Part shown: in pieces, positions 1 to 53,734 of the stretch
Numbering within the stretch: the stretch's first letter is position 1
Layout: each line of letters begins with the position of its first letter
Assembly: GCA_014360825.1 (NCBI GenBank)
Contig: JACIWT010000015.1
Coordinates: 1 to 53,734, forward strand
Direction of reading: 5' to 3'
Length of the DNA stretch: 53,734 nucleotides
DNA from: Chloroflexota bacterium
Lineage (GTDB): Bacteria; Chloroflexota; Anaerolineae; UBA2200; JACIWT01
Translations under genes and position numbers: made by a program
The notes under the pieces: generated by a model
Database searches by the model: none
What the model was told of the DNA's origin: nothing
Seen by the model: only the letters and a program-made list of their open reading frames with translations

Positions 1-375
1 CACCAAGACTACGCCGTAACGACCGTACTCTTCCAACAAGTCGGTCAAGGGCTTGATGTAAGGCCGGCTGAAGGCGAATACTCCGTTGCTGACGGGTACA
101 GACAGAGGGTAGGCGCGCCAAAGGCCCTCTTCCTGACTGGAGAAGATAACCACCCCCTTACTCTGCCAGTCATATTCAAAATCGAAAAACCTTTCCACAC
201 GCTGACGGTCTGCCTCATGAATGCGGTTGCTGACGCGATCCAACAGGTCGCGGAGCACGAGCCTGACCCTTTCCTTTGCTTGCTGGGATAGGTCCGTATC
301 CAGATAGAGGCTCAAGATTGTCCCGCCTTCTGTTTGGAATTCCAGCAGTTCTTGCAACTCAGCTTCTGTGATCAT
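1..375 (-). CDS. baeRF/Vms1-like release-factor-fold protein (partial, 3' end cut)
   Basis: Only the first 125 codons lie in the window, and the reading frame runs off the left edge without a stop. The start ATG at 375 follows an AAGGAGC ribosome site. The N-terminus has the pattern ILSLYLDTD, then a basic helical stretch and a segment near residue 75 reading GVVIFSSQEEGLW. This resembles the N-terminal domain of bacterial archaeo-eukaryotic release factor-like (baeRF) proteins, related to the Vms1/eRF1 fold and thought to act on ribosome-bound peptidyl-tRNA. It is the last visible gene of the hspR operon, 40 bases downstream of hspR, so heat-shock control is likely. The family call rests on pattern memory, and the diagnostic C-terminal part is outside the window. 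Confidence 0.55.
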   Translation of the reverse strand, partial: MITEAELQELLEFQTEGGTILSLYLDTDLSQQAKERVRLVLRDLLDRVSNRIHEADRQRVERFFDFEYDWQSKGVVIFSSQEEGLWRAYPLSVPVSNGVFAFSRPYIKPLTDLLEEYGRYGVVLV

Positions 376-415
376 TCTTGGCTCCTTATTCCAAGGTAGT
401 TTTGCTTTTCAGTTC

Positions 416-760
416 TCATTCTGACCCTTCCAATTGGGCCTGTAAACGGGCGATTTCTGCCTCCATCGCCAGGCGCATCTCTTCCATCTGGCGACGCATC
501 TCCTCCATGCGCTCGGTCATATTGAGGATAACCTCTACTCCGGCCAAATTCACCCCGAGTTCGTCGGTAAGACGGACGATTTTCCGCAGTCGCTCGACAT
601 CTTGCGGAGAGTAGAGGCGCACGTTCCCTCTGGAGCGCGACGGCCTAATGAGACCAATCCGTTCGTAATAGCGCAGCGTCTGGGGGTGCAACCCCACTAG
701 TTTGGCAGCTACGCTAATGATATAGCAAGGTTCGTCAGGCGGGTCGTGTTGAAGAACCAT
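416..760 (-). CDS. hspR: HspR-type MerR-family heat-shock repressor
   Basis: 114 residues. The MerR helix-turn-helix is clear: [20 protein letters not shown], then [16 protein letters not shown] and [22 protein letters not shown], the hallmark HspR pattern. The C-terminus is a Glu/Met/Arg-rich coiled coil (about residues 80-110), longer than in minimal MerR proteins. HspR represses chaperone operons by binding HAIR inverted repeats, and in actinobacteria DnaK is its co-repressor (family knowledge). I chose ATG 760 because GGAGGTG at 771-776 precedes it by about 10 bases; the longer GTG start at 778 would overlap that site. It is the fourth gene of the grpE-dnaJ-htrA-hspR operon, so negative autoregulation through the grpE promoter is likely. 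Confidence 0.88.
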
Positions 761-786
761 TAGACTGCTCACCTCCACCAGACCAC

Positions 787-1983
787 TTATTCTGTCTGAG
801 GCCTCTCGCCCAAAGTCAAAGTTACGGTTCTCTCGCGGCCATCGCGCAAGAACGTTACCTGCACCGTCTGGCCCACCGTCGTCCTGGTTTCCAGAAACTC
901 GATCAGGTTATCCATGCTGTTTATAGGCGTGTCGTTTATCGCAACGATGATATCGCCCCCAACCGGCACCAGGTAGTTACCCACTTGCACTTGATGGGTA
1001 GCGCCTCGTAGCCCGGCTTTGTCTGCAGCACTGCCCCTTGAAACTTCGATGATCAGCACACCGCGATCCACTGAGAGGTTCAGTTCCTGTGCTAAATCTG
1101 GGGTGATGGAAAGAGCACGGATACCCATCCAAGGATGGCTATAGCGCCCCTTGGCAATGAGTTCAGGTATGACGCGTTTCACTGTGTCTATCGGAATAGC
1201 AAAGCCCAAGCCCACCGAGCCACCGCTCGGTGAATAGATAGCGGTATTGACACCGATAACGCGACCTTGCGAATCGAGAAGCGGACCACCTGAGTTGCCG
1301 GGATTGATGGCAGCATCCGTCTGTATGACATTGTAAAGGCGACGGCCATTCTCCAGGTCTAAAGGTCGGTTCAGGGAACTAATGACACCGGTCGTTAGTG
1401 TACGGTCCAGGCCAAAGGGATTGCCGATGGCGATAACCCGTTGGCCTACTTTCAGGTCGCTCGATGTGCCGAGTTCGACGGGATGAAGTTCTTCGGCGGG
1501 CACATCAATTTTCAGGACTGCCAGGTCGTTGGCTGGATCAGTACCCACGATCCTGGCATCGGCTTTCGTGCCTGTAGACAACGTTACTTCGACTGATCGC
1601 GCGCCTTCAATCACGTGATTGTTGGTAACAATGTGGCCTTCTTTATCAATGACGAAGCCCGAGCCAGTGCCTTCCTGTGGGTAGGGCCCGAAAAAACCCA
1701 TCACCACAGTGCGGCTCGTGATGAAGACCACCGCTGGGCTCACGCGTTCGTAAGCGCTGATGACGAGTTGCTCTTCGATGTCCACTATCTGGCCCGTCAC
1801 AGGTGGCGAAGAAGACAGCGGCCCCGGCGTCGGTGTAACGACGATGATCCACGGTGTTTGGGTGGGTTGTGGTGATAGTTCTTGACGCGGTAGCAAAAGG
1901 TTAGGCAGATAGCCACAGCCCACGAACAGTAACAGCACCATCATGGCCACTCCCACGAGGATGAGCCTCTTCGTATTGTTCAT
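787..1983 (-). CDS. HtrA/DegP-type serine protease, probable lipoprotein
   Basis: 398 residues. An N-terminal hydrophobic segment (about 6-22) ends in FVGC, a slightly off-consensus lipobox with Cys23, so membrane anchoring outside the cell is likely. A Pro/Thr-rich spacer (35-62) follows, then a trypsin-like domain with the full triad His123 (TNNHV), Asp153 (NDLAVL) and Ser231 (GNSGGP). One PDZ domain ends the protein (about 290-395, with [10 protein letters not shown]). Role: degradation or holding of misfolded exported proteins. It lies between dnaJ and hspR, 52 and 26 bases from its neighbours, which ties envelope proteolysis to the HspR regulon. The protease call is firm; the lipid anchor is inferred. 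Confidence 0.92.
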
Positions 1984-2035
1984 CTTCGCCTCCTCTTCAT
2001 ATCCAGATTCAGGCCAGCAAGCGTTCGCATTCCCT

Positions 2036-2971
2036 TCACTGCCGGAGTGCTGCTAGCTGGCGGAACAACTCTTTCTCTTTGCCACTCAGGTTCTGGGGCA
2101 GCATAATCCGCACCTCGGCATATAAATCGCCGAAAGTATTCGGATCATGAAGTTTGGGCATTCCTTGGCCTCTAAGTCGGAAGGTGCGGCCACTCTGCGT
2201 CTCTGGCGGGATTTTCAGCATCACCGAGCCCTTCAGGGTGGGCACTCGCACTTCGCCCCCCAGCACAGCGGTATAAAGGTCAACTGGCACTTGGACGTGT
2301 AAATCATCGCCCTGGCGTTGGAACGTGGGATGGGGCAACACATTGACCACTAGGTACAGGTCGCCCCTAGGACCGCCACCATAGCCAGGCCCGCCTTGAC
2401 CAGCCATGCGTATCCGCAGGCCAGAGTAAGCACCGGGTTGAATCCTGACTTCCAGGCGGCGCCCGTCACCCATCTGCAGAACACGAGTGGTGCCACGATA
2501 TGCTTCTTCGAGAGTAATATCCACTGGGTGCTCAATGTCTTGCCCTCGCTGGGACATAGTTCGCCATGTTGTCCGCCCAGCGCCCATGTCGCCGAAAATA
2601 GCGCGGAAAAAGTCGGAGAAGTCCCCCCCACCCAAAATGTCGCCTAGATCAGCGTATTCGACGCGTACTCGGCCACCGCCAGGCTGACCCGCAGCATACC
2701 AACGACTCCAATCAAAGCCACTCGGATCGCCCCCCATACGCTGCCAGCGCTGCCAGTCGGCACCAAGTTGGTCATATTTTCGCCTTTTCTCCGCGTCCGA
2801 AAGCACCTCGTAGGCCTCATTGATATCTTTGAACCGTTCTTCCGCTGCTTTGTCGCCTGGGTTCACATCGGGGTGGTATTTGCGGGCCAGTTTCCGGTAA
2901 GCGCTCTTTATTTCCTTCTCACTGGCATTCCGGCTCACACCAAGGATCTTGTAATAATCCTTATACTCCAT
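2036..2971 (-). CDS. cbpA: DnaJ/CbpA-type J-domain co-chaperone without zinc fingers
   Basis: 311 residues from ATG 2971, which has GGAAGG upstream; the longer frame adds seven residues without support. J-domain at 1-70 with the HPD motif ([10 protein letters not shown]), a Gly/Phe/Trp-rich linker (about 75-150), then two beta-sandwich substrate-binding domains ([16 protein letters not shown] and [19 protein letters not shown]). The CxxCxGxG zinc repeats of classical DnaJ are absent, which makes it CbpA-like. It stimulates DnaK ATPase and delivers clients. It lies 43 bases downstream of grpE; no dnaK is in this operon or window, so DnaK must be encoded elsewhere. Confidence 0.93.
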
Positions 2972-3014
2972 AGCCTTCCGCGCTCCAGTCAACTCTAGTT
3001 TAAGGGACTTTCGC

Positions 3015-3521
3015 TCACGACCGATTATTGCTGTGCGTCACCTGTACACGGGCAGGACGCAGCAGCCGGTCTCCACACAGATAACCCTTGCGATATTCCT
3101 CCGTAACCACCAATTCATCGCCTTGACCGGGAATGATCTCGACAGCCTCATGCACATTAGGATCAAATGCCTCTCCGACGGCAGGGATGGACGTGATACC
3201 TTGCTCGCGCAAAAAACTTTGGAGTTGTGCATATGTGGCCCTTAAGCCCTCTCTCAACCCAGTGGGAGAATCTATATAAGAGAGGGCCCTCTCGATATTG
3301 TCCGCTACCTCCAAGAACCGGCCCAACAAGGAGCGTTTCTGCTCCCACATCCGCTCTTCACAGAGGCGCTCCAGGCGCTTGCGCATATTCTCGGACTCGG
3401 CAAGGGCGCGCAAGTACTTATCATGCAACTGTGCTGCCTCCTCTCGAGCGGCCTGTAACTGGGCCTGCAAGTCTTCGGCAGATGCCCCGGTTTCTGATGA
3501 GATACTGGCTTCATTGCCCAT
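3015..3521 (-). CDS. grpE: GrpE nucleotide exchange factor
   Basis: 168 residues from ATG 3521, nine bases after an AGAGG site; the longer GTG start at 3548 would leave almost no leader after the promoter. A long N-terminal helix (about 20-70, [31 protein letters not shown]) is followed by the four-helix and beta-wing domain with [15 protein letters not shown], the conserved GrpE motif. GrpE releases ADP from DnaK and acts as a thermosensor in several species. It is the first gene of the HspR-type operon, directly behind a strong promoter at 3557-3584. Confidence 0.95.
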
Positions 3522-3556
3522 AACAGTCAACCTCTTTATGAAAATCACCTAACAAC

Positions 3557-3584
3557 ATTATATTCTTTGAGTCAACATTGTCAA
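3557..3584 (-). promoter_or_regulatory. Promoter of the grpE-cbpA-htrA-hspR operon with a HAIR-like site
   Basis: On the minus strand TTGACA (3584-3579) is separated by 16 bases from a perfect TATAAT (3562-3557). It overlaps CTTGA and ACTCAA half sites (3585-3566) resembling the HspR HAIR box CTTGAGT-N7-ACTCAAG, but with an imperfect left arm and one base less between the arms. A further ACTCAA lies just upstream at 3590-3595. The promoter is well supported; HspR binding is inferred from hspR being in the operon. The rest of 3600-3778 shows no gene. Confidence 0.75.
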
Positions 3585-3778
3585 GATTTTTGAGTGTTAT
3601 TTCGCAAATATCTAATAGATGTCTAACGCTGCGGAAAGGGAACCGCTCTGAGGAGTGAGGACGCGGTGAACTTCCACTGTTCGTTCACCCGTTTATGACA
3701 GTGATCGAGCCCTCATAGAATCAGTCGATAGGGATCAGAAGCATTGTTCGCATTCGCTAAAACCCACAAGGCCATGAC

Positions 3779-3807
3779 AAAATAAAAGCCCCCTCAACGG
3801 AGGGGGC
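3779..3807 (-). terminator. Rho-independent terminator of groES-groEL
   Basis: On the minus strand an 8-bp stem GCCCCCTC / GAGGGGGC with loop CGTT is followed by TTTTATTTT. It lies 20 bases after the groEL stop codon and separates the CIRCE regulon from the downstream grpE operon. Confidence 0.93.
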
Positions 3808-3826
3808 CTTTATTTCTCGGCATAAT

Positions 3827-5455
3827 TTAGTACTCTGGCATTGGCGGCGTGGGGGTCTTTTCTTTCTCCGGGATCTCGGTGACCAATGCTTCGGTGGTCA
3901 GGATCATCGCCGCGATCGAGGCCGCGTTCTGCAAGGCAGAACGGGTCACCTTCGCTGGGTCAATGATCCCTTTCTCGTACATATCACCAAAGTCGTTCGC
4001 GATCACATCGTAGCCGATATTAGGGTTATTCTTCTCCTTCTGGAGGCGACGCACCTCCTGAACGATCACCGCACCATCCTGGCCCGCGTTCTCGGCGATC
4101 ATGCGCATAGGCTCCTCTAACGCACGACGCACGATAGTCACGCCGGTCTGCTCATCCGGCAGTCCCATTTTGATGTCGTCGAGCGCGGGCATCGCGTTGA
4201 TCAGAGCCACGCCACCGCCAGCCACAGTGCCTTCCTCGACAGCGGCGCGGGTTGCGGAGAGAGCATCCTCAACGCGGTGTTTCTTTTCTTTCAGTTCCAC
4301 CTCGGTCCCTGCGCCAACTCGGATAACCGCTACGCCGCCAGCCAGTTTGGCAAGGCGCTCCTGCAGTTTTTCCTTATCGTAGTCAGAGGTCGTGGTCTCG
4401 ATCTGGGCCTTGATTTGCTCAATGCGGCCTTTGATCTCTTTTTCGCTGCCCTTGCCTTCCACAATGGTCGTGTCGTCCTTGGTGACAACAACCTTGCGGG
4501 CCTGGCCTAGATCGGCGATAGTCGCGGTATCCAGTTTGCGGCCCATCTCCTCGGTGATCACTTGCGCGCCAGTGAGGACAGCGATATCACGCAACATCTC
4601 CTTACGGCGGTCTCCAAAGCCTGGAGCTTTCACCGCGCACACGTTCAACATGCCACGCAACTTGTTCAACACCAGCGTCGCCAACGCCTCGCCGTCCACA
4701 TCTTCTGCAATGACAAGCAATTCACGCTTGCCAACTTGAACCAGTTTCTCTAAGATGGGGACGATGTCGGTCACAGCCGAGATCTTCTTGTCGGTGACCA
4801 GGATGTAGGGATCTTCCAGGACGGCCTCCATCCGCTCGGGGTTGGTAATGAAGTAGGGAGAGATGTAGCCGCGATCCAACTGCATGCCTTCCACGTACTC
4901 GGTTTCGAAAGCCAGCCCTTTGGACTCCTCCACCGTAACTACACCATCTTTGCCCACTTTGTCCATGACTTCAGCAATCAGGTCACCGATCTCCTTGTCG
5001 GCTGCTGAAATTGCCGCAACGTGAGCGATATCCTTTTTGTTCTTGACTTCGCGGGCTGATTTCTTAATCGCCTCCACAGCGACCTCAGTGGCCTTTTCGA
5101 TGCCGCGTTTGATGAGCATGGGGTTTGCCCCGGCAGCCACGTTTTTCAGCCCTTCATTCACGATAGCCTGGGCCAACAGGGTAGCGGTGGTGGTTCCATC
5201 ACCGGCCACATCGTTAGTCTTGGTTGCCGCTTCTTTGAGCAACTGGGCGCCCATGTTCTCATAAGGGTCTTCCAGTTCGATCTCCTTGGCCACGGTCACG
5301 CCGTCATGAGTAATCGTAGGCGGACCGAATTTTTTGTCTAATGCTACGTTGCGCCCCTTGGGCCCAAGGGTAGTGACTACAGCGTTGGCCAACGTATCCA
5401 TACCAATCTTGAGCCTCCGACGGGCATCCTCAGAAAAAACTAACTGCTTAGCCAT
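3827..5455 (-). CDS. groEL: GroEL 60-kDa chaperonin
   Basis: 542 residues, normal length. The nucleotide site is intact: [13 protein letters not shown] (28-40), the ATPase loop GDGTTTAT at 85-92, and the later GGGVALINA segment. Fourteen-mer folding chamber working with GroES. The C-terminus ends in a Pro/Thr/Glu tail ([11 protein letters not shown]) instead of the Gly-Gly-Met repeats of E. coli GroEL, so the disordered tail inside the ring has different chemistry. A strong AAGGAGGTC ribosome site precedes ATG 5455. Second gene of the operon, 32 bases after groES. Confidence 0.98.
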
Positions 5456-5487
5456 GTTCCTTCAGACCTCCTTCAATCTAGGGATTG

Positions 5488-5784
5488 TTATTTGGTGATA
5501 ATGGCGAGGATATCCTTTTCGCTCAACACCAGGTATTTCTTGTCATCCATCTTGACTTCTGTCCCAGCATATTTGGCGAAAAGGACCTTGTCTTTGACTT
5601 TGACCTCCATGGGAGCGCGCTCGCCATTGTCAAGCAATCGGCCAGGGCCCACCGCCAAGACAACACCTTCTTGCGGCTTTTCCTTGGCCGTCTCTGGCAG
5701 AACAATGCCACTGGCTGTGGTCTCCTCTTTTTCCAACGGTTCGACCACAACGCGGTCTGCGAGGGGTTTGAGTTTGATCGCCAT
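5488..5784 (-). CDS. groES: GroES co-chaperonin
   Basis: 98 residues from ATG 5784, which follows AGGAGGT closely; the frame could be extended 19 residues upstream but that part has no GroES similarity. The sequence opens [16 protein letters not shown], has the mobile loop [19 protein letters not shown] (about 19-37), and ends KDILAIITK, all typical. Forms the heptameric lid on GroEL. Transcribed from a promoter at 5867-5895 under CIRCE control. Confidence 0.97.
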
Positions 5785-5828
5785 ATTTGGTGTACCTCCT
5801 TTGTGAATTTTGGGTGATATGCTTCTGA

Positions 5829-5855
5829 TTAGCACTCTCAATCATAGAGTGCTAA
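5829..5855 (-). promoter_or_regulatory. CIRCE operator (HrcA binding site)
   Basis: A perfect CIRCE element: TTAGCACTC, nine bases, GAGTGCTAA. It covers the first transcribed bases of groES-groEL, just downstream of the -10 box. HrcA binds CIRCE and is relieved by heat when GroEL is busy (family knowledge). No hrcA gene is in the window. Confidence 0.97.
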
Positions 5856-5866
5856 TCACGTGCATA

Positions 5867-5895
5867 AATATAGCGCAAATCGTTCGAAAGTGCAA
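5867..5895 (-). promoter_or_regulatory. groES-groEL promoter
   Basis: Minus strand TTGCAC (5895-5890), a 17-base spacer, and TATATT (5872-5867). This is vegetative-sigma-like, and the CIRCE element starts 12 bases downstream. The remaining sequence up to 6025 is AT-rich and holds no gene. Confidence 0.8.
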
Positions 5896-6025
5896 ATTCG
5901 CAGAAACAAGAAAAAATCCGATTTTGAAAAAAATTCTACTGTTTTTCTTTATTTTCTCTTAATCTTTCGAGTTTTCATTTGCTATCGTGAGAACACAAAT
6001 TGCGACGAACTATCGCCCGGCCCTT

Positions 6026-6065
6026 GCAAAAGGAAGACCGTGGTCAGCACGCACCAACCACGGTC
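6026..6065 (-). terminator. Terminator of the MacB-like gene
   Basis: Perfect 9-bp inverted repeat GACCGTGGT (6036-6044) / ACCACGGTC (6057-6065), followed on the minus strand by TTCCTTTT. It lies 31 bases after the stop codon of the permease gene. Confidence 0.75.
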
Positions 6066-6095
6066 ATCGGACGCCCAAAATCATTCTCTTAACCA

Positions 6096-7343
6096 CTACT
6101 CATACCGCAAGGCTTCGATTGGGTTTAATCTTGCTGCACGAGTGGCTGGGTAGATACCAAAAAATAGCCCCACCGCTACAGAGAAACCCACGGCTAGGAA
6201 AACCGCATTTGGCGATACTCTCGTGACCAAGACGCCAGTTCGATTGACCATAGCCGCTGCGAGTACGCCAAAGATAATTCCTAATAACCCGCCGATCACA
6301 CTGAGGACCACTGCCTCAATTACAAACTGCACCAATATGTCACGGCGCTTGGCTCCTACTGCTTTGCGGATGCCAATCTCGCGCGTCCGTTCTGTGACGG
6401 AGACCAGCATGATGTTCATGATGCCAATGCCACCTACCAGAAGTGAAATGGCAGCAACTGCCCCTAGGAACAGGGTGAGAATACTGGTCACTTGATCCAG
6501 CACACCCAGGATATCCTTCTGGCTGGTGACCGTGAAATCATCTTCTTCGGCAAACCGAATTTTGTGGCGCTGACGCAAGAGGTAGGTGATTTGTTCTATT
6601 GCAGCATCCACACGTTCCTCGCTCACTGCCGAGGCGTAGATCAACGTCACCCGTCGCCCACGACTAGAGGTGATGTCACCAAATAGACGATTTTGTGCTG
6701 TGGTGATGGGCACGAATACCGAAGTGTCCACCCCACCACCGCCATGACCGCCGCCACCTCGTTCTTCCAGAACTCCAATGACCCGAAAGGGCACGCGGTT
6801 CACGCGGATGGTCTGGTCCAGTGGATTCTCACCAGCGAACATCTCTTGGGCCAGACGACCTCCTAGAACGGCAACGCGAGCGCCAGAGAGCAAATCCTGT
6901 TCAGTGAAGAAATTTCCATCTCGGATGCTCAATCTACGCACGAAAAGAGCCGCTGGGGTTGTGCCGGATACAGTGGTGTTGCTGTTTTGGTTGCGGAAAA
7001 CGACGGTGCCAGAGCGCGATAACTCCGGAGCCACGGCATACACATCTGGGCAGTTAGTCGGATCAGCGATAGCTTCGGCGTCCTCCAGGGTTAAGATGGC
7101 GCTGGCCGCTGTCCCGAAAGAACTTACTCGGCCTGGAACGAGTCTGCCTGGCAGAACGAAAATGAGATTAGAGCCGATGCCTTGAATCTGCTCGGTGATG
7201 GCCGCTTGAGCGCCCTCACCGATAGAAACGAGCGCGATAACCGCACCCACGCCAATGATGATGCCCAACATAGTCAAACCAGCGCGCATCTTGTTTGCGG
7301 AAAGACTGTGCAAGGCTACGCGGATGCTTTCCACTAGATTCAT
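6096..7343 (-). CDS. MacB/FtsX-type ABC transporter permease
   Basis: 415 residues. The N-terminus NKMRAGLTMLGIIIGVGAVIAL is the first membrane helix of FtsX-like permeases. A large extracytoplasmic MacB-type domain (about 45-280, with VRVNRVPFRVIGVL and a Gly/His loop) follows, then three membrane helices (about 285-410). The conserved coupling stretch NIMLVSVTERTREIGIRKA lies between them. MacB-type systems are mechanotransmitters that export peptides or drugs through a MacA-like adaptor. The fused N-terminal ATPase of proteobacterial MacB is absent, so a separate ATPase is needed, and none is encoded nearby. Ribosome site GGGGGT precedes ATG 7343. Transcribed after the MacA-like gene, 183 bases away. 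Confidence 0.9.
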   Translation of the reverse strand: MNLVESIRVALHSLSANKMRAGLTMLGIIIGVGAVIALVSIGEGAQAAITEQIQGIGSNLIFVLPGRLVPGRVSSFGTAASAILTLEDAEAIADPTNCPDVYAVAPELSRSGTVVFRNQNSNTTVSGTTPAALFVRRLSIRDGNFFTEQDLLSGARVAVLGGRLAQEMFAGENPLDQTIRVNRVPFRVIGVLEERGGGGHGGGGVDTSVFVPITTAQNRLFGDITSSRGRRVTLIYASAVSEERVDAAIEQITYLLRQRHKIRFAEEDDFTVTSQKDILGVLDQVTSILTLFLGAVAAISLLVGGIGIMNIMLVSVTERTREIGIRKAVGAKRRDILVQFVIEAVVLSVIGGLLGIIFGVLAAAMVNRTGVLVTRVSPNAVFLAVGFSVAVGLFFGIYPATRAARLNPIEALRYE

Positions 7344-7418
7344 ATACCCCCGCTACCTTTCTGCTACTGCTCGTCCGAAATTGGGGAGGTCAATTTTGGC
7401 TCCGCCTCGAGAAAGGCA

Positions 7419-7442
7419 CTCTGTGAACCCACCGTCACAGAG
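7419..7442 (-). other. Perfect hairpin between MacA-like and MacB-like genes
   Basis: CTCTGTGA (7419-7426) pairs perfectly with TCACAGAG (7435-7442) across an 8-base loop. On the minus strand it is followed by TGCCTTTCTC, too weak for a confident terminator. It may attenuate or stabilise the mRNA. It fills the space where an ATPase gene would be expected. Confidence 0.5.
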
Positions 7443-7526
7443 AACACCATACATACACCCCTCTGCACGACCCATTTGACAGGGATCGCGATGCCGTTCA
7501 CACATTCAATGTTGACCCTGATCCCC

Positions 7527-8915
7527 TCATTGCCCAAAAAGGCGTATCTCGCTCGAAAAGAGGCCTGCTCGCGGCACGCTCGTCACAACCCAATCTCCTT
7601 CACGCACACCGCTAACAACCTCCGTCATCTTGTCATCGCTCAGCCCAGTGGTAACATCTCGCTCCTCGATCGACTGGCCGATCACGACTTCAACGTATTG
7701 TCGATCTCGATCACGCCGGATAGCACGATTGGGTACCAAGAGCACGCCCTGCTTCCGGGCAACGATAATATCCACAATAGCCGTCATATCTGGTCTGACC
7801 GGTTCGGCTGGATTCACGAGTTCCACGCGGACCATATAGTTCACAACACCCTGGCTGATTGTGCCAATGGGCGCTACAGCGGTAACCATACCAACAAACG
7901 AGGCCCCTGGAAAGGCATCGAGAGATACACGGGCCTCTTGCCCCACGGCTACGTGGCGGATATCCGTCTCGTCAATAGCGATGTCAATATGGTAACCACT
8001 TAGATCTGCCAGAATTATGGCGGGTGTAGTACTGGAAACCAGTTCGCCTTCGGCAATATGAATCGCGCCGACCGTCCCGGTGAAAGGCGCAGTAATAGTC
8101 GCCCCCTCCAAACGCAGCCGCGCTAATTCCAGCGAGGCCCTGGCCTGGTCCACCTGGGCTTGCAATATGGCCAGGCTCTCGGTGGTGGGATTGTTCTCCA
8201 GTTTGGCAAGAGCAGCCTTGGCCTGAGCCAATTGGGCTTCCGCTGCCTTGATCTGCGCTTCTCTGGGCCCTGCAGCGGTTTGTTCGTATTGCAATTGCGC
8301 GATGCGTACGGCTACTTCCGCTACAGCGACCCGCGCGTTGGCAGCGTCATATTGATGCCCCCCAACGGGACCTAGCCCGTCGCGGTCAATCTGCGCTGCC
8401 CAAAGCGAATTCTTGGCTTGTTCCCAATTGAGTTTCGCCAATTCCAACTGACGAGCGTCCGGGGTGTTGCGTAGTTCGTCCAGACTTGCTTGAGCGCTGG
8501 CGAGCGCAGCCCGCGCCGAGGCGAGTTCCTCTTCGGTTGCACCAGCCTTAGCCTGCGCCAAGTTCGCCTCGGCGATAGCCAAGGCAGCCTCCGCCTGGCG
8601 CACGCCCAACTCTAATTCCCGCTTGTCCAAAGTAGCCAAAACCTGTCCCTCACCCACGAGTTCACCCTCGCTGACGAAGATGGATTGCACTCGTCCCGCT
8701 ACCAAGAAAGTGAGATTGATGCGGCGATTAGGTGTAAGGTTCCCTGATGCACTGACTGTGGCCTCGATGTCACCGCGTGTAACTTGAGCGGTCTCCAACT
8801 GGGCCGCGATGGTAGCGCTACGGCGCGCTTGCCAGGCGCGAAAGCCCAAAAGAACCAAAGCAAGCAAGACTATAGTCGTAGCAGTGAGAACATATTTCCT
8901 AATGCTATCACTCAC
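7527..8915 (-). CDS. MacA/HlyD-type periplasmic adaptor protein
   Basis: 462 residues from GTG 8915, seven bases after AAAGGAGC; the longer frame to 8954 includes this ribosome site and is rejected. One N-terminal membrane helix (about 8-25) is followed by a biotinyl-lipoyl half (GRVQSIFVSEGELVGEGQVL), a long Ala/Gln/Glu-rich coiled coil (about 100-270), the second lipoyl half (ITAPFTGTVGAIHIAEGELV) and a beta-barrel domain (ARVSLDAFPGASFVGMVTAV). Membrane fusion proteins of this type bridge an ABC permease to the cell exterior. The promoter at 8985-9012 and the palindrome at 8973-8985 suggest repressor control. First gene of the two-gene unit. Confidence 0.9.
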   Translation of the reverse strand: MSDSIRKYVLTATTIVLLALVLLGFRAWQARRSATIAAQLETAQVTRGDIEATVSASGNLTPNRRINLTFLVAGRVQSIFVSEGELVGEGQVLATLDKRELELGVRQAEAALAIAEANLAQAKAGATEEELASARAALASAQASLDELRNTPDARQLELAKLNWEQAKNSLWAAQIDRDGLGPVGGHQYDAANARVAVAEVAVRIAQLQYEQTAAGPREAQIKAAEAQLAQAKAALAKLENNPTTESLAILQAQVDQARASLELARLRLEGATITAPFTGTVGAIHIAEGELVSSTTPAIILADLSGYHIDIAIDETDIRHVAVGQEARVSLDAFPGASFVGMVTAVAPIGTISQGVVNYMVRVELVNPAEPVRPDMTAIVDIIVARKQGVLLVPNRAIRRDRDRQYVEVVIGQSIEERDVTTGLSDDKMTEVVSGVREGDWVVTSVPRAGLFSSEIRLFGQ

Positions 8916-8972
8916 GCGTGATGCTCCTTTCACACATTTCGAACCTGCACGCAAAACTCGTGAATAAATTAT

Positions 8973-8985
8973 TTAGCAGTGCTAA
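8973..8985. promoter_or_regulatory. Palindrome over the start of the MacA/MacB-like operon
   Basis: TTAGCA-G-TGCTAA is a perfect 6+1+6 inverted repeat placed between the -10 box and the expected transcription start, where a repressor would block initiation. The arms share TTAGCA/TGCTAA with CIRCE but lack its nine-base spacing. The binding protein is unknown. Confidence 0.6.
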
Positions 8986-9012
8986 TTATATGACCTTGCG
9001 AGGATTTGTCAA
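8985..9012 (-). promoter_or_regulatory. Promoter of the MacA/MacB-like operon
   Basis: Minus strand TTGACA (9012-9007), 16 bases, TATAAT (8990-8985). Both boxes match consensus. The -35 region also lies in an imperfect repeat GTCA-N6-TGAC (9008-9021). Confidence 0.8.
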
Positions 9013-9103
9013 ATATGTGACCCGCGTTTTGTCGAATGGGCCACTTATTGGCTCGGGAGCAAGTCTGACATCTAATTTGCTCTCCGCGCACAATTGCTGC
9101 GAG

Positions 9104-9133
9104 TTGCGTAAACAGGTGCACCGTGATTAATAT
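9104..9133 (+). promoter_or_regulatory. Possible rex promoter
   Basis: TTGCGT (9104-9109), 18 bases, TAATAT (9128-9133), about 44 bases upstream of the rex start. The -35 box is weak. I see no clear Rex operator (TTGTGA-type inverted repeat) here. Confidence 0.4.
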
Positions 9134-9176
9134 AGTATTATTGGTAAAGAAGGCTTGGACAAGGGGGTATTCCAGT

Positions 9177-9806
9177 ATGACAGTAAGGGAAGTCCCTGAT
9201 ATTGTAGTTCGCCGACTGCCACTCTACCTGCGGACTCTGGCTCACTTTGTTGAGGAGGGGTACGCCATCATATCCTCGCAGGAACTGAGCGACCGGTTAG
9301 GCGTGCCTGCGGCTCGAATTCGCAAGGACTTCAGCCACTTTGGCGGATTTGGAAAGCAGGGTTCAGGATATAACATCGCCTACCTCTGCGAGCAATTACA
9401 GCGCATCCTCCAGGTGGATCGGATTTGGGACATCATTTTAGTTGGCGTAGGCGACCTGGGCCACGCTCTTCTGCGTTACAATGGCTTCCACAACCGCGGT
9501 TACCGCATTGTGGCCGCTTTCGACCAGGACCCTGCTAAGGTGGGACAGCAGGTCGGCGCTGTAACCATACAGGAAATGTCGCAATTAGCCAATGTCACCC
9601 ATGATAGAGAAATCCAGATCGCCATTATTGCGGTCCCCGCTTCGAGTGCCCAGCAGGTGGCTGATCAACTGGTAGCAAGTGGCATCCGCGCCATTCTCAA
9701 TTACGCACCCATTACACTTCAACTGCCCCCAGATGTACAAATACGTTATATTGATCCCGTCGTCGAATTACAAAGTATGACTTACTACCTGAAAACTGGT
9801 CGATGA
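9177..9806 (+). CDS. rex: Rex redox-sensing transcriptional repressor
   Basis: 209 residues from ATG 9177, which follows AAGGGGG; the 18-residue longer frame has no support. A winged helix (about 8-75, RRLPLYLRTLAHFVEEGY, RIRKDFSHFGGFGKQGSGY) precedes a Rossmann fold with LVGVGDLGHAL (88-98), the NADH site. Rex senses the NADH/NAD+ ratio and represses fermentation and respiration genes when NAD+ is abundant. The C-terminal PVVELQSMTYYL helix, which swaps between subunits, is present. It stands alone, divergent from the MacA/MacB unit. Confidence 0.96.
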   Translation: MTVREVPDIVVRRLPLYLRTLAHFVEEGYAIISSQELSDRLGVPAARIRKDFSHFGGFGKQGSGYNIAYLCEQLQRILQVDRIWDIILVGVGDLGHALLRYNGFHNRGYRIVAAFDQDPAKVGQQVGAVTIQEMSQLANVTHDREIQIAIIAVPASSAQQVADQLVASGIRAILNYAPITLQLPPDVQIRYIDPVVELQSMTYYLKTGR

Positions 9807-9818
9807 TCGTCAGCATAA

Positions 9819-9850
9819 AAGGCGTATAGCCACATTGGGCTGTACGCCTT
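9819..9850. terminator. Bidirectional terminator between rex and mreB
   Basis: AAGGCGTA...TACGCCTT with an inner AGCC/GGCT pair forms a long hairpin between two convergent genes. On the minus strand it is followed by TTTTATG, a better tail than on the plus strand. Confidence 0.8.
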
Positions 9851-9872
9851 CTGATTTACCTGGCATTCAAAA

Positions 9873-10877
9873 CTAAAGGCTCGGCAGGCTGCGCTTCAGC
9901 ATACCCAAATTGTCGAGTGCCCGTCCAGCACCAATAGCAACACAACCTAACGGGTCATCGGTTACATAGCAAGGAACGCCAGTTTCACGGGTGAGAAAGC
10001 GGTCAATGTTCCTCAACAGAGCTCCACCCCCTGCGAGCACCATGCCCCGATCTATAATGTCCGAAGCCAATTCAGGCGGTGTTTTCTCTAGCACGGCCTT
10101 CACCGTGTTAGAGATGGAGTCCAATGGCTCCACAATAGCCTCGGTGACCTCATCAGATGTAAGGCGAATGATCTTGGGCAGCCCTGTTACTTGATCACGG
10201 CCACGCACCTCCATGGTGAGTTTCTCTTCCAACGGCAAGGCGCTACCAATGCTGATCTTGATATCCTCAGAAGTCTGTTCACCAATCATAAGGTTGTATT
10301 TGCGCCGGACGTAGGCAGCGATGGCCTCATCAATTTTATTCCCACCAACGCGCACTGAACTGGAGACTACAATGCCACTCAAAGAAATCACAGCCGCTTC
10401 ACAGGCGCCGCCACCAATGTTCACAATCATGTTGCCGGTGGGGGTATGGATAGGCATATTGGCGCCTATCGCGGCGGCCAGGGGTTCAGGAATCAAGTAC
10501 GCAACCTTGCCACCTGCCTGGATGGCCGCGTCGCGCACAGCACGGCTTTCCACACTGGTGACTCCCACGGGCACACTGATCATGACCTCGGGTTTGAAAA
10601 GTCGCACCCGCCCGATCACCTTGCCAATAAAATAGCGTAGCATGGCTTCGGTGACCATGTAATCAGCAATGACGCCGTCGCGCATCGGTCGCACCACCTC
10701 AATGGTGTCGGGTGTGCGTCCCATCATTGTTTTCGCTTCCTCGCCGACCGCCAAAATTCGATTGTCGTTGAGAGAGATGGCCACGACTGAGGGTTCCCGC
10801 AGAACGATACCCCTGCCCTTGACAAACACCAATACGTTCACAGTGCCGAGGTCAATGCCAATCTGTTTTGCGATCAT
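9873..10877 (-). CDS. mreB: MreB actin-like cell-shape protein
   Basis: 334 residues from ATG 10877, preceded by AGGAGG. Actin-fold signatures: phosphate-1 [14 protein letters not shown], phosphate-2 [15 protein letters not shown], and the adenosine motif [14 protein letters not shown]. MreB filaments under the membrane guide lateral wall synthesis and imply rod-shaped or filamentous cells. Its start overlaps the stop of murA (ATGA), so the two are translationally coupled. mreC/mreD do not follow; the gene ends at a terminator. Confidence 0.95.
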
Positions 10878-12157
10878 CGATCCTCCTGAGATGCCGGGAA
10901 GGCGGGCCGCTCTTCGCGCCACACTCGTGCTCCCAGGCAACGCAATTTCCCATCAATATTCTCGTAGCCGCGATCCACGTAAAGGATATCCGAGACAGTA
11001 GTAGTGCCTTCGGCAGCAAGTCCGGCCAGGATGACCGCCGCCCCCGATCGGATGTCCAGTGCCCGCACCTCCGCACCACGCAGGGGTGTGGGTCCTTGGA
11101 TGATCGCCGTCTGGCCGGCAACGGTGATTTGCGCCCCCATCTTGCGTAGTTCGCCTACATAGAGCAGCCGGTCATCGTACATTGTCTCGTGAATGGAACT
11201 GATGCCGTTGGCCTGGGTCATCAGCGCGCCAAAGGGGGCCTGCAGATCTGTAGGGAAGCCAGGGTAGGGGAATGTCTGAATATCTACGGGTTTCAGGCCT
11301 TGTGGTACCGAGATTGTATAGTGATCTTTCGCGGCCTCCACTTCTGCCCCAGCCTCGATTAACTTGCTCGTTAACGCGCCGAGATATTGGCTCACGCGGC
11401 CGCAGATTGTTATCTGGCCATGGGTGATAGCCGCGCCGATGGCAAAAGTGCCGGCTTCGAGCCTATCGGCCATCACTCGGTAGACAACCCCATGCAATTT
11501 AGGCACTCCTTCGATGTAGATGGTGCCGGTCCCAGCCCCGTAGATCCGGGCCCCCATGGCACGCAGAAAATTCGCCAGGTCCACGACTTCTGGTTCCACC
11601 GAGGCGTTCTCGATTACAGTCGAGCCATCGGCCAGACACGCGGCCATCAGCAAGTTTTCGGTGCCAGTGTGACTGGGGTAATCCAATGATAGTCGTTCGC
11701 CTCGCAGACGACGCGCGCTGAAGATGTAATTGCCATCGAGCCGGGAGACATCCGCGCCCATAGTCTCGAAGCCTTTTAGGTCCACACTCACCGGGCGTGT
11801 GCCAATGGCGCAACCACCTGGATGGGGTGTAGTTACTCGACCGAAGCGGCTTAGCAGGGGTCCAACTACCAGAAAACTGCCTCGCATTCGGGTGGCCAGG
11901 TCAGGGGGCACAGCATCGGAGGAGATTTCCTTGGCCCTGACGGAGATGCTGTGGGGTCCTTCGACCCGAATCTCGACACCTAATTGCTCGAGGACCTTCG
12001 TCATAGTTCTGACATCCTCGATGCAAGGCACATTTTCTAGCAGACACTCATCGTCCGTGAGCAATGTCGCGGCTAATATCGGGAGAGCGGCGTTCTTTGC
12101 GCCGCCAATTTCGATCTCACCTTGAAGAGGATGACCCCCCTCGAGAAAAATCCGCAT
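10874..12157 (-). CDS. murA: UDP-N-acetylglucosamine 1-carboxyvinyltransferase
   Basis: 427 residues, full length. Transfers enolpyruvate from PEP to UDP-GlcNAc, the first committed step of peptidoglycan synthesis. Lys21-Asn22 (GGAKNAALP) and the active loop [11 protein letters not shown] with Cys116 are intact, so fosfomycin sensitivity is expected from the family. Domain repeats of the EPSP-synthase fold are seen throughout. Expressed from 12328-12356 with a leader of about 160 bases, and coupled to mreB by a 4-base overlap. Confidence 0.97.
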
Positions 12158-12327
12158 AGTCCGTCCAAATAGAGTCGAATATATAGTCCCTCACCCATAA
12201 CGCCGGGAGGGGGTTTGATGTTCCTTTGCTATAGCCAGATCGTCATCTATCTGACGGGGCAACATACGCTAACGAAACTCCCCCGTCTCATTCCAGCCAC
12301 AATTGCCTTGCGGCTGCCCAAGTATTA

Positions 12328-12356
12328 ATATTACTTGCACCCAGAGCGTTTGTCAA
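12328..12356 (-). promoter_or_regulatory. murA-mreB promoter
   Basis: Minus strand TTGACA (12356-12351), a 17-base spacer, TAATAT (12333-12328). The leader down to 12157 contains an imperfect hairpin (CCCTC...GAGGG, about 12183-12214) and no gene. Confidence 0.75.
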
Positions 12357-12417
12357 AAACTGCAGCACAAAGATTTCGGATGACTCCGAAGATGGCATTA
12401 CTGCGTTAGATGCGATT

Positions 12418-13116
12418 ATGAACTTACCTGACAGTCTTGTCCGAGCAACTTTCCTGAGCCGACCCAATCGGTTCCTGGCCCAGGTGCGCACCCCGGGTGG
12501 CGTAGAGTTCGCTCATATCCCGAACCCCGGGCGCATGCTGGAGTTATTCCTCCCCGATGTGCCAGTGATGCTTCAGCCGCGATGTGGGCGACGGAAGACC
12601 CGCTATGACCTTCTACTCGTATGGCATAACCAGACCTGGGTCGGCGTAGACTCCCGTCTGCCGAATGCCCTATTTGCCGAGGCACTCGACGCTAGGCGTC
12701 TCCCACCTTTTGCTCTGTATATGCACAGGCAACAGGAAGTGCTCTTCAACTCAGTGCGCCTGGACTACCGGCTCTATGGTGAGTCGCAGCCGGATTGCCT
12801 GGTCGAAGTGAAATCGGTCAACCGTGTTGACGACGGCTGGGCACTCTTCCCAGATGCGCCCACAGTCCGTGGCGTCCGACATCTGCTTGCATTGCAGGAG
12901 GCAGTCAACAGAGGGTTGCGTGGCGCTTTGGTTTTCGTCGTACAGCGCCATGATGCGAGAGCAGTGACACCTTTCGGATCCAACGATCCACTGTTCGCAC
13001 GCACGCTAGAGGAAGTCGCGCAGGCTGGCGTTGAAATATACGCCTACGTCTGCCAAGTCTCGCCGCAGGCTATCGGCATCGAGCGAGAGTTACCCGTAGT
13101 GTTGGGACCTCATTAG
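12418..13116 (+). CDS. sfsA: SfsA-family DNA/RNA nuclease-like protein
   Basis: 232 residues, the usual length. Conserved family segments: FLSRPNRFLAQV near the N-terminus, HIPNPGRMLELF, KTRYDLLL, and the nuclease-like core CLVEVKSVNRVDDG followed by FPDAPTVRGVRHL. SfsA was named for a sugar-fermentation phenotype and later members show nuclease activity; the physiological role is unclear. No strong ribosome site precedes ATG 12418. It stands alone, divergent from murA. Confidence 0.9.
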   Translation: MNLPDSLVRATFLSRPNRFLAQVRTPGGVEFAHIPNPGRMLELFLPDVPVMLQPRCGRRKTRYDLLLVWHNQTWVGVDSRLPNALFAEALDARRLPPFALYMHRQQEVLFNSVRLDYRLYGESQPDCLVEVKSVNRVDDGWALFPDAPTVRGVRHLLALQEAVNRGLRGALVFVVQRHDARAVTPFGSNDPLFARTLEEVAQAGVEIYAYVCQVSPQAIGIERELPVVLGPH

Positions 13117-13183
13117 CAACACAAATAGAGACTCTTGGTTCAGAGGGAGGAGCAAGAGAGCGCCCGCTTCTACTAAACGGACT

Positions 13184-14557
13184 CTATTTCGGCATTGCCT
13201 TCAACGCCTCGTAGGCTGGTCGTGGGCTGAAGGTCGGGTAACTTGGGTTGCTGATGGCCCACCAATACTGCTCGTTGGCCTCAGTCCAATCTGGATCACA
13301 GATATAGATCAGGCTCATCAAGCCAATCCAAGGTGACCAATGTTCTTTGGCCCACTTATACGCCCGAACAAAATAGTCGGCTTTGGTTTCCTCACTTACC
13401 GCATGCCAGTGATAAGGCGAATCGGGGCGTGGATCAGAAGTCCACCCGAATTCAAGGACAGCAATCTGTTTACCGCCGTCGCCATATTTCTCCATGATAG
13501 CCCGCAAATCTTCCACTCGGCGGAAGCAGTTAAAACGGTGGCCGCCGTACTCAGGTCGGCTTGCCGCCTCGTCCGGGCTCATCTCTGGCGGCGCTTTGTA
13601 GCCAGCAGCGTGCGCACCCAGGACGTCGAAATAACCATCGCTCCTGCCGCCCATGGCAATGTACATTTTCTCAAGATAAACATCATCGGGCATAGCTTCG
13701 GGCGAGTAAGTCTCGGTCGGTGTCAACCCAGCGCTGATGACCATGGCATCAGGGTCAGCCTCTTTGATGCGCCGGTAGGCAATGCGTAGCAAGCGGACAT
13801 AGGCGTCGGGGTCAGGTGGTTTGCCGCCCCACTCGCGAGCGAGGTTGGGTTCATTCCAGATCTCGTAGGCTCGGATACGGCCTTTATAACGACTCGCCAT
13901 TGCGTACAAGAAATCGCCGAAGTCCTCATAGTTGTCTGGCGGGCCGTTCGTGGGGAATCCGCCTCCTGCCCATTGCGGCTGGTGATCAATGCGGGCCAGT
14001 AAATCCAGTCCCCGTTTGTTGCACTCGGCCACGATCCAATCCACCCGGCTCCAGTCGTATTGACCTTTAGCGAACTCGATATCACGCCACCCAAAGCCCT
14101 GTTTCACCCAGGTGAAGCCTGCGTCGAGGATGGCCCCCATGTCGCGGGACGCTACTTCAGGCCGCCACCACAAAAACGCCTGCATCCCGTATTCTGGCGA
14201 GTTCATACGCAGCGGCTTGCGGGGTGGCAGAGGGGGCCAAGGGGTGTCGGTCGGCTGGGGCGTATTAGTAGGCGAGGCCGGTATAGGAGTCGAGATGGGC
14301 GTACTCGATGGCTCCACAGGAGTATGGGTAGGAACAATACTAGGAGGAGGTAGCGTAGCGCTGGGCTCGACGAATCCACTGGCTGAGGTAAACGTCGGCT
14401 GGGGTGTGCGAGTGGCGATGCTGACAGTGGGGGGTACCGCAGGCTGGTTGAAGATCAGTAGCCAGGCCAGCCCAATGATCCCGACTGCCACAAGCCCGAT
14501 CGCAATGCCAAGCAGGATGGATGAGTTGCCTTGGCCGGATGGCCTATTTGTTGTCAT
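13184..14557 (-). CDS. Secreted clan-A glycoside hydrolase-like protein (GH39/GH5-like)
   Basis: 457 residues from ATG 14557, seven bases after GGAG. A short basic N-terminus and one membrane helix (13-36) anchor it, followed by a Thr/Pro/Ser-rich linker (40-112) and a TIM-barrel domain (115-457). The acid/base motif YEIWNEPN has Glu236 and the nucleophile motif VLEFGW has Glu369, both where clan A retaining enzymes need them. Substrate unknown, probably a plant or microbial polysaccharide. The catalytic domain is clearly paralogous to the C-terminus of the upstream gene (shared YGMQ/YGIQ, TWVKQ, RYKGR-RAYEIWNE and EFGW motifs), so the pair arose by duplication. Confidence 0.8.
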   Translation of the reverse strand: MTTNRPSGQGNSSILLGIAIGLVAVGIIGLAWLLIFNQPAVPPTVSIATRTPQPTFTSASGFVEPSATLPPPSIVPTHTPVEPSSTPISTPIPASPTNTPQPTDTPWPPLPPRKPLRMNSPEYGMQAFLWWRPEVASRDMGAILDAGFTWVKQGFGWRDIEFAKGQYDWSRVDWIVAECNKRGLDLLARIDHQPQWAGGGFPTNGPPDNYEDFGDFLYAMASRYKGRIRAYEIWNEPNLAREWGGKPPDPDAYVRLLRIAYRRIKEADPDAMVISAGLTPTETYSPEAMPDDVYLEKMYIAMGGRSDGYFDVLGAHAAGYKAPPEMSPDEAASRPEYGGHRFNCFRRVEDLRAIMEKYGDGGKQIAVLEFGWTSDPRPDSPYHWHAVSEETKADYFVRAYKWAKEHWSPWIGLMSLIYICDPDWTEANEQYWWAISNPSYPTFSPRPAYEALKAMPK

Positions 14558-14591
14558 GTGAGATCTCCACTTAGATACCAGATTGCAGAAA

Positions 14592-14619
14592 CAGAGCACG
14601 GGGACATCCCCGTGCTCTG
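14592..14619 (-). terminator. Strong hairpin after the GH18-like/GH39-like gene
   Basis: A perfect 12-bp GC-rich inverted repeat (CAGAGCACGGGG / CCCCGTGCTCTG) with loop ACAT. On the minus strand TTTCTG follows. It lies between two co-oriented genes and probably terminates or attenuates transcription into the downstream one. Confidence 0.75.
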
Positions 14620-14641
14620 CATACCACGTGAGGCGTCAATT

Positions 14642-17554
14642 TCACTTTGGCATATTACGGATAGCATCGTAGGCAGGGCGAGCACTCCAGTTGGGTCGGA
14701 GGATACCAAAGGCTGCCTTTTCGTCGGCAGGCCCACACAGAGGCCCGAAGTTCAGGTTCCACAGGAACATCGGCCCTACCCAACCCCAATTCTTAGCCAT
14801 CTGAAAGGCGCGGGTGATAAACTGGGCCTGTTCGGTCTCCGTGTTATCGGCGGCGTATTCGTAGCCTGGTGCGGGTGCCACGCCCAATCCCTCCACGCTT
14901 GCCCAACCGAACTCGGTCGGCCAGATGCGCTTGTTACCATCGCCGTACTTGAGCATGATATTCCGGTAACCTTCCATCGTGTCGCGGAAGAACCAACTGG
15001 GGTGACCTTTGGCCGCGTTGGTAGCTGGATCCGACCACGATTGCCAGGTCGCGTCGGGTGGGTTGTTGTAGCCACTGGGATGTGCACCAACGGCATCGCA
15101 GTAGTTCTTTAGCCCAGCCTGATACATCTGCTCCAGATATACGCGGTCATCAATAGCCGTGTCACCGTCATTCCAGCCGGTTGGGGTCAGCGCTCCGGAG
15201 ACTACGATAGCATTTGGATCCACGGACTTGATGGCTCGGTACGCGACTTTGAGAAGTTCTACGTATTTGGCTGCGTTCAACTTGTGTCCTTTGCCACCCC
15301 ATTCGTAGTACAAGTTCTGCTCATTCCAGATCTCGTACGCTCTGACTCTGCCTTTATACCGTTCGGCCATAGCGCGCAAGAACTCGCCGTACACGTTCGG
15401 ATCGGCGGGAGGGCCTTGGTCGGTATCGCCAGCAGGACGAGACCATTGCGGCGCTTTAACCACGCTGAACAATACGTTGATGCCATAAGCATTGGCCGCG
15501 TCCACGATGCGATCCAACGCCCCCCATTCATACTGTCCGGGGGCAGGGTGGTAGCGGAACCATTCCACCTGTTGCTTAACCCAGGTCATGCCCAGTGCCC
15601 GGACATGTTCCATGACTTGTACAGGGTCACCCATGATCATATCGGCCTGGATGCCATAGGCGAAGCCAGGGCCCGCAGTGGCTTTTGCTGTTACCGCTGG
15701 CGCTTGGGGCTTAGGGGTCGGCGTCGGTGTCGGGAGGGGTGTGGGCGTTGGCGTGGGCGTTGGGACCACCACGTCCACACGGCCGCCCCGAGCGCTCACT
15801 GTCCGGCCGCCGTCATCAGAGACAGCCGCTGCTATGGTGTAACACCCGTATTGATCGGGAGCAGTCCACTCCAGATGTGGTTCATCGAGCGGTAGGACTT
15901 GGGTGCTGATCTGTGTGCCATCATCACACTGCACTGACCATACAACCGTGAACTCACACGAGATGGGCTGCGTTGCCCTCTGGCGGTATTGCTCGAGCAC
16001 CGTCCAGATGCGCGGGTCATTCTGACTGCCAATGAGATTCTCGACGGTCACTCCCCCCAGGCCATAATTGAGGCATTGCTGCAACTTATGGGCAACACTC
16101 GTAGCGTTCTCCAGCCAGAACTGGGTCTCTTTGCCCTCCGCATCGGTGATAGTGAGCCAATACGTATGACTGTCTTCATGGTACTTCACGCCCGTCGAAG
16201 TCAGCAGCCCGGATAACGCAGCAGTGACCTCCTCGCCAGGGTTCACCATGGTTTTGTCAACGGTTACCTGACCAGCCTCCGCGAGTGCATCGGAATAAGA
16301 CAGTTCTTGCACTGTCCCACCGCTCACCTTGCGGCTGTTGGCCGAGATAACCAGGCGCAATTTACTGCGATTCACCTCGCCTACGGCCCACTGAAGCAAT
16401 GCTTCCATCTGTCCGCCAGGCCCGTAGGCTGCTGGATCTGCCAAGGCAGGTATTTCTACCACGTCGGCAGCGAGCCCGATGGCCCGCCAGTCATAGGCAC
16501 CCGTTTCCCAGCGGTCAGCGGCAATCTGTTTTGGCAGGCCTACACGGACGGTGAGCGACTTGTCCTGATTATGTAGAGCGACCGCCAAATCCGAAATAAA
16601 GGCTGAGAACGAGTCGCGTAACTCGGAATCCAGCCCACGATAGTCTATGCAAATGCCAGGATAACGAAGTTGCACCGTCGTGGTAACAATCTCCGAGATA
16701 TGCCTATCCCGCAACACAGGATCAGTGAGGATACGACGTATCACGTCGGTGCGCAGTGCTCCACCTTCCTCGTTACGAATGACGGGTAGAATGATATAAT
16801 TCCCCGTTAGATCTATTTCATCAGCGTGAGAAGTCCCACCGATGGTCCCATCCTCCTCAGGATACAATCCTAACGGATTTAGCTCTGCGAGAGTGGTCTT
16901 AGCCTCCGCGTTCACGGTTGCGTTCACCGGCATAATTGCCGCGACCACACACGCACTGGATTCAGGCTGTGCTACCACAGCCAAGGATGGGATCTCAGAC
17001 AAAACGGCCTCCATTACCTTCTCCTCGGCGATGATGTGCGCCGGCAGCCAGACCCAATCTTTTCCAGTCCACCCGTAAAGGTCTATGGTGCGTAAGATAT
17101 CACCTTCAATCTGGACGGGTATGCTGAGAATCGATTCAGCGGGAGACGAGCCACGCAATTGGAAACGATAAAGCGGGCTATGTAGAATGAGCCCTGATGG
17201 TAATGATTCAACAGCGCTTTGGACTTCTTTATCGCCCTGGCCGCTAACGACGTCGAGCGGCTTTAGGGAGGTCATCTTGAGGCGAAGGTTATTGGTCAGC
17301 GCTCCTGCCGGGATAAGCAGTTGGACTCCATCCTCTGTGGTCAATGCTCCGCCAGTTTTGCCAATGACTGGATAATCCCAATAGAAGAAGCGGGCACCAG
17401 CCGATATAGGGGGCAGCCATACACTGATAAACAACAGCAACGCTGATAGCACGTAGACGGCTTTTTCAGCCCGGCCGTCCTGTACTAGGCGGCGCAGTGT
17501 CTGGCTGATTTGTTGGGTCCCACTTTCCATGCTTACTTCGCGATCTCCTTTCAT
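14642..17554 (-). CDS. Membrane-anchored GH18-like / GH39-like fusion protein
   Basis: 970 residues. N-terminal membrane helix (about 33-50), then a beta-rich domain starting VIGKTGGALTTEDGVQLLIPAGAL (ZU5-like), then a GH18-like barrel (roughly 240-540) similar to SleL/YaaH germination enzymes. Its active-site strand reads GICIDYRGLD where active enzymes have a pattern like GVNIDFEN, so the catalytic Glu is Arg and this domain is probably a binding module. A Thr-Pro repeat linker (about 605-630) leads to a second barrel with YEIWNEQN (Glu745) and PTEFGW (Glu881), both retained. Start uncertain: ATG 17554 has no ribosome site, while ATG 17530 has GGAG 14 bases upstream. Function inferred: surface glycan binding and hydrolysis. 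Confidence 0.72.
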   Translation of the reverse strand: MKGDREVSMESGTQQISQTLRRLVQDGRAEKAVYVLSALLLFISVWLPPISAGARFFYWDYPVIGKTGGALTTEDGVQLLIPAGALTNNLRLKMTSLKPLDVVSGQGDKEVQSAVESLPSGLILHSPLYRFQLRGSSPAESILSIPVQIEGDILRTIDLYGWTGKDWVWLPAHIIAEEKVMEAVLSEIPSLAVVAQPESSACVVAAIMPVNATVNAEAKTTLAELNPLGLYPEEDGTIGGTSHADEIDLTGNYIILPVIRNEEGGALRTDVIRRILTDPVLRDRHISEIVTTTVQLRYPGICIDYRGLDSELRDSFSAFISDLAVALHNQDKSLTVRVGLPKQIAADRWETGAYDWRAIGLAADVVEIPALADPAAYGPGGQMEALLQWAVGEVNRSKLRLVISANSRKVSGGTVQELSYSDALAEAGQVTVDKTMVNPGEEVTAALSGLLTSTGVKYHEDSHTYWLTITDAEGKETQFWLENATSVAHKLQQCLNYGLGGVTVENLIGSQNDPRIWTVLEQYRQRATQPISCEFTVVWSVQCDDGTQISTQVLPLDEPHLEWTAPDQYGCYTIAAAVSDDGGRTVSARGGRVDVVVPTPTPTPTPLPTPTPTPKPQAPAVTAKATAGPGFAYGIQADMIMGDPVQVMEHVRALGMTWVKQQVEWFRYHPAPGQYEWGALDRIVDAANAYGINVLFSVVKAPQWSRPAGDTDQGPPADPNVYGEFLRAMAERYKGRVRAYEIWNEQNLYYEWGGKGHKLNAAKYVELLKVAYRAIKSVDPNAIVVSGALTPTGWNDGDTAIDDRVYLEQMYQAGLKNYCDAVGAHPSGYNNPPDATWQSWSDPATNAAKGHPSWFFRDTMEGYRNIMLKYGDGNKRIWPTEFGWASVEGLGVAPAPGYEYAADNTETEQAQFITRAFQMAKNWGWVGPMFLWNLNFGPLCGPADEKAAFGILRPNWSARPAYDAIRNMPK

Positions 17555-17806
17555 CTTCGGATTACGTATGGAGAATGGTGCGCTGTTCGTCCTGGTTTAG
17601 TGAAAGCAGTTAGGGGCCGAGATACCGCCAAAAGGGGTATCCAGCCCCTTTCACACTGAATTCTATAGTGAGATCTGGTGTTCCAACGCTGGGCCGAATA
17701 AATGAAAATGAATATGGACGAATCTGCGCCAGACGAGGTACGTTTGAAACGGATCTTCAGCACACCCCATCCCACAAGTGTATGCTTTTAGAATCAACAT
17801 ACCGAT

Positions 17807-17835
17807 ATTTTAGCACATGCTTTGGATTTTGGCAA
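17807..17835 (-). promoter_or_regulatory. Possible promoter of the GH fusion gene
   Basis: Minus strand TTGCCA (17835-17830), 17 bases, TAAAAT (17812-17807), leaving a leader of about 250 bases. The 377-base divergent gap 17555-17931 holds this promoter and the resB promoter; I see no other gene in it. Confidence 0.5.
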
Positions 17836-17856
17836 ACTATAACGCACTCGTTCAAA

Positions 17857-17885
17857 TTGACAGGGGGCATTCCTCAAAGTATCAT
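17857..17885 (+). promoter_or_regulatory. Possible resB promoter
   Basis: TTGACA (17857-17862), 17 bases, TATCAT (17880-17885), 46 bases upstream of the resB start. Confidence 0.65.
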
Positions 17886-17931
17886 ATCAACATCCAGTTT
17901 CGGGAATGTTTTGCCATAAAACGAACGTGAA

Positions 17932-19374
17932 ATGAGCGAGATCATACCTTCAAGGCCCCTGGCACGAGATCCCCTCGACGAGTTGTGGCGGATGGTAGGC
18001 TCAGCCCGGCTGACAGCATTCCTGCTCCTCGCCCTGGCGATGACGGTTTTCATAAGCCTGCTCGTCCCACAGGCACCGCCCCAAGCAGGGGCCGACCCGA
18101 ATATCTATGCCCGTTGGTTGGCCGACTTACGCGCGCGTTACGGCCCATGGATGGATGCTCTCTCCTTCGTTGGCTTGACCAATGTCTACAGCACGTTATG
18201 GTTCCGCATTATCGTGGCTCTCCTGGCATTCAACTTAGCCATCGTTCTCCTGGATTGCATCCCGGCACTGTGGCGGCTGTATCGCGGAACAGTAGATGCA
18301 CCACCTGACCCGGTTTTCGGTCCCTTCCGCCAGAGAACCATTGCGTTGTCCTTGCCTATTGGGGTGGTTTTTGATACAGTAGCCCACGCCCTCCGTGCAG
18401 CGGGGTATGTGCGTTCTGGCATCATGCGCGGTGACCAAAGATTCGCTCTAATCGCCATGAAAGGACTGCCACGCATGTTGTTTGGCATGATAATTCGAGC
18501 GGGGATTTTGATTGTCTTAACGGGCCTGCTCGTCAACGAACGAGTGGGTTGGCATGCATCCGACATCCTTTTTCGTCCCGGACAGGTGTATTTAGTCGGG
18601 CATGGGAAAGACCTGGCCGTGCGTGCTGATTCCTTCCGCATTCTGCCCTCTACCACTCGAGCCGCCGGGATAATGAGTTTCCTTCACGGCGGGACAGTCA
18701 TCCACACAATTGAGACCAGTGATCGGACAGCAATCCATTATGACGGTATTTACCTCACCCTCAAGTCGGTGGGCCCCGCATTGGAAGTAACGGCCGCAGA
18801 TGTGAATGGCCGAACATTACTCCTGCAAAGTCCGGAGACTGGTGCATCCTCTCACGCACGACTGATGTTACTATTTTTTGGCGCGAGCGATGAAAAGTTT
18901 GTGATCGTGCCAGAGCGCAACCTCGTCCTACGCCTGGTCTACACGCCGGGCTTGCCCGTCGGCGGGATAAGCGAAGCACCCTATTTCCAACTGGAGGCCT
19001 TTCGGGGTGAAGAGACCACACCCTTCATATCGAAAACCGTTTCGGGAGACATGTCAGTCGTGATAGGATCCGATGTCTTCCACCTCTTATACCAACCTTT
19101 CGGTGTCTTGGAGATCGGGCAGGAGCCAGGAGTATGGTTGCTGGGGGTCGGCCTGGTGCTTGTGCTTATTGGAGTGACAGGAGCATTGTGGCTTCCTGGT
19201 CATCTTTTATGGGTGCGCGGGGATGCTCTCAGAGATGGCATGTGGGTTACTCTCTACGAAGTGTTGCGGCGCGATGCGATGGAATGGGGGCCGCAGCCAG
19301 CACCGGTAAACGAAATCGAACAGGCTTTGCAACGTGCAGCAGCCATGCAGCCCAAAGGCAAGGGCAAGCCATGA
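17932..19374 (+). CDS. resB: ResB-like cytochrome c biogenesis protein
   Basis: 480 residues. The N-terminus LWRMVGSARLTAFLLLALAMTVFISLLVPQ is the conserved first segment of ResB/Ccs1. Membrane helices sit at about 27-46, 90-110, 180-198 and 405-425, with a large extracytoplasmic domain between the third and fourth. In system II, ResB and CcsA carry haem across the membrane and attach it to apocytochromes c. No good ribosome site precedes ATG 17932. It overlaps the next gene by four bases (ATGA), which supports a two-protein complex. Confidence 0.85.
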   Translation: MSEIIPSRPLARDPLDELWRMVGSARLTAFLLLALAMTVFISLLVPQAPPQAGADPNIYARWLADLRARYGPWMDALSFVGLTNVYSTLWFRIIVALLAFNLAIVLLDCIPALWRLYRGTVDAPPDPVFGPFRQRTIALSLPIGVVFDTVAHALRAAGYVRSGIMRGDQRFALIAMKGLPRMLFGMIIRAGILIVLTGLLVNERVGWHASDILFRPGQVYLVGHGKDLAVRADSFRILPSTTRAAGIMSFLHGGTVIHTIETSDRTAIHYDGIYLTLKSVGPALEVTAADVNGRTLLLQSPETGASSHARLMLLFFGASDEKFVIVPERNLVLRLVYTPGLPVGGISEAPYFQLEAFRGEETTPFISKTVSGDMSVVIGSDVFHLLYQPFGVLEIGQEPGVWLLGVGLVLVLIGVTGALWLPGHLLWVRGDALRDGMWVTLYEVLRRDAMEWGPQPAPVNEIEQALQRAAAMQPKGKGKP

Positions 19375-19787
19375 TCGCCACCTTGCAGGCAGTGAGAATG
19401 ATCGCCACCGCAATGGCCACTATCTCCTTCGGACTGGCCGGGTTAACGGGGCTCGTTTACATCATGCAAATAACATGGAGGCAATCCCCCCTCTTCCCCA
19501 AGGTGCCGCCGGCAGAACGATTAGACAGATGGATGGAGCAGGGGCTTGCCTTTGGGATGCCCTGGCTAACACTGAGCATGGTCTCGGCTATCGGGGAAGG
19601 ATGGCTATCCACCGGTCGGGTGTGGCCAGGCGATCCACAAACTTCATCTCTCCTGGCGCTCTGGCTTTACTACTCAGCGTTACTCAGTGGTCGTTTACGG
19701 CTGAACTGGGCGGGAGTAGGACCCGCCTGGATGACACTGGTGGGGGCAGTCAGCGCCGCGCTTGCGCTGGCAGTTTCTCTGTCATAG
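19371..19787 (+). CDS. Half-size CcsA/ResC-like haem-handling membrane protein
   Basis: 138 residues, about half or less of normal CcsA. Start ATG 19371 overlaps the resB stop; the longer frame from 19134 reads through resB in another frame and is rejected. Four hydrophobic segments (about 10-30, 58-75, 90-108, 115-137). The core GMPWLTLSMVSAIGEGWLS followed by GRVWPGDPQTSSLLALWLYY matches the CcsA C-terminal pattern with GRYWSWDPKETW, but the second Trp, Lys-Glu and last Trp of the WWD signature are lost. The gene pair with resB supports a role in cytochrome c maturation; how it would bind haem is unclear. Confidence 0.62.
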   Translation: MIATLQAVRMIATAMATISFGLAGLTGLVYIMQITWRQSPLFPKVPPAERLDRWMEQGLAFGMPWLTLSMVSAIGEGWLSTGRVWPGDPQTSSLLALWLYYSALLSGRLRLNWAGVGPAWMTLVGAVSAALALAVSLS

Positions 19788-19794
19788 GAATCGG

Positions 19795-20667
19795 TTATCG
19801 TGCAGCGGAGGCAGGGATACGCGGATTGGCATAGCAGTATCGGCACCCATTCGGGCAGCGCATCGTATATGCGCCTATATCCACGCTAGGAGTGCAGCAG
19901 CACTCTGTTCGCTGGCCGGGGTCCTTTCCGGTAGCAGCGGGCAGGCCCAAAGGGTGTAGAAGCGATAGCAACTCGCCGTCAATGCAGCGGCTGGGCATTG
20001 CGCCGGCGGGGACAAGACTCGCGTTACTACAGGCATACAGAGTGATGCCTAAAGGTTTCGCTAGTTCTACCAGGCGGCTTGTGATTTCCAGCCGCTCTTC
20101 TATCGATGGGTCATACCAGTGCCATCCCCGTCGGCCCCGTACTTTACCGTAAAGTGTGGCAAAGGAGATGCGCACAGTCGTGATCCCCGCGGCAGCGCTG
20201 GCACAGAAGATATCCTTTGCATAGACCAAGTTGCTGCGCACCTCGCCGCCCTCCCACCAATGGACAATGGGGTCAAAGCGCAAAGTGACGCGGCGAGGAT
20301 CACCAGTGAAGGCAATTAGTTCTGGCAGTTGTGCGATGACTTGATCCCAGGGCCGAATGCTTGGCTCCAGCGGTGTGCCTCCCAAACCTGTCACCGTGAG
20401 ATGACAGAAGACTTGGTCATAACGGTTCAATGCGTCGCGGACTCCGCCCTTATTGGCCAGTAACGGCGCGAAATCTTTCGACCACAAGACGATGGTGTGC
20501 ACATCTTCCGGGCGGAGGGAGACCACCCGCAATTTGCCGCTGTAAGGTTGGGGTACGTCGGCTGCGCCCCGTTGGATGACCGCCGCCAGCCAAGTTGGAT
20601 AGTGCATCGGGATGTCTGTCCGTCGCGACGCCGATATAACTTGTCGCACTCTCTCTTTCGCGCTCAT
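19795..20667 (-). CDS. DUF1848-family protein with C-terminal Cys cluster
   Basis: 290 residues. Opens VISASRRTDIPMHYPTWL, the hallmark of DUF1848, with VVSLRPEDVHTIVLWSKD and LRFDPIVHW further in. The C-terminus has TECCCTPSVDIG followed by MRCPNGCRYCYANP; the CxxxCxxC spacing resembles a radical-SAM [4Fe-4S] motif but lies at the C-terminal end. The family's reaction is unknown to me. It converges on the CcsA-like gene with only 7 bases between stops, and it is not part of that operon. Confidence 0.78.
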   Translation of the reverse strand: MSAKERVRQVISASRRTDIPMHYPTWLAAVIQRGAADVPQPYSGKLRVVSLRPEDVHTIVLWSKDFAPLLANKGGVRDALNRYDQVFCHLTVTGLGGTPLEPSIRPWDQVIAQLPELIAFTGDPRRVTLRFDPIVHWWEGGEVRSNLVYAKDIFCASAAAGITTVRISFATLYGKVRGRRGWHWYDPSIEERLEITSRLVELAKPLGITLYACSNASLVPAGAMPSRCIDGELLSLLHPLGLPAATGKDPGQRTECCCTPSVDIGAYTMRCPNGCRYCYANPRIPASAAR

Positions 20668-20715
20668 CGTCCTCGATGAATATTATACATCCCCCGTCGC
20701 TGCAAAATGAACTCA

Positions 20716-20745
20716 TTGCTCATTCCCGCCGGTCAGAGTTATAAT
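20716..20745 (+). promoter_or_regulatory. Possible promoter of the Nudix gene
   Basis: TTGCTC (20716-20721), 18 bases, perfect TATAAT (20740-20745), about 34 bases before the start codon. Confidence 0.55.
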
Positions 20746-20778
20746 GTAAGTCAAGTCTAGGGAGTGAGAGGCCAATAG

Positions 20779-21204
20779 ATGCCAGTGGAATATCCTTCAG
20801 CCCCAGTTGTTGCCGTTGGCGCAGTAGTGCTGCGCGATGAACGGGTTTTACTCATCCAGCGTGCCGAGCCTCCTAATACAGGTTGGTGGAGCATTCCGGG
20901 TGGTATTGTCGAATTGGGCGAAACATTGCGAGCAGCAGCAGAGCGGGAAGTCCGTGAGGAGTGCGGCATCGAAGTAAAAGCCGGACCCGTGATCAACGTC
21001 ACGGAACTTATCTTGCCCGACATCGAGGGGCGCGTGCAATATCACTACGTGCTGATCGATTTATTGGCTTCTTATATAAAAGGGGAAGTGCGGGCCAGTT
21101 CGGACGCTGCCGACGCGCGTTGGGTGGCGCGTGATGATTTGATGGATCTTGCTATTATCCCACGTCTCCGACCGCTGTTGGAAAGGGCCTGGGAGATGAT
21201 CTGA
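20779..21204 (+). CDS. Nudix hydrolase
   Basis: 141 residues. A complete Nudix box runs from Gly42 to Ile64 (GIVELGE, seven residues, REVREECGI), so metal-dependent hydrolysis of a nucleoside diphosphate linked to another group is expected. The N-terminal strand AVGAVVLRDERVLLIQRAEPPNTGWWSIPGG is typical of ADP-ribose or oxidised-nucleotide hydrolases; substrate not predictable. GGGAGTGAGAGG lies upstream of the start. ychF follows after 53 bases and may be co-transcribed. Confidence 0.88.
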   Translation: MPVEYPSAPVVAVGAVVLRDERVLLIQRAEPPNTGWWSIPGGIVELGETLRAAAEREVREECGIEVKAGPVINVTELILPDIEGRVQYHYVLIDLLASYIKGEVRASSDAADARWVARDDLMDLAIIPRLRPLLERAWEMI

Positions 21205-21257
21205 AACACACCTGCGCGCAGAAGATATTACCCTGCCACTAGGAGAAGGAACAAGAT

Positions 21258-22355
21258 ATGGGACTGGAAATCGGCATCGTAGGGCTGCCCAATGTGGGCA
21301 AATCGACCCTTTTTAACGCACTGACTCGGGCCAAGGCCCTCGTCGCGGATTACCCTTTCACCACCATCGAGCCAAACGTAGGCGTGGTCGCTATCCCTGA
21401 TACGCGTTTACATGATATCGCTGCCCTTGTGAAACCGGAGAGGGTGACGCCAACTACTCTCCGCCTGGTAGATATCGCGGGCCTGGTGAAAGGTGCGAGT
21501 CAAGGTGAAGGGCTTGGTAACCGTTTCCTAGGCCATATCCGCAATGTGGACGCGGTGGCCTTGGTGGTACGCTGTTTCGAAGATCCAAAGATACCTCACA
21601 TCAGCGAGCATATTGACCCAATTGGTGATACTGAGATAGTGGAACTCGAGCTCATCATGGCGGACTTGGAGACCATCACCCGGCGGAGGGAGAAAGTTCG
21701 CTCGCAAGCCAAAGGCAAACACGGTGAGTTCGATGCCGAACTGGCAGCATTGGACATTTTGGAGAAGCGCTTGGGAGCGGGCAAAGGCGCACGCGGGCCA
21801 GATATGCCGCCAGATTTAGTGCCCTGGGCAAGGAGTCTGAACTTGCTTACCGCGAAACCTCGACTCTATGTAGCGAACGTCTCTGAAAGCGATTTGCCGG
21901 ATGGTGGGGCAGCCGTCAAGAAGTTGCGGTCTCTGGCAGCCACCGAGGGAGCGGAGGTCGTAGTGATCTCAGCACGCATGGAATGCGATCTGGCCGAGTG
22001 GGATGAGGAGGAGAGCAAGGCTTATCTTCAAGAAATAGGGTTAAGTGAATCTGGATTAGTGCGCTTTATAAAGGCGGCATACCATCTCCTCAACCTCATC
22101 ACCTTCTTCACCGCTACGGGTACTAAAGAGGTTCGGGCATGGACTCTTGTGCGGGGGACACCGGCGATCGAGGCTGCTGGAATGATACACTCCGATATGG
22201 AGAGGGGCTTCATCCGAGCCGAAGTGGTAAACTATGCCGATTTCGTATCTGCTGGCTCTTTGGCAGCGGCCCGGGAGAAGGGATTGGTACGTTTAGAAGG
22301 CCGTGACTACGTGGTTCAGGATGGCGATGTGATCCATTTCCGGTTCAGTGTATGA
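21258..22355 (+). CDS. ychF: YchF/OLA1 ribosome-associated P-loop NTPase
   Basis: 365 residues, full length. G1 GLPNVGKST (9-17), G3 DIAGLVKGAS, and the NVSE sequence in place of NKxD, which in this family gives ATP preference over GTP. A helical insert (about 130-165) and a C-terminal TGS domain (VRAWTLVRGTPAIEAAGMIH to the end VIHFRFSV) complete it. It binds ribosomes and is linked to stress and oxidant responses. AGGAGAAGG precedes ATG 21258. Confidence 0.96.
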   Translation: MGLEIGIVGLPNVGKSTLFNALTRAKALVADYPFTTIEPNVGVVAIPDTRLHDIAALVKPERVTPTTLRLVDIAGLVKGASQGEGLGNRFLGHIRNVDAVALVVRCFEDPKIPHISEHIDPIGDTEIVELELIMADLETITRRREKVRSQAKGKHGEFDAELAALDILEKRLGAGKGARGPDMPPDLVPWARSLNLLTAKPRLYVANVSESDLPDGGAAVKKLRSLAATEGAEVVVISARMECDLAEWDEEESKAYLQEIGLSESGLVRFIKAAYHLLNLITFFTATGTKEVRAWTLVRGTPAIEAAGMIHSDMERGFIRAEVVNYADFVSAGSLAAAREKGLVRLEGRDYVVQDGDVIHFRFSV

Positions 22356-22357
22356 AA

Positions 22358-22379
22358 CAAGCCATCGCCAATTGGCTTG
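22358..22379 (+). terminator. Weak hairpin terminator after ychF
   Basis: CAAGCCA / TGGCTTG, 7-bp stem with an 8-base loop directly after the ychF stop. The following CTTGGGC is a poor T-tract, so termination may be partial. Confidence 0.4.
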
Positions 22380-22398
22380 CTTGGGCATTGCATCAAAT

Positions 22399-22426
22399 TT
22401 GCAGAAATAGCCTTTTGATGTATAAT
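22399..22426 (+). promoter_or_regulatory. Promoter of the rpsF-ssb-rpsR operon
   Basis: TTGCAG (22399-22404), 16 bases, perfect TATAAT (22421-22426). The transcript would begin near 22433, leaving a structured leader of about 110 bases before rpsF. Confidence 0.72.
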
Positions 22427-22450
22427 TGTAGAAAAGAAAAACGGTTGAAT

Positions 22451-22493
22451 CTGGGGCAGGACATCTGAGTCCTGTACAGCCTTTCCGCCCCAG
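22451..22493 (+). promoter_or_regulatory. Candidate S6:S18 autoregulatory leader RNA
   Basis: CTGGGGC (22451-22457) pairs with GCCCCAG (22487-22493). Directly stacked inside, AGGAC (22458-22462) pairs with GTCCT (22469-22473) over a 6-base loop. All unpaired bases between the two stems lie on the 3' side (about 13 bases, GTACAGCCTTTCC, running into CCG). A two-part stem with a CCG-bearing 3' bulge in front of rpsF is the described form of the S6:S18 feedback element. Assignment is by eye. Confidence 0.5.
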
Positions 22494-22543
22494 GCGTGCT
22501 TTGATTGGGCCTGCGGCGTTCCCCGGGGAAAGGAGGTGAGCCT

Positions 22544-22831
22544 TTGGCTACCTATGAGCTGACTTTCATCCTCCAGCCCAACTTGGATGAGGATGGCCTA
22601 GCTCAAGCCGTGCAGAAGGTCGCAGATATTGTCACGGCTGCCGGCGGTACAGTTAACGCAACGGAACCCTGGGGTAAGCGGCGTTTGGCTTACCCCATTC
22701 GGCATTTTGAGGAGGGTTACTATGTTCTCCAGCGCGTGGATTTGCCAGCGAAAGGGCCACGAGAAGTGGATCGGGCCATCAAGTTAGTGGAGGATGTAAT
22801 CCGCCATCTGATCGTGCGTGTGGAAGAATAG
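22544..22831 (+). CDS. rpsF: Ribosomal protein bS6
   Basis: 95 residues from a TTG start at 22544, seven bases after a very strong AAAGGAGGTGAG; the longer frame to 22505 would contain that site. The protein opens ATYELTFILQPNLDEDGL, the conserved S6 start, and has the EPWGKRRLAYPIRHFEEGYYVL core. S6 dimerises with S18 on the small-subunit platform. First gene of rpsF-ssb-rpsR. Confidence 0.95.
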   Translation: MATYELTFILQPNLDEDGLAQAVQKVADIVTAAGGTVNATEPWGKRRLAYPIRHFEEGYYVLQRVDLPAKGPREVDRAIKLVEDVIRHLIVRVEE

Positions 22832-22887
22832 CACCCAAGCCACAGCATAACCATCACAATTTAGGCTATGGTAATAGGAGGGTTTAG

Positions 22888-23280
22888 ATGAGCGGCTTGA
22901 ACAAGGTGATGTTGATCGGCAATCTCGGTAAGGACCCGGAAATGCGTTACACACCCGATGGAACACCGGTGACCTCTTTCAGCCTTGCGGTAAGTCGAAC
23001 TTGGGTGAATAACGATGGAGAGCGACGCGAGGCGACGGAGTGGTTTAACGTTGTTGCTTGGCGTCGATTGGCGGAGATTTGCAGTCAGTACTTGCGTAAG
23101 GGGGAGCGCGTCTATGTGGAGGGCCGCCTTCAGACGCGCAGTTGGGAAGACCAGGACGGACAAAAACACTTCCGTACCGAGGTAGTGGCCCAAGACATGC
23201 TACTCCTGAGCCAACGACCCATGCGGCCAGAGGAAGAAAGCCTGAGCACAGAGCCTGGTCCAGAAGAAGAGGGCTTCTGA
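22888..23280 (+). CDS. ssb: Single-stranded DNA-binding protein
   Basis: 130 residues. One OB fold (1-108): [61 protein letters not shown]. The C-terminal tail is short and acidic and ends EEEGF rather than the common DDIPF, keeping the terminal Phe and negative charge that dock partner proteins. AGGAGG lies upstream. The position between rpsF and rpsR is the conserved bacterial order. Confidence 0.97.
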
Positions 23281-23404
23281 GAACAAACTTGCCACAAGTC
23301 GCACCAAGTTTGCGAACTTACATCATCTATTGCGTCACACTTGCAGCATCTTGGCAAATTCGTATGCCATCGAAGAACAGCAGTATAGTGATCCGGAGGT
23401 CAAA

Positions 23405-23764
23405 TTGAGCGAAGACACAATTGTTGAAGAGCGGATTGAGGATACGGAAGCGGAAAGCGAGGCTGCGCCAGAACCAAGGCGCCGACCTAGCGAAAGTAAG
23501 GAGCAACGACCACAACGCGGCCGGGGCAGGTATGGCGCGCCGCGCCTACATCTGCAGGTCTGTACTTTCTGTGTAGATGGCGTAAAGCATATTGACTACA
23601 AGAACACGGATATGCTCGCACACTACTTAACCGATCGCGGCAAGATCAAGCCACGCCGCAAAACGGGCCTCTGCGCTAAACACCAGCGCCGTCTCTCTGT
23701 GGCGATCAAGCGTGCTCGGCACCTGGCCTTACTGCCTTTTACGGTCGAATACACGCACGTCTAA
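23405..23764 (+). CDS. rpsR: Ribosomal protein bS18, zinc-type with N-terminal extension
   Basis: 119 residues from a TTG start at 23405, four bases after GGAGGT. The long frame back to 23330 lacks any ribosome site. Residues 1-45 are an acidic then Arg/Pro-rich extension not found in typical S18. The S18 core follows: [23 protein letters not shown] and [19 protein letters not shown]. Cys53, Cys56, Cys90 and His93 (CTFC and CAKH) look like a zinc site, the 'C+' form of S18. S18 and S6 together should bind the leader at 22451-22493. Confidence 0.92.
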
Positions 23765-23839
23765 AGCCGGGGGCAGACCCACAATCCCAGCCAGTGTGTA
23801 GTCTCTTGGCCCTGCCGCGTTGAATACTGAGGTAGAATC

Positions 23840-25003
23840 ATGGCAAAGAAAGGAAGGGAAAGGCCCGTTATTGAGTCGCGACATGTCCTTTCCAGAAAAG
23901 AGCGGGAGCAGCGTCAGATCCGGTTTTTGGTGATAGGTACGGTTGTTCTGGCCGTACTTGTAGTGGGCGTTTTGGCTTTTGGCCTATACCAGGAATACGT
24001 CGCGAAACCGGCCCAGCCAATCGCAGTCGTGAATAGCACAGTCATCTCCGTCCGTGACTACCAGGCGATGGTTCGTTATCGGCGTTTTGAAAACGCAAAT
24101 TATCTCGCCCAGCTTCAGGCCCAATTAAGTCAGTTTGATCCAAGCGACGAAAACCAGCAGTTCCTTATCTCGTACTTCCAGCAGCGGATCCAAGAGGTGC
24201 GCAGCGAGGCCACAAACCTGCCCATGACGGTGCTGGATGAACTCATTGATAACGAAATCATCCGACAAGAAGCGGCACGGCGGCAAATCACTGTAAGCCC
24301 CGAAGAGGTGCAGCGAGAGATCGAGCTCCAGTTCGGATATGACGCTAACCCCCCGACACCTACTCCTACGCCCGTCACCACCGCAGTGGCCATCACGCCA
24401 ACACCGAGGCCTACGGAGACCCCAGTCACTCGCGAGGAATTCGAGCGACGCTATCAGACAACCCTGGCTGCCATCCAGAAAAACACGGGGCTCACTGAGT
24501 CCCAGTTTCGGGCTCTTTTTGAAATCTCGCTCTTGACACAGAAGGTACGCGAAGCCATCCAGTCCGAGGTGCCCACATCTGAAGAACAAATACATGCGTA
24601 TCACATCTTGGTGGAAACAGAAGAAGAAGCCAAGGTTGTGCTCAACCGTCTTCAGGCTGGTGAAGACTTTGCGGCGTTGGCCAAGGAACTTTCGAAGGAC
24701 ACCGGTAGTGCCGAGAAGGGCGGCGATTTGGGATGGTTTCCGAAAGGCGTGATGGTAGAGCCATTCGAGCAGGCAGCCTTTGCTCTCCAGCCAGGTCAAA
24801 TCAGTGAGCCGGTGAAATCGGACTTTGGGTATCATATCATTAAGGTCGTTGAGCGCGATCCCAATCGTCCTCTAGACCCAGATATGTTGGAAACGAAACA
24901 GGCGGAGGCTTGGCAGAAGTGGCTGGAAGCCCAGCGCACGAGCGAGGGTGTAAAGCGTTATTGGTCCTCAGATAAAGTGCCACCTTCCCAAGAAGGTGCT
25001 TGA
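23840..25003 (+). CDS. Membrane-anchored parvulin-type peptidyl-prolyl isomerase (SurA/PrsA-like)
   Basis: 387 residues. A basic N-terminus and one membrane helix (about 29-50) precede a SurA-like N domain (60-235). This is interrupted at about 173-200 by a Thr-Pro-rich insert. A parvulin domain follows (about 250-355): HAYHILVETEEEAKVVLNRL, FAALAKELSKDTGSAEKGGDLGWF, FGYHIIKVVE. It assists folding of exported proteins outside the membrane. Fourth gene of the rpsF operon, 75 bases after rpsR, ending at a strong terminator. Linking it to ribosomal genes is unusual and may reflect simple read-through. Confidence 0.88.
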   Translation: MAKKGRERPVIESRHVLSRKEREQRQIRFLVIGTVVLAVLVVGVLAFGLYQEYVAKPAQPIAVVNSTVISVRDYQAMVRYRRFENANYLAQLQAQLSQFDPSDENQQFLISYFQQRIQEVRSEATNLPMTVLDELIDNEIIRQEAARRQITVSPEEVQREIELQFGYDANPPTPTPTPVTTAVAITPTPRPTETPVTREEFERRYQTTLAAIQKNTGLTESQFRALFEISLLTQKVREAIQSEVPTSEEQIHAYHILVETEEEAKVVLNRLQAGEDFAALAKELSKDTGSAEKGGDLGWFPKGVMVEPFEQAAFALQPGQISEPVKSDFGYHIIKVVERDPNRPLDPDMLETKQAEAWQKWLEAQRTSEGVKRYWSSDKVPPSQEGA

Positions 25004-25014
25004 AATAAAGAGGT

Positions 25015-25045
25015 AGCCCCGGCCCAATGCTGGGGCTTTTCTTTT
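25015..25045 (+). terminator. Terminator of the rpsF-ssb-rpsR-parvulin operon
   Basis: AGCCCCGGC / GCTGGGGCT, nine pairs including one G-T, loop CCAAT, then TTTTCTTTT. It lies 11 bases after the stop codon. Confidence 0.93.
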
Positions 25046-25092
25046 GGCAGTGCGTCTGCTGTTTGCTATATTGGTTTTGTGAGGAGATGGAC

Positions 25093-26034
25093 ATGACCAT
25101 GGGCTACGCGCCCGGCAAAGTAATACTTTTCGGCGAACACGCCGTGGTTTATGGCAGACCCGCGATCGCCATCCCGGTGACGCAGGTGCAAGCCCAAGCC
25201 GAAGTGCAGGATGTGCCTACTGACAAAGGGATTGTGATCGTGGCTGAGGACCTTGGTTTTACCCATCGTGTTGGGCCTGAGCCCACGATAAACGAGCAAG
25301 CACGTCCTCTCGAAACCATCGTGCTGAAGACCCTTGAGTGGCTACACATCACGCCCCGGCCCGCCATTTGCATCACCGTCCGTTCGACCGTGCCCTTGGC
25401 CCGCGGATTAGGCAGTAGCGCAGCCGTTTCAACAGCGATCGTCCGCGCGCTGGCTGCCCATTTCAGCATCGCAATCACACCTCAGGAAGTGTCCGAACTC
25501 GTGTACCAGACGGAAATCATACATCACGGCACACCCAGCGGCATTGACAACACAGTGATTGCTTTCGAGCAACCAGTCTACTTCGTGCGTGGGAAGCCAG
25601 TCGAGCCCTTCCAGGTTGGTCGACCCTTTCACATCGCCATTGCTGATACCGGAATACCAAGTTCCACCAAGGTTGTCGTGGGCGATGTGCGAACTGCATG
25701 GGAAGCAAATCCCGAGCGATATGAAGCGCTTTTTAACCGGATAGGGGCAATTGTCCAAAGAGCACGGATCATCATTGAGAGGGGCGAAAGCCATTTGCTC
25801 GGCCCTCTCATGGACGAAAACCACCAGTTATTGAGAGCGCTCGGTGTCTCTTCACGCGAACTGGATCTGCTTGCAAAGGCAGCGCGAAAGGCTGGTGCAG
25901 GTGGAGCCAAGTTATCCGGCGCAGGCCGAGGAGGAAATCTGATCGCCTTGGTGACACCCAAGACAGCCACTGCTGTGGAGCGCGCACTGCGCGAAGCGGG
26001 GGCTCGAGATGTACTCATCACCGCTGTTTCTTAG
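25093..26034 (+). CDS. mvk: Mevalonate kinase
   Basis: 313 residues from ATG 25093, six bases after GGAG; the longer frame begins inside the terminator and is rejected. GHMP-kinase motifs: GYAPGKVILFGEHAVVYGRPA (start), PLARGLGSSAAVSTA (ATP loop), GTPSGIDN, and KLSGAGRGGNLIAL near the C-terminus. It phosphorylates mevalonate in isoprenoid synthesis. No other mevalonate-pathway gene is adjacent. Its presence fits Chloroflexota, some of which use a mevalonate route. It is followed after 52 bases by glycosyltransferase genes. Confidence 0.92.
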   Translation: MTMGYAPGKVILFGEHAVVYGRPAIAIPVTQVQAQAEVQDVPTDKGIVIVAEDLGFTHRVGPEPTINEQARPLETIVLKTLEWLHITPRPAICITVRSTVPLARGLGSSAAVSTAIVRALAAHFSIAITPQEVSELVYQTEIIHHGTPSGIDNTVIAFEQPVYFVRGKPVEPFQVGRPFHIAIADTGIPSSTKVVVGDVRTAWEANPERYEALFNRIGAIVQRARIIIERGESHLLGPLMDENHQLLRALGVSSRELDLLAKAARKAGAGGAKLSGAGRGGNLIALVTPKTATAVERALREAGARDVLITAVS

Positions 26035-26086
26035 TGCAAGCAAGAACGGGGGTAACTCAACTTTTTTCCTCAGTTGGGAGAATTAG

Positions 26087-27199
26087 ATGCGAATCGGCAT
26101 TGATGCCAGCCGCGCCGCTACCGTCAAGCGAAGCGGAACTGAAAATTACTCTTATTACCTGATAACCGCGCTGCTTGACATAGATTCACGAAACGAATAT
26201 GCGCTGTACTTTAACCACCCTCCCAGAGACGGGGCACTGCGCGCCCCGAACGCTCGATGGATCGTAATGCCTTTCCCTCGCCTTTGGACACATGTGCGCC
26301 TATCGCTGGAGATGCTACGTGCCACCCCCGACATTCTCTTTGTCCCTGCCCACGTCCTGCCCATCATCCATCCTCGGCATAGCGTCGTCACCGTGCACGA
26401 TCTGGGCTATCTTTATTACCCAGAGGCTCATCCCAGGCTCTCTCGCCTTTACCTCGACTGGTCAACCCGCTACAATGTTTGGTCGGCAACCCATGTAATC
26501 GCTGACTCCGAATGCACCGCCATGGATTTATCACGCCACTACAGAGTATCACGCCAGAAAATCACTGTGGTCTATCCTGGTTTGAACCCCAACATGCGCC
26601 CGATAGAAGATAGGGAATCTCACCGCGTCGTCCGTGCGAAATACGCCATTCCTGGCGACTACATTTTCTCTTTGGGGACACTGCAGCCACGAAAGAACTG
26701 GCTACGACTGATAGAAGCCTTTGCTCCTTTGGCTATCGAGAGGGAGAACCTCTTCCTCGTCATTGGGGGAAAGCAGGGTTGGCTTCATAAACCCATTATA
26801 GAACACGTACAGGCCTTAGGACTGGAACAACATGTGATCTTACCTGGCTACGTGGCCGAGGAGGATTTGCCAGCGCTTCTAAGTGGGGCAATAGCCTTCG
26901 CTTTTCCGAGCCTTTACGAGGGTTTTGGCTTCCCGATCCTGGAAGCGATGGCTTGTGGAACGCCGGTCGTATGTTCCAATACTTCGTCGCTGCCCGAGGT
27001 GGCGGGGGAAGCAGCATTGACTTTCGACCCTCTGGACGTGGGGGCAATAACTGCGGCATTGAATCACATCTTGGACGACGCCACTCTGCGGTTCGAACTG
27101 GTAGCCCGCGGGTTCGAACGGGTCAGGTTATTCACTTGGGAGAAAGCGGCACGTCGGGTGTTAGAGATCTTGAGCACGATTGGCGGGAGACAAGCATGA
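26087..27199 (+). CDS. Glycosyltransferase family 4
   Basis: 370 residues. N-terminal Rossmann domain starting MRIGIDASRAATVKRSGTENY with HDLGYLYYPEAHP, and a C-terminal domain with FSLGTLQPRKNWLRLIEAF, then PSLYEGFGFPILEAMACGTPVV, the GT-B nucleotide-sugar motif with the EX7E pattern. Cytoplasmic retaining sugar transferase, probably for a surface glycan; donor and acceptor unknown. TTGGGAG lies upstream. It overlaps the next gene by four bases (ATGA). Confidence 0.92.
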   Translation: MRIGIDASRAATVKRSGTENYSYYLITALLDIDSRNEYALYFNHPPRDGALRAPNARWIVMPFPRLWTHVRLSLEMLRATPDILFVPAHVLPIIHPRHSVVTVHDLGYLYYPEAHPRLSRLYLDWSTRYNVWSATHVIADSECTAMDLSRHYRVSRQKITVVYPGLNPNMRPIEDRESHRVVRAKYAIPGDYIFSLGTLQPRKNWLRLIEAFAPLAIERENLFLVIGGKQGWLHKPIIEHVQALGLEQHVILPGYVAEEDLPALLSGAIAFAFPSLYEGFGFPILEAMACGTPVVCSNTSSLPEVAGEAALTFDPLDVGAITAALNHILDDATLRFELVARGFERVRLFTWEKAARRVLEILSTIGGRQA

Positions 27200-28278
27200 G
27201 GGAACCCCGTCGCATCCTGGTGGTGAAACTGTCAGACATTGGTGATGTGCTAACAGCGACGCCTGCCTTGCGTGCAATACGCGAGACCTTCCCAACAGCA
27301 AGAGTAGACGCTCTTGTTCCCCCTAATTCTGCACCAGTGCTCGAAAGCACCTCGCTAATAAACAACGTGCTTATCTTCGACAAGTTCCGCTATGATCGAA
27401 TCACCAGCGCCCTACGCCCTATGTCCATCGACACAGCGTGGCGCTTAGGTCTTGACTTGCGCCGGCAACGCTACGATTGGGTTGTTATTTTGCACCATTT
27501 AAGTACTCTGTGGGGTACGCTCAAATACGCTGCCTTGGCCTGGTCATGTGGTGCGCCGATACGCTTAGGACTGGACAATGGGCGGGGGTGGTTCCTTACT
27601 CACCGCATTGCCGATGGTGGCTTCGGCGCACGCCATGAGGTGGAGTACTGGCTTGACGTGGTGTCTGTCTTGGGAGCGCACACCGATAATACTCATTTGG
27701 AAATCACTTTCGGGCCAGACGATGTGCACTTCGCCAGGACTGCCTTAAAGGCCCTGCCTGGTGACGGGCCCCTGGCAGTCATTCACACGGGCTCGGGAGG
27801 CTATAGCCTAGCCCGGCGTTGGGATGCCGCACGTTTCGCTGCAGTGGGCGACGAATTGGCAATTCACGACGGGGCGCGCATCGTGCTGGTCGGCACGGCC
27901 TTAGACAATGTGGACGATGTGGCCGCCCAAATGGAAACCGCCGCCTTGAACCTCTGCGGGCGAACCACGGTGAAGCAACTGGCGGCAGTCTTGGCACGTT
28001 GTAATCTATTTATTGGCGTAGATTCTGGCGTAATGCATTTGGCTTGTGCAGTGGGTGTGCCTGTAGTGGCTATCTTTGGCCCATCCAACGAACGCGCCTG
28101 GGGGCCATGGCCCAGAGATGAAAAGCACATAGTGGTACGCGCATCACTCCCGTGCGCACCGTGCTCTTACGTAGGGCACGGCGTTGGCCATCGGGAGGGA
28201 TGCCTAGAGCGAGCCTGCATGGATGCAGTGACAACGGAGATGGTGCTCTCTGCTGCGAGAGGGTTGTTGTATGGCTGA
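27196..28278 (+). CDS. Glycosyltransferase family 9 (heptosyltransferase-like)
   Basis: 360 residues from ATG 27196, in the ATGA overlap; the frame can be extended to 26953 but only through the preceding gene. N-terminus RILVVKLSDIGDVLTATPALRAIRETFP and C-terminal FIGVDSGVMHLACAVGVPVVAIFGPSN are the GT9 hallmarks. Family members add heptose to LPS core, but in a lineage that may lack LPS it could use another sugar. The C-terminal Cys-rich segment (PCAPCSY, CLERAC) is common in this family. Middle gene of a three-gene glycan unit. Confidence 0.9.
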   Translation: MREPRRILVVKLSDIGDVLTATPALRAIRETFPTARVDALVPPNSAPVLESTSLINNVLIFDKFRYDRITSALRPMSIDTAWRLGLDLRRQRYDWVVILHHLSTLWGTLKYAALAWSCGAPIRLGLDNGRGWFLTHRIADGGFGARHEVEYWLDVVSVLGAHTDNTHLEITFGPDDVHFARTALKALPGDGPLAVIHTGSGGYSLARRWDAARFAAVGDELAIHDGARIVLVGTALDNVDDVAAQMETAALNLCGRTTVKQLAAVLARCNLFIGVDSGVMHLACAVGVPVVAIFGPSNERAWGPWPRDEKHIVVRASLPCAPCSYVGHGVGHREGCLERACMDAVTTEMVLSAARGLLYG

Positions 28279-29026
28279 TCGCAAATCGCTATACATCCTG
28301 GGCGTCCGAGTAGATGATGTTACATACAACGAAGCAGTAGTAGAAATAGACTGTTTCGTGCGGAAAAGGACCCCACACCAGATCGTCACCGTTAACCCGG
28401 AGTTCATCATCGCCGCTCGCCGCGATGTCGAATTCCGCCACATTATTAACCATGCGGCGCTTTCTCTGCCGGATGGTGCGGGCCTGCTTTGGGCATCCAG
28501 GTTACTGGGACATCCGCTGCGCGAACGTGTGACTGGTGTAGACATGTTACAACACCTGGCAGATTTGGCAACCCAGCGAGGATATGCTATATTCCTTCTG
28601 GGCGCAGCACCGGGTGTGGCGGCAGAGGCTGCACGTCGGCTGGCAGAACGCTTTCCAAGACTCATGATAGCCGGCACACACGTGGGTTCTCCCGAGCCGA
28701 CAGAAGAACCTGAAATAATCGAAATCGTGCGGTGTGCCGCGCCGGATATGCTTTTTGTAGCCTACGGCGCGCCTAAACAAGATAAGTGGATCGCGCGTAA
28801 TTTGGATCGCTTGGGCGTACCTGTAGCGATGGGCGTCGGCGGAGCGTTCGATTTTATCTCCGGTAGAGCGCAACGGGCGCCAATGTGGATGCGCCGCGCC
28901 GGACTAGAATGGCTGCATCGGCTTTATCGAGAGCCATGGCGTTGGCGAAGGATGCTCGCCCTACCCGCTTTCGCGTGGCTTGTCATCACGGAGAGGATAG
29001 GCCTCGCGCTGAGGAGGGGAAGATGA
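28271..29026 (+). CDS. WecG/TagA/CpsF-family glycosyltransferase (GT26)
   Basis: 251 residues. Family motifs: TVNPEFIIAARRD, SLPDGAGLLWASRLLG, ERVTGVDML, FLLGAAPGVAAEAARRL, and MLFVAYGAPKQDKWIARN with GVGGAFDFISGRAQRAP. These enzymes transfer an N-acetyl-mannosaminuronic or mannosamine residue to a polyprenyl-linked sugar, early in wall or surface polymer assembly. It overlaps GT9 by eight bases and the DUF2207-CHSA gene by four (ATGA), so the repeat protein is translationally coupled to a glycan gene. Confidence 0.92.
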   Translation: MADRKSLYILGVRVDDVTYNEAVVEIDCFVRKRTPHQIVTVNPEFIIAARRDVEFRHIINHAALSLPDGAGLLWASRLLGHPLRERVTGVDMLQHLADLATQRGYAIFLLGAAPGVAAEAARRLAERFPRLMIAGTHVGSPEPTEEPEIIEIVRCAAPDMLFVAYGAPKQDKWIARNLDRLGVPVAMGVGGAFDFISGRAQRAPMWMRRAGLEWLHRLYREPWRWRRMLALPAFAWLVITERIGLALRRGR

Positions 29027-30789
29027 AGAAAACGGCTCTTATTTTGGTTGTGATAGTCGGTTTGCTGGCAGCTGGGTTAGTGCCCGTGCACGCCCAAACC
29101 CCGGTCACGATAAATAAATCCGAATCCTACGTCCGGGTATTAAGTGACGGGCGTTTAGGTATCACCTATAGCCTAGTCTTCACGGAAATGGAGGATGGTC
29201 GAAACGGAATACGCGAGATCGGCCCCTTTGCTGAGCCCCACACAATCTATGAATCTCGCGGGGATGGTCCCGATGGACCGTTCAGTGTCACACTCAGCCC
29301 GTTGTCCAAAGCAGGCACTTACACAGCACAATTTGACAAGCCCACCCGACGCGGAGGGCAGTACACCATTACTATTTCTTATAGCGTAGACCGGACGGTT
29401 TTTGAGCCCACTACTGTGAACGGCAAGGATTACTGGGCCTTGGGTTGGGCTCCTTTCCAATGGGCGTTGCCCATTGAGAGGTTGATAGTGCAGTTTATCC
29501 TCCCGATCGAAATCTCCTCGGATATCCAAACGCCCGAACAAGTAACTGAGGCTGTAGTGGATGCTACCGGCTTGGTGGTCACAGCCGATGCAGATCATTT
29601 CGACCGTTGGGAGTACTTCCCAACACCCGACGAAGCCACGGGCAAGACCTGGCTGTCCATTTATGTCGAGAAAAGAAACGCCCCTGAGGCTTACGTTTTT
29701 CGGCCCGCGTTCTACGTACCCGCTTCGGCGATCGTTGCTCCTCGGCAAACTCCCATTTTGGGTCCTACTAAGGCGCCTTCTGGTCTCCCAACGACTACGC
29801 CACTGCCTTTCTGGGGAGGTCTGAGCCCTCTGGCGCTTCTCTTACTCTGCGGGGTTACTGTGAGTGTGTTGCTGGTGGTGATCGCATTGGTGGTAGTAAT
29901 GTTGCGACGGCGACGCAAGCCAAAGGTCTATGAGCCGCCGGAGATCGAGATCGAAACCTTCGAGATGCCGGGCGTGGTTCCCGACCTAAATGCCATCGAG
30001 GCCGCTTTTTATATGGGCAATTCTGCCAAGACTATCACGCTCATCGTCATGGGTTTGGTGCAGCGCGGTGTGCTGACGGTTATTAATCGCAATCCGCTGC
30101 AGTTAGAAGTTACTAACCCCGATTTGCCTATGAGTGCCTACGAAAGGGCATTGGTGGATGCTATCCTGTACGATGGCACCATTGACCAGGAGAAAATACC
30201 GAGCATCCTCTCCGCAGTAGCAGCAGAACTGCAGCCCAAGATGTGGAACGCCGACCCCGAGGCCACGAGAAAGACCTATCAACGAAAGACTGAAGAAGCC
30301 TGGCAAGAATATGAGCAGGAGCGCAAAACCGTGGTCAAACCCAGGCCGGCCTGGGAGTGGTGGGAACGACCTTATGCACCTTGGGTGATTGTGAGTGAGC
30401 GCTATCAGCCGGTAGCGGCAGAACCATCGGAGTTCGGTAAGGGTCTGCGCGAAGTGGTGTCGCCAGTAGCCCAGGCCGCTGAGCAGATTGTGTCGCCCAT
30501 CGAAAGCCTGGCCGGGGATATTACACGCGGGGTTGAGCGTGTGCTGACCGAGACCGCATCGCGCATCGAGGGGGCAGCGGCACGGCTCACTGGCCGCTCC
30601 GCAGAGGGCATGGCAGGATACGACGCCTGCCATTCCGCATGCCACTCGGCTTGTCACAGCGCCTGCGTCCACGATGCCTGCCACTCCGCTTGCGTCCACG
30701 ATGCCTGCCACAGCGCCTGTCATTCAGCCTGTGTGTGCCACTCGGCGTGCCATTCGGCCTGCCACAGCGCATGTGTAAGCCGGTTTTAG
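29023..30789 (+). CDS. DUF2207 membrane protein with C-terminal Cys-His-Ser-Ala repeat tail
   Basis: 588 residues from ATG 29023 (ATGA overlap with the GT26 gene, GAGGAGGGGA upstream). Signal peptide at 1-23 ending VHA, a DUF2207 extracytoplasmic domain (about 25-260), one membrane helix (about 267-293) followed by RRRRK, then a cytoplasmic region (295-533) with NAIEAAFYMGNSAKTITLIVMGLVQRGVL. From residue 534 the tail is Cys-His-Ser-Ala repeats: nine CHSA units in four blocks, broken by two VHD spacers and one V, 13 Cys and 11 His, ending VSRF. Ordinary DUF2207 proteins, such as the one at 36592-38442, end in Gly-rich tails. By the positive-inside rule the tail faces the cytoplasm. The next gene is a radical SAM/SPASM enzyme, so the tail is probably a modification target. 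Confidence 0.88.
   Translation: MKKTALILVVIVGLLAAGLVPVHAQTPVTINKSESYVRVLSDGRLGITYSLVFTEMEDGRNGIREIGPFAEPHTIYESRGDGPDGPFSVTLSPLSKAGTYTAQFDKPTRRGGQYTITISYSVDRTVFEPTTVNGKDYWALGWAPFQWALPIERLIVQFILPIEISSDIQTPEQVTEAVVDATGLVVTADADHFDRWEYFPTPDEATGKTWLSIYVEKRNAPEAYVFRPAFYVPASAIVAPRQTPILGPTKAPSGLPTTTPLPFWGGLSPLALLLLCGVTVSVLLVVIALVVVMLRRRRKPKVYEPPEIEIETFEMPGVVPDLNAIEAAFYMGNSAKTITLIVMGLVQRGVLTVINRNPLQLEVTNPDLPMSAYERALVDAILYDGTIDQEKIPSILSAVAAELQPKMWNADPEATRKTYQRKTEEAWQEYEQERKTVVKPRPAWEWWERPYAPWVIVSERYQPVAAEPSEFGKGLREVVSPVAQAAEQIVSPIESLAGDITRGVERVLTETASRIEGAAARLTGRSAEGMAGYDACHSACHSACHSACVHDACHSACVHDACHSACHSACVCHSACHSACHSACVSRF
30622..30786 (+). repeat. Coding repeat: Cys-His-Ser-Ala array in four blocks
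   Basis: The last 55 codons of the DUF2207 gene. Blocks hold 3, 1, 2 and 3 CHSA units, each closed by a Cys, with cysteines every fourth residue. Serine is written with TCC, TCG, TCA and AGC in different units, and Cys, His and Ala codons also vary. Selection therefore acts on the peptide, and this is not a recent DNA expansion. Only one 21-base segment (30664-30684 and 30691-30711) is exactly duplicated. Confidence 0.95.
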
Positions 30790-30792
30790 ACC

Positions 30793-32205
30793 ATGATGCC
30801 CGACCTACAGTCTTTTGCCGAAGAACTCGTTTCTCAGACGAGAGATTACATCTATATACGCTCGGAAGATGGGCTGATCATCCTGCGCCCGAACCGTGTC
30901 CATTACCTGAATGCAACAGCAAAGGCCATGCTCTCACGGCTTTACACAGGGGATGTGCCAGACGTTGAGGCCACCGTGCGCGAGATAGCCGCCGAATATG
31001 AGGTAGACGAGGCGCGGGTACGCGAGGATCTGTATCAGTTGCTCGTTGGCATAGCCGCATTGCTCCGAGATGATGTGTGCGGAGCACCTGCTGTCCGGAG
31101 TACCACCTTTGGCAGCCATCGCCGAGATCTGCCGGTCCTTTCCGAGGTGGCATTGACCTATCGTTGCCAGAATCACTGCGTCTTTTGCTATGCCGATTCG
31201 CCGGCTCGTGGGTCGACTGTGAGCGAGATGACAACGGACCAGGTAAAACTGGTGATTGACCGCATCTTTGACGAGGCCCACTGCCCAACGGTCTCCTTCA
31301 CCGGCGGTGAGCCTACGTTGCGCGCCGATTTGCCAGAGCTGGTCCGTTACGCGAAAGCCAAAGGAATGCGCGTCAACCTCATCACCAATGGGCTACGCTG
31401 CTCCCAACCGGCGTATGTGGCAGCCTTGGCTGAGGCGGGGTTGGATTCCGCCCAGGTCAGCCTAGAAGGCGGCAGCGCCGAAATACACGATGCTGTAGTG
31501 CGCCACCCAGGTGCTTTCGAAAAGACAACGCGGGCGGTGAAGGAACTGCGAGCAGCAGGCATACATACTCATACCAACACCACCATCTGCGGCGGTAACC
31601 GTAACCACCTGCTCGAACTCGTGGATTACATAGCCGAAGAGCTGAGATCGGAATATTTTTCTATGAACATGGTCATTCAGACGGGCACAGCACTGGGACA
31701 CCCTGAGGAGGAGATCTCCTACCGAGAGATTGGCCCCATTATCGAGATGGTCCAGACCCACGCTCGCAAAAAAGGGGTCCGTTTTGTCTGGTACTCTCCC
31801 CTGCCCTACTGCATATTCAACCCCATAGCCCATGGGCTGGGCTCCAAATCCTGTGCAGCAGTGGATGGACTGCTTTCAGTGAGCCCGAGTGGGGAAGTGC
31901 TACCCTGCTCTAGTTTCGAGCGAGGCATTGGCAGCCTGCTTCGCAATAGTTTCGCTGAGGTATGGTTCAGCCCGACGGCACTGTACTGGCGACGGAAGGA
32001 ATTCTTACCGCCGGTGTGCCAGAATTGCGAACTCAAGACTATTTGCTGCGGTGCATGTCCCCTCTACTGGGACCAGCGCGGCAACTTCGACGAGCTGGCC
32101 AATGTCGCTACACCTGCTCCGACCTGGCGATCTCTGCTGTGGCAAGTTAAGCGAAGGTGGTGGGGCCGCACGCAGGGCGTTGGCCTGTCAACCCAAAGAA
32201 AGTAG
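30793..32205 (+). CDS. Radical SAM/SPASM maturase with PqqD-like N-terminal domain
   Basis: 470 residues, starting 3 bases after the repeat protein stop and probably coupled to it; ATG 30796 is an alternative start. Residues 18-95 look like a PqqD/RRE winged helix (LIILRPNRVHYLNATAKAML, then helices to LLVGIAALL), the usual precursor-peptide binding domain of RiPP enzymes. The radical SAM core has Cys125, Cys129 and Cys132 (CQNHCVFC) and SFTGGEPTLR. The C-terminal SPASM domain shows SGEVLPC and then CQNCELKTICCGAC, the CX2CX5CX3C pattern for auxiliary iron-sulfur clusters. Such enzymes make thioether or carbon-carbon crosslinks in ribosomal peptides; here the likely substrate is the CHSA tail. 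Confidence 0.9.
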   Translation: MMPDLQSFAEELVSQTRDYIYIRSEDGLIILRPNRVHYLNATAKAMLSRLYTGDVPDVEATVREIAAEYEVDEARVREDLYQLLVGIAALLRDDVCGAPAVRSTTFGSHRRDLPVLSEVALTYRCQNHCVFCYADSPARGSTVSEMTTDQVKLVIDRIFDEAHCPTVSFTGGEPTLRADLPELVRYAKAKGMRVNLITNGLRCSQPAYVAALAEAGLDSAQVSLEGGSAEIHDAVVRHPGAFEKTTRAVKELRAAGIHTHTNTTICGGNRNHLLELVDYIAEELRSEYFSMNMVIQTGTALGHPEEEISYREIGPIIEMVQTHARKKGVRFVWYSPLPYCIFNPIAHGLGSKSCAAVDGLLSVSPSGEVLPCSSFERGIGSLLRNSFAEVWFSPTALYWRRKEFLPPVCQNCELKTICCGACPLYWDQRGNFDELANVATPAPTWRSLLWQVKRRWWGRTQGVGLSTQRK

Positions 32206-32220
32206 GAAGGATGCGACAGC

Positions 32221-33432
32221 ATGGGTGAGAAAATGAACCTGGGGCAGTTCTACAATTTTCTGCGCACAGCGCGCCGTCGCATCGCCGACGTGTATCGCGA
32301 GATCGAGGAAGTGCAATATCAATTCAATGATCTCTACGCTTCGGTAATGCAAAATTGGCAGGAACAAGCAAGCGCTTGCTTGACAATACTGCAACAGCAG
32401 ATCGAAAAAAAGTCATTGCCGCCCTCGCTGGCAGCCCAACTCGAGGGGCGCCTAAAAGAGGAACGGGAGAAATTCGACAAAGAGGTCGCTGATCTATGCC
32501 AGCGGGTGGCTGCCCAGCGGGATACAGCACACGCGGCACTCATGAACGCTCAAGACCAGATCGCGGCTTTGCGCAAATCCAATCCGGAACTGAATGCACG
32601 CGAAGAGGAATTGAAAGCCCGGCGCGTATCGCTGGAGACAGAATTGGCTGCCATCCAAAACAACATCAACCGATTGAACTCATTTCCAGTTGGTTGGATC
32701 CGAAATGCAGGGGCCATTCGCCAGTTGCGACAACAACACGCTGCGCTGCAAAAGAATTTAGAGGGCGTGATCACCGAATTGCGTGCTGTACGCCAGGAAT
32801 GGCAGGAGCGCAAAATGGAAGCGGAGCGGCAACAAGCACAACTGAAGGCCGATTGGCAGGCCGCTAGTATTGAGGCGGCCCAACTTCAGGCCCAATTGGA
32901 TGCCCTCGTTGCCAATCAGGAAGCCATTGTCCTACGCCGGGCAGCAGAAGCGCTGCTGGTCGAGATGAAGGAGGTTCCGCCAGATGCCGGTGAACTATCA
33001 GAACCTCTGCAAAAACTGGTGGAACTGAATACATCCCGCGAAGGCTATCAACGTGGTCTAACCAGCGTAGCGGAAGTTCTAGGCTTGCTCAAAGGCTTAG
33101 GCGAGGGAATGGACCGCTTTATCACCAGCGTTAGCACGGTTTTCGAAGAGCAGCGCCGCTATCAGCTCCCAGATCTGGAGGTGGACATATCCAAGACAGT
33201 GGCAGATTTTCACAACATGTGGGGGGAATTCCAGAGCAAGGTAAAAGATGAGAAGTACTTGGGAGCACGCCCGTTAGAATTCAGCGAGCGCATCCACTAT
33301 TTCATAAAAGCCAAATTAACGGAAGAGACTATCGAACGAATGTTTGAGGACCTGGGTGCATCGCTGAACGCAGCGACGAAGGCATGGGACTCAAAGGATC
33401 TTACAGGACGGAGGAAGAAACGCGGACGATGA
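32221..33432 (+). CDS. Long coiled-coil protein of unknown function
   Basis: 403 residues, no signal peptide or membrane segment. Residues about 15-240 are almost continuous heptad-like helix, rich in Gln, Glu, Ala and Arg, with a break around NSFPVGWIRNAG (about 155-166). The C-terminal 120 residues are mixed and end basic (TGRRKKRGR). The only Cys are two isolated ones. I do not recognise a family. It lies 15 bases after the radical SAM gene and overlaps the next gene by four, so it belongs to this transcription unit and may scaffold the DUF2207 protein or its maturase; that is inference. Confidence 0.75.
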   Translation: MGEKMNLGQFYNFLRTARRRIADVYREIEEVQYQFNDLYASVMQNWQEQASACLTILQQQIEKKSLPPSLAAQLEGRLKEEREKFDKEVADLCQRVAAQRDTAHAALMNAQDQIAALRKSNPELNAREEELKARRVSLETELAAIQNNINRLNSFPVGWIRNAGAIRQLRQQHAALQKNLEGVITELRAVRQEWQERKMEAERQQAQLKADWQAASIEAAQLQAQLDALVANQEAIVLRRAAEALLVEMKEVPPDAGELSEPLQKLVELNTSREGYQRGLTSVAEVLGLLKGLGEGMDRFITSVSTVFEEQRRYQLPDLEVDISKTVADFHNMWGEFQSKVKDEKYLGARPLEFSERIHYFIKAKLTEETIERMFEDLGASLNAATKAWDSKDLTGRRKKRGR

Positions 33433-33920
33433 ACAAAATGCTCGCGATAATAGCCGTGGTCCTAGCCATTTTCTGCTTGATCCTCGGCATCATTTTCTTG
33501 ATCGCCGCCATCGACGCAACTAGCCGCATCCTAACAAGTGGTGCGTTTCTCATCACGGCTGGGCTGCTTCTGGCCTATGGCTTATCGACTCTGCGACGCA
33601 TTGCCGAGACCAGCCCCGAACATTTAGAGACAGGCGCGGTGGAATTGGCCAAGCAGTTAGAAGGCGAGGTTACTGTCGAACAACTACAAGTGGCCTATTC
33701 TATCCCGGCCGCCTTGGCAAAACAGACCCTGGAACGACTCCGAGCGAAGGGCCAATGCCAATTGGAACAGCGGGGTGATTACGCTGTCTATTTGTTCAAA
33801 AGTGTTTTGCCAGCCAAAGCGGTCAAGCGATGTCCCTACTGCGGCAGCGAATTCGCGGTGCGCAGTGCGGTGCGAAAGTGCCCCAATTGCGGTGCTGCAT
33901 TGGAGATCACGAAAGAATAG
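33429..33920 (+). CDS. Small membrane protein with winged-helix-like and zinc-ribbon parts
   Basis: 163 residues from ATG 33429 (ATGA overlap). Two hydrophobic helices (about 4-27 and 35-52) form a hairpin, followed by a helical region that looks like a winged helix (about 78-122, VTVEQLQVAYSIPAALAKQTLERLRAKGQ). A zinc ribbon with CPYCGSEF and CPNCGAAL (about 132-158) ends the protein. No named family recognised. It may sense or present something at the membrane, and its metal site would be cytoplasmic like the CHSA tail. Fourth gene of the candidate system. Confidence 0.75.
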   Translation: MNKMLAIIAVVLAIFCLILGIIFLIAAIDATSRILTSGAFLITAGLLLAYGLSTLRRIAETSPEHLETGAVELAKQLEGEVTVEQLQVAYSIPAALAKQTLERLRAKGQCQLEQRGDYAVYLFKSVLPAKAVKRCPYCGSEFAVRSAVRKCPNCGAALEITKE

Positions 33921-33942
33921 ACTGTCCCAGACGCAGAGATTG

Positions 33943-35847
33943 ATGAAAAGAATAGCCCTCTTTGCGGGCGTATATGTTGTTATAACAGCAGTATGCCAGA
34001 TTAGTTGCAGATTACATCCACTGTCCCCTATCCAACCCCAGCGTTCCACGCCGACGCCTCAGCCTCTCCTCGAGAGCCCAATGCGAGATTTGCATGATGT
34101 TGCCCGCCGCCTGGACCGCGTGGACGGTGGGGCTCTTGCCTCAAGATCGGCGTCTCGCATCTACAGAGTAGGTGATCACGAGTTATTTACCGTGATGGAT
34201 CTCGACTCAACTGGTGTCTTCACGATCACCGCAGAACTGCAGGCGATCGGCGAGCACATTTATTTGTGGGTGCAAGATGACCTGGCAACCTTGCCTAACG
34301 ACGTCCAACAGGCAGTGGAGTTCTTCGATGAACACATTTATCCCACAGATCACTACTACTTTGGTTGGGAACCAAACCCCGGCCTGGACGAAGATCCGCG
34401 TATTCATGTGCTGTGCGCCGACTTATCCGGGGCTTCGGGTTACTTTTACAGCGCTAACCAGTATTTACGTGCTGTCAATCCATACAGCAACGAACGGGAA
34501 ATGCTCTATATCAACATCCAGGGCCGCTCGCCGGGCAGCGATGCATTCAACGCCACGCTGGCACATGAATTTCAACATCTGATTCACTGGGCCCAGGATG
34601 CGAATGAAGATGCCTGGGTGAACGAAGGTTGCTCCGAATTGGCCATACAACTCAATGGCCTGCCCACAAGTGGACATGAGCGTGAATTTGCTCGGCAATC
34701 AGATACTCAACTTAACGCCTGGGGCACAGTAGAGAGCACAGCACTGCCACATTATGGAGCATCGTACCTTTTCATGCGCTACTTTGCTCGCCGCTTTGGG
34801 CCAGATGCAATACGCCTCCTCGTGGCACGGCCCGAAAACGGCATCGCCGGGTTCAACGCAGTGCTCTCCGAGTTGGGAACAGGCCTGATTTTCGAAGATG
34901 TATTCGCCGATTGGGTCATCGCCAACTGGCTTGATGACGCAACGCTGGCCAATGGTGCCTACGGCTATGGCGAACCGCTTGGGATAACCCTGGAGCCTTC
35001 AGCGGTCATTAGGGACTATCCCAATGAGGGCACAGGCACAGTACACCAGTACGCTGCCGATTACATTGTGCTGCAGGGCATCACCAGCCCCCTGGAGATC
35101 GAATTCCAAGGCCAGACTACAGCGAAATTGATCCCGACTGAGGCTCCCAGTGGACGGTACCTGTGGTGGTCTAACCGAGGTGACGCAATCGACAGTACGC
35201 TGACGCGGGCTTTTGATCTCACAAGCCTGACCACGGCGACCTTAGAATTCTCGATGTGGTATGACATCGAAGCAGGGTGGGATTACGCCTACGTCGAGGT
35301 TTCAACCGATGGAGGCAACCGGTGGAATGTACTAACGGGGACACACACAACCATGTGGAACCCCGTCGGCAATAGTTTCGGCCCGGGCTATACCGGCACA
35401 TCCGGCCGCGACTTTGATGCATGGGATAAGCCTGCCTCGGCAAGATGGGTGCAGGAGCGAATAGATCTGACACCCTATGCAGGGAAACAAGTGCTCATCC
35501 GCTTCGAGTATATCACCGATGACCAAGTAAATGGCCATGGCTTTTGCTTAGATGACATCCGGATTCCGGAATTGGGCTACAGGGATGACGTGGAGGATGA
35601 GAACAGCGACTGGATCGCTCAAGGATTCATGCGCACCGACAACACTGTGCCCCAGCGTTATCTAGTACAGGTCGTTATACCTGGTCTTAAGATGCCGGTA
35701 CAACGGGTATGGGCAGAGAATGGACTGGCCCATCTAGCACTTGAGGGACCAGAATCGAGTGTGCAAGAAGCAGTATTGGTTATATCAGCCCTGGCCCCGT
35801 TCACAGTGGAGTCAGCGCCTTACTGCTATTCTGTGCAGAGGCGCTGA
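33943..35847 (+). CDS. Secreted HExxH metalloprotease, M6/immune-inhibitor-A-like
   Basis: 634 residues from ATG 33943; the longer frame runs through the previous gene. An N-terminal hydrophobic helix (about 4-20) with Cys nearby may be a signal or lipoprotein anchor, followed by a Pro/Thr spacer. The zinc site is LAHEFQHLIHW (His208, Glu209, His212) with downstream WVNEGCSE giving a probable third ligand (Glu228). The C-terminal half has a beta-sandwich like that of immune-inhibitor-A peptidases (LEFSMWYDIEAGWDYAYVEVSTDGG, GKQVLIRFEYITDD). It follows the zinc-ribbon gene by 22 bases and ends at a strong terminator. It could process surface proteins, including the DUF2207 ectodomain, but that link is only positional. 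Confidence 0.82.
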   Translation: MKRIALFAGVYVVITAVCQISCRLHPLSPIQPQRSTPTPQPLLESPMRDLHDVARRLDRVDGGALASRSASRIYRVGDHELFTVMDLDSTGVFTITAELQAIGEHIYLWVQDDLATLPNDVQQAVEFFDEHIYPTDHYYFGWEPNPGLDEDPRIHVLCADLSGASGYFYSANQYLRAVNPYSNEREMLYINIQGRSPGSDAFNATLAHEFQHLIHWAQDANEDAWVNEGCSELAIQLNGLPTSGHEREFARQSDTQLNAWGTVESTALPHYGASYLFMRYFARRFGPDAIRLLVARPENGIAGFNAVLSELGTGLIFEDVFADWVIANWLDDATLANGAYGYGEPLGITLEPSAVIRDYPNEGTGTVHQYAADYIVLQGITSPLEIEFQGQTTAKLIPTEAPSGRYLWWSNRGDAIDSTLTRAFDLTSLTTATLEFSMWYDIEAGWDYAYVEVSTDGGNRWNVLTGTHTTMWNPVGNSFGPGYTGTSGRDFDAWDKPASARWVQERIDLTPYAGKQVLIRFEYITDDQVNGHGFCLDDIRIPELGYRDDVEDENSDWIAQGFMRTDNTVPQRYLVQVVIPGLKMPVQRVWAENGLAHLALEGPESSVQEAVLVISALAPFTVESAPYCYSVQRR

Positions 35848-35897
35848 GATCGGGCATTGCTATCCGGAGCGGAATCCCGAAGCGCAGGAATGTGAAA

Positions 35898-35928
35898 GAG
35901 CGGAAGCAATGCTTCCGCTCGCATTTTT
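35898..35928. terminator. Bidirectional terminator between the protease gene and efp
   Basis: Perfect 10-bp stem GAGCGGAAGC / GCTTCCGCTC with loop AAT, then GCATTTTT on the plus strand and TTTCACATT on the minus strand. Placed between convergent genes, it closes the CHSA/radical SAM transcription unit. Confidence 0.93.
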
Positions 35929-35940
35929 CATCGCAGATTA

Positions 35941-36498
35941 TCAGACGCGACCGAGATATTCCCCGGTCCTGGTGTCCACACGGATAACGTCGCCGATGTT
36001 AATGAACAAAGGCACCTGCAGCTGCAACCCTGTCTCCAGAGTGGCAGGCTTTGTGCCACTCTGGGCCGTGTCGCCCCTCACCCCCGGCAGGGTCTCTGTC
36101 ACGGTCAAATCAACAGTGACCGGCAATTCGACATCCAGCGGCTCACCCTCATAAGAGGAGATTTCCAGTTCGACGCCCTCTTTGAGGTAATACACGGCAT
36201 CGCCCAACATAGCCGCTGATAGAACCGGCTGTTCAAAGGTCTCCACGTCCATAAAATAGTAGAGATCCCCCTCATGGTACAGAAACTGCACCGTGCGGTG
36301 ATCCAGGCGAATTTCTCGGACACGGTCACCTGATATGAAGTTACGGTCTATGATGGTACCAGTGCGCAGATTACGCAATTTGGTGCGGATAATAGCATTG
36401 CCGCGCCCCGGCTTGTAATGTTGGTATTCTAACACCTTGTAGATTTCGCCATCTAATTCAAATGTAACGCCTTTCCTCAGATCATTCACATCAATCAT
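35941..36498 (-). CDS. efp: Translation elongation factor P
   Basis: 185 residues, three-domain EF-P. KOW-like N domain with YKPGRGNAIIRTKLRNLRTG, OB domains with MDVETFEQPVL and the C-terminal signature IGDVIRVDTRTGEYLGR. EF-P relieves ribosome stalling at polyproline. The tip residue that enters the peptidyl-transferase centre is Arg32 (PGRG) rather than Lys; Arg is the modified residue in EarP-type EF-P, but no modification gene is nearby. The strong Pro content of secreted proteins in this genome makes EF-P relevant. An AGGGAGGG site lies about 13 bases upstream. Confidence 0.96.
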   Translation of the reverse strand: MIDVNDLRKGVTFELDGEIYKVLEYQHYKPGRGNAIIRTKLRNLRTGTIIDRNFISGDRVREIRLDHRTVQFLYHEGDLYYFMDVETFEQPVLSAAMLGDAVYYLKEGVELEISSYEGEPLDVELPVTVDLTVTETLPGVRGDTAQSGTKPATLETGLQLQVPLFINIGDVIRVDTRTGEYLGRV

Positions 36499-36591
36499 TT
36501 TTCTTACAACCCTCCCTTAGACTCCAGCGCTCAAGAGTCTTGTACATTCTATCCCGGGTAACAAAGAACTCAGATTCTCCTCAGTGGCACG

Positions 36592-38442
36592 TCATCCGGC
36601 ACCACCGCCACCACCGCCTCCGCCTCCGCCGCCACCACCGCCGCCGCCGCTGAAGCCACCACCGCCATGTGAACTGGGCGCGCTGGACAGAGTGCTTGAT
36701 GCCGAGTTCAGCATGGCAAAAAACCCATCACTCATGCTCTGGAGACTGCCACTCAAACCGTCGCTGATGGATTGTAACAACGGGATGCCCCCACTCTCAA
36801 CACCCCCTCCGCCACTGCTACCCACACCAGTGCCACCATAGTGGATAGGACGGTAGGGATAATACCAGGTAGGTGCTGGAGTGCCCACGGCAGCGAACTT
36901 GTTCACCCAACTGCGCTCCAAGCCGAAGGCGATAGCATAGCCCAGATACTTCTCGAAGATATCCTGCGCTGTTTTCAGGTCCGTATAGTGTTCGATGTGT
37001 TCGAGATAGCGCTTAAAGGCCCTCCACTTGGCAGCGGCCATTGCGCCCAGTTCTGTTTTGCGAGGCATGAAGCGCCCCAGGATGATCATAGCCACAGCAA
37101 CAACACCTAAGCCAAGGGAAGGGCAAATGCCCGTGTCCATGTAATCAGACAACAACAAGATCGCGCCCAAAACCATCGCACTGGCAACTATGAATAACCC
37201 AATGCCTAATCCCGTATATAAATTACGGATATTCTGTGGGCTCTCTAGGAAAAACCCTGCTTTCACGACAGCCCGGTACATCTTTTTCTGCAAGCCCGGG
37301 ATAGCAGTATAGAATTTTTCCTGTAGATCCGAGAGATACACCCATTCCCGCCCACGAAACAGCCTGGAGAGCAAATCTTCCTCGTAGTCACGCAGTTCAT
37401 CCTCGCCAGTTGTGCGCTCGAACAAAAAATCTCGCTTCACGCCAAGGCCAAGGAAGCCTTTTTCTTGTTCCTCGGTGATCTTAATATGGCCACGACGCGC
37501 CAGATCCACAATGGTAGCCACGATGTCCTGCATATCTGCCCTCTCATCCAGGAGAGCCCCAGCCAAGCCAGGTGGCAACTCGTCAGGCGGCTCAGAGAGA
37601 TATTCGGCAACGAGGCCGGCCGTTTTGTCGCGTCCCCGGGTGTACCAGAGAACCAGTAACAGTGCTAGCCCAAACACTGGGATCAGCACGCCGAGGAACA
37701 CGCCGATTAAATTGACCAAAGGTCGGTATTTTTCATCGTATTCGGCCTTGCGATCCTCTGCTATCTGCCAGGATGGCGCCTGTCCCTGTACTACACCATG
37801 CGGGAACTGCACGCGTACTTCCAGTTCTTGTCCTGGAGGGATCTGTCCGGCCACAAAACGCACTGTGCGCCCATCTATAACTTCGTATTTGGCATTGGCT
37901 CCATAACTTGCTACTTTCAGCAAATCGGGTTGAAAGTGGGATGGTAGATGCACAGTCACCACTGATGAGTTCACTGGAAAATCGCGGTCTGGGAAGACCG
38001 CCTTCCACCACAGTTGATCGCCACCAGGGTAAAAGCGCAACCCACCCTTCACAGTGTAGCCGATAGTGAATGTGCGTGAGGCATTGGAAGTGTAAGGGTA
38101 ATACCAGGTGATGCGGAAGTTGCCATCCTCCTGTCCGGTTTTGAAGGTGTACTCAGACTCCTCGCCGGGTCGATATTGCGCGCTACCCTCGCTTACTGAC
38201 ACATCCGTGATATCCTCCAGTCGGTTGGTGGGAATATTGCGGTAAGCGAAATGAAAGGATCCCTGGGTGAAAACAAACTTCTGCGTTTCTACGATACGGA
38301 TATCAGAGTTGGGCAAAACAGTAATATCAACGTTGATATACTCCCAATAATATGTCTTACCTTGGGCACGTGCTAATGGCACAAGGGTCACAAAAAGAGC
38401 CCCTGTGATCAAGAGAAGCTTGAGCAATTTATACGGGCTCAT
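36592..38442 (-). CDS. DUF2207 membrane protein with ordinary Gly-rich tail
   Basis: 616 residues from ATG 38442, preceded by AAGGAGGG; the frame can be extended 44 residues without support. Signal peptide (ends ARA), a DUF2207 ectodomain with ITVLPNSDIRIVETQKFVF and FAYRNIPT, a membrane helix (about 255-280), a cytoplasmic domain with GALLDERADMQDIVATIVDLARRGHIKI, two more helices (about 405-455), and a tail ending HGGGGFSGGGGG and further Gly. This tail is the normal DUF2207 end. It is the natural comparison for the CHSA-tailed paralogue. Located between the M19 dipeptidase and efp on the same strand, 93 bases from each. Confidence 0.9.
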   Translation of the reverse strand: MSPYKLLKLLLITGALFVTLVPLARAQGKTYYWEYINVDITVLPNSDIRIVETQKFVFTQGSFHFAYRNIPTNRLEDITDVSVSEGSAQYRPGEESEYTFKTGQEDGNFRITWYYPYTSNASRTFTIGYTVKGGLRFYPGGDQLWWKAVFPDRDFPVNSSVVTVHLPSHFQPDLLKVASYGANAKYEVIDGRTVRFVAGQIPPGQELEVRVQFPHGVVQGQAPSWQIAEDRKAEYDEKYRPLVNLIGVFLGVLIPVFGLALLLVLWYTRGRDKTAGLVAEYLSEPPDELPPGLAGALLDERADMQDIVATIVDLARRGHIKITEEQEKGFLGLGVKRDFLFERTTGEDELRDYEEDLLSRLFRGREWVYLSDLQEKFYTAIPGLQKKMYRAVVKAGFFLESPQNIRNLYTGLGIGLFIVASAMVLGAILLLSDYMDTGICPSLGLGVVAVAMIILGRFMPRKTELGAMAAAKWRAFKRYLEHIEHYTDLKTAQDIFEKYLGYAIAFGLERSWVNKFAAVGTPAPTWYYPYRPIHYGGTGVGSSGGGGVESGGIPLLQSISDGLSGSLQSMSDGFFAMLNSASSTLSSAPSSHGGGGFSGGGGGGGGGGGGGGGGAG

Positions 38443-38533
38443 GTGCGCCCTCCTTAGTTGAGAAATATGGAATCGGAAAACACACGTAATTGTATCCTGA
38501 ATCATTTCTTTCCACAAACGGCCAAGGGTTGCT

Positions 38534-39508
38534 TCAACCCACGATCTGCCGAAACACCCGCAACCAGTTGCCACCCAGGAATTTGCGAATGTCTTCTTCG
38601 GAGTAGCCCCGTTCGGCCATGCCCAACGTGATCAGGGGTAGCGAGGCCGCATCTTTGATCTCTCGTACGCCTTCCTCATAGCCGTCGAAGTCTGACCCCA
38701 GCCCCACGTGATCAATTCCGGCTACCTTGACGATATGGTCCACGTGGTCGAGCAGTTTTGCCAGAGTAGCCTGTTCCTTATCTTCGGCCACAAAACTGGC
38801 AACGAAAGTGACGCCTACGACCCCACCACTCCTAGCGATACCCTCCAGTTGCTCATCAGTGAGATTGCGCTGGTGCGGGCAAACGGCATAGGCATTGGCA
38901 TGAGAAGCTACCACTGGCCCTTGGCTGATGGCCAGCACGTCCCGCACGCCCGCAGGGGCCAAGTGCGCTACGTCCACCATAACGCCCAGGCGGTTTAATT
39001 CCTCAATCAGTTTGACGCCAAACTCAGTGAGCCCCCCGCCAGTGCGTTTCTCTCCTAGACCGTCGGCGGCTTGGTTGCGGAAGTTCCAGGTGATCCCTAC
39101 ATTGCGCAAGCCAAGTTGATACAATAAACGCAACACACCCAAGTCACCTTCTAATGCCTCGGCGCCTTCGAGGCCTAGAACTCCTGCTACTTTACCCCTC
39201 CGCTTGGCCTCCTCGATGTCAGCAGCGCGGGTAGCGAGAAGCAGGCGATCGGCATTCGCCTCGGCTTCGCGTTGGAAGAGGTCGATCAAGCGCAGCGCTT
39301 GCCAGGTAGCACGGGCGGGCAAATATTCGGGAGCGATGTACAAGGCGAATATCTGTGCAGTTACACCCCCTTCCGTAAGGCGCGGCAGATCCACGTGACC
39401 TCTCTCCGATCGCTCACCCAATTTCCAATTGCCTTCTTGAATCTCAAGGAGAGTATCACAATGCCCATCGAAGATGATCGCGTCCCGATGCAGTGACTGT
39501 GTGTCCAA
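38534..39508 (-). CDS. Membrane dipeptidase-like peptidase M19
   Basis: 324 residues from a TTG start at 39508, four bases after GGGAGGA; the long frame to 39751 crosses the divergent intergenic region and is unsupported. Zinc-site motifs: FDGHCDTL (His-x-Asp), GLEGAEAL (bridging Glu), DVAHLAPAGVRDVL, ASHANAYAVCPHQRNL, and GLGSDFDGYE near the end. Family members hydrolyse dipeptides with relaxed stereochemistry. Cytoplasmic here, as no signal peptide is seen. The gene is divergent from the polysaccharide cluster. Confidence 0.9.
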   Translation of the reverse strand: MDTQSLHRDAIIFDGHCDTLLEIQEGNWKLGERSERGHVDLPRLTEGGVTAQIFALYIAPEYLPARATWQALRLIDLFQREAEANADRLLLATRAADIEEAKRRGKVAGVLGLEGAEALEGDLGVLRLLYQLGLRNVGITWNFRNQAADGLGEKRTGGGLTEFGVKLIEELNRLGVMVDVAHLAPAGVRDVLAISQGPVVASHANAYAVCPHQRNLTDEQLEGIARSGGVVGVTFVASFVAEDKEQATLAKLLDHVDHIVKVAGIDHVGLGSDFDGYEEGVREIKDAASLPLITLGMAERGYSEEDIRKFLGGNWLRVFRQIVG

Positions 39509-39644
39509 AGCGTCCTCCCTTTCGTAGTTAGCGGCGATATTATAGTCCCCTCGTGCACATGGGCAAGTTTGGCAGTGGCTGTTTTCGCAAAGAGCCAGGC
39601 TTGTGGTAAGATGTATATTAAGACCCGGAGGTAGTCGCACCGAC

Positions 39645-40937
39645 GTGCGTATCTTAATGGTGGTACACAAATTCCCTCCTGAGAGTCTTGGGGGGACAGA
39701 AATACATTCCGAAAGCCTGGCCCGTGAGTTAGCCGTTCGCCACGAAGTCACGATATTCTACCGCCAGTACGTCAATACAACACAGGAAGCTGCTGCCATA
39801 CAGTCTTCTACCGACCTGCGCCTTGCTCCGGTGAGGGTCCAAGCGACGGCCCGGCTTAGCACCCTTATAGGGGAGTTCTGGTATTCCTTTCGCAATAAGG
39901 CAATCGAGCGGCGCTTCGGTGCGCTTCTGGAAGAGGTGCGCCCCGACATCGTGCACGTACAGCATGTGATGGGCCTTTCGGCAGAATTGATCCCCATCGC
40001 CAAGAAATACGGATTGCCGGTCGTGCTCACGCTGCACGATTACTGGTACATGTGCGCCAAGTCGCAACTCATCCGGCCAGATGAGCAAGTTTGCGAAATG
40101 GTGGATACAGGTCCTGACTGTGTCCTCTGTGCTGCGGCACGGGTTGGATTATCGGCCTTGCGTTGGGTGACACCTTTAGCGACCTGGCCTTTCTTCTACC
40201 GCCGCCGAGTGATGCATCGCGCTCTGCAATTCGTGGATCGTTTTATCGCACCTTCTCAGTTCCTTATCACCAAATACATTGCCCATGGACTCCCCAGGGA
40301 CAAGATCGTCTACATAGAAAATGGCATTCGCCTGCCAACAGCGTTACCAAATGATATGAGCCGACGAAATGACAGGCTATGCTTCGCTTACCTGGGCGCC
40401 ATAGCCCCACAGAAAGGCGTGCACATTCTGATAGAGGCCTTCAATGGTCTATCGCCCGACTCCGCGGAGTTACGTATCTATGGGGATCTAGAGACCTTCC
40501 CGGACTACGTGGCCAAGTTGCGCCGGGATTGCCGGAACCCAAGCGTGCACTTCCTGGGTTCGGTACCCCACGATAGAGTACTTGAAACCATTGCCCGGGC
40601 TGATGCATTAATTGTACCCTCGCTATGGTTCGAGAACTCGCCTTTGGTCATTCAGGAAGCAGCCGCTGTTAGGGTACCAGTGATTGCTTCTCGAAATGGG
40701 GCGCTGGCGGAGAAAGTGCAGGAGGGGAAAAACGGTTTTCTCTTCACCGTTGGGGACCCGCTGGCACTACGTGCCATTATCCAAACTATCGTGGAGAACC
40801 CTGTGCAACTGGAGTGGGTTCGTGCGCACATCGAGCCACCCAAGTCCATTGCCGAAACAGCCACACAGGTTGAGGCAGTGTACTGGGAAGCGCTCGCAGT
40901 GAACAGATTAGAACCCGCGGAGCCAGATTCTCGCTAA
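39645..40937 (+). CDS. Glycosyltransferase family 4
   Basis: 430 residues from GTG 39645 (VRILMVVHKFPPESLGGTEIH); GGAGGT lies 12 bases upstream, a long but acceptable gap. GT-B fold with FAYLGAIAPQKGVHILIEAF and SLWFENSPLVIQEAAAVRVPVI. A Cys-rich insert (about 143-165, MCAKSQ...CEMVDTGPDCVLC) is shared in kind with the GT4 at 45866, suggesting a metal-binding loop. First gene of the exporter cluster. Sugar specificity unknown. Confidence 0.9.
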   Translation: MRILMVVHKFPPESLGGTEIHSESLARELAVRHEVTIFYRQYVNTTQEAAAIQSSTDLRLAPVRVQATARLSTLIGEFWYSFRNKAIERRFGALLEEVRPDIVHVQHVMGLSAELIPIAKKYGLPVVLTLHDYWYMCAKSQLIRPDEQVCEMVDTGPDCVLCAAARVGLSALRWVTPLATWPFFYRRRVMHRALQFVDRFIAPSQFLITKYIAHGLPRDKIVYIENGIRLPTALPNDMSRRNDRLCFAYLGAIAPQKGVHILIEAFNGLSPDSAELRIYGDLETFPDYVAKLRRDCRNPSVHFLGSVPHDRVLETIARADALIVPSLWFENSPLVIQEAAAVRVPVIASRNGALAEKVQEGKNGFLFTVGDPLALRAIIQTIVENPVQLEWVRAHIEPPKSIAETATQVEAVYWEALAVNRLEPAEPDSR

Positions 40938-40993
40938 CGGACGGGTATGATTATAATCCGATAAGTCTTCAAGATGGGCATGGAAAGGCGTCC

Positions 40994-42244
40994 ATGAGCG
41001 CTGCGGTCATTTTTGAGGGAGTTTCCAAGCGATTCATACTCGAACACGAGCGGCCTCGTTCTTTTCAAGAGGTAATGCTTCGTTTGGTCCGTCCCGGCTC
41101 AAAGAGCAATCGCGAGGTTTTCTGGGCCTTAAATGACGTGAGTTTCACCCTAGAGCACGGCCAGACACTGGGCATCATAGGGGCCAATGGCTCGGGCAAG
41201 AGCACGGTCCTAAAACTCATCGGCCGGATCATCCAACCCACCTTAGGTCGCATCACAGTGAACGGGCGGGTCTCCGCATTATTGGAGCTCGGTGCAGGCT
41301 TCCATCCCGACCTGACTGGCCGAGAGAATATCTACCTCAACGGGGCAATCATGGGCATGTCACGGCGGCAGGTGGATGAACGATTCGACGATATCGTCTC
41401 ATTCGCTGAGTTAGAGCGTTTCATCGATGCGCCGGTCAAGCACTACTCCTCGGGCATGTATCTGCGCCTAGGGTTCTCTGTCGCCGTTCACTCCAACCCC
41501 GAGATCTTGTTAGTGGACGAAATTTTGGCTGTGGGCGACATAGAATTCCAGCGCAAGTGTTTACAGCGCATCGACGAATTGGTACGTGGTGGTGTGACCA
41601 TTGTCTTCGTATCTCATAACCTCGCTGCGGTGCGAAATCTCTGCCAGACAGCAATCTGGCTGGATGAGGGCATTGTCCGCGCCCAAGGTGATACTCAGAC
41701 AGTTACCGATGCTTACATAGAAGGTTATCGCGCTGCCCATGCGGCTCAGCTGCGCGCTACGGGCCGCAGCTCTGCACTCCGCGGTCGTTGGGGTTCTGGC
41801 GAAGTGGAGATTACTATGGTAGAGTTCGTAGATGAAGCCGGCCGACGGTGCAGTGAGTTTGTCACCGGCGCTCCCTTCCGAGCGCGAATCTACTATCGCG
41901 CAGAGAAGCGTGTAGAGAATCCAGTGTTTGGCATCGCTATTTTCCGTAACGATGGCGTACATATCACTGGTCCCAACACCCGAGTAGCAGGTTATCCAAT
42001 CCCCCATCTTGAGGGTAGCGGCTACATAGAGTACATTGCGTCCTCGCTGCCGCTCCTGGAGGGCTCTTATGATGTCACAGTCGCCGTGCATGATGAAATG
42101 GAATACGTGATGTACGATTGTCATCCGCAGATGTATTCATTTAAAGTGCGCGGGGGTGGCATACACGAACGACAAGGCATTGTGCACATTCCTAGTTCCT
42201 GGGTGCTCCACGCGGCTAGTTCGGATAAAGTAAACTATGATTAA
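40994..42244 (+). CDS. wzt: ABC exporter ATPase of the Wzt/TagH type with C-terminal binding domain
   Basis: 416 residues. Nucleotide-binding domain (1-240) with Walker A GANGSGKST, signature YSSGMYLRLGFSVA, Walker B ILLVDEILAVGD and FVSHN. The GAGFHPDLTGRENIYLNG segment is typical of polysaccharide exporters. Residues 265-395 form a Wzt-C-like beta sandwich that in O-antigen exporters recognises the modified end of the glycan chain. This suggests that the polymer is completed and capped in the cytoplasm before export. It overlaps the permease gene by eight bases. Confidence 0.92.
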   Translation: MSAAVIFEGVSKRFILEHERPRSFQEVMLRLVRPGSKSNREVFWALNDVSFTLEHGQTLGIIGANGSGKSTVLKLIGRIIQPTLGRITVNGRVSALLELGAGFHPDLTGRENIYLNGAIMGMSRRQVDERFDDIVSFAELERFIDAPVKHYSSGMYLRLGFSVAVHSNPEILLVDEILAVGDIEFQRKCLQRIDELVRGGVTIVFVSHNLAAVRNLCQTAIWLDEGIVRAQGDTQTVTDAYIEGYRAAHAAQLRATGRSSALRGRWGSGEVEITMVEFVDEAGRRCSEFVTGAPFRARIYYRAEKRVENPVFGIAIFRNDGVHITGPNTRVAGYPIPHLEGSGYIEYIASSLPLLEGSYDVTVAVHDEMEYVMYDCHPQMYSFKVRGGGIHERQGIVHIPSSWVLHAASSDKVNYD

Positions 42245-43046
42245 CAGGCTGCGAGAATTATCTCAATACCGAGAACTTGTCTATAATCTGGTGGTGCGCG
42301 ACCTAAAAGTGCGTTACAAAGGTTCCATCTTTGGTTTTTTCTGGTCGTTCCTGAACCCGCTACTTATGATGCTGGTACTGACCTTTGTCTTTACCATCAT
42401 CATGCCTAACCCCAATATCCGGAACTTCCCGATTTTTCTTCTGTGTGGTCTGCTACCTTGGAATTTCTTCACCTCAACGGTTAACAGTTCGGTCACCAGC
42501 ATTGTGGGTAATGCTCCGCTGGTCAAAAAGGTCTATTTTCCTCGCGAGGTGCTTCCTATTTCCACCGTGCTCTCCAATCTGGTCAATTTCCTCCTGACGC
42601 TGATCGTTTTGTTCGCCATCATCGCCCTTTTCCGCGCACGCATCACAGTCTGGGTACTGATGTTACCGTTGGTCATCCTAATCCAGGTGATGTTCACCTT
42701 AGGTATCTCCTTTATCCTAGCGACGCTTAACGTGTTCTACCGGGATACAGCGGTGATTATTAATGTGGTGTTGATGGCTTGGTTTTTCCTCACGCCCATT
42801 TTCTACCCCATCAACGTTATCGGACAGACCAAAAGTATCCTGGGCTATCAGATAGACGTTCATCGACTGCTGCGCATATTGAATCCTATGGCCTCGCTTG
42901 TGGCCTCGTATCGCGACATTCTATACTGGGGTTCGCCAACCGGTCTGGACTTTCTGTTCCGGACTTTCGTGACGGCATTGGGGATCATGATTGTCGGCTA
43001 CTGGGTTTTCTGTCGCTACAGCGCGATCTTCAGCGAAGAAGTCTGA
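42237..43046 (+). CDS. wzm: ABC-2 type polysaccharide export permease
   Basis: 269 residues with six hydrophobic helices. N-terminal RELVYNLVVRDLKVRYKGSIFGFFWSFLNPLL is the conserved amphipathic start of Wzm/TagG permeases, and KVYFPREVLPIS is the loop that contacts the ATPase. It forms the membrane channel for the lipid-linked polymer made by the flanking glycosyltransferases. 13 bases before the next gene. Confidence 0.93.
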   Translation: MINRLRELSQYRELVYNLVVRDLKVRYKGSIFGFFWSFLNPLLMMLVLTFVFTIIMPNPNIRNFPIFLLCGLLPWNFFTSTVNSSVTSIVGNAPLVKKVYFPREVLPISTVLSNLVNFLLTLIVLFAIIALFRARITVWVLMLPLVILIQVMFTLGISFILATLNVFYRDTAVIINVVLMAWFFLTPIFYPINVIGQTKSILGYQIDVHRLLRILNPMASLVASYRDILYWGSPTGLDFLFRTFVTALGIMIVGYWVFCRYSAIFSEEV

Positions 43047-43059
43047 TGTAGAGGCCAAG

Positions 43060-44466
43060 GTGAGTCAGGCGAAGCCGTTGGTTTCAGTTGTCATCCCAAC
43101 CAGGAATGCAGGCCCCGAGTTCCGGGTGGTGTTAGAGGCCGTCTTCGACCAGGTAGTTCCCTTCGAGTTCGAAGTGATTGTGGTGGATTCAGGCTCGACA
43201 GACGGGACGTTGGATATTTGCCGAACCTTCCCTGTCCTTTTGCAGACTATTTCTCCCCAGGACTTTGGGCACGGCACAACCCGTAACCTGGGATGCCAAT
43301 TGGCACAGGGCAAATATGTCCTATTCTTAGTGCAGGATGCCAGGCCCGCGGATTCGGACTGGATGTATGCCCTGGTACGTGCGCTAGAAGAGATGCCAGA
43401 GGCTGCGGGGGCTTACAGTCGCCATCTGCCTCGTCCTAATGCCGACTATCTGAGCCGTGCCATAGCCGAGTATTGGAGCCGCCGCCACCCCGAGCGCATG
43501 GTGCAAACCCTCGGCAGCGAGGCGGAATTCGCCGCTCTCAGCCTAGAAGAAAAGCAAGAACGCTGTACTTTTAATAATGTGAGCGGCATGATACGGCGCA
43601 CAGTCTGGGAGAAACACCCTTTGCCAAACATACCCTACGCCGAGGACCTAGCCTGGGCCCATGCAGTCATGCAGGATGGGTGGCACATCCTTTACGAGCC
43701 ACAATCGCGCGTGTTCCATTCGCACAGCCGTAGCCCTGCCTATGAATTACGGCGGGCGTATGTGGACGGATTGATTGTGCCCAACATCTTTGGAGAGCAG
43801 AGGCCAGTGATGAGTGTGGGACAGGCTATGAGTCTGCTGCGGCACTGGCTACAAGAATGCATCACCGCTTATTTCGACCTTGCGCTGAGAGGTAGGATGT
43901 CTTCTGTCACACCCAATGAGATCTCGGCTTACTTAGATATCAAAGGCTGGTACCGAACGCGCTTCAGCCCCGAAGCCGCATGGCAGATGCTCGGGCTACA
44001 ATCTCCCCATCCTGAATCGGTCCGCAAAGACCTATGGAGGAGGATAGGGTATCTCGAATGGCTACATCCGTGTCTGACAATGCGGCGCTTGGTGACGGGG
44101 CACGGGCTAAGACAAAGGGCAATGACCGATCGAGGCCGCACATTATCTCGGAAGGACGCGCACTTCATATTCTGGGCTACGTGGAACGTAGGCAAGGACT
44201 ATATTAAACGAGCGGTGCTCGATGCAATGAGACCGGAACAACGCCAAGAGCCCGAGACAACAGTGTTTGAGATCGGCCAATATGCCGGGGGCCTCATCAG
44301 AGGTGCAATGGAGGAGGGTGTCTTGAACAGAGCCCTTTTCTGGCGCATCCGGCTTTACGCCGCCAGCCACGTGATCGGCAAGCGGCTGGGATGGGGAGCC
44401 TATGCCTGTGGCGTGAATGGACGTCTCTGGCGGGCTCTGAACTATGTTCTAGGAGGCGGGGTATGA
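43060..44466 (+). CDS. Glycosyltransferase family 2 (rhamnosyltransferase-like)
   Basis: 468 residues from GTG 43060, five bases after GAGG; the longer TTG frame lies inside the permease gene. GT-A fold: LVSVVIPTRNAGPEF, VIVVDSGSTDGTLDI, and a VQDARP metal-site motif where most GT2 have DxD. The C-terminal 200 residues are helical and Arg-rich, without clear membrane helices. It probably extends the exported polymer. Overlaps the next gene by four bases (ATGA). Confidence 0.85.
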   Translation: MSQAKPLVSVVIPTRNAGPEFRVVLEAVFDQVVPFEFEVIVVDSGSTDGTLDICRTFPVLLQTISPQDFGHGTTRNLGCQLAQGKYVLFLVQDARPADSDWMYALVRALEEMPEAAGAYSRHLPRPNADYLSRAIAEYWSRRHPERMVQTLGSEAEFAALSLEEKQERCTFNNVSGMIRRTVWEKHPLPNIPYAEDLAWAHAVMQDGWHILYEPQSRVFHSHSRSPAYELRRAYVDGLIVPNIFGEQRPVMSVGQAMSLLRHWLQECITAYFDLALRGRMSSVTPNEISAYLDIKGWYRTRFSPEAAWQMLGLQSPHPESVRKDLWRRIGYLEWLHPCLTMRRLVTGHGLRQRAMTDRGRTLSRKDAHFIFWATWNVGKDYIKRAVLDAMRPEQRQEPETTVFEIGQYAGGLIRGAMEEGVLNRALFWRIRLYAASHVIGKRLGWGAYACGVNGRLWRALNYVLGGGV

Positions 44467-45869
44467 GATGGCCATTGGTCAGCGTCATCATACTCAACTA
44501 CAACGGCAAGGCCATCCTCGACCTCGTCCGGCGCAGTGTGCAGACTATCCTGGATGGCACGTATCGGAATGTGGAAATCATCTTGGCCGACGATTGCTCC
44601 ACTGATGGCAGTGCGGAGGAATTGTCTAAACTCTGTGACAGTGATCGAATTCGTTTGACCCATACACAAAAGCACAGTGGTGTTGGGGCAGCACGGAATG
44701 CGGGACTAAGGCTAGCGCGAGGAGCGTACATTGCTTTCCTCGACAATGATGCACTACCAGAACCAGATTGGCTCTCGGCATTGGTGATGCGGATGGAAGA
44801 GAACCCCCAGTGGGGTAGCTGTGCGTCGCGGCTGATGTTCGCTGACCGACCAGATATCGTGAATGGTATAGGGTCTGTGCTCAATGAACTCGCTCACGGC
44901 AACGGAGTGTGTATCCACGAGATGTACGAGTTCGCCAGTGCACCGACCGAGGTGATGTACGCCACCGGAAACGGCATGATCATCCGCCGGCGGGTGTTGG
45001 ACGAAGTGGGCCCCTTCGACGAAGGGTTCCGTTTCTACGGCCATGATGATTCAGACATCGGCATCCGTATCCGCAATGCTGGATACGAGATCGGTGTCGC
45101 TCCAGAAGCAGTGGTCTGGCATCTCCACAGTTACAGCAAGCACGACCCAACGATGTATTACTGGGATGAACGTAACCGGCTACGCTTTGTGCTCAAGCAT
45201 TACCACTGGTCAGAGATACTCGGCTTCATTGTGCGAGATGGGATCTTTCACCTGAAGCCAGGTCGTGTTCACCCCTACGTCCGCGCCTGGTGGTCAGCAC
45301 TGACTGAGGAGCCGAGTTTGTGGCCTTACCGTTGGGCGAACCGCAGATTGGGCCCATTCTTGCGCCGCTATGCACGCTGGTTCGAGAAAGATCACCACCT
45401 ACTCATCGCACCAGATAACCGCCAACACGCCGCTGCTTTCGCACCGCTTACGGAGATGCACGTAGGCAGCAATGAGGAGGATTATCTCTACCACGGGTGG
45501 TTCTGGCGAGAACGGTGGGGCGAGATACCCATACGCTGGGCAGCACGCGTAGCATCCATTCGCTTCTCGCTGAACGAGCACAAAAGCAAGTTGCTGGTCC
45601 AGTTTGTCGCACATCGAGGGGTGCCGGGTGTTGATTTGACGTTACATCTGCGTAGGATGGATAATGGCCAAATCACCTCTGCTCATAAGATAAGGGCAAG
45701 ATTGCCTGATCAGCCAGGATTATTCAACTTGCGTGAGCCCTGCCCTTTGGAGCCAGGTCGTTACCATCTTATCTTCGAGGCCAACCGGGCGTATACCGAA
45801 GAGGGGCCTTTCCCTCGCCGCATCGCTTTCGGGTTATCTGCTTTACGTTTCGAGGGAGCAGGGAAATGA
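44463..45869 (+). CDS. Glycosyltransferase family 2 with C-terminal Wzt-C-like domain
   Basis: 468 residues from ATG 44463 (ATGA overlap, AGGAGGCGGGG upstream). GT-A fold: VSVIILNYNGKAILD, IILADDCSTDGSAEEL, FLDNDALPEP (DxD), and the acceptor-side FRFYGHDDSDIGIRIRNAGY. Residues about 355-465 form a beta-rich tail (RWAARVASIRFSLNEHKSKLLVQF, GVDLTLHLRRMDNGQIT). The tail resembles a carbohydrate-binding or Wzt-C fold, unusual on a GT2. Overlaps the next gene by four bases. Confidence 0.85.
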   Translation: MRWPLVSVIILNYNGKAILDLVRRSVQTILDGTYRNVEIILADDCSTDGSAEELSKLCDSDRIRLTHTQKHSGVGAARNAGLRLARGAYIAFLDNDALPEPDWLSALVMRMEENPQWGSCASRLMFADRPDIVNGIGSVLNELAHGNGVCIHEMYEFASAPTEVMYATGNGMIIRRRVLDEVGPFDEGFRFYGHDDSDIGIRIRNAGYEIGVAPEAVVWHLHSYSKHDPTMYYWDERNRLRFVLKHYHWSEILGFIVRDGIFHLKPGRVHPYVRAWWSALTEEPSLWPYRWANRRLGPFLRRYARWFEKDHHLLIAPDNRQHAAAFAPLTEMHVGSNEEDYLYHGWFWRERWGEIPIRWAARVASIRFSLNEHKSKLLVQFVAHRGVPGVDLTLHLRRMDNGQITSAHKIRARLPDQPGLFNLREPCPLEPGRYHLIFEANRAYTEEGPFPRRIAFGLSALRFEGAGK

Positions 45870-47230
45870 GAATACTGCAAGTGGCCCATACTTTCTTGCC
45901 AGAAAGTTCCGGTGGAACGGAGATACATGTTTACCTGCTGTGCAAAGATCTTCAGCCTCGCCACCAAGTAGCAGTGTTCTACCGTATCTATGCCCCAAAC
46001 CAGCCCGAGCATAGTCTATTGTCCAGCGAATATGACGGCATCCCAGTGTACAAGGTGGTCAACAATTTCACGGCTTCACCGCCTCCGCTGGTGAACTATT
46101 TCGATCCGCGAGTGGAGGCACGATTTGACGAGGTGCTGGACGAATTTCGGCCTGACGTAGTGCACTTCCACCACTTGGGTGGCGGCTTGAGCACCTCAAT
46201 GATCTCGGCCACGAAGAGACGCGGCCTGCCCACTGTCCTGACACTGCATGATTTCTGGTATATGTGCTATCTTTCCACTTTGTTCACCCGGGACTATCAG
46301 CGTTGCCCTGGACCTGAGGGGGGCTTGCGATGTCACCGCTGCTACCATTTGCCAGCGCCCGAGTTCGAGCGCCTCCCTCCCCTAATCCACATGCAGCGAG
46401 TGGGTGTCTGGGGGACAGTGGGCTACGCAAGACGTTTCATCACTGGCCTTCTCAAAATGCCGGCCCACAATGATCAGCAGCGACATGCAGCGCTCCTGAT
46501 GACCCGCGACACTTACTTCCGACATCTGCTGAGTTTACCTGATGTGCTCATCGCGCCCTCTAATTTCCTGAAAGAGCGCTTTGTGGAGTGGGGCATAGCG
46601 GGCGATCGGATCATCCATCTGCCAAACGGAGTGAATTCGGCAAGTCTCGAGTCAGGCTCTGATATCGCATCGCGGGGCGAGAGGCTGCGATTCACTTACA
46701 TCGGCTCCATCACTCCTCACAAAGGGGTGGATTTGCTGGTAGATGCCTTCAACATGCTCGCCGATGCACCGGTAGAGTTGCATATCTACGGCGATGCGGA
46801 GGCGAATATCCTCACCAGCCGCTATGTCGCTAAACTGCGCGCCCGGATCACGAACTCTCGCATATGCTTCGAGGGGCCTGTACCTCACCAGGAAGTTGGG
46901 CGTGTCTTGGCGCAGACGGATATGTTCATTTTGCCATCTCGTGTTTACGAGAATTGCCCGATGTCTATCCTCGAAGCGCTGTGGGCGGGCGTGCCCGTAC
47001 TGACGGCAAATATCGGCGGCATGGCGGAGTTGATCCGCGATGGGGAGAACGGCCTGCTTTTCCGCGCCGATGATGCTGCACACTTGGCTGCACGAGTGCG
47101 TGAGGTAGCCTCAAATCCAATCCTATTGGACAAATTGCGGGCCGGGATCGTAAGGCCTCGCACGTCAGCGGAGGTAAGCCGAGACCTCGAGGCCATATAT
47201 GAACGCCTGCCATCGAGGCCAGGTTCATGA
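45866..47230 (+). CDS. Glycosyltransferase family 4
   Basis: 454 residues. Starts MRILQVAHTFLPESSGGTEIHVYLL, very like the GT4 at 39645, and has the same kind of Cys-bearing insert (RCPGPEGGLRCHRCYH). C-terminal domain FTYIGSITPHKGVDLLVDAF and SRVYENCPMSILEALWAGVPVL. The two GT4 genes flanking the exporter are probably paralogues. ATGA overlaps on both sides. Confidence 0.92.
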   Translation: MRILQVAHTFLPESSGGTEIHVYLLCKDLQPRHQVAVFYRIYAPNQPEHSLLSSEYDGIPVYKVVNNFTASPPPLVNYFDPRVEARFDEVLDEFRPDVVHFHHLGGGLSTSMISATKRRGLPTVLTLHDFWYMCYLSTLFTRDYQRCPGPEGGLRCHRCYHLPAPEFERLPPLIHMQRVGVWGTVGYARRFITGLLKMPAHNDQQRHAALLMTRDTYFRHLLSLPDVLIAPSNFLKERFVEWGIAGDRIIHLPNGVNSASLESGSDIASRGERLRFTYIGSITPHKGVDLLVDAFNMLADAPVELHIYGDAEANILTSRYVAKLRARITNSRICFEGPVPHQEVGRVLAQTDMFILPSRVYENCPMSILEALWAGVPVLTANIGGMAELIRDGENGLLFRADDAAHLAARVREVASNPILLDKLRAGIVRPRTSAEVSRDLEAIYERLPSRPGS

Positions 47231-49665
47231 ACGCACGAGGGCTTCAGGCGCTAGCGCTATCTTTTTGTTTGGCTGCGCTGACCACTGGCTGCATTCCGAC
47301 TAAGAAGCAATTAGATGTTTACCAACCTGTAGCCACAGAGCCAGTAGGCGAGATACGCCAGGACCGCACTATCGGCCAAACCTTCCTATCGCATTACTCC
47401 GGACTATGCCAAGTTGACGTGCTCTTGGCCACCTACGCCCGCCAAAACACACAACCGGTCGCATTTCACCTGCGCGAGAGCCCCCAAAGCACTACAGACC
47501 TGGTAACCATTATTTTCAATGCCGCAGATGTTCAGGACAATGCCTACCGCTCTTTCACCTTCACTCCCATCCCGAACTCCGCTGGACGTTCCTATTACTT
47601 CTTTTTCGATTCGCCCACTTCCACACACGGTGATGCCATTACTGCCTGGGCCACGCCGGAGGAAGTTTATAGCGAGGGAACATTTTACAAGCGCGATGAA
47701 GCCCAAACTGGTGACCTGGCTTTCAGGACACATTATTCCTACTCTCCGATCGTACTCGCTTCGGTGGCGGCAAGGGGGTTGCCACGCAGCGTGGTGCCAT
47801 TATTGATAGGCGCGCTCTTACTGATAATGCCTGGTTGGGCACTGTTGAGCCTAGGTTGGCAAGGACTGCATCGCCTTGGCGACAAATTGGTACTGGCTGG
47901 CGCACTGAGCCTTTCCCTCTACCCAGTGCTTCTGGCGTTTTGCAAAGTGGTTGGGTTGCACTTGAGCGCGCCTTGGGTGTGGGGTTTGCTCGCCGGCAGT
48001 ATGATGCTTGTAACCTGGAAGGAATGGGCAAAGTGGCGGAGATCTGGCGACCCAAGACCCAAATTGCAGTTCCCCGACGTCCTGTTTCTGCTCCTTGCCC
48101 TCTTCGTTCTACTCAGCCGCCTGCTCACCGCTCCTGAACTGCGCATCCCTCTGTGGGCCGACTCCTATCAACACAGTGTTATCACTCAACTTATTGCCGA
48201 AAATGGCGGCCTATTTGACTCTTGGGAACCTTACGCTCCGCTGCGCAGTTTCACCTACCATTTCGGGTTCCACGCTGTCGCCGCTTTCTATCAATGGCTC
48301 TCTGAGTTTGGCGCCCTGGAGTCAGTCTTCTGGATCGCCCAGGCGATCAATGCCCTGGCTGTGTTGGGCCTTTACCCACTGACCGTCCGTCTGTCGCGCA
48401 GCCACTGGGCGGGATTGGTGGCAGTCACGGCAGCGGCATGGCTGTCCCCCACGCCGGCATATTATGTAAACTGGGGTCGCTACACCCAGTTGGCAGGACA
48501 ATGCATCTTGGTTGTCGCCCTCTGGCTCACAGTGGAATTCCTGGAGGCAAAGGAGCGCCACCTGGCGCAATTGGCACTTTTGGGACTACTGCTGGCTGGC
48601 TTGTTTCTCACTCATTATCGTGTTACCTTGTTTTGCGTCGTTTTCTTGATTCCCTACCTGCTGTGGCAAACGTGGCGACAGCGCAGGGATAGGCTTGCAC
48701 TCTACGAATTGTGGCTACGGGCAGCGCTGATCCTGCTGATAGCGTTTTTACTAGTGGCATCATGGGGTATCCCGCTTATGCTGCGGTATTTGCCCAGTTT
48801 AGTGCGTAACTACGCTGCAGGCGGGGGCGAGACCCGGCATGTAGAAGGCTACAACATACTGGGGGACTCTCTGCGCTGGATACCGCTCCTCTTCCGTGTG
48901 CCTGCCCTGGTTGCCCTGGCCATTGGGCTGTGGCGCAGACAGCGCGGAGCGATCTTCATGGCAGTCTGGGTAGTAGGTCTATTCTTCCTCGCCAACCTGA
49001 ACCGACTGGGGCTGCCGGGGCCAGGCATCGTCGACAACTTCGCGGTAGTCATCGCCATGTACATCCCTGGGAGTGTAGCCATCGGTATTGCCGTGGCCTG
49101 GGTAGAGCAGATGGGGCACCGTTGGCGCTGGGCACACGCCACACTGACAATCATCCTGGTACTCGCAGCGCTCTTAGGAGTCGCCCACAGCCCAGATATC
49201 ACTGACTTTTCGTATCAGTTGGTGACGCCGCAGGACGAAGCAGCCATGGCTTGGATCCGGGAGAACACACCGCCGGACGCTGTCTTCGCCGTCAACATGA
49301 TTTTCACTTACTGGGGCTCGCTCGTATCGGGGTCCGATGCTGGCTGGTGGATCCCTTTGCTGGCAGGGCGTCGTACTACATTGCCACCACAGATCTACAA
49401 TACCGAGGATCAGCCCTATCCAGGCTATCGACAAGATCTCCGTACCTTGACGAAACTATTATTAGAAGAGCCTCTCGATGCTCCAGAGGTGCTCTCAGCC
49501 CTCCAAATGTGGGGCGTCACTCATGTGTATGTGGGTTTGCACCGCGACCAGTTGCCTTTCGGCTGGGCTCGAGGCGGATTGACCAACGAGAGGCTATTAG
49601 ACAGCGCTCACTATCGCCCGCTCTACTTGCGTGATGGGGCCGGTGTATTCGAGGTAGTGTATTAA
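47227..49665 (+). CDS. Large polytopic membrane protein, GT-C-like
   Basis: 812 residues. A signal-like N-terminus ending TTGC (possible lipobox) and a beta-rich extracytoplasmic domain (about 25-180) come first. About 12 to 14 membrane helices follow (roughly 185-660), then a soluble C-terminal domain (665-812) with AAMAWIRENTPPDAVFAVN, as found in dolichyl/polyprenyl-sugar-dependent transferases. Motif LWADSYQHSVITQLIAENGG carries the first-loop Asp expected in GT-C enzymes. It probably modifies the polymer or surface lipids on the outside. Last gene of the cluster, 7 bases from the convergent nnr gene. Confidence 0.72.
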   Translation: MNARGLQALALSFCLAALTTGCIPTKKQLDVYQPVATEPVGEIRQDRTIGQTFLSHYSGLCQVDVLLATYARQNTQPVAFHLRESPQSTTDLVTIIFNAADVQDNAYRSFTFTPIPNSAGRSYYFFFDSPTSTHGDAITAWATPEEVYSEGTFYKRDEAQTGDLAFRTHYSYSPIVLASVAARGLPRSVVPLLIGALLLIMPGWALLSLGWQGLHRLGDKLVLAGALSLSLYPVLLAFCKVVGLHLSAPWVWGLLAGSMMLVTWKEWAKWRRSGDPRPKLQFPDVLFLLLALFVLLSRLLTAPELRIPLWADSYQHSVITQLIAENGGLFDSWEPYAPLRSFTYHFGFHAVAAFYQWLSEFGALESVFWIAQAINALAVLGLYPLTVRLSRSHWAGLVAVTAAAWLSPTPAYYVNWGRYTQLAGQCILVVALWLTVEFLEAKERHLAQLALLGLLLAGLFLTHYRVTLFCVVFLIPYLLWQTWRQRRDRLALYELWLRAALILLIAFLLVASWGIPLMLRYLPSLVRNYAAGGGETRHVEGYNILGDSLRWIPLLFRVPALVALAIGLWRRQRGAIFMAVWVVGLFFLANLNRLGLPGPGIVDNFAVVIAMYIPGSVAIGIAVAWVEQMGHRWRWAHATLTIILVLAALLGVAHSPDITDFSYQLVTPQDEAAMAWIRENTPPDAVFAVNMIFTYWGSLVSGSDAGWWIPLLAGRRTTLPPQIYNTEDQPYPGYRQDLRTLTKLLLEEPLDAPEVLSALQMWGVTHVYVGLHRDQLPFGWARGGLTNERLLDSAHYRPLYLRDGAGVFEVVY

Positions 49666-49672
49666 CCGGCTT

Positions 49673-51334
49673 TTACTCGGCATCTCCCCGCAAACGTTTG
49701 ATGGCCAGGGGCAAGCGGGGCAGAAGATCCCCTGCTACCACCCCTGCGTCGCCTAAGTCTTGACGCGCCATCTCCCCCGCCAGCCCGTGCAAATATGCAC
49801 CCAGAAGCGCGGCCTCGTAAAGCCCCAGTCCTTGGGCCAGCAAGCCGACGATTGCCCCCGCCAGTATATCCCCTGTGCCCGCCGTAGCCAGGGCGGGGTT
49901 GGCGAAGGGAAGAATGGTGATGTGCCCTTCGGGTGAAGCCAGCACGCTGCACGCACCTTTCAACAGGACTACTTGCCCCCATTCGGCGGCCGCGTGGCGG
50001 GCTATGCCGATGCGATCTGCCTGCACATCCGCAGTCTCCACTCGGAGTAGCCGAGCCATTTCCCCAGGGTGGGGCGTTAGGAGACAGGAGCCTCTTAGTT
50101 CTTTCCACCAGTTTTTCTTCTGGGCCAGGATATTGAGTGCGTCGGCATCTATCACCATAGGCAGCGATGCAGGGATCTCGATGGCCATCTTGGATTCCAA
50201 AAACCCTATGCGCGTCTTTCGGTCGGGTCGCTCACTGCCCAACAGTCGCCACACCAACTCGGCCGTGCCAATTTCCTGCCCAATGCCCGGCCCTAGGAGC
50301 AAAGCCTGATACCGGCTCATCGGCTCTATTAACACCTTCACGGCATCGGGAGCGAGAGCACCCACATCATCAGGCAGCACCAGGAACGTGGCTTCATGTA
50401 TACTAGCCGCAAGAACAGGGTAAATCGCCCCTGGCACAGCCAGGGTTACCAAGCCTGCGCCAACACGTGTCGCTGCAGCGGCAGCCAAGTAAGGTGCGCC
50501 GGTGTAATTTGCTGAACCCGCCACAATCAGCGCCTTGCCAAAGGTTCCTTTGTTCGCGTTACGCGGGCGGGCAGGGAGCAAGGTCCTTGCTTCCTCAGCA
50601 GTAGCGACTTCGAGATCCACATCGGCGGCCAGATCAACAGGGATGCCAATATCCGCCACTACGAGTTCGCCCACGTATGCTACGCCTGGGGGGAGAAAAA
50701 GACCCACTTTCGGGAAGGCAAAGGTAACGGTGAGGTCAGCCGGTGGCGTCACCGGGTCAACGGCACCGGTGTCACTGTTCAGACCAGAGGGCAGGTCTAT
50801 TGCTACCACGTAGGGTTTTTTGGCCCGGATGACTGGATTGACCAGGCGACTGAGTGGCCCATCTTTAATACGCGCCTGGCTCGTGTACTCGCAGACCAGG
50901 CGCAAGATTTCTTTCAGTATTCCTTCGACGGGTCGCGTCAACCCCGTCCCCAAGAGAGCATCCACAATAGTGTCCGCTTTATCCAAGAGGCAGCAGAGTG
51001 TCCCCATCCCAGGGTCATCTGAGGCCCACACGAGGGGAATGCCGTCGGCTTGTACTCTCGATAGATCGTCGTCATCCCTGACCTTGCGCACAGACACGTA
51101 GACCATAACGTTATATCCCGACTCATGGAGATAATGAGCACAGACCAACCCATCTCCGCCATTGTTGCCCGGGCCCACCAACACAAGCACTGGCCCTTGT
51201 TCAGGTCGGCGTCGCTCACGGATCGCTTGAGCGGCGAGTCGCCCGGCATTTTCCATCATCTGAGCATACGAAAGGCCACTGCGATCCGTGGCCGCCTCAA
51301 ACTCGCGCATTTGCTTCGCGGTAACGACCTTCAT
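49673..51334 (-). CDS. nnr: Bifunctional NAD(P)H-hydrate epimerase/dehydratase
   Basis: 553 residues. N-terminal YjeF_N epimerase domain (1-230): VLVGPGNNGGDGLVCAHYL and VVAIDLPSGLNSDTG. C-terminal ribokinase-like dehydratase domain (245-545): GKALIVAGSANYTGAPYLAA, LLTPHPGEMARLL, NPALATAGTGDILAGAI. Together they repair hydrated NADH and NADPH. An insert after residue 145 (CEYTSQARIKDGPLSRLVNPVIRAKK) is longer than in E. coli. Monocistronic, convergent with the polysaccharide cluster. Confidence 0.95.
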   Translation of the reverse strand: MKVVTAKQMREFEAATDRSGLSYAQMMENAGRLAAQAIRERRRPEQGPVLVLVGPGNNGGDGLVCAHYLHESGYNVMVYVSVRKVRDDDDLSRVQADGIPLVWASDDPGMGTLCCLLDKADTIVDALLGTGLTRPVEGILKEILRLVCEYTSQARIKDGPLSRLVNPVIRAKKPYVVAIDLPSGLNSDTGAVDPVTPPADLTVTFAFPKVGLFLPPGVAYVGELVVADIGIPVDLAADVDLEVATAEEARTLLPARPRNANKGTFGKALIVAGSANYTGAPYLAAAAATRVGAGLVTLAVPGAIYPVLAASIHEATFLVLPDDVGALAPDAVKVLIEPMSRYQALLLGPGIGQEIGTAELVWRLLGSERPDRKTRIGFLESKMAIEIPASLPMVIDADALNILAQKKNWWKELRGSCLLTPHPGEMARLLRVETADVQADRIGIARHAAAEWGQVVLLKGACSVLASPEGHITILPFANPALATAGTGDILAGAIVGLLAQGLGLYEAALLGAYLHGLAGEMARQDLGDAGVVAGDLLPRLPLAIKRLRGDAE

Positions 51335-51437
51335 TTGCCCCCCAGACTTTCGATACTCTGACTTTCATTCTAAGGCGAATGGACACTGCTGTCAAAGCGC
51401 CCCAAGAATTCGCCCCTTTGCCAAAAACATATAGATT

Positions 51438-51465
51438 TTGACACTTGATGGAAGTATCATATCAT
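51438..51465 (+). promoter_or_regulatory. Promoter of the GNAT-HAD gene
   Basis: TTGACA (51438-51443), 16 bases, TATCAT (51460-51465), about 25 bases before the TTG start. Confidence 0.65.
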
Positions 51466-51490
51466 ACCAACCCGGATAGGGGGACAGATC

Positions 51491-52969
51491 TTGCGTGAAT
51501 GGAAGGTGCGCCAGGCGACGTCCGCTGACGAGTCATTGATCGCAGCGCTTTTGGAAAAGGGGGCGCGCGTTTACTGCAATCTAGACGAAGATCGGCTGCC
51601 TGGGCTACTCTATGAAGGCCTGAACGTCCTCGCATTTCGGGAAGAACAGCCGGTGGGCCTGTTTCTTGCAGGGCCAGAGACGACTACCCGCTTCCGCGTG
51701 CATGGTTTTGCGGTAACCAATCGGTCTGAGATAGATACCGCATTGGTTACCATGCTCCCTCTGGTCTGCCAATTGGCTGCCGACCGAAAAATACGCCATA
51801 TCATGTACCTGGACAACGTAGATTGGTTCACCCGTGCTCTGCAATGTACGGCTTTTGTCCCCCGAGGTGCAGTCATAGACCTCGAAAAATGGGGGCATCG
51901 CATACCCTCGTCTGGCAACTATCGCGTTCGGCTACGGCCTATGGAATCGACTGACATCGCTGCTTTAGTGGCTCTGGATGAGGTTGCCTTCGTGGATATT
52001 TGGCGGCTGGATGCATCTGCCTTTGAGCGCATTCGGACTGAAGCGCCATATCTCGCAGTAGCAGACTTGAGCGGCCACATTGTGGGCTATCAATTCAACT
52101 GGATTGGCGCCAGCGGCTACCTGGCCCGCCTCGCTGTACATCCCAATTACTGGGGACAAGGCATTGGCACCCGGATGCTGGCTGAAGCAATACGTTTCTT
52201 CGAGCGCCAGGGTGTGGAACACATCATTTTAGACACCCAAGCAGATAACGAGCGCTCCCAGCGCCTTTACCGTTGGTTCGGCTTTACCCCCACAGGGCGG
52301 GCTCGCGACGTGTTGGTATTAGAGATCATGAGTGCTCGAAATGTTTCCGTGCGGGCACTCATCACTGATTTTGGTGGTGTACTGACGCGGACAGAGAAAC
52401 TTCAGGCCTTGATGGAGCGCTATGAGAGAGAATGGGGCTTGGAGAAGGGCACGCTTCAGAGTACCCTTTTTGCCGGAGAAGCATGGGAGGCATTTTCTAC
52501 GGGGCGCATTTCATATGAAGACTATTGGGCCGATGTTTGTGCCCGACTCGGACGGCCTATCCCGCCCGAGTTCGAATCATTGCGGGACAACCCCTTCGCC
52601 CTCGATGAACTCAACGAGCGCATGGTGGCACTGTTCCGCAAATTGCGCTCGAACTATAAGATCGCTTTACTCAGCAACGCCACGCCGGCTCTCGAAGGCC
52701 TGCTTGAACGATATGGTATCGCCAATTTGTTCGATGTGATCATTAACTCCTCGCGGGTAGGCTTGCGTAAACCAGACCCCCGGATTTATGCCCTCACTGC
52801 CGAGCGCCTGGGCCTGTGCCCGGAGGAATGCCTCTTGATTGACGACAAAGAACGGAATACTTCGGCGGCGCGCGAGATCGGGATGCACGCCATCACTTTC
52901 ACTTCGCACGAAGACCTCAAGCGTCACTTGGAAAAGGTGTTAGGACGATCTGTAACAGCGCAGGAGTGA
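51491..52969 (+). CDS. GNAT-GNAT-HAD fusion protein
   Basis: 492 residues from a TTG start at 51491 after AGGGGGA. The first part (about 1-135) is a weak GNAT-like domain. The second (about 142-280) is a clear GNAT with LARLAVHPNYWGQGIGTRML (acetyl-CoA loop) and QADNERSQRLYRWFGF. Residues 285-485 are a HAD-IA domain: ALITDFGGVLT, ALLSNATP, GLRKPDPRIY and CLLIDDKERN. Motif I reads D-F-G, so the usual second Asp is Gly, as in the epoxide-hydrolase-N-like HAD subgroup; activity may differ from a normal phosphatase. Acylation and phosphate or ester hydrolysis of a shared small molecule is plausible, but no substrate can be named. Confidence 0.85.
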   Translation: MREWKVRQATSADESLIAALLEKGARVYCNLDEDRLPGLLYEGLNVLAFREEQPVGLFLAGPETTTRFRVHGFAVTNRSEIDTALVTMLPLVCQLAADRKIRHIMYLDNVDWFTRALQCTAFVPRGAVIDLEKWGHRIPSSGNYRVRLRPMESTDIAALVALDEVAFVDIWRLDASAFERIRTEAPYLAVADLSGHIVGYQFNWIGASGYLARLAVHPNYWGQGIGTRMLAEAIRFFERQGVEHIILDTQADNERSQRLYRWFGFTPTGRARDVLVLEIMSARNVSVRALITDFGGVLTRTEKLQALMERYEREWGLEKGTLQSTLFAGEAWEAFSTGRISYEDYWADVCARLGRPIPPEFESLRDNPFALDELNERMVALFRKLRSNYKIALLSNATPALEGLLERYGIANLFDVIINSSRVGLRKPDPRIYALTAERLGLCPEECLLIDDKERNTSAAREIGMHAITFTSHEDLKRHLEKVLGRSVTAQE

Positions 52970-53011
52970 ATCTTGACAATTACATTGCCCACGAAAGCAT
53001 TTAGGGAGGCT

Positions 53012-53734
53012 CTAATGTAAGATCTTGCTCAGGAATATTTTCGTGCGTTCCTCCTTGGGGGAGGTGAATAATTCCTCAGGCGTGGTTTCCTCGATAATAC
53101 GTCCTCCGTCCATAAAGATCATGCGTTGCGCTGCTGCCCGTGCAAAACCCATCTCATGAGAAACCACCACCATCGTCATTCCCTCGCGGGCCAGGTCCAG
53201 CATCACGTCCAGCACTTCCTTGATCATCTCGGGGTCTAGAGCCGATGTGGGCTCATCGAAAAGCATGATTTTAGGGTTCATAGCCAATGCCCGCGCGATA
53301 GCCACTCGCTGCTGCTGGCCGCCGGAAAGCTGGAGGGGATAAGCATTTGCTTTCTCTGGGATACCGACTTTGCGTAAGAGTTCATGGGCAATGGCCTCGG
53401 CTTCCTCTTTTGAGCGCTTACGCACCACACGCTGGGCCAGGGTGATGTTTTCCAGCGCCGTCAAGTGTGGGAACAGGTTAAACTGTTGGAAGACGATGCC
53501 GACCTCAGCGCGAACCCTGTTGATATTCTCTGCCTCGGTCAGGGGGATGCCATCCACGACGATAGTGCCTTTGTCCAATGCTTCCAGATGGTTGATGCAG
53601 CGCAACAGGGTGGTCTTCCCCGAGCCGCTGGGACCAATAATGACCACTACCTCGCCCCGGTAAACGTCCAGGCTGACATCAATCAGCGCTCTCACTCGCC
53701 CGAAGTTAAAACTTTTGTAGGCGTGTCGGATTTC
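53012..53734 (-). CDS. Polar amino-acid ABC transporter ATPase, GlnQ-like (partial, 5' end cut)
   Basis: 241 codons in the window, open at the right edge. The internal GTG at 53695 is not the start, because the frame continues upstream as [17 protein letters not shown], matching the GlnQ N-terminus; only a few codons are missing. Walker [11 protein letters not shown]-loop [11 protein letters not shown], signature LSGGQQQR, Walker [13 protein letters not shown] and VVSHEMGFA are intact. It energises uptake of an amino acid; the permease and binding protein should lie beyond the window. Convergent with the GNAT-HAD gene; the 42-base gap shows no terminator. Confidence 0.93.

Follow-up and report, generated by a model that had tools for sequence, protein, structure and literature searches.

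Radical SAM chemistry on peptides has mostly been encountered on short secreted or cofactor-forming peptides. One SPASM enzyme can introduce many modifications, as exemplified by TvgB, which acts iteratively on TVGG repeats (PMC9062424). Ala can serve as a thioether acceptor, as in the Cys-to-Ala alpha-thioethers of sactipeptides, and the radical SAM enzyme QhpD forms thioethers on a protein (PMC8326336). Membrane proteins enter this picture through the TIGR04222 family, whose Cys-rich C-termini have been associated computationally with MNIO enzymes (PMC12452194). The first-pass annotation of the locus described here knew of no characterised example of its architecture. This is still true in the literature searched, where work on DUF2207 or Chloroflexota with radical SAM enzymes yielded no tail-enzyme pair, although the computational TIGR04222/MNIO precedent exists and had gone unnamed (PMC12452194).

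The locus lies in a window of 53,734 nucleotides, the whole stretch of DNA that was analysed, from a Chloroflexota bacterium of the class Anaerolineae (Table 1). The ATG of its DUF2207-type gene (29023) overlaps the stop of a WecG/TagA-family gene, and its own stop is the TAG at 30787-30789. The earlier description of the product as a signal-peptide-bearing DUF2207 membrane protein was borne out, with a marginal pass for PF09972 (25.4 bits, gathering cut-off 24.4); the TIGR04222 score of 33.8 bits lies under the cut-off of 43. In the AF2 model the beta domain and the winged-helix-like (wHTH-like) domain have a pLDDT of about 75-95 and the tail one of <45. No sequence relatives of the protein were found in the PDB. 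Foldseek matches of the ectodomain (M1 aminopeptidases, the inter-alpha-inhibitor heavy chain and oligosaccharyltransferase subunits) were solely to beta domains, with TM-scores of about 0.2-0.25 of the query, and were uninformative as to its function. Hydropathy predicts that the tail is on the cytoplasmic side, in agreement with the original proposal, and it would hence be accessible.

Table 1. Coordinates of the features discussed (window positions, residues of the 588-aa protein, or positions in other loci).
Feature	Position	Strand	Basis or context
DUF2207-type membrane protein, 588 aa	29023..30789	+	Pfam, hydropathy, AF2
Signal peptide of DUF2207-type protein	residues about 1-23		588-aa protein
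Extracytoplasmic beta domain of DUF2207-type protein	residues 28-233		AF2
Single TM of DUF2207-type protein	residues about 269-296, RRRRK next		hydropathy
Cytosolic wHTH-like domain of DUF2207-type protein	residues 322-407		AF2
Long helical linker before tail of DUF2207-type protein	residues 475-523		
C-terminal tail, nine CHSA units, 13 Cys, 11 His; proposed substrate	30622..30786	+	
PqqD(RRE)-radical SAM-SPASM enzyme, 470 aa; proposed tail maturase	30793..32205	+	
Coiled-coil protein, 403 aa	32221..33432	+	third cassette gene; no Pfam family
163-aa protein, N-terminal hydrophobic segments and C-terminal zinc ribbon	33429..33920	+	fourth cassette gene
Secreted InhA-like MAM-domain protein, HEFQHLIH metalloprotease-like motif	33949-35847	+	
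Canonical DUF2207 protein, Gly-rich Cys-free tail	36592-38574	-	6-8 kb from the CHSA-tailed one
Second enzyme-family copies lacking CX3CX2C (examples)	L104 6201-7341; L127 5747-7133		(CA)n loci

The repeat, Cys and His counts first given for the tail are correct; the repeat itself occupies the final ~50 residues, and the 55-residue stretch includes two or three non-repeat residues at each end. Across the 15 genomes compared, amino-acid identity in the tail is 96.7% and few positions vary; the corresponding values are 52% for the extracellular part of the protein, 62% for the TM-cytosolic part and 43% for the linker next to the tail. Synonymous sites of the tail, by contrast, are nearly saturated (pS 0.79). 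The repeat copies have mixed codons, and Ser is kept while its codons alternate between TCN and AGY. Mixed codons and such identity over nearly saturated synonymous sites mean that the repeat is maintained by selection at the protein level and not by recent duplication; the codons and the cross-genome identity likewise exclude chance or recent tandem expansion. A reversed-pattern control for CHSA gave zero matches in 396 genomes. CHSA-like matches in viral contigs (L243-L245) proved to be false positives, arising from an out-of-frame reading of a phage PVTQ repeat, which in another frame gives CHSA repeats and is a pitfall for pattern searches.

Downstream of the tail gene, three bases (acc) separate its stop from the ATG of the enzyme at 30793, and the coordinates, reading frame, CX3CX2C and CX2CX5CX3C motifs and PqqD-like domain claimed for this neighbour were all confirmed. 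Pfam scores are 103 bits for Radical_SAM, 33.3 for SPASM and 32.3 for the PqqD-like RRE domain (PF05402, cut-off 23.4). The radical SAM core, C125/129/132, recurs in each of the 88 high-scoring family members that were examined, and the SPASM motifs are CX12GX4C (C354-G367-C372) and CX2CX5CX3C (C409/412/418/422). Compared with the SPASM pattern CX9-15GX4C-gap-CX2CX5CX3C-gap-C, the enzyme has the first six Cys but not the last; an extra Cys, C340, is invariant and may substitute for it. The predicted structure is of modest quality (pLDDT 68, pTM 0.65), with low confidence in the SPASM region, and contains an RRE fold of three strands and three helices at residues 20-91 as well as a TIM barrel. 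Foldseek matches this model best to SuiB, SkfB, CteB and TigE, with PqqE and anSME lower, so that the matched structures are mostly SPASM enzymes acting on peptides or proteins. The best-scoring NCBIfam models of radical SAM subfamilies all stay under their cut-offs, including the HxsC-type maturase models (NF038332, 103.4 of 500; TIGR03977, 80.1 of 267.9) and the ACGX model (TIGR04340, 94.8 of 400), and the enzyme therefore looks like a member of an unnamed subfamily.

How general is the pair? Sampling covered the Chloroflexota, with 396 genomes drawn from the class, plus one GTDB contig scan with patterns from the window enzyme. A search with alignment A1 at E 1e-60 placed the enzyme family in 107 of the 396 genomes. 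The CHSA tail occurs in 36 genomes, all 36 of which have the enzyme family. A sister clade of enzymes pairs with a second tail, CACACACAGCACACAGGGR, which ends CACAGCACA(CA)GGGR and contains no His; this (CA)n tail is present in 69 of the 396 genomes, 66 of them among the 107, and in the three apparent exceptions a divergent family member adjoins the tail gene. One of these three (G392) additionally has part of a second family member immediately upstream. Several genomes with the (CA)n type (G032, G212 and G350) consist of a single contig, so cultured isolates may exist. Co-occurrence of either tail with the enzyme gives a Fisher p of 7e-78, a value not corrected for phylogeny.

Adjacency was the check proposed at the outset, and CHSA tails mostly lacking a neighbouring enzyme were not what was found: 33 of the 37 distinct tails have the enzyme gene immediately downstream, three are truncated at the end of a contig and one (G063) is separated, making 33 of 34 testable tails adjacent. 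Adjacency is not absolute, as tail and enzyme are on different contigs in G063, away from contig ends, and the (CA)n tail and enzyme are on different contigs with unrelated neighbours in genomes of family f7 (L198 and L199, that is G103 and G172). The independent GTDB scan returned 18 close loci, all from Chloroflexota/Anaerolineae MAGs, with the tail-enzyme pair present wherever the contig reaches upstream. The CHSA tail protein and the enzyme are thus confirmed as a conserved unit across a large set of Chloroflexota, most of them uncultured.

In a maximum-likelihood tree of 87 enzymes, a split with 100/100 support separates a clade whose tails, where found, are all CHSA (33 loci) from one whose tails, where found, are all (CA)n (31 loci); tree rows without a tail are mostly at contig edges or have the tail gene elsewhere in the genome. 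Enzyme clade and tail type show no mismatch, even in the five genomes (G275, G348, G379, G389 and G405) that each have both tails and both enzyme types. This clade-by-tail matching is the strongest sign of an interaction between enzyme and tail, and suggests direct recognition. G405, from a different class within the phylum, carries the CHSA and (CA)n systems in one genome (L196 and L197), possibly through transfer.

The (CA)n system of the sister clade occurs in two gene orders. PF09972 was not detected in the tail proteins tested, one of type B and one of type C. Hydropathy gives one TM followed by Arg/Lys in the CHSA and (CA)n type B proteins and three TM in type C, which would place the tail in the cytosol in all three alike. 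A second copy of the enzyme family usually lies beside the (CA)n pair, and 37 of 38 lower-scoring copies have no CX3CX2C; the exception is a 42-bit match, probably an ordinary unrelated radical SAM protein. An RRE-like N-terminus is retained in the two CX3CX2C-less copies whose sequences were inspected in full, and these copies look like pseudo-radical-SAM partners of the (CA)n system. In type C loci a small zinc-ribbon protein ending YCGASYQIEEAPKW or similar comes just before the enzyme (L127 3735-4139, L128, L132-L134 and L136); it differs from the zinc-ribbon product of the fourth gene in CHSA loci. Three further loci (L203, L204 and L205) have two different membrane proteins in tandem, each with a (CA)n-GGGR tail.

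Homologues of the 403-aa protein follow the enzyme in those CHSA loci that extend that far and were found in none of 16 (CA)n loci checked. The 163-aa protein has homologues in nearly all CHSA loci with sufficient downstream sequence, and in many that reach further the InhA-like protein comes after the cassette. No transporter or leader peptidase marking a classical RiPP system was found in the cassette. Canonical DUF2207 proteins of the same genomes mostly have Gly-rich ends without a Cys repeat, and relatives of the same order often carry a canonical and a CHSA-tailed protein near each other. They serve as a negative control: no radical SAM enzyme of the tail type lies beside the canonical proteins in the flanks examined. 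Tail and enzyme therefore come paired, and the scaffold alone brings no enzyme.

Such pairing might in principle reflect mere co-inheritance within a conserved neighbourhood, the repeat being a structural linker, and the upstream glycosyltransferase genes are indeed also kept in the nearest relatives. However, the CHSA cassette remains where these upstream genes have gone (L114, L118, L149 and others), it is present in a different class (G405), the arrangement recurs with a second tail type, a sister clade and two gene orders, and conservation of the tail far exceeds that of the protein bearing it. This account is already largely refuted and is very improbable.

A second alternative leaves the Cys and His free: the tail would be a metal- or cluster-binding appendage, and the enzyme would make a cofactor or act on a molecule that the tail carries or senses. 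The abundance of Cys and His in the tail (13 and 11), the zinc-ribbon protein within the cassette and the resemblance of the enzyme to the cofactor enzymes AhbD, NirJ and PqqE, though far under their cut-offs, fit this idea, and free or metal-binding Cys would yield equal sequence conservation. It is nevertheless unlikely given that the enzyme has a PqqD-type RRE, that its top structural matches are peptide maturases, and that the strict clade-by-tail matching suggests direct recognition. The pairing of His-free (CA)n tails with a sister enzyme also speaks against it, and shows that the wider system can do without His.

The Cys-rich tail is instead probably the substrate of the neighbouring enzyme. 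A tail predicted to be cytosolic next to a soluble enzyme with a peptide-binding domain makes modification of the tail in place the economical reading. The enzyme would act from the cytosol on a membrane protein that is inserted or being inserted, its N-terminal RRE holding the helical linker before the tail as the equivalent of a RiPP leader, and its catalytic domain would modify the repeats iteratively, one by one. The likeliest chemistry would be a thioether linking the sulphur of Cys with a neighbouring residue, with Ala (or Cys itself) as the best candidate acceptor because Cys and Ala are the sole residues common to the CHSA and (CA)n repeats. On the precedents of TvgB, the sactipeptides and QhpD, modification of some kind is very likely, and the thioether is a tentative assignment that falls just short of an even call.

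Other radical chemistry on the tail, overlapping with this proposal, is also conceivable: epimerisation of alternating residues, oxidation of Ala or His, dehydrogenation or C-C links. Cys and Ala alternate in the sister tail, the top fold matches include TigE and SuiB, which forms a C-C link, and the chemistry of the SPASM superfamily is varied (PMC8326336, PMC9062424). Yet in both tails no conserved feature is as regular as Cys, and the thioether-forming SkfB and CteB match about equally well, which leaves a non-thioether product possible though rather doubtful.

Whichever bond is formed, what would the product be for? The modified tail would stay attached as a permanent membrane appendage, probably with a redox, metal or signalling role, although none of the neighbouring genes indicates a particular pathway. 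Taken as a whole, the system may tentatively be described, at somewhat under even confidence, as a membrane-protein family with an in-place thioether-bridged or otherwise radical-modified cytoplasmic tail in at least two chemotypes (CHSA and CA-GGGR), the second of which would have the help of a catalytically inactive radical SAM paralogue; such a tail would be an appendage conserved across many Anaerolineae families and not a secreted natural product. Either tail type is present in about a quarter of the sampled genomes of the class. If the proposal is true, a membrane protein whose modified tail hardly varies would point to a housekeeping role for radical SAM chemistry and broaden the range of RiPP substrates. 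The CHSA genes form a simple, testable pair, for which nature supplies both a second chemotype and controls that lack the tail.

Several described systems share parts of this arrangement. Canonical DUF2207 proteins (PF09972) likewise have a signal peptide, an N-terminal DUF2207 domain, a membrane segment and a cytosolic part, but their tails are Gly-rich and Cys-free and they have no radical SAM neighbour. The HxsA/HxsBC and ACGX systems (TIGR03977/NF038332, TIGR04340) also combine a short repeat, His-Xaa-Ser or ACGX, with a radical SAM enzyme; the window enzyme, however, scores 80-103 and 95 bits with their models, against cut-offs of 268/500 and 400. QhpD and anSME resemble the proposed maturase in being SPASM enzymes whose substrates are proteins and not short peptides, and QhpD makes thioethers; what they modify, however, is a small dehydrogenase subunit and the active sites of sulfatases, not the repeat tails of membrane proteins. 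The TIGR04222/MNIO association, the closest idea in print, is alike in its related membrane protein, Cys-rich C-terminus and adjacent modifying-enzyme gene (PMC12452194), whereas its tails are Ser/Gly-rich with scattered Cys, are proposed to be periplasmic and come mostly from Actinomycetota (PMC12452194). An MNIO enzyme is excluded from tail modification here, as PF05114 has no match in the source genome. Unlike sactipeptides and ranthipeptides, which have a short leader-bearing precursor that is released, the proposed substrate is the end of a 588-residue membrane protein. There is a further likeness to the RRE radical SAM/SPASM maturases SkfB, CteB, SuiB and TigE/TvgB, which share the RRE, radical SAM and SPASM domains, provide the best fold matches and are similarly associated in the genome with an adjacent repeat-rich or Cys-containing candidate substrate. 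They differ in that the substrate proposed here is the cytosolic C-terminus of an integral membrane protein of ~590 residues, nearly invariant between taxa and encoded in a cassette without export or leader peptidase genes. The system works like an RRE-SPASM RiPP system, yet its precursor is neither short nor released.

Follow-up and report, generated by a model that had tools for sequence, protein, structure and literature searches.

The window, by which we mean the whole 53,734-nucleotide stretch of DNA analyzed here, contains four successive genes on the forward strand. The first (29023..30789, +) encodes a membrane protein of 588 amino acids with a repetitive C-terminal tail, delineated from the list of open reading frames, a PF09972 match, hydropathy and an AlphaFold model. 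Its start was taken as the ATG at 29023 (MKKTALIL...), which gives an overlap with the end of the WecG/TagA gene upstream. From the N-terminus the order is a hydrophobic signal-peptide-like segment, a DUF2207-type beta domain, a transmembrane (TM) helix, a winged-helix-like domain, a long helix and the tail. The score of 25.2 bits against DUF2207 (PF09972; gathering cut-off 24.4) places it in that family, while none of ten distant tail proteins passed the cut-off, the best reaching 17.2 bits. A search of NCBIfam gave nothing over cut-off for this protein or for the enzyme encoded next to it. The outer beta domain, the only part covered by our fold search (29095-29727, residues 25-235), has a model resembling OST1/ribophorin I (Z 16.1 over 187 residues, rmsd 2.9). 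The N-domains of M1 aminopeptidases match it with Z about 13, and Foldseek ranked aminopeptidases at the top; a common fold does not show function.

The central TM helix is placed at residues 269-296 (29827..29910, +) by the AlphaFold helix and the hydropathy, and is followed by RRRRKPK. The hydropathy analysis gives a net charge of +5 on its C-terminal side, and the AlphaFold model has the winged-helix-like domain at approximately residues 324-380 and the long helix at 481-523. Many full-length relatives share the hydropathy pattern, some with an extra weak hydrophobic stretch or with one missing at the threshold. Given the +5 charge after the TM helix, the positive-inside rule predicts that the tail is in the cytoplasm, alongside the enzyme. 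We consider this orientation likely; it comes from the hydropathy and the AlphaFold model rather than from a dedicated topology predictor.

The tail (30622..30786, +) has the sequence DA-C-(HSAC)3-V-(HDAC HSAC)-V-(HDAC HSAC HSAC)-V-C-(HSAC)3-V-SRF. A preliminary description made from the letters alone had placed a Cys- and His-rich array at the end of the reading frame that stops at 30789, and this is where it lies. Its 55 residues include 13 Cys, 11 His and 11 H-x-A-C units. The codon table divides these units into four forward-strand blocks, namely (HSAC)3 at 30631..30666, HDAC HSAC at 30670..30693, HDAC HSAC HSAC at 30697..30732 and (HSAC)3 at 30739..30774. Each is closed by a Val codon, at 30667-30669, 30694-30696, 30733-30735 and 30775-30777 respectively, the last being followed by SRF. 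There are two extra Cys outside the units that orthologues may lack; that on the 5' side of block 4 (30736-30738, +) is missing from several of them. The units are read in the H-S/D-A-C register because in some orthologues the first extra Cys is missing, or VHSAC or VHDAC stands in place of VCHSAC. In this register the 11 units fall into blocks of 3-2-3-3 with Val closing each, so that the earlier reading of VHD as a spacer is incorrect. Nor is there an exact four-residue Cys period, as had been proposed, since the spacings are 4,4,4,5,4,5,4,4,2,4,4,4. The suggestion that Cys would lie on one helical face also lacks support. On an alpha helix the 13 Cys scatter (mean resultant 0.44), and AlphaFold confidence is low across the tail (pLDDT mostly <60).

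The codon diversity noted previously is present throughout the array. The nine Ser of the units use four codons (TCC 2, TCG 3, TCA 1, AGC 3), and a tenth, within the terminal SRF, is AGC. The other residues vary likewise, with Cys as TGC 9/TGT 4, His as CAC 8/CAT 3 and Ala as GCC 7, GCA 2, GCT 2, GCG 1. The longest internal repeat is a single 21-mer, which occurs at 30664 and 30691, again as first described.

Conservation of the tail was examined in a survey of the class, in which 38 of 396 genomes (that of the window included) carry the clade of the adjacent enzyme. The tail gene is readable beside the enzyme gene in 32 of these, which form the set of orthologues. The remaining six comprise five genomes whose enzyme lies at a contig edge and G059, where the tail is on a different contig. 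The 31 orthologues other than the window itself have tails that are 89-100% identical to the window tail, compared with 36-56% for the rest of the protein, yet only 27-56% of the tail codons are shared. The median pN/pS against the window is 0.12 for the tail and 0.49 for the rest of the protein. The NG86 method scores Ser switches between TCN and AGY as amino-acid steps, and pN for the tail is therefore too high. Such swaps of codon family occur at 144 of the 295 aligned Ser sites. The number of units is 11 in 30 of the 32 orthologous tails and 10 in the other two. Thus the proposal that the array is held at the level of the protein is borne out by the comparison of substitution rates and unit number that had been put forward as its check. 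The outcome that would have spoken against it, tails drifting while the enzyme is retained, was looked for and not seen, with 36 of the 38 enzyme-carrying genomes having the tail.

That the array exceeds chance is shown by these 32 Chloroflexota tails with differing codons, and not by a p-value for the array. Slippage or recent duplication is ruled out by codons that differ both inside the array and among orthologues. Constraint from an overlapping frame or at the DNA level is likewise ruled out, as the tail DNA differs while the protein is constant.

The second gene (30793..32205, +) encodes a 470-amino-acid radical SAM/SPASM enzyme with an N-terminal PqqD-like RRE, which is the predicted maturase of the tail. 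Three domains score over cut-off, PF05402 (32.3 bits), PF04055 (103) and PF13186 (33.3), and with the CxxxCxxC motif and the fold they place the protein among the RRE-radical SAM/SPASM peptide maturases. The AlphaFold model has a mean pLDDT of 95.1. Its best Foldseek match is SkfB (6efn, 22% identity), with SuiB, anSME, BlsE and CteB also found, and profile searches match SkfB (1.6e-33), PqqE, BlsE, SuiB, 8vpo (TigE) and CteB. In 78 enzymes associated with HSAC tails the CxxxCxxC cysteines are kept in all 78, as are the accessory cysteines 354, 372, 409, 412, 418 and 422, and C340 is present in 77. No conserved eighth accessory cysteine follows these seven in the 78 enzymes. Two full clusters would need one more ligand than this set provides. 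In PMC6231123, missing ligands are used as an argument for binding of the substrate thiol in AlbA-type sactisynthases. An extra SPASM-region cysteine is present in 11 of the 12 enzymes of a zinc-ribbon-linked sister clade that seems to lack a Cys tail.

The tail and the enzyme occur together across genomes. Members of the enzyme clade in the 38 class genomes are 53-73% identical to the window enzyme over the longest match. The (HxAC)3V pattern, searched in DNA, is found in 36 class genomes out of 396, every one of which carries the enzyme; the enzyme is present in two of the 360 genomes without a tail (G024 and G224), in both cases at a contig edge. Fisher's test gives p = 4e-49 for the pairing, a value uncorrected for kinship. 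In G059 the enzyme is well inside its own contig, and the tail is on another.

A scan of 84,980 species with the (HxAC)3V pattern returned at least 114 stretches. The matches listed partly repeat the class genomes, and two of them (L079 and L084) are from one genome. Among these, 80 titles cover Chloroflexota, Spirochaetota, Desulfobacterota, Aminicenantes, WOR-3 and Clostridia, and further Planctomycetota, Myxococcales, Elusimicrobia, Thorarchaeota, Heimdallarchaeota and Thermoproteota. The enzyme lies within the locus at 98 of the 114 tail loci listed and is partial at the locus end in five more. The genomes of the other 11 have it elsewhere in 10 cases; at the remaining locus (L179) the sequence stops only 152 bases beyond the tail. 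Where the enzyme is visible in Thorarchaeota loci among these matches (L076, L118 and L162) it is divergent and upstream; L162 is beyond the 80 listed titles, and its assignment comes from its tail. The pair is also carried by a cultured bacterium, Desulfobulbus alkaliphilus (L103). In all 114 matches listed the motif ends 3-5 residues before a stop codon. Tail and enzyme are very probably functionally linked. The spread of the pair over numerous bacterial phyla, and into some archaea, probably reflects a widespread, uncharacterized protein modification.

We determined the grammar of the tail from 579 Cys-to-Cys units lying outside the scan pattern. The first position is His in 542, Phe in 18, Tyr in 18 and Val in one, the second is variable (Ser 456, Asp 82, and others), and the third is Ala in 554 and Gly in 25. 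In certain tails one site has Asn in place of Ala. The most frequent C-termini are VSGGAH, VSGGSH, VSGGAR and VSGGSR. Many of the tails from outside Chloroflexota among the matches listed are CHSA repeats without interruption.

Of 11 loci examined for sister enzymes with 32-37% identity, 10 (L044-L047 and L049-L054) have the enzyme after another DUF2207-like protein with a different kind of tail, ending (CA)n-G-CACACA-GGGR. These CACA tails, CACACAGCACACAGGGR, contain no aromatic residue. The exact pattern is present in 43 of the 396 class genomes, and all 43 are among the 105 genomes with a homologous enzyme. In each of six CACA loci checked the next gene encodes an enzyme-like protein without CxxxCxxC (L046:2817-3956, L050:1691-2851, L053:2794-3939, L047:5704-6852, L049:6535-7683 and L054:2756-3907). 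The L046 protein was scanned and has a PqqD match and a partial Radical_SAM match; from their sequences these partners are likely to be catalytically dead. In a tree of the enzymes, rooted on a single distant sequence, those linked to HSAC tails (n=78, support 0.94), to CACA tails (n=10, 0.72) and to zinc ribbons (n=12, 1.0) form separate clades. The type of tail thus tracks the clade of enzyme. This is our best evidence, and from it we infer that the tail is the substrate of the enzyme.

Members of the third clade (L203, L206-L208, L210, L211, L213, L214, L217, L219, L221) lie downstream of a small membrane protein whose conserved end resembles a zinc ribbon, ...CPYCGASYQIEEAPKW. In the loci examined these enzymes have no Cys-rich tail directly upstream; in the genome G056 a CACA tail is about 3.5 kb away, so that this clade may have a looser link to a tail.

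We propose that the tail is a RiPP-like core, in which the RRE-radical SAM-SPASM enzyme installs a Cys-centered crosslink in each aromatic-x-Ala-Cys unit, and we hold this with moderate confidence. The core would be a permanent part of the C-terminus of a membrane-anchored protein. The enzyme would bind the tail protein at the tail or just ahead of it, and move along making an identical crosslink in each unit, most likely a thioether from the Cys sulfur to the unit Ala. The thioether is favored because Ala beside Cys is common to both types of tail, and because there is a precedent in RumC1, where Ala acts as a thioether acceptor (PMC6779426). For this particular bond we put the chances at about even. 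This would yield a string of small rings in the cytoplasm, beneath a single-TM protein that has a beta domain outside and a winged-helix-like domain inside.

Several observations count against crosslinking. The Gly found in place of Ala in 25 of 579 units, and the Asn at one site, do not conform. The precursors are about 500-900 amino acids long, quite different from normal RiPP precursors, and there is no sign of proteolytic release, of an exporter or of an immunity gene. The separate contigs of tail and enzyme in G059 count in the same direction. RRE-radical SAM-SPASM enzymes also yield C-C bonds, epimers and other products. A more general form of the proposal is that throughout prokaryotes one radical SAM clade converts the (HxAC)n C-terminus of a sensor-like membrane protein, by 7-11 identical crosslinks, into a cytoplasmic rod that stays stapled for life. 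The sister clade would do the same with (CA)n tails, aided by the enzyme-like partner lacking CxxxCxxC. We offer this version only tentatively.

The preliminary description had proposed that the tail binds metal or an iron-sulfur cluster through Cys and His. The radical SAM step might then only condition the tail, for example by epimerizing or rigidifying it. The composition, 13 Cys and 11 His among 55 residues with H-x-x-C spacing throughout, is consistent with this. Moreover PMC12452194 connects Cys-rich C-termini of TIGR04222 proteins with MNIO enzymes, and reports that bufferins bind copper. Yet the genome has no MNIO gene (no PF05114 match, with Caulobacter and Deinobacterium controls positive), and a metal site does not need the strict Ala at position 3 (554 of 579). 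Replacement of His by Phe or Tyr in 36 of 579 units argues against His as a strict metal ligand, and the sister CACA tails have no His. We therefore regard metal binding as the purpose of the tail as unlikely. A further possibility is that the enzyme joins a ring carbon of His, Phe or Tyr to the residue two further on, as in the three-residue cyclophane motif, leaving the thiols free, for example for metal. This would account for an aromatic residue at position 1 in 578 of 579 units (H 542, F 18, Y 18), which is beyond the needs of a pure metal site. But Gly, which has no beta carbon, occupies position 3 in 25 units, and the CACA tails have no aromatic residue although their enzymes are 32-37% identical; such a product is improbable. 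Alternatively the target of the enzyme could be some other molecule, with the tail conserved for separate reasons. The sister clade found beside a small zinc-ribbon membrane protein, whose loci, where examined, showed no Cys-rich tail immediately upstream, is in keeping with that. Set against it are the 36/36 and 43/43 pairings with clade-specific types of tail, and the RRE carried by the enzyme, and we judge a separate target distinctly improbable. Attachment of c-type haem through CX3CH-like motifs (C-HSA-CH) can hardly be correct, for while C-x3-C-H recurs in the tail and the genome has matches to the cytochrome c assembly family PF01578, one of them at 19407-19769 of the window, the tail is predicted to be cytoplasmic, the motifs overlap every four residues, and the radical SAM partner and the CACA tails would be left unexplained.

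The crosslinked core that we favor has relatives among described systems. Among them are TIGR04222-MNIO systems, in which a membrane protein with a low-complexity, Cys-containing C-terminus is the proposed substrate of an adjoining RiPP-type enzyme (PMC12452194). The enzyme here is a radical SAM protein rather than an MNIO. Our tail is a strict HSAC repeat predicted to be cytoplasmic, whereas those of the MNIO systems are Gly/Ser-rich stretches with scattered Cys in the periplasm. The tail protein scores 34.2 bits against TIGR04222 (near_uncomplex), below the cut-off of 43, and distant relatives score 31.0, 21.1 and 13.5 bits.

Judging by the family name, the CXXX-repeat targets of TIGR04117 resemble the tail in having a Cys at each fourth residue and a radical SAM maturase. 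Their model covers 98 positions, whereas tail proteins are membrane proteins of 500-900 amino acids. The tail protein gave no match to it at E up to 0.1, the whole genome none at E up to 10, and ten relatives reached at best 15.5 bits against a cut-off of 50. In the ACGX system Ala-Cys repeats are processed with a radical SAM/SPASM enzyme. The name of its model, TIGR04340, indicates the same combination as our pair; the window enzyme scores 94.8 bits, below the cut-off of 400. The sactisynthases SkfB, CteB and RumMC share the RRE-radical SAM-Twitch/SPASM fold of the window enzyme, but act on short secreted peptides, where the presumed substrate here is a resident membrane protein. The classical RiPP arrangement, a short leader-core precursor that is cut and exported, does not apply, as the tails end long reading frames (588 amino acids in the window); among the matches listed, part of the shorter frames are open at the locus end.

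In summary of precedent, Cys-rich membrane tails have already been proposed as MNIO substrates (PMC12452194), and the family name TIGR04117 implies Cys-x3 repeats as radical SAM targets. A full-text literature search found no description of the present tail-enzyme pair, though an earlier mention in Haft and Basu 2011 or the RadicalSAM.org paper is possible; nothing on CXXX was found in PMC10352776. The near-invariance of the repeat from Chloroflexota to Thorarchaeota, and its pairing with a single clade of radical SAM enzymes, suggest a conserved role at the prokaryotic membrane that has apparently gone undescribed. Should the crosslinks prove real, radical SAM maturation would reach beyond short peptides to resident membrane proteins, and the natural variants HSAC, HDAC, YSAC, FSGC and CACA could be used to learn the rules of the enzyme. 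The system would also offer a way into the study of DUF2207, a domain whose function is unknown.

The third gene in this branch (32221..33432, +) encodes a coiled-coil protein of 403 amino acids. The fourth (33429..33920, +) encodes a small membrane protein with a C-terminal zinc ribbon (PF13248, 28.5 bits against a cut-off of 27); its start was taken inside the reading frame, at an ATG overlapping the previous stop. We surveyed 72 loci that include the enzyme plus 1.3 kb beyond. The coiled-coil gene is third in 16 and the zinc-ribbon gene fourth in 13. In 53 loci there is an alternative third gene for a membrane protein with about four TM helices by eye, for which neither Pfam nor NCBIfam has a family over cut-off. 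The divergent loci L076, L118 and L162 have neither third gene. The coiled-coil gene never occurs with its alternative, and this mutual exclusion suggests that they are two versions of one partner. The alternative protein (L117:3219-4202 (-), L131, L152, L154 and others) has a conserved C-terminal domain, VQGxSYPYxYVVLVA ... TTKxSGYHT. Our guess at function is that the tail, as a rigid and redox-stable element in the cytoplasm, could link the membrane protein with its coiled-coil or four-TM operon partner.

A known defense system was considered and rejected, as the PADLOC matches to the genes of the window were all generic ones, to radical SAM (viperin) and coiled-coil entries, and the tail proteins tried gave none. 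Elsewhere in the window, the PF01578 match at 19407-19769 is the second of two in the genome. Downstream of the operon, both here and in several relatives, is a reading frame (33775-35847 in the window) that scores 117.6 bits for an InhA-like MAM domain (cut-off 26.9) and has in addition a metalloprotease match below cut-off.
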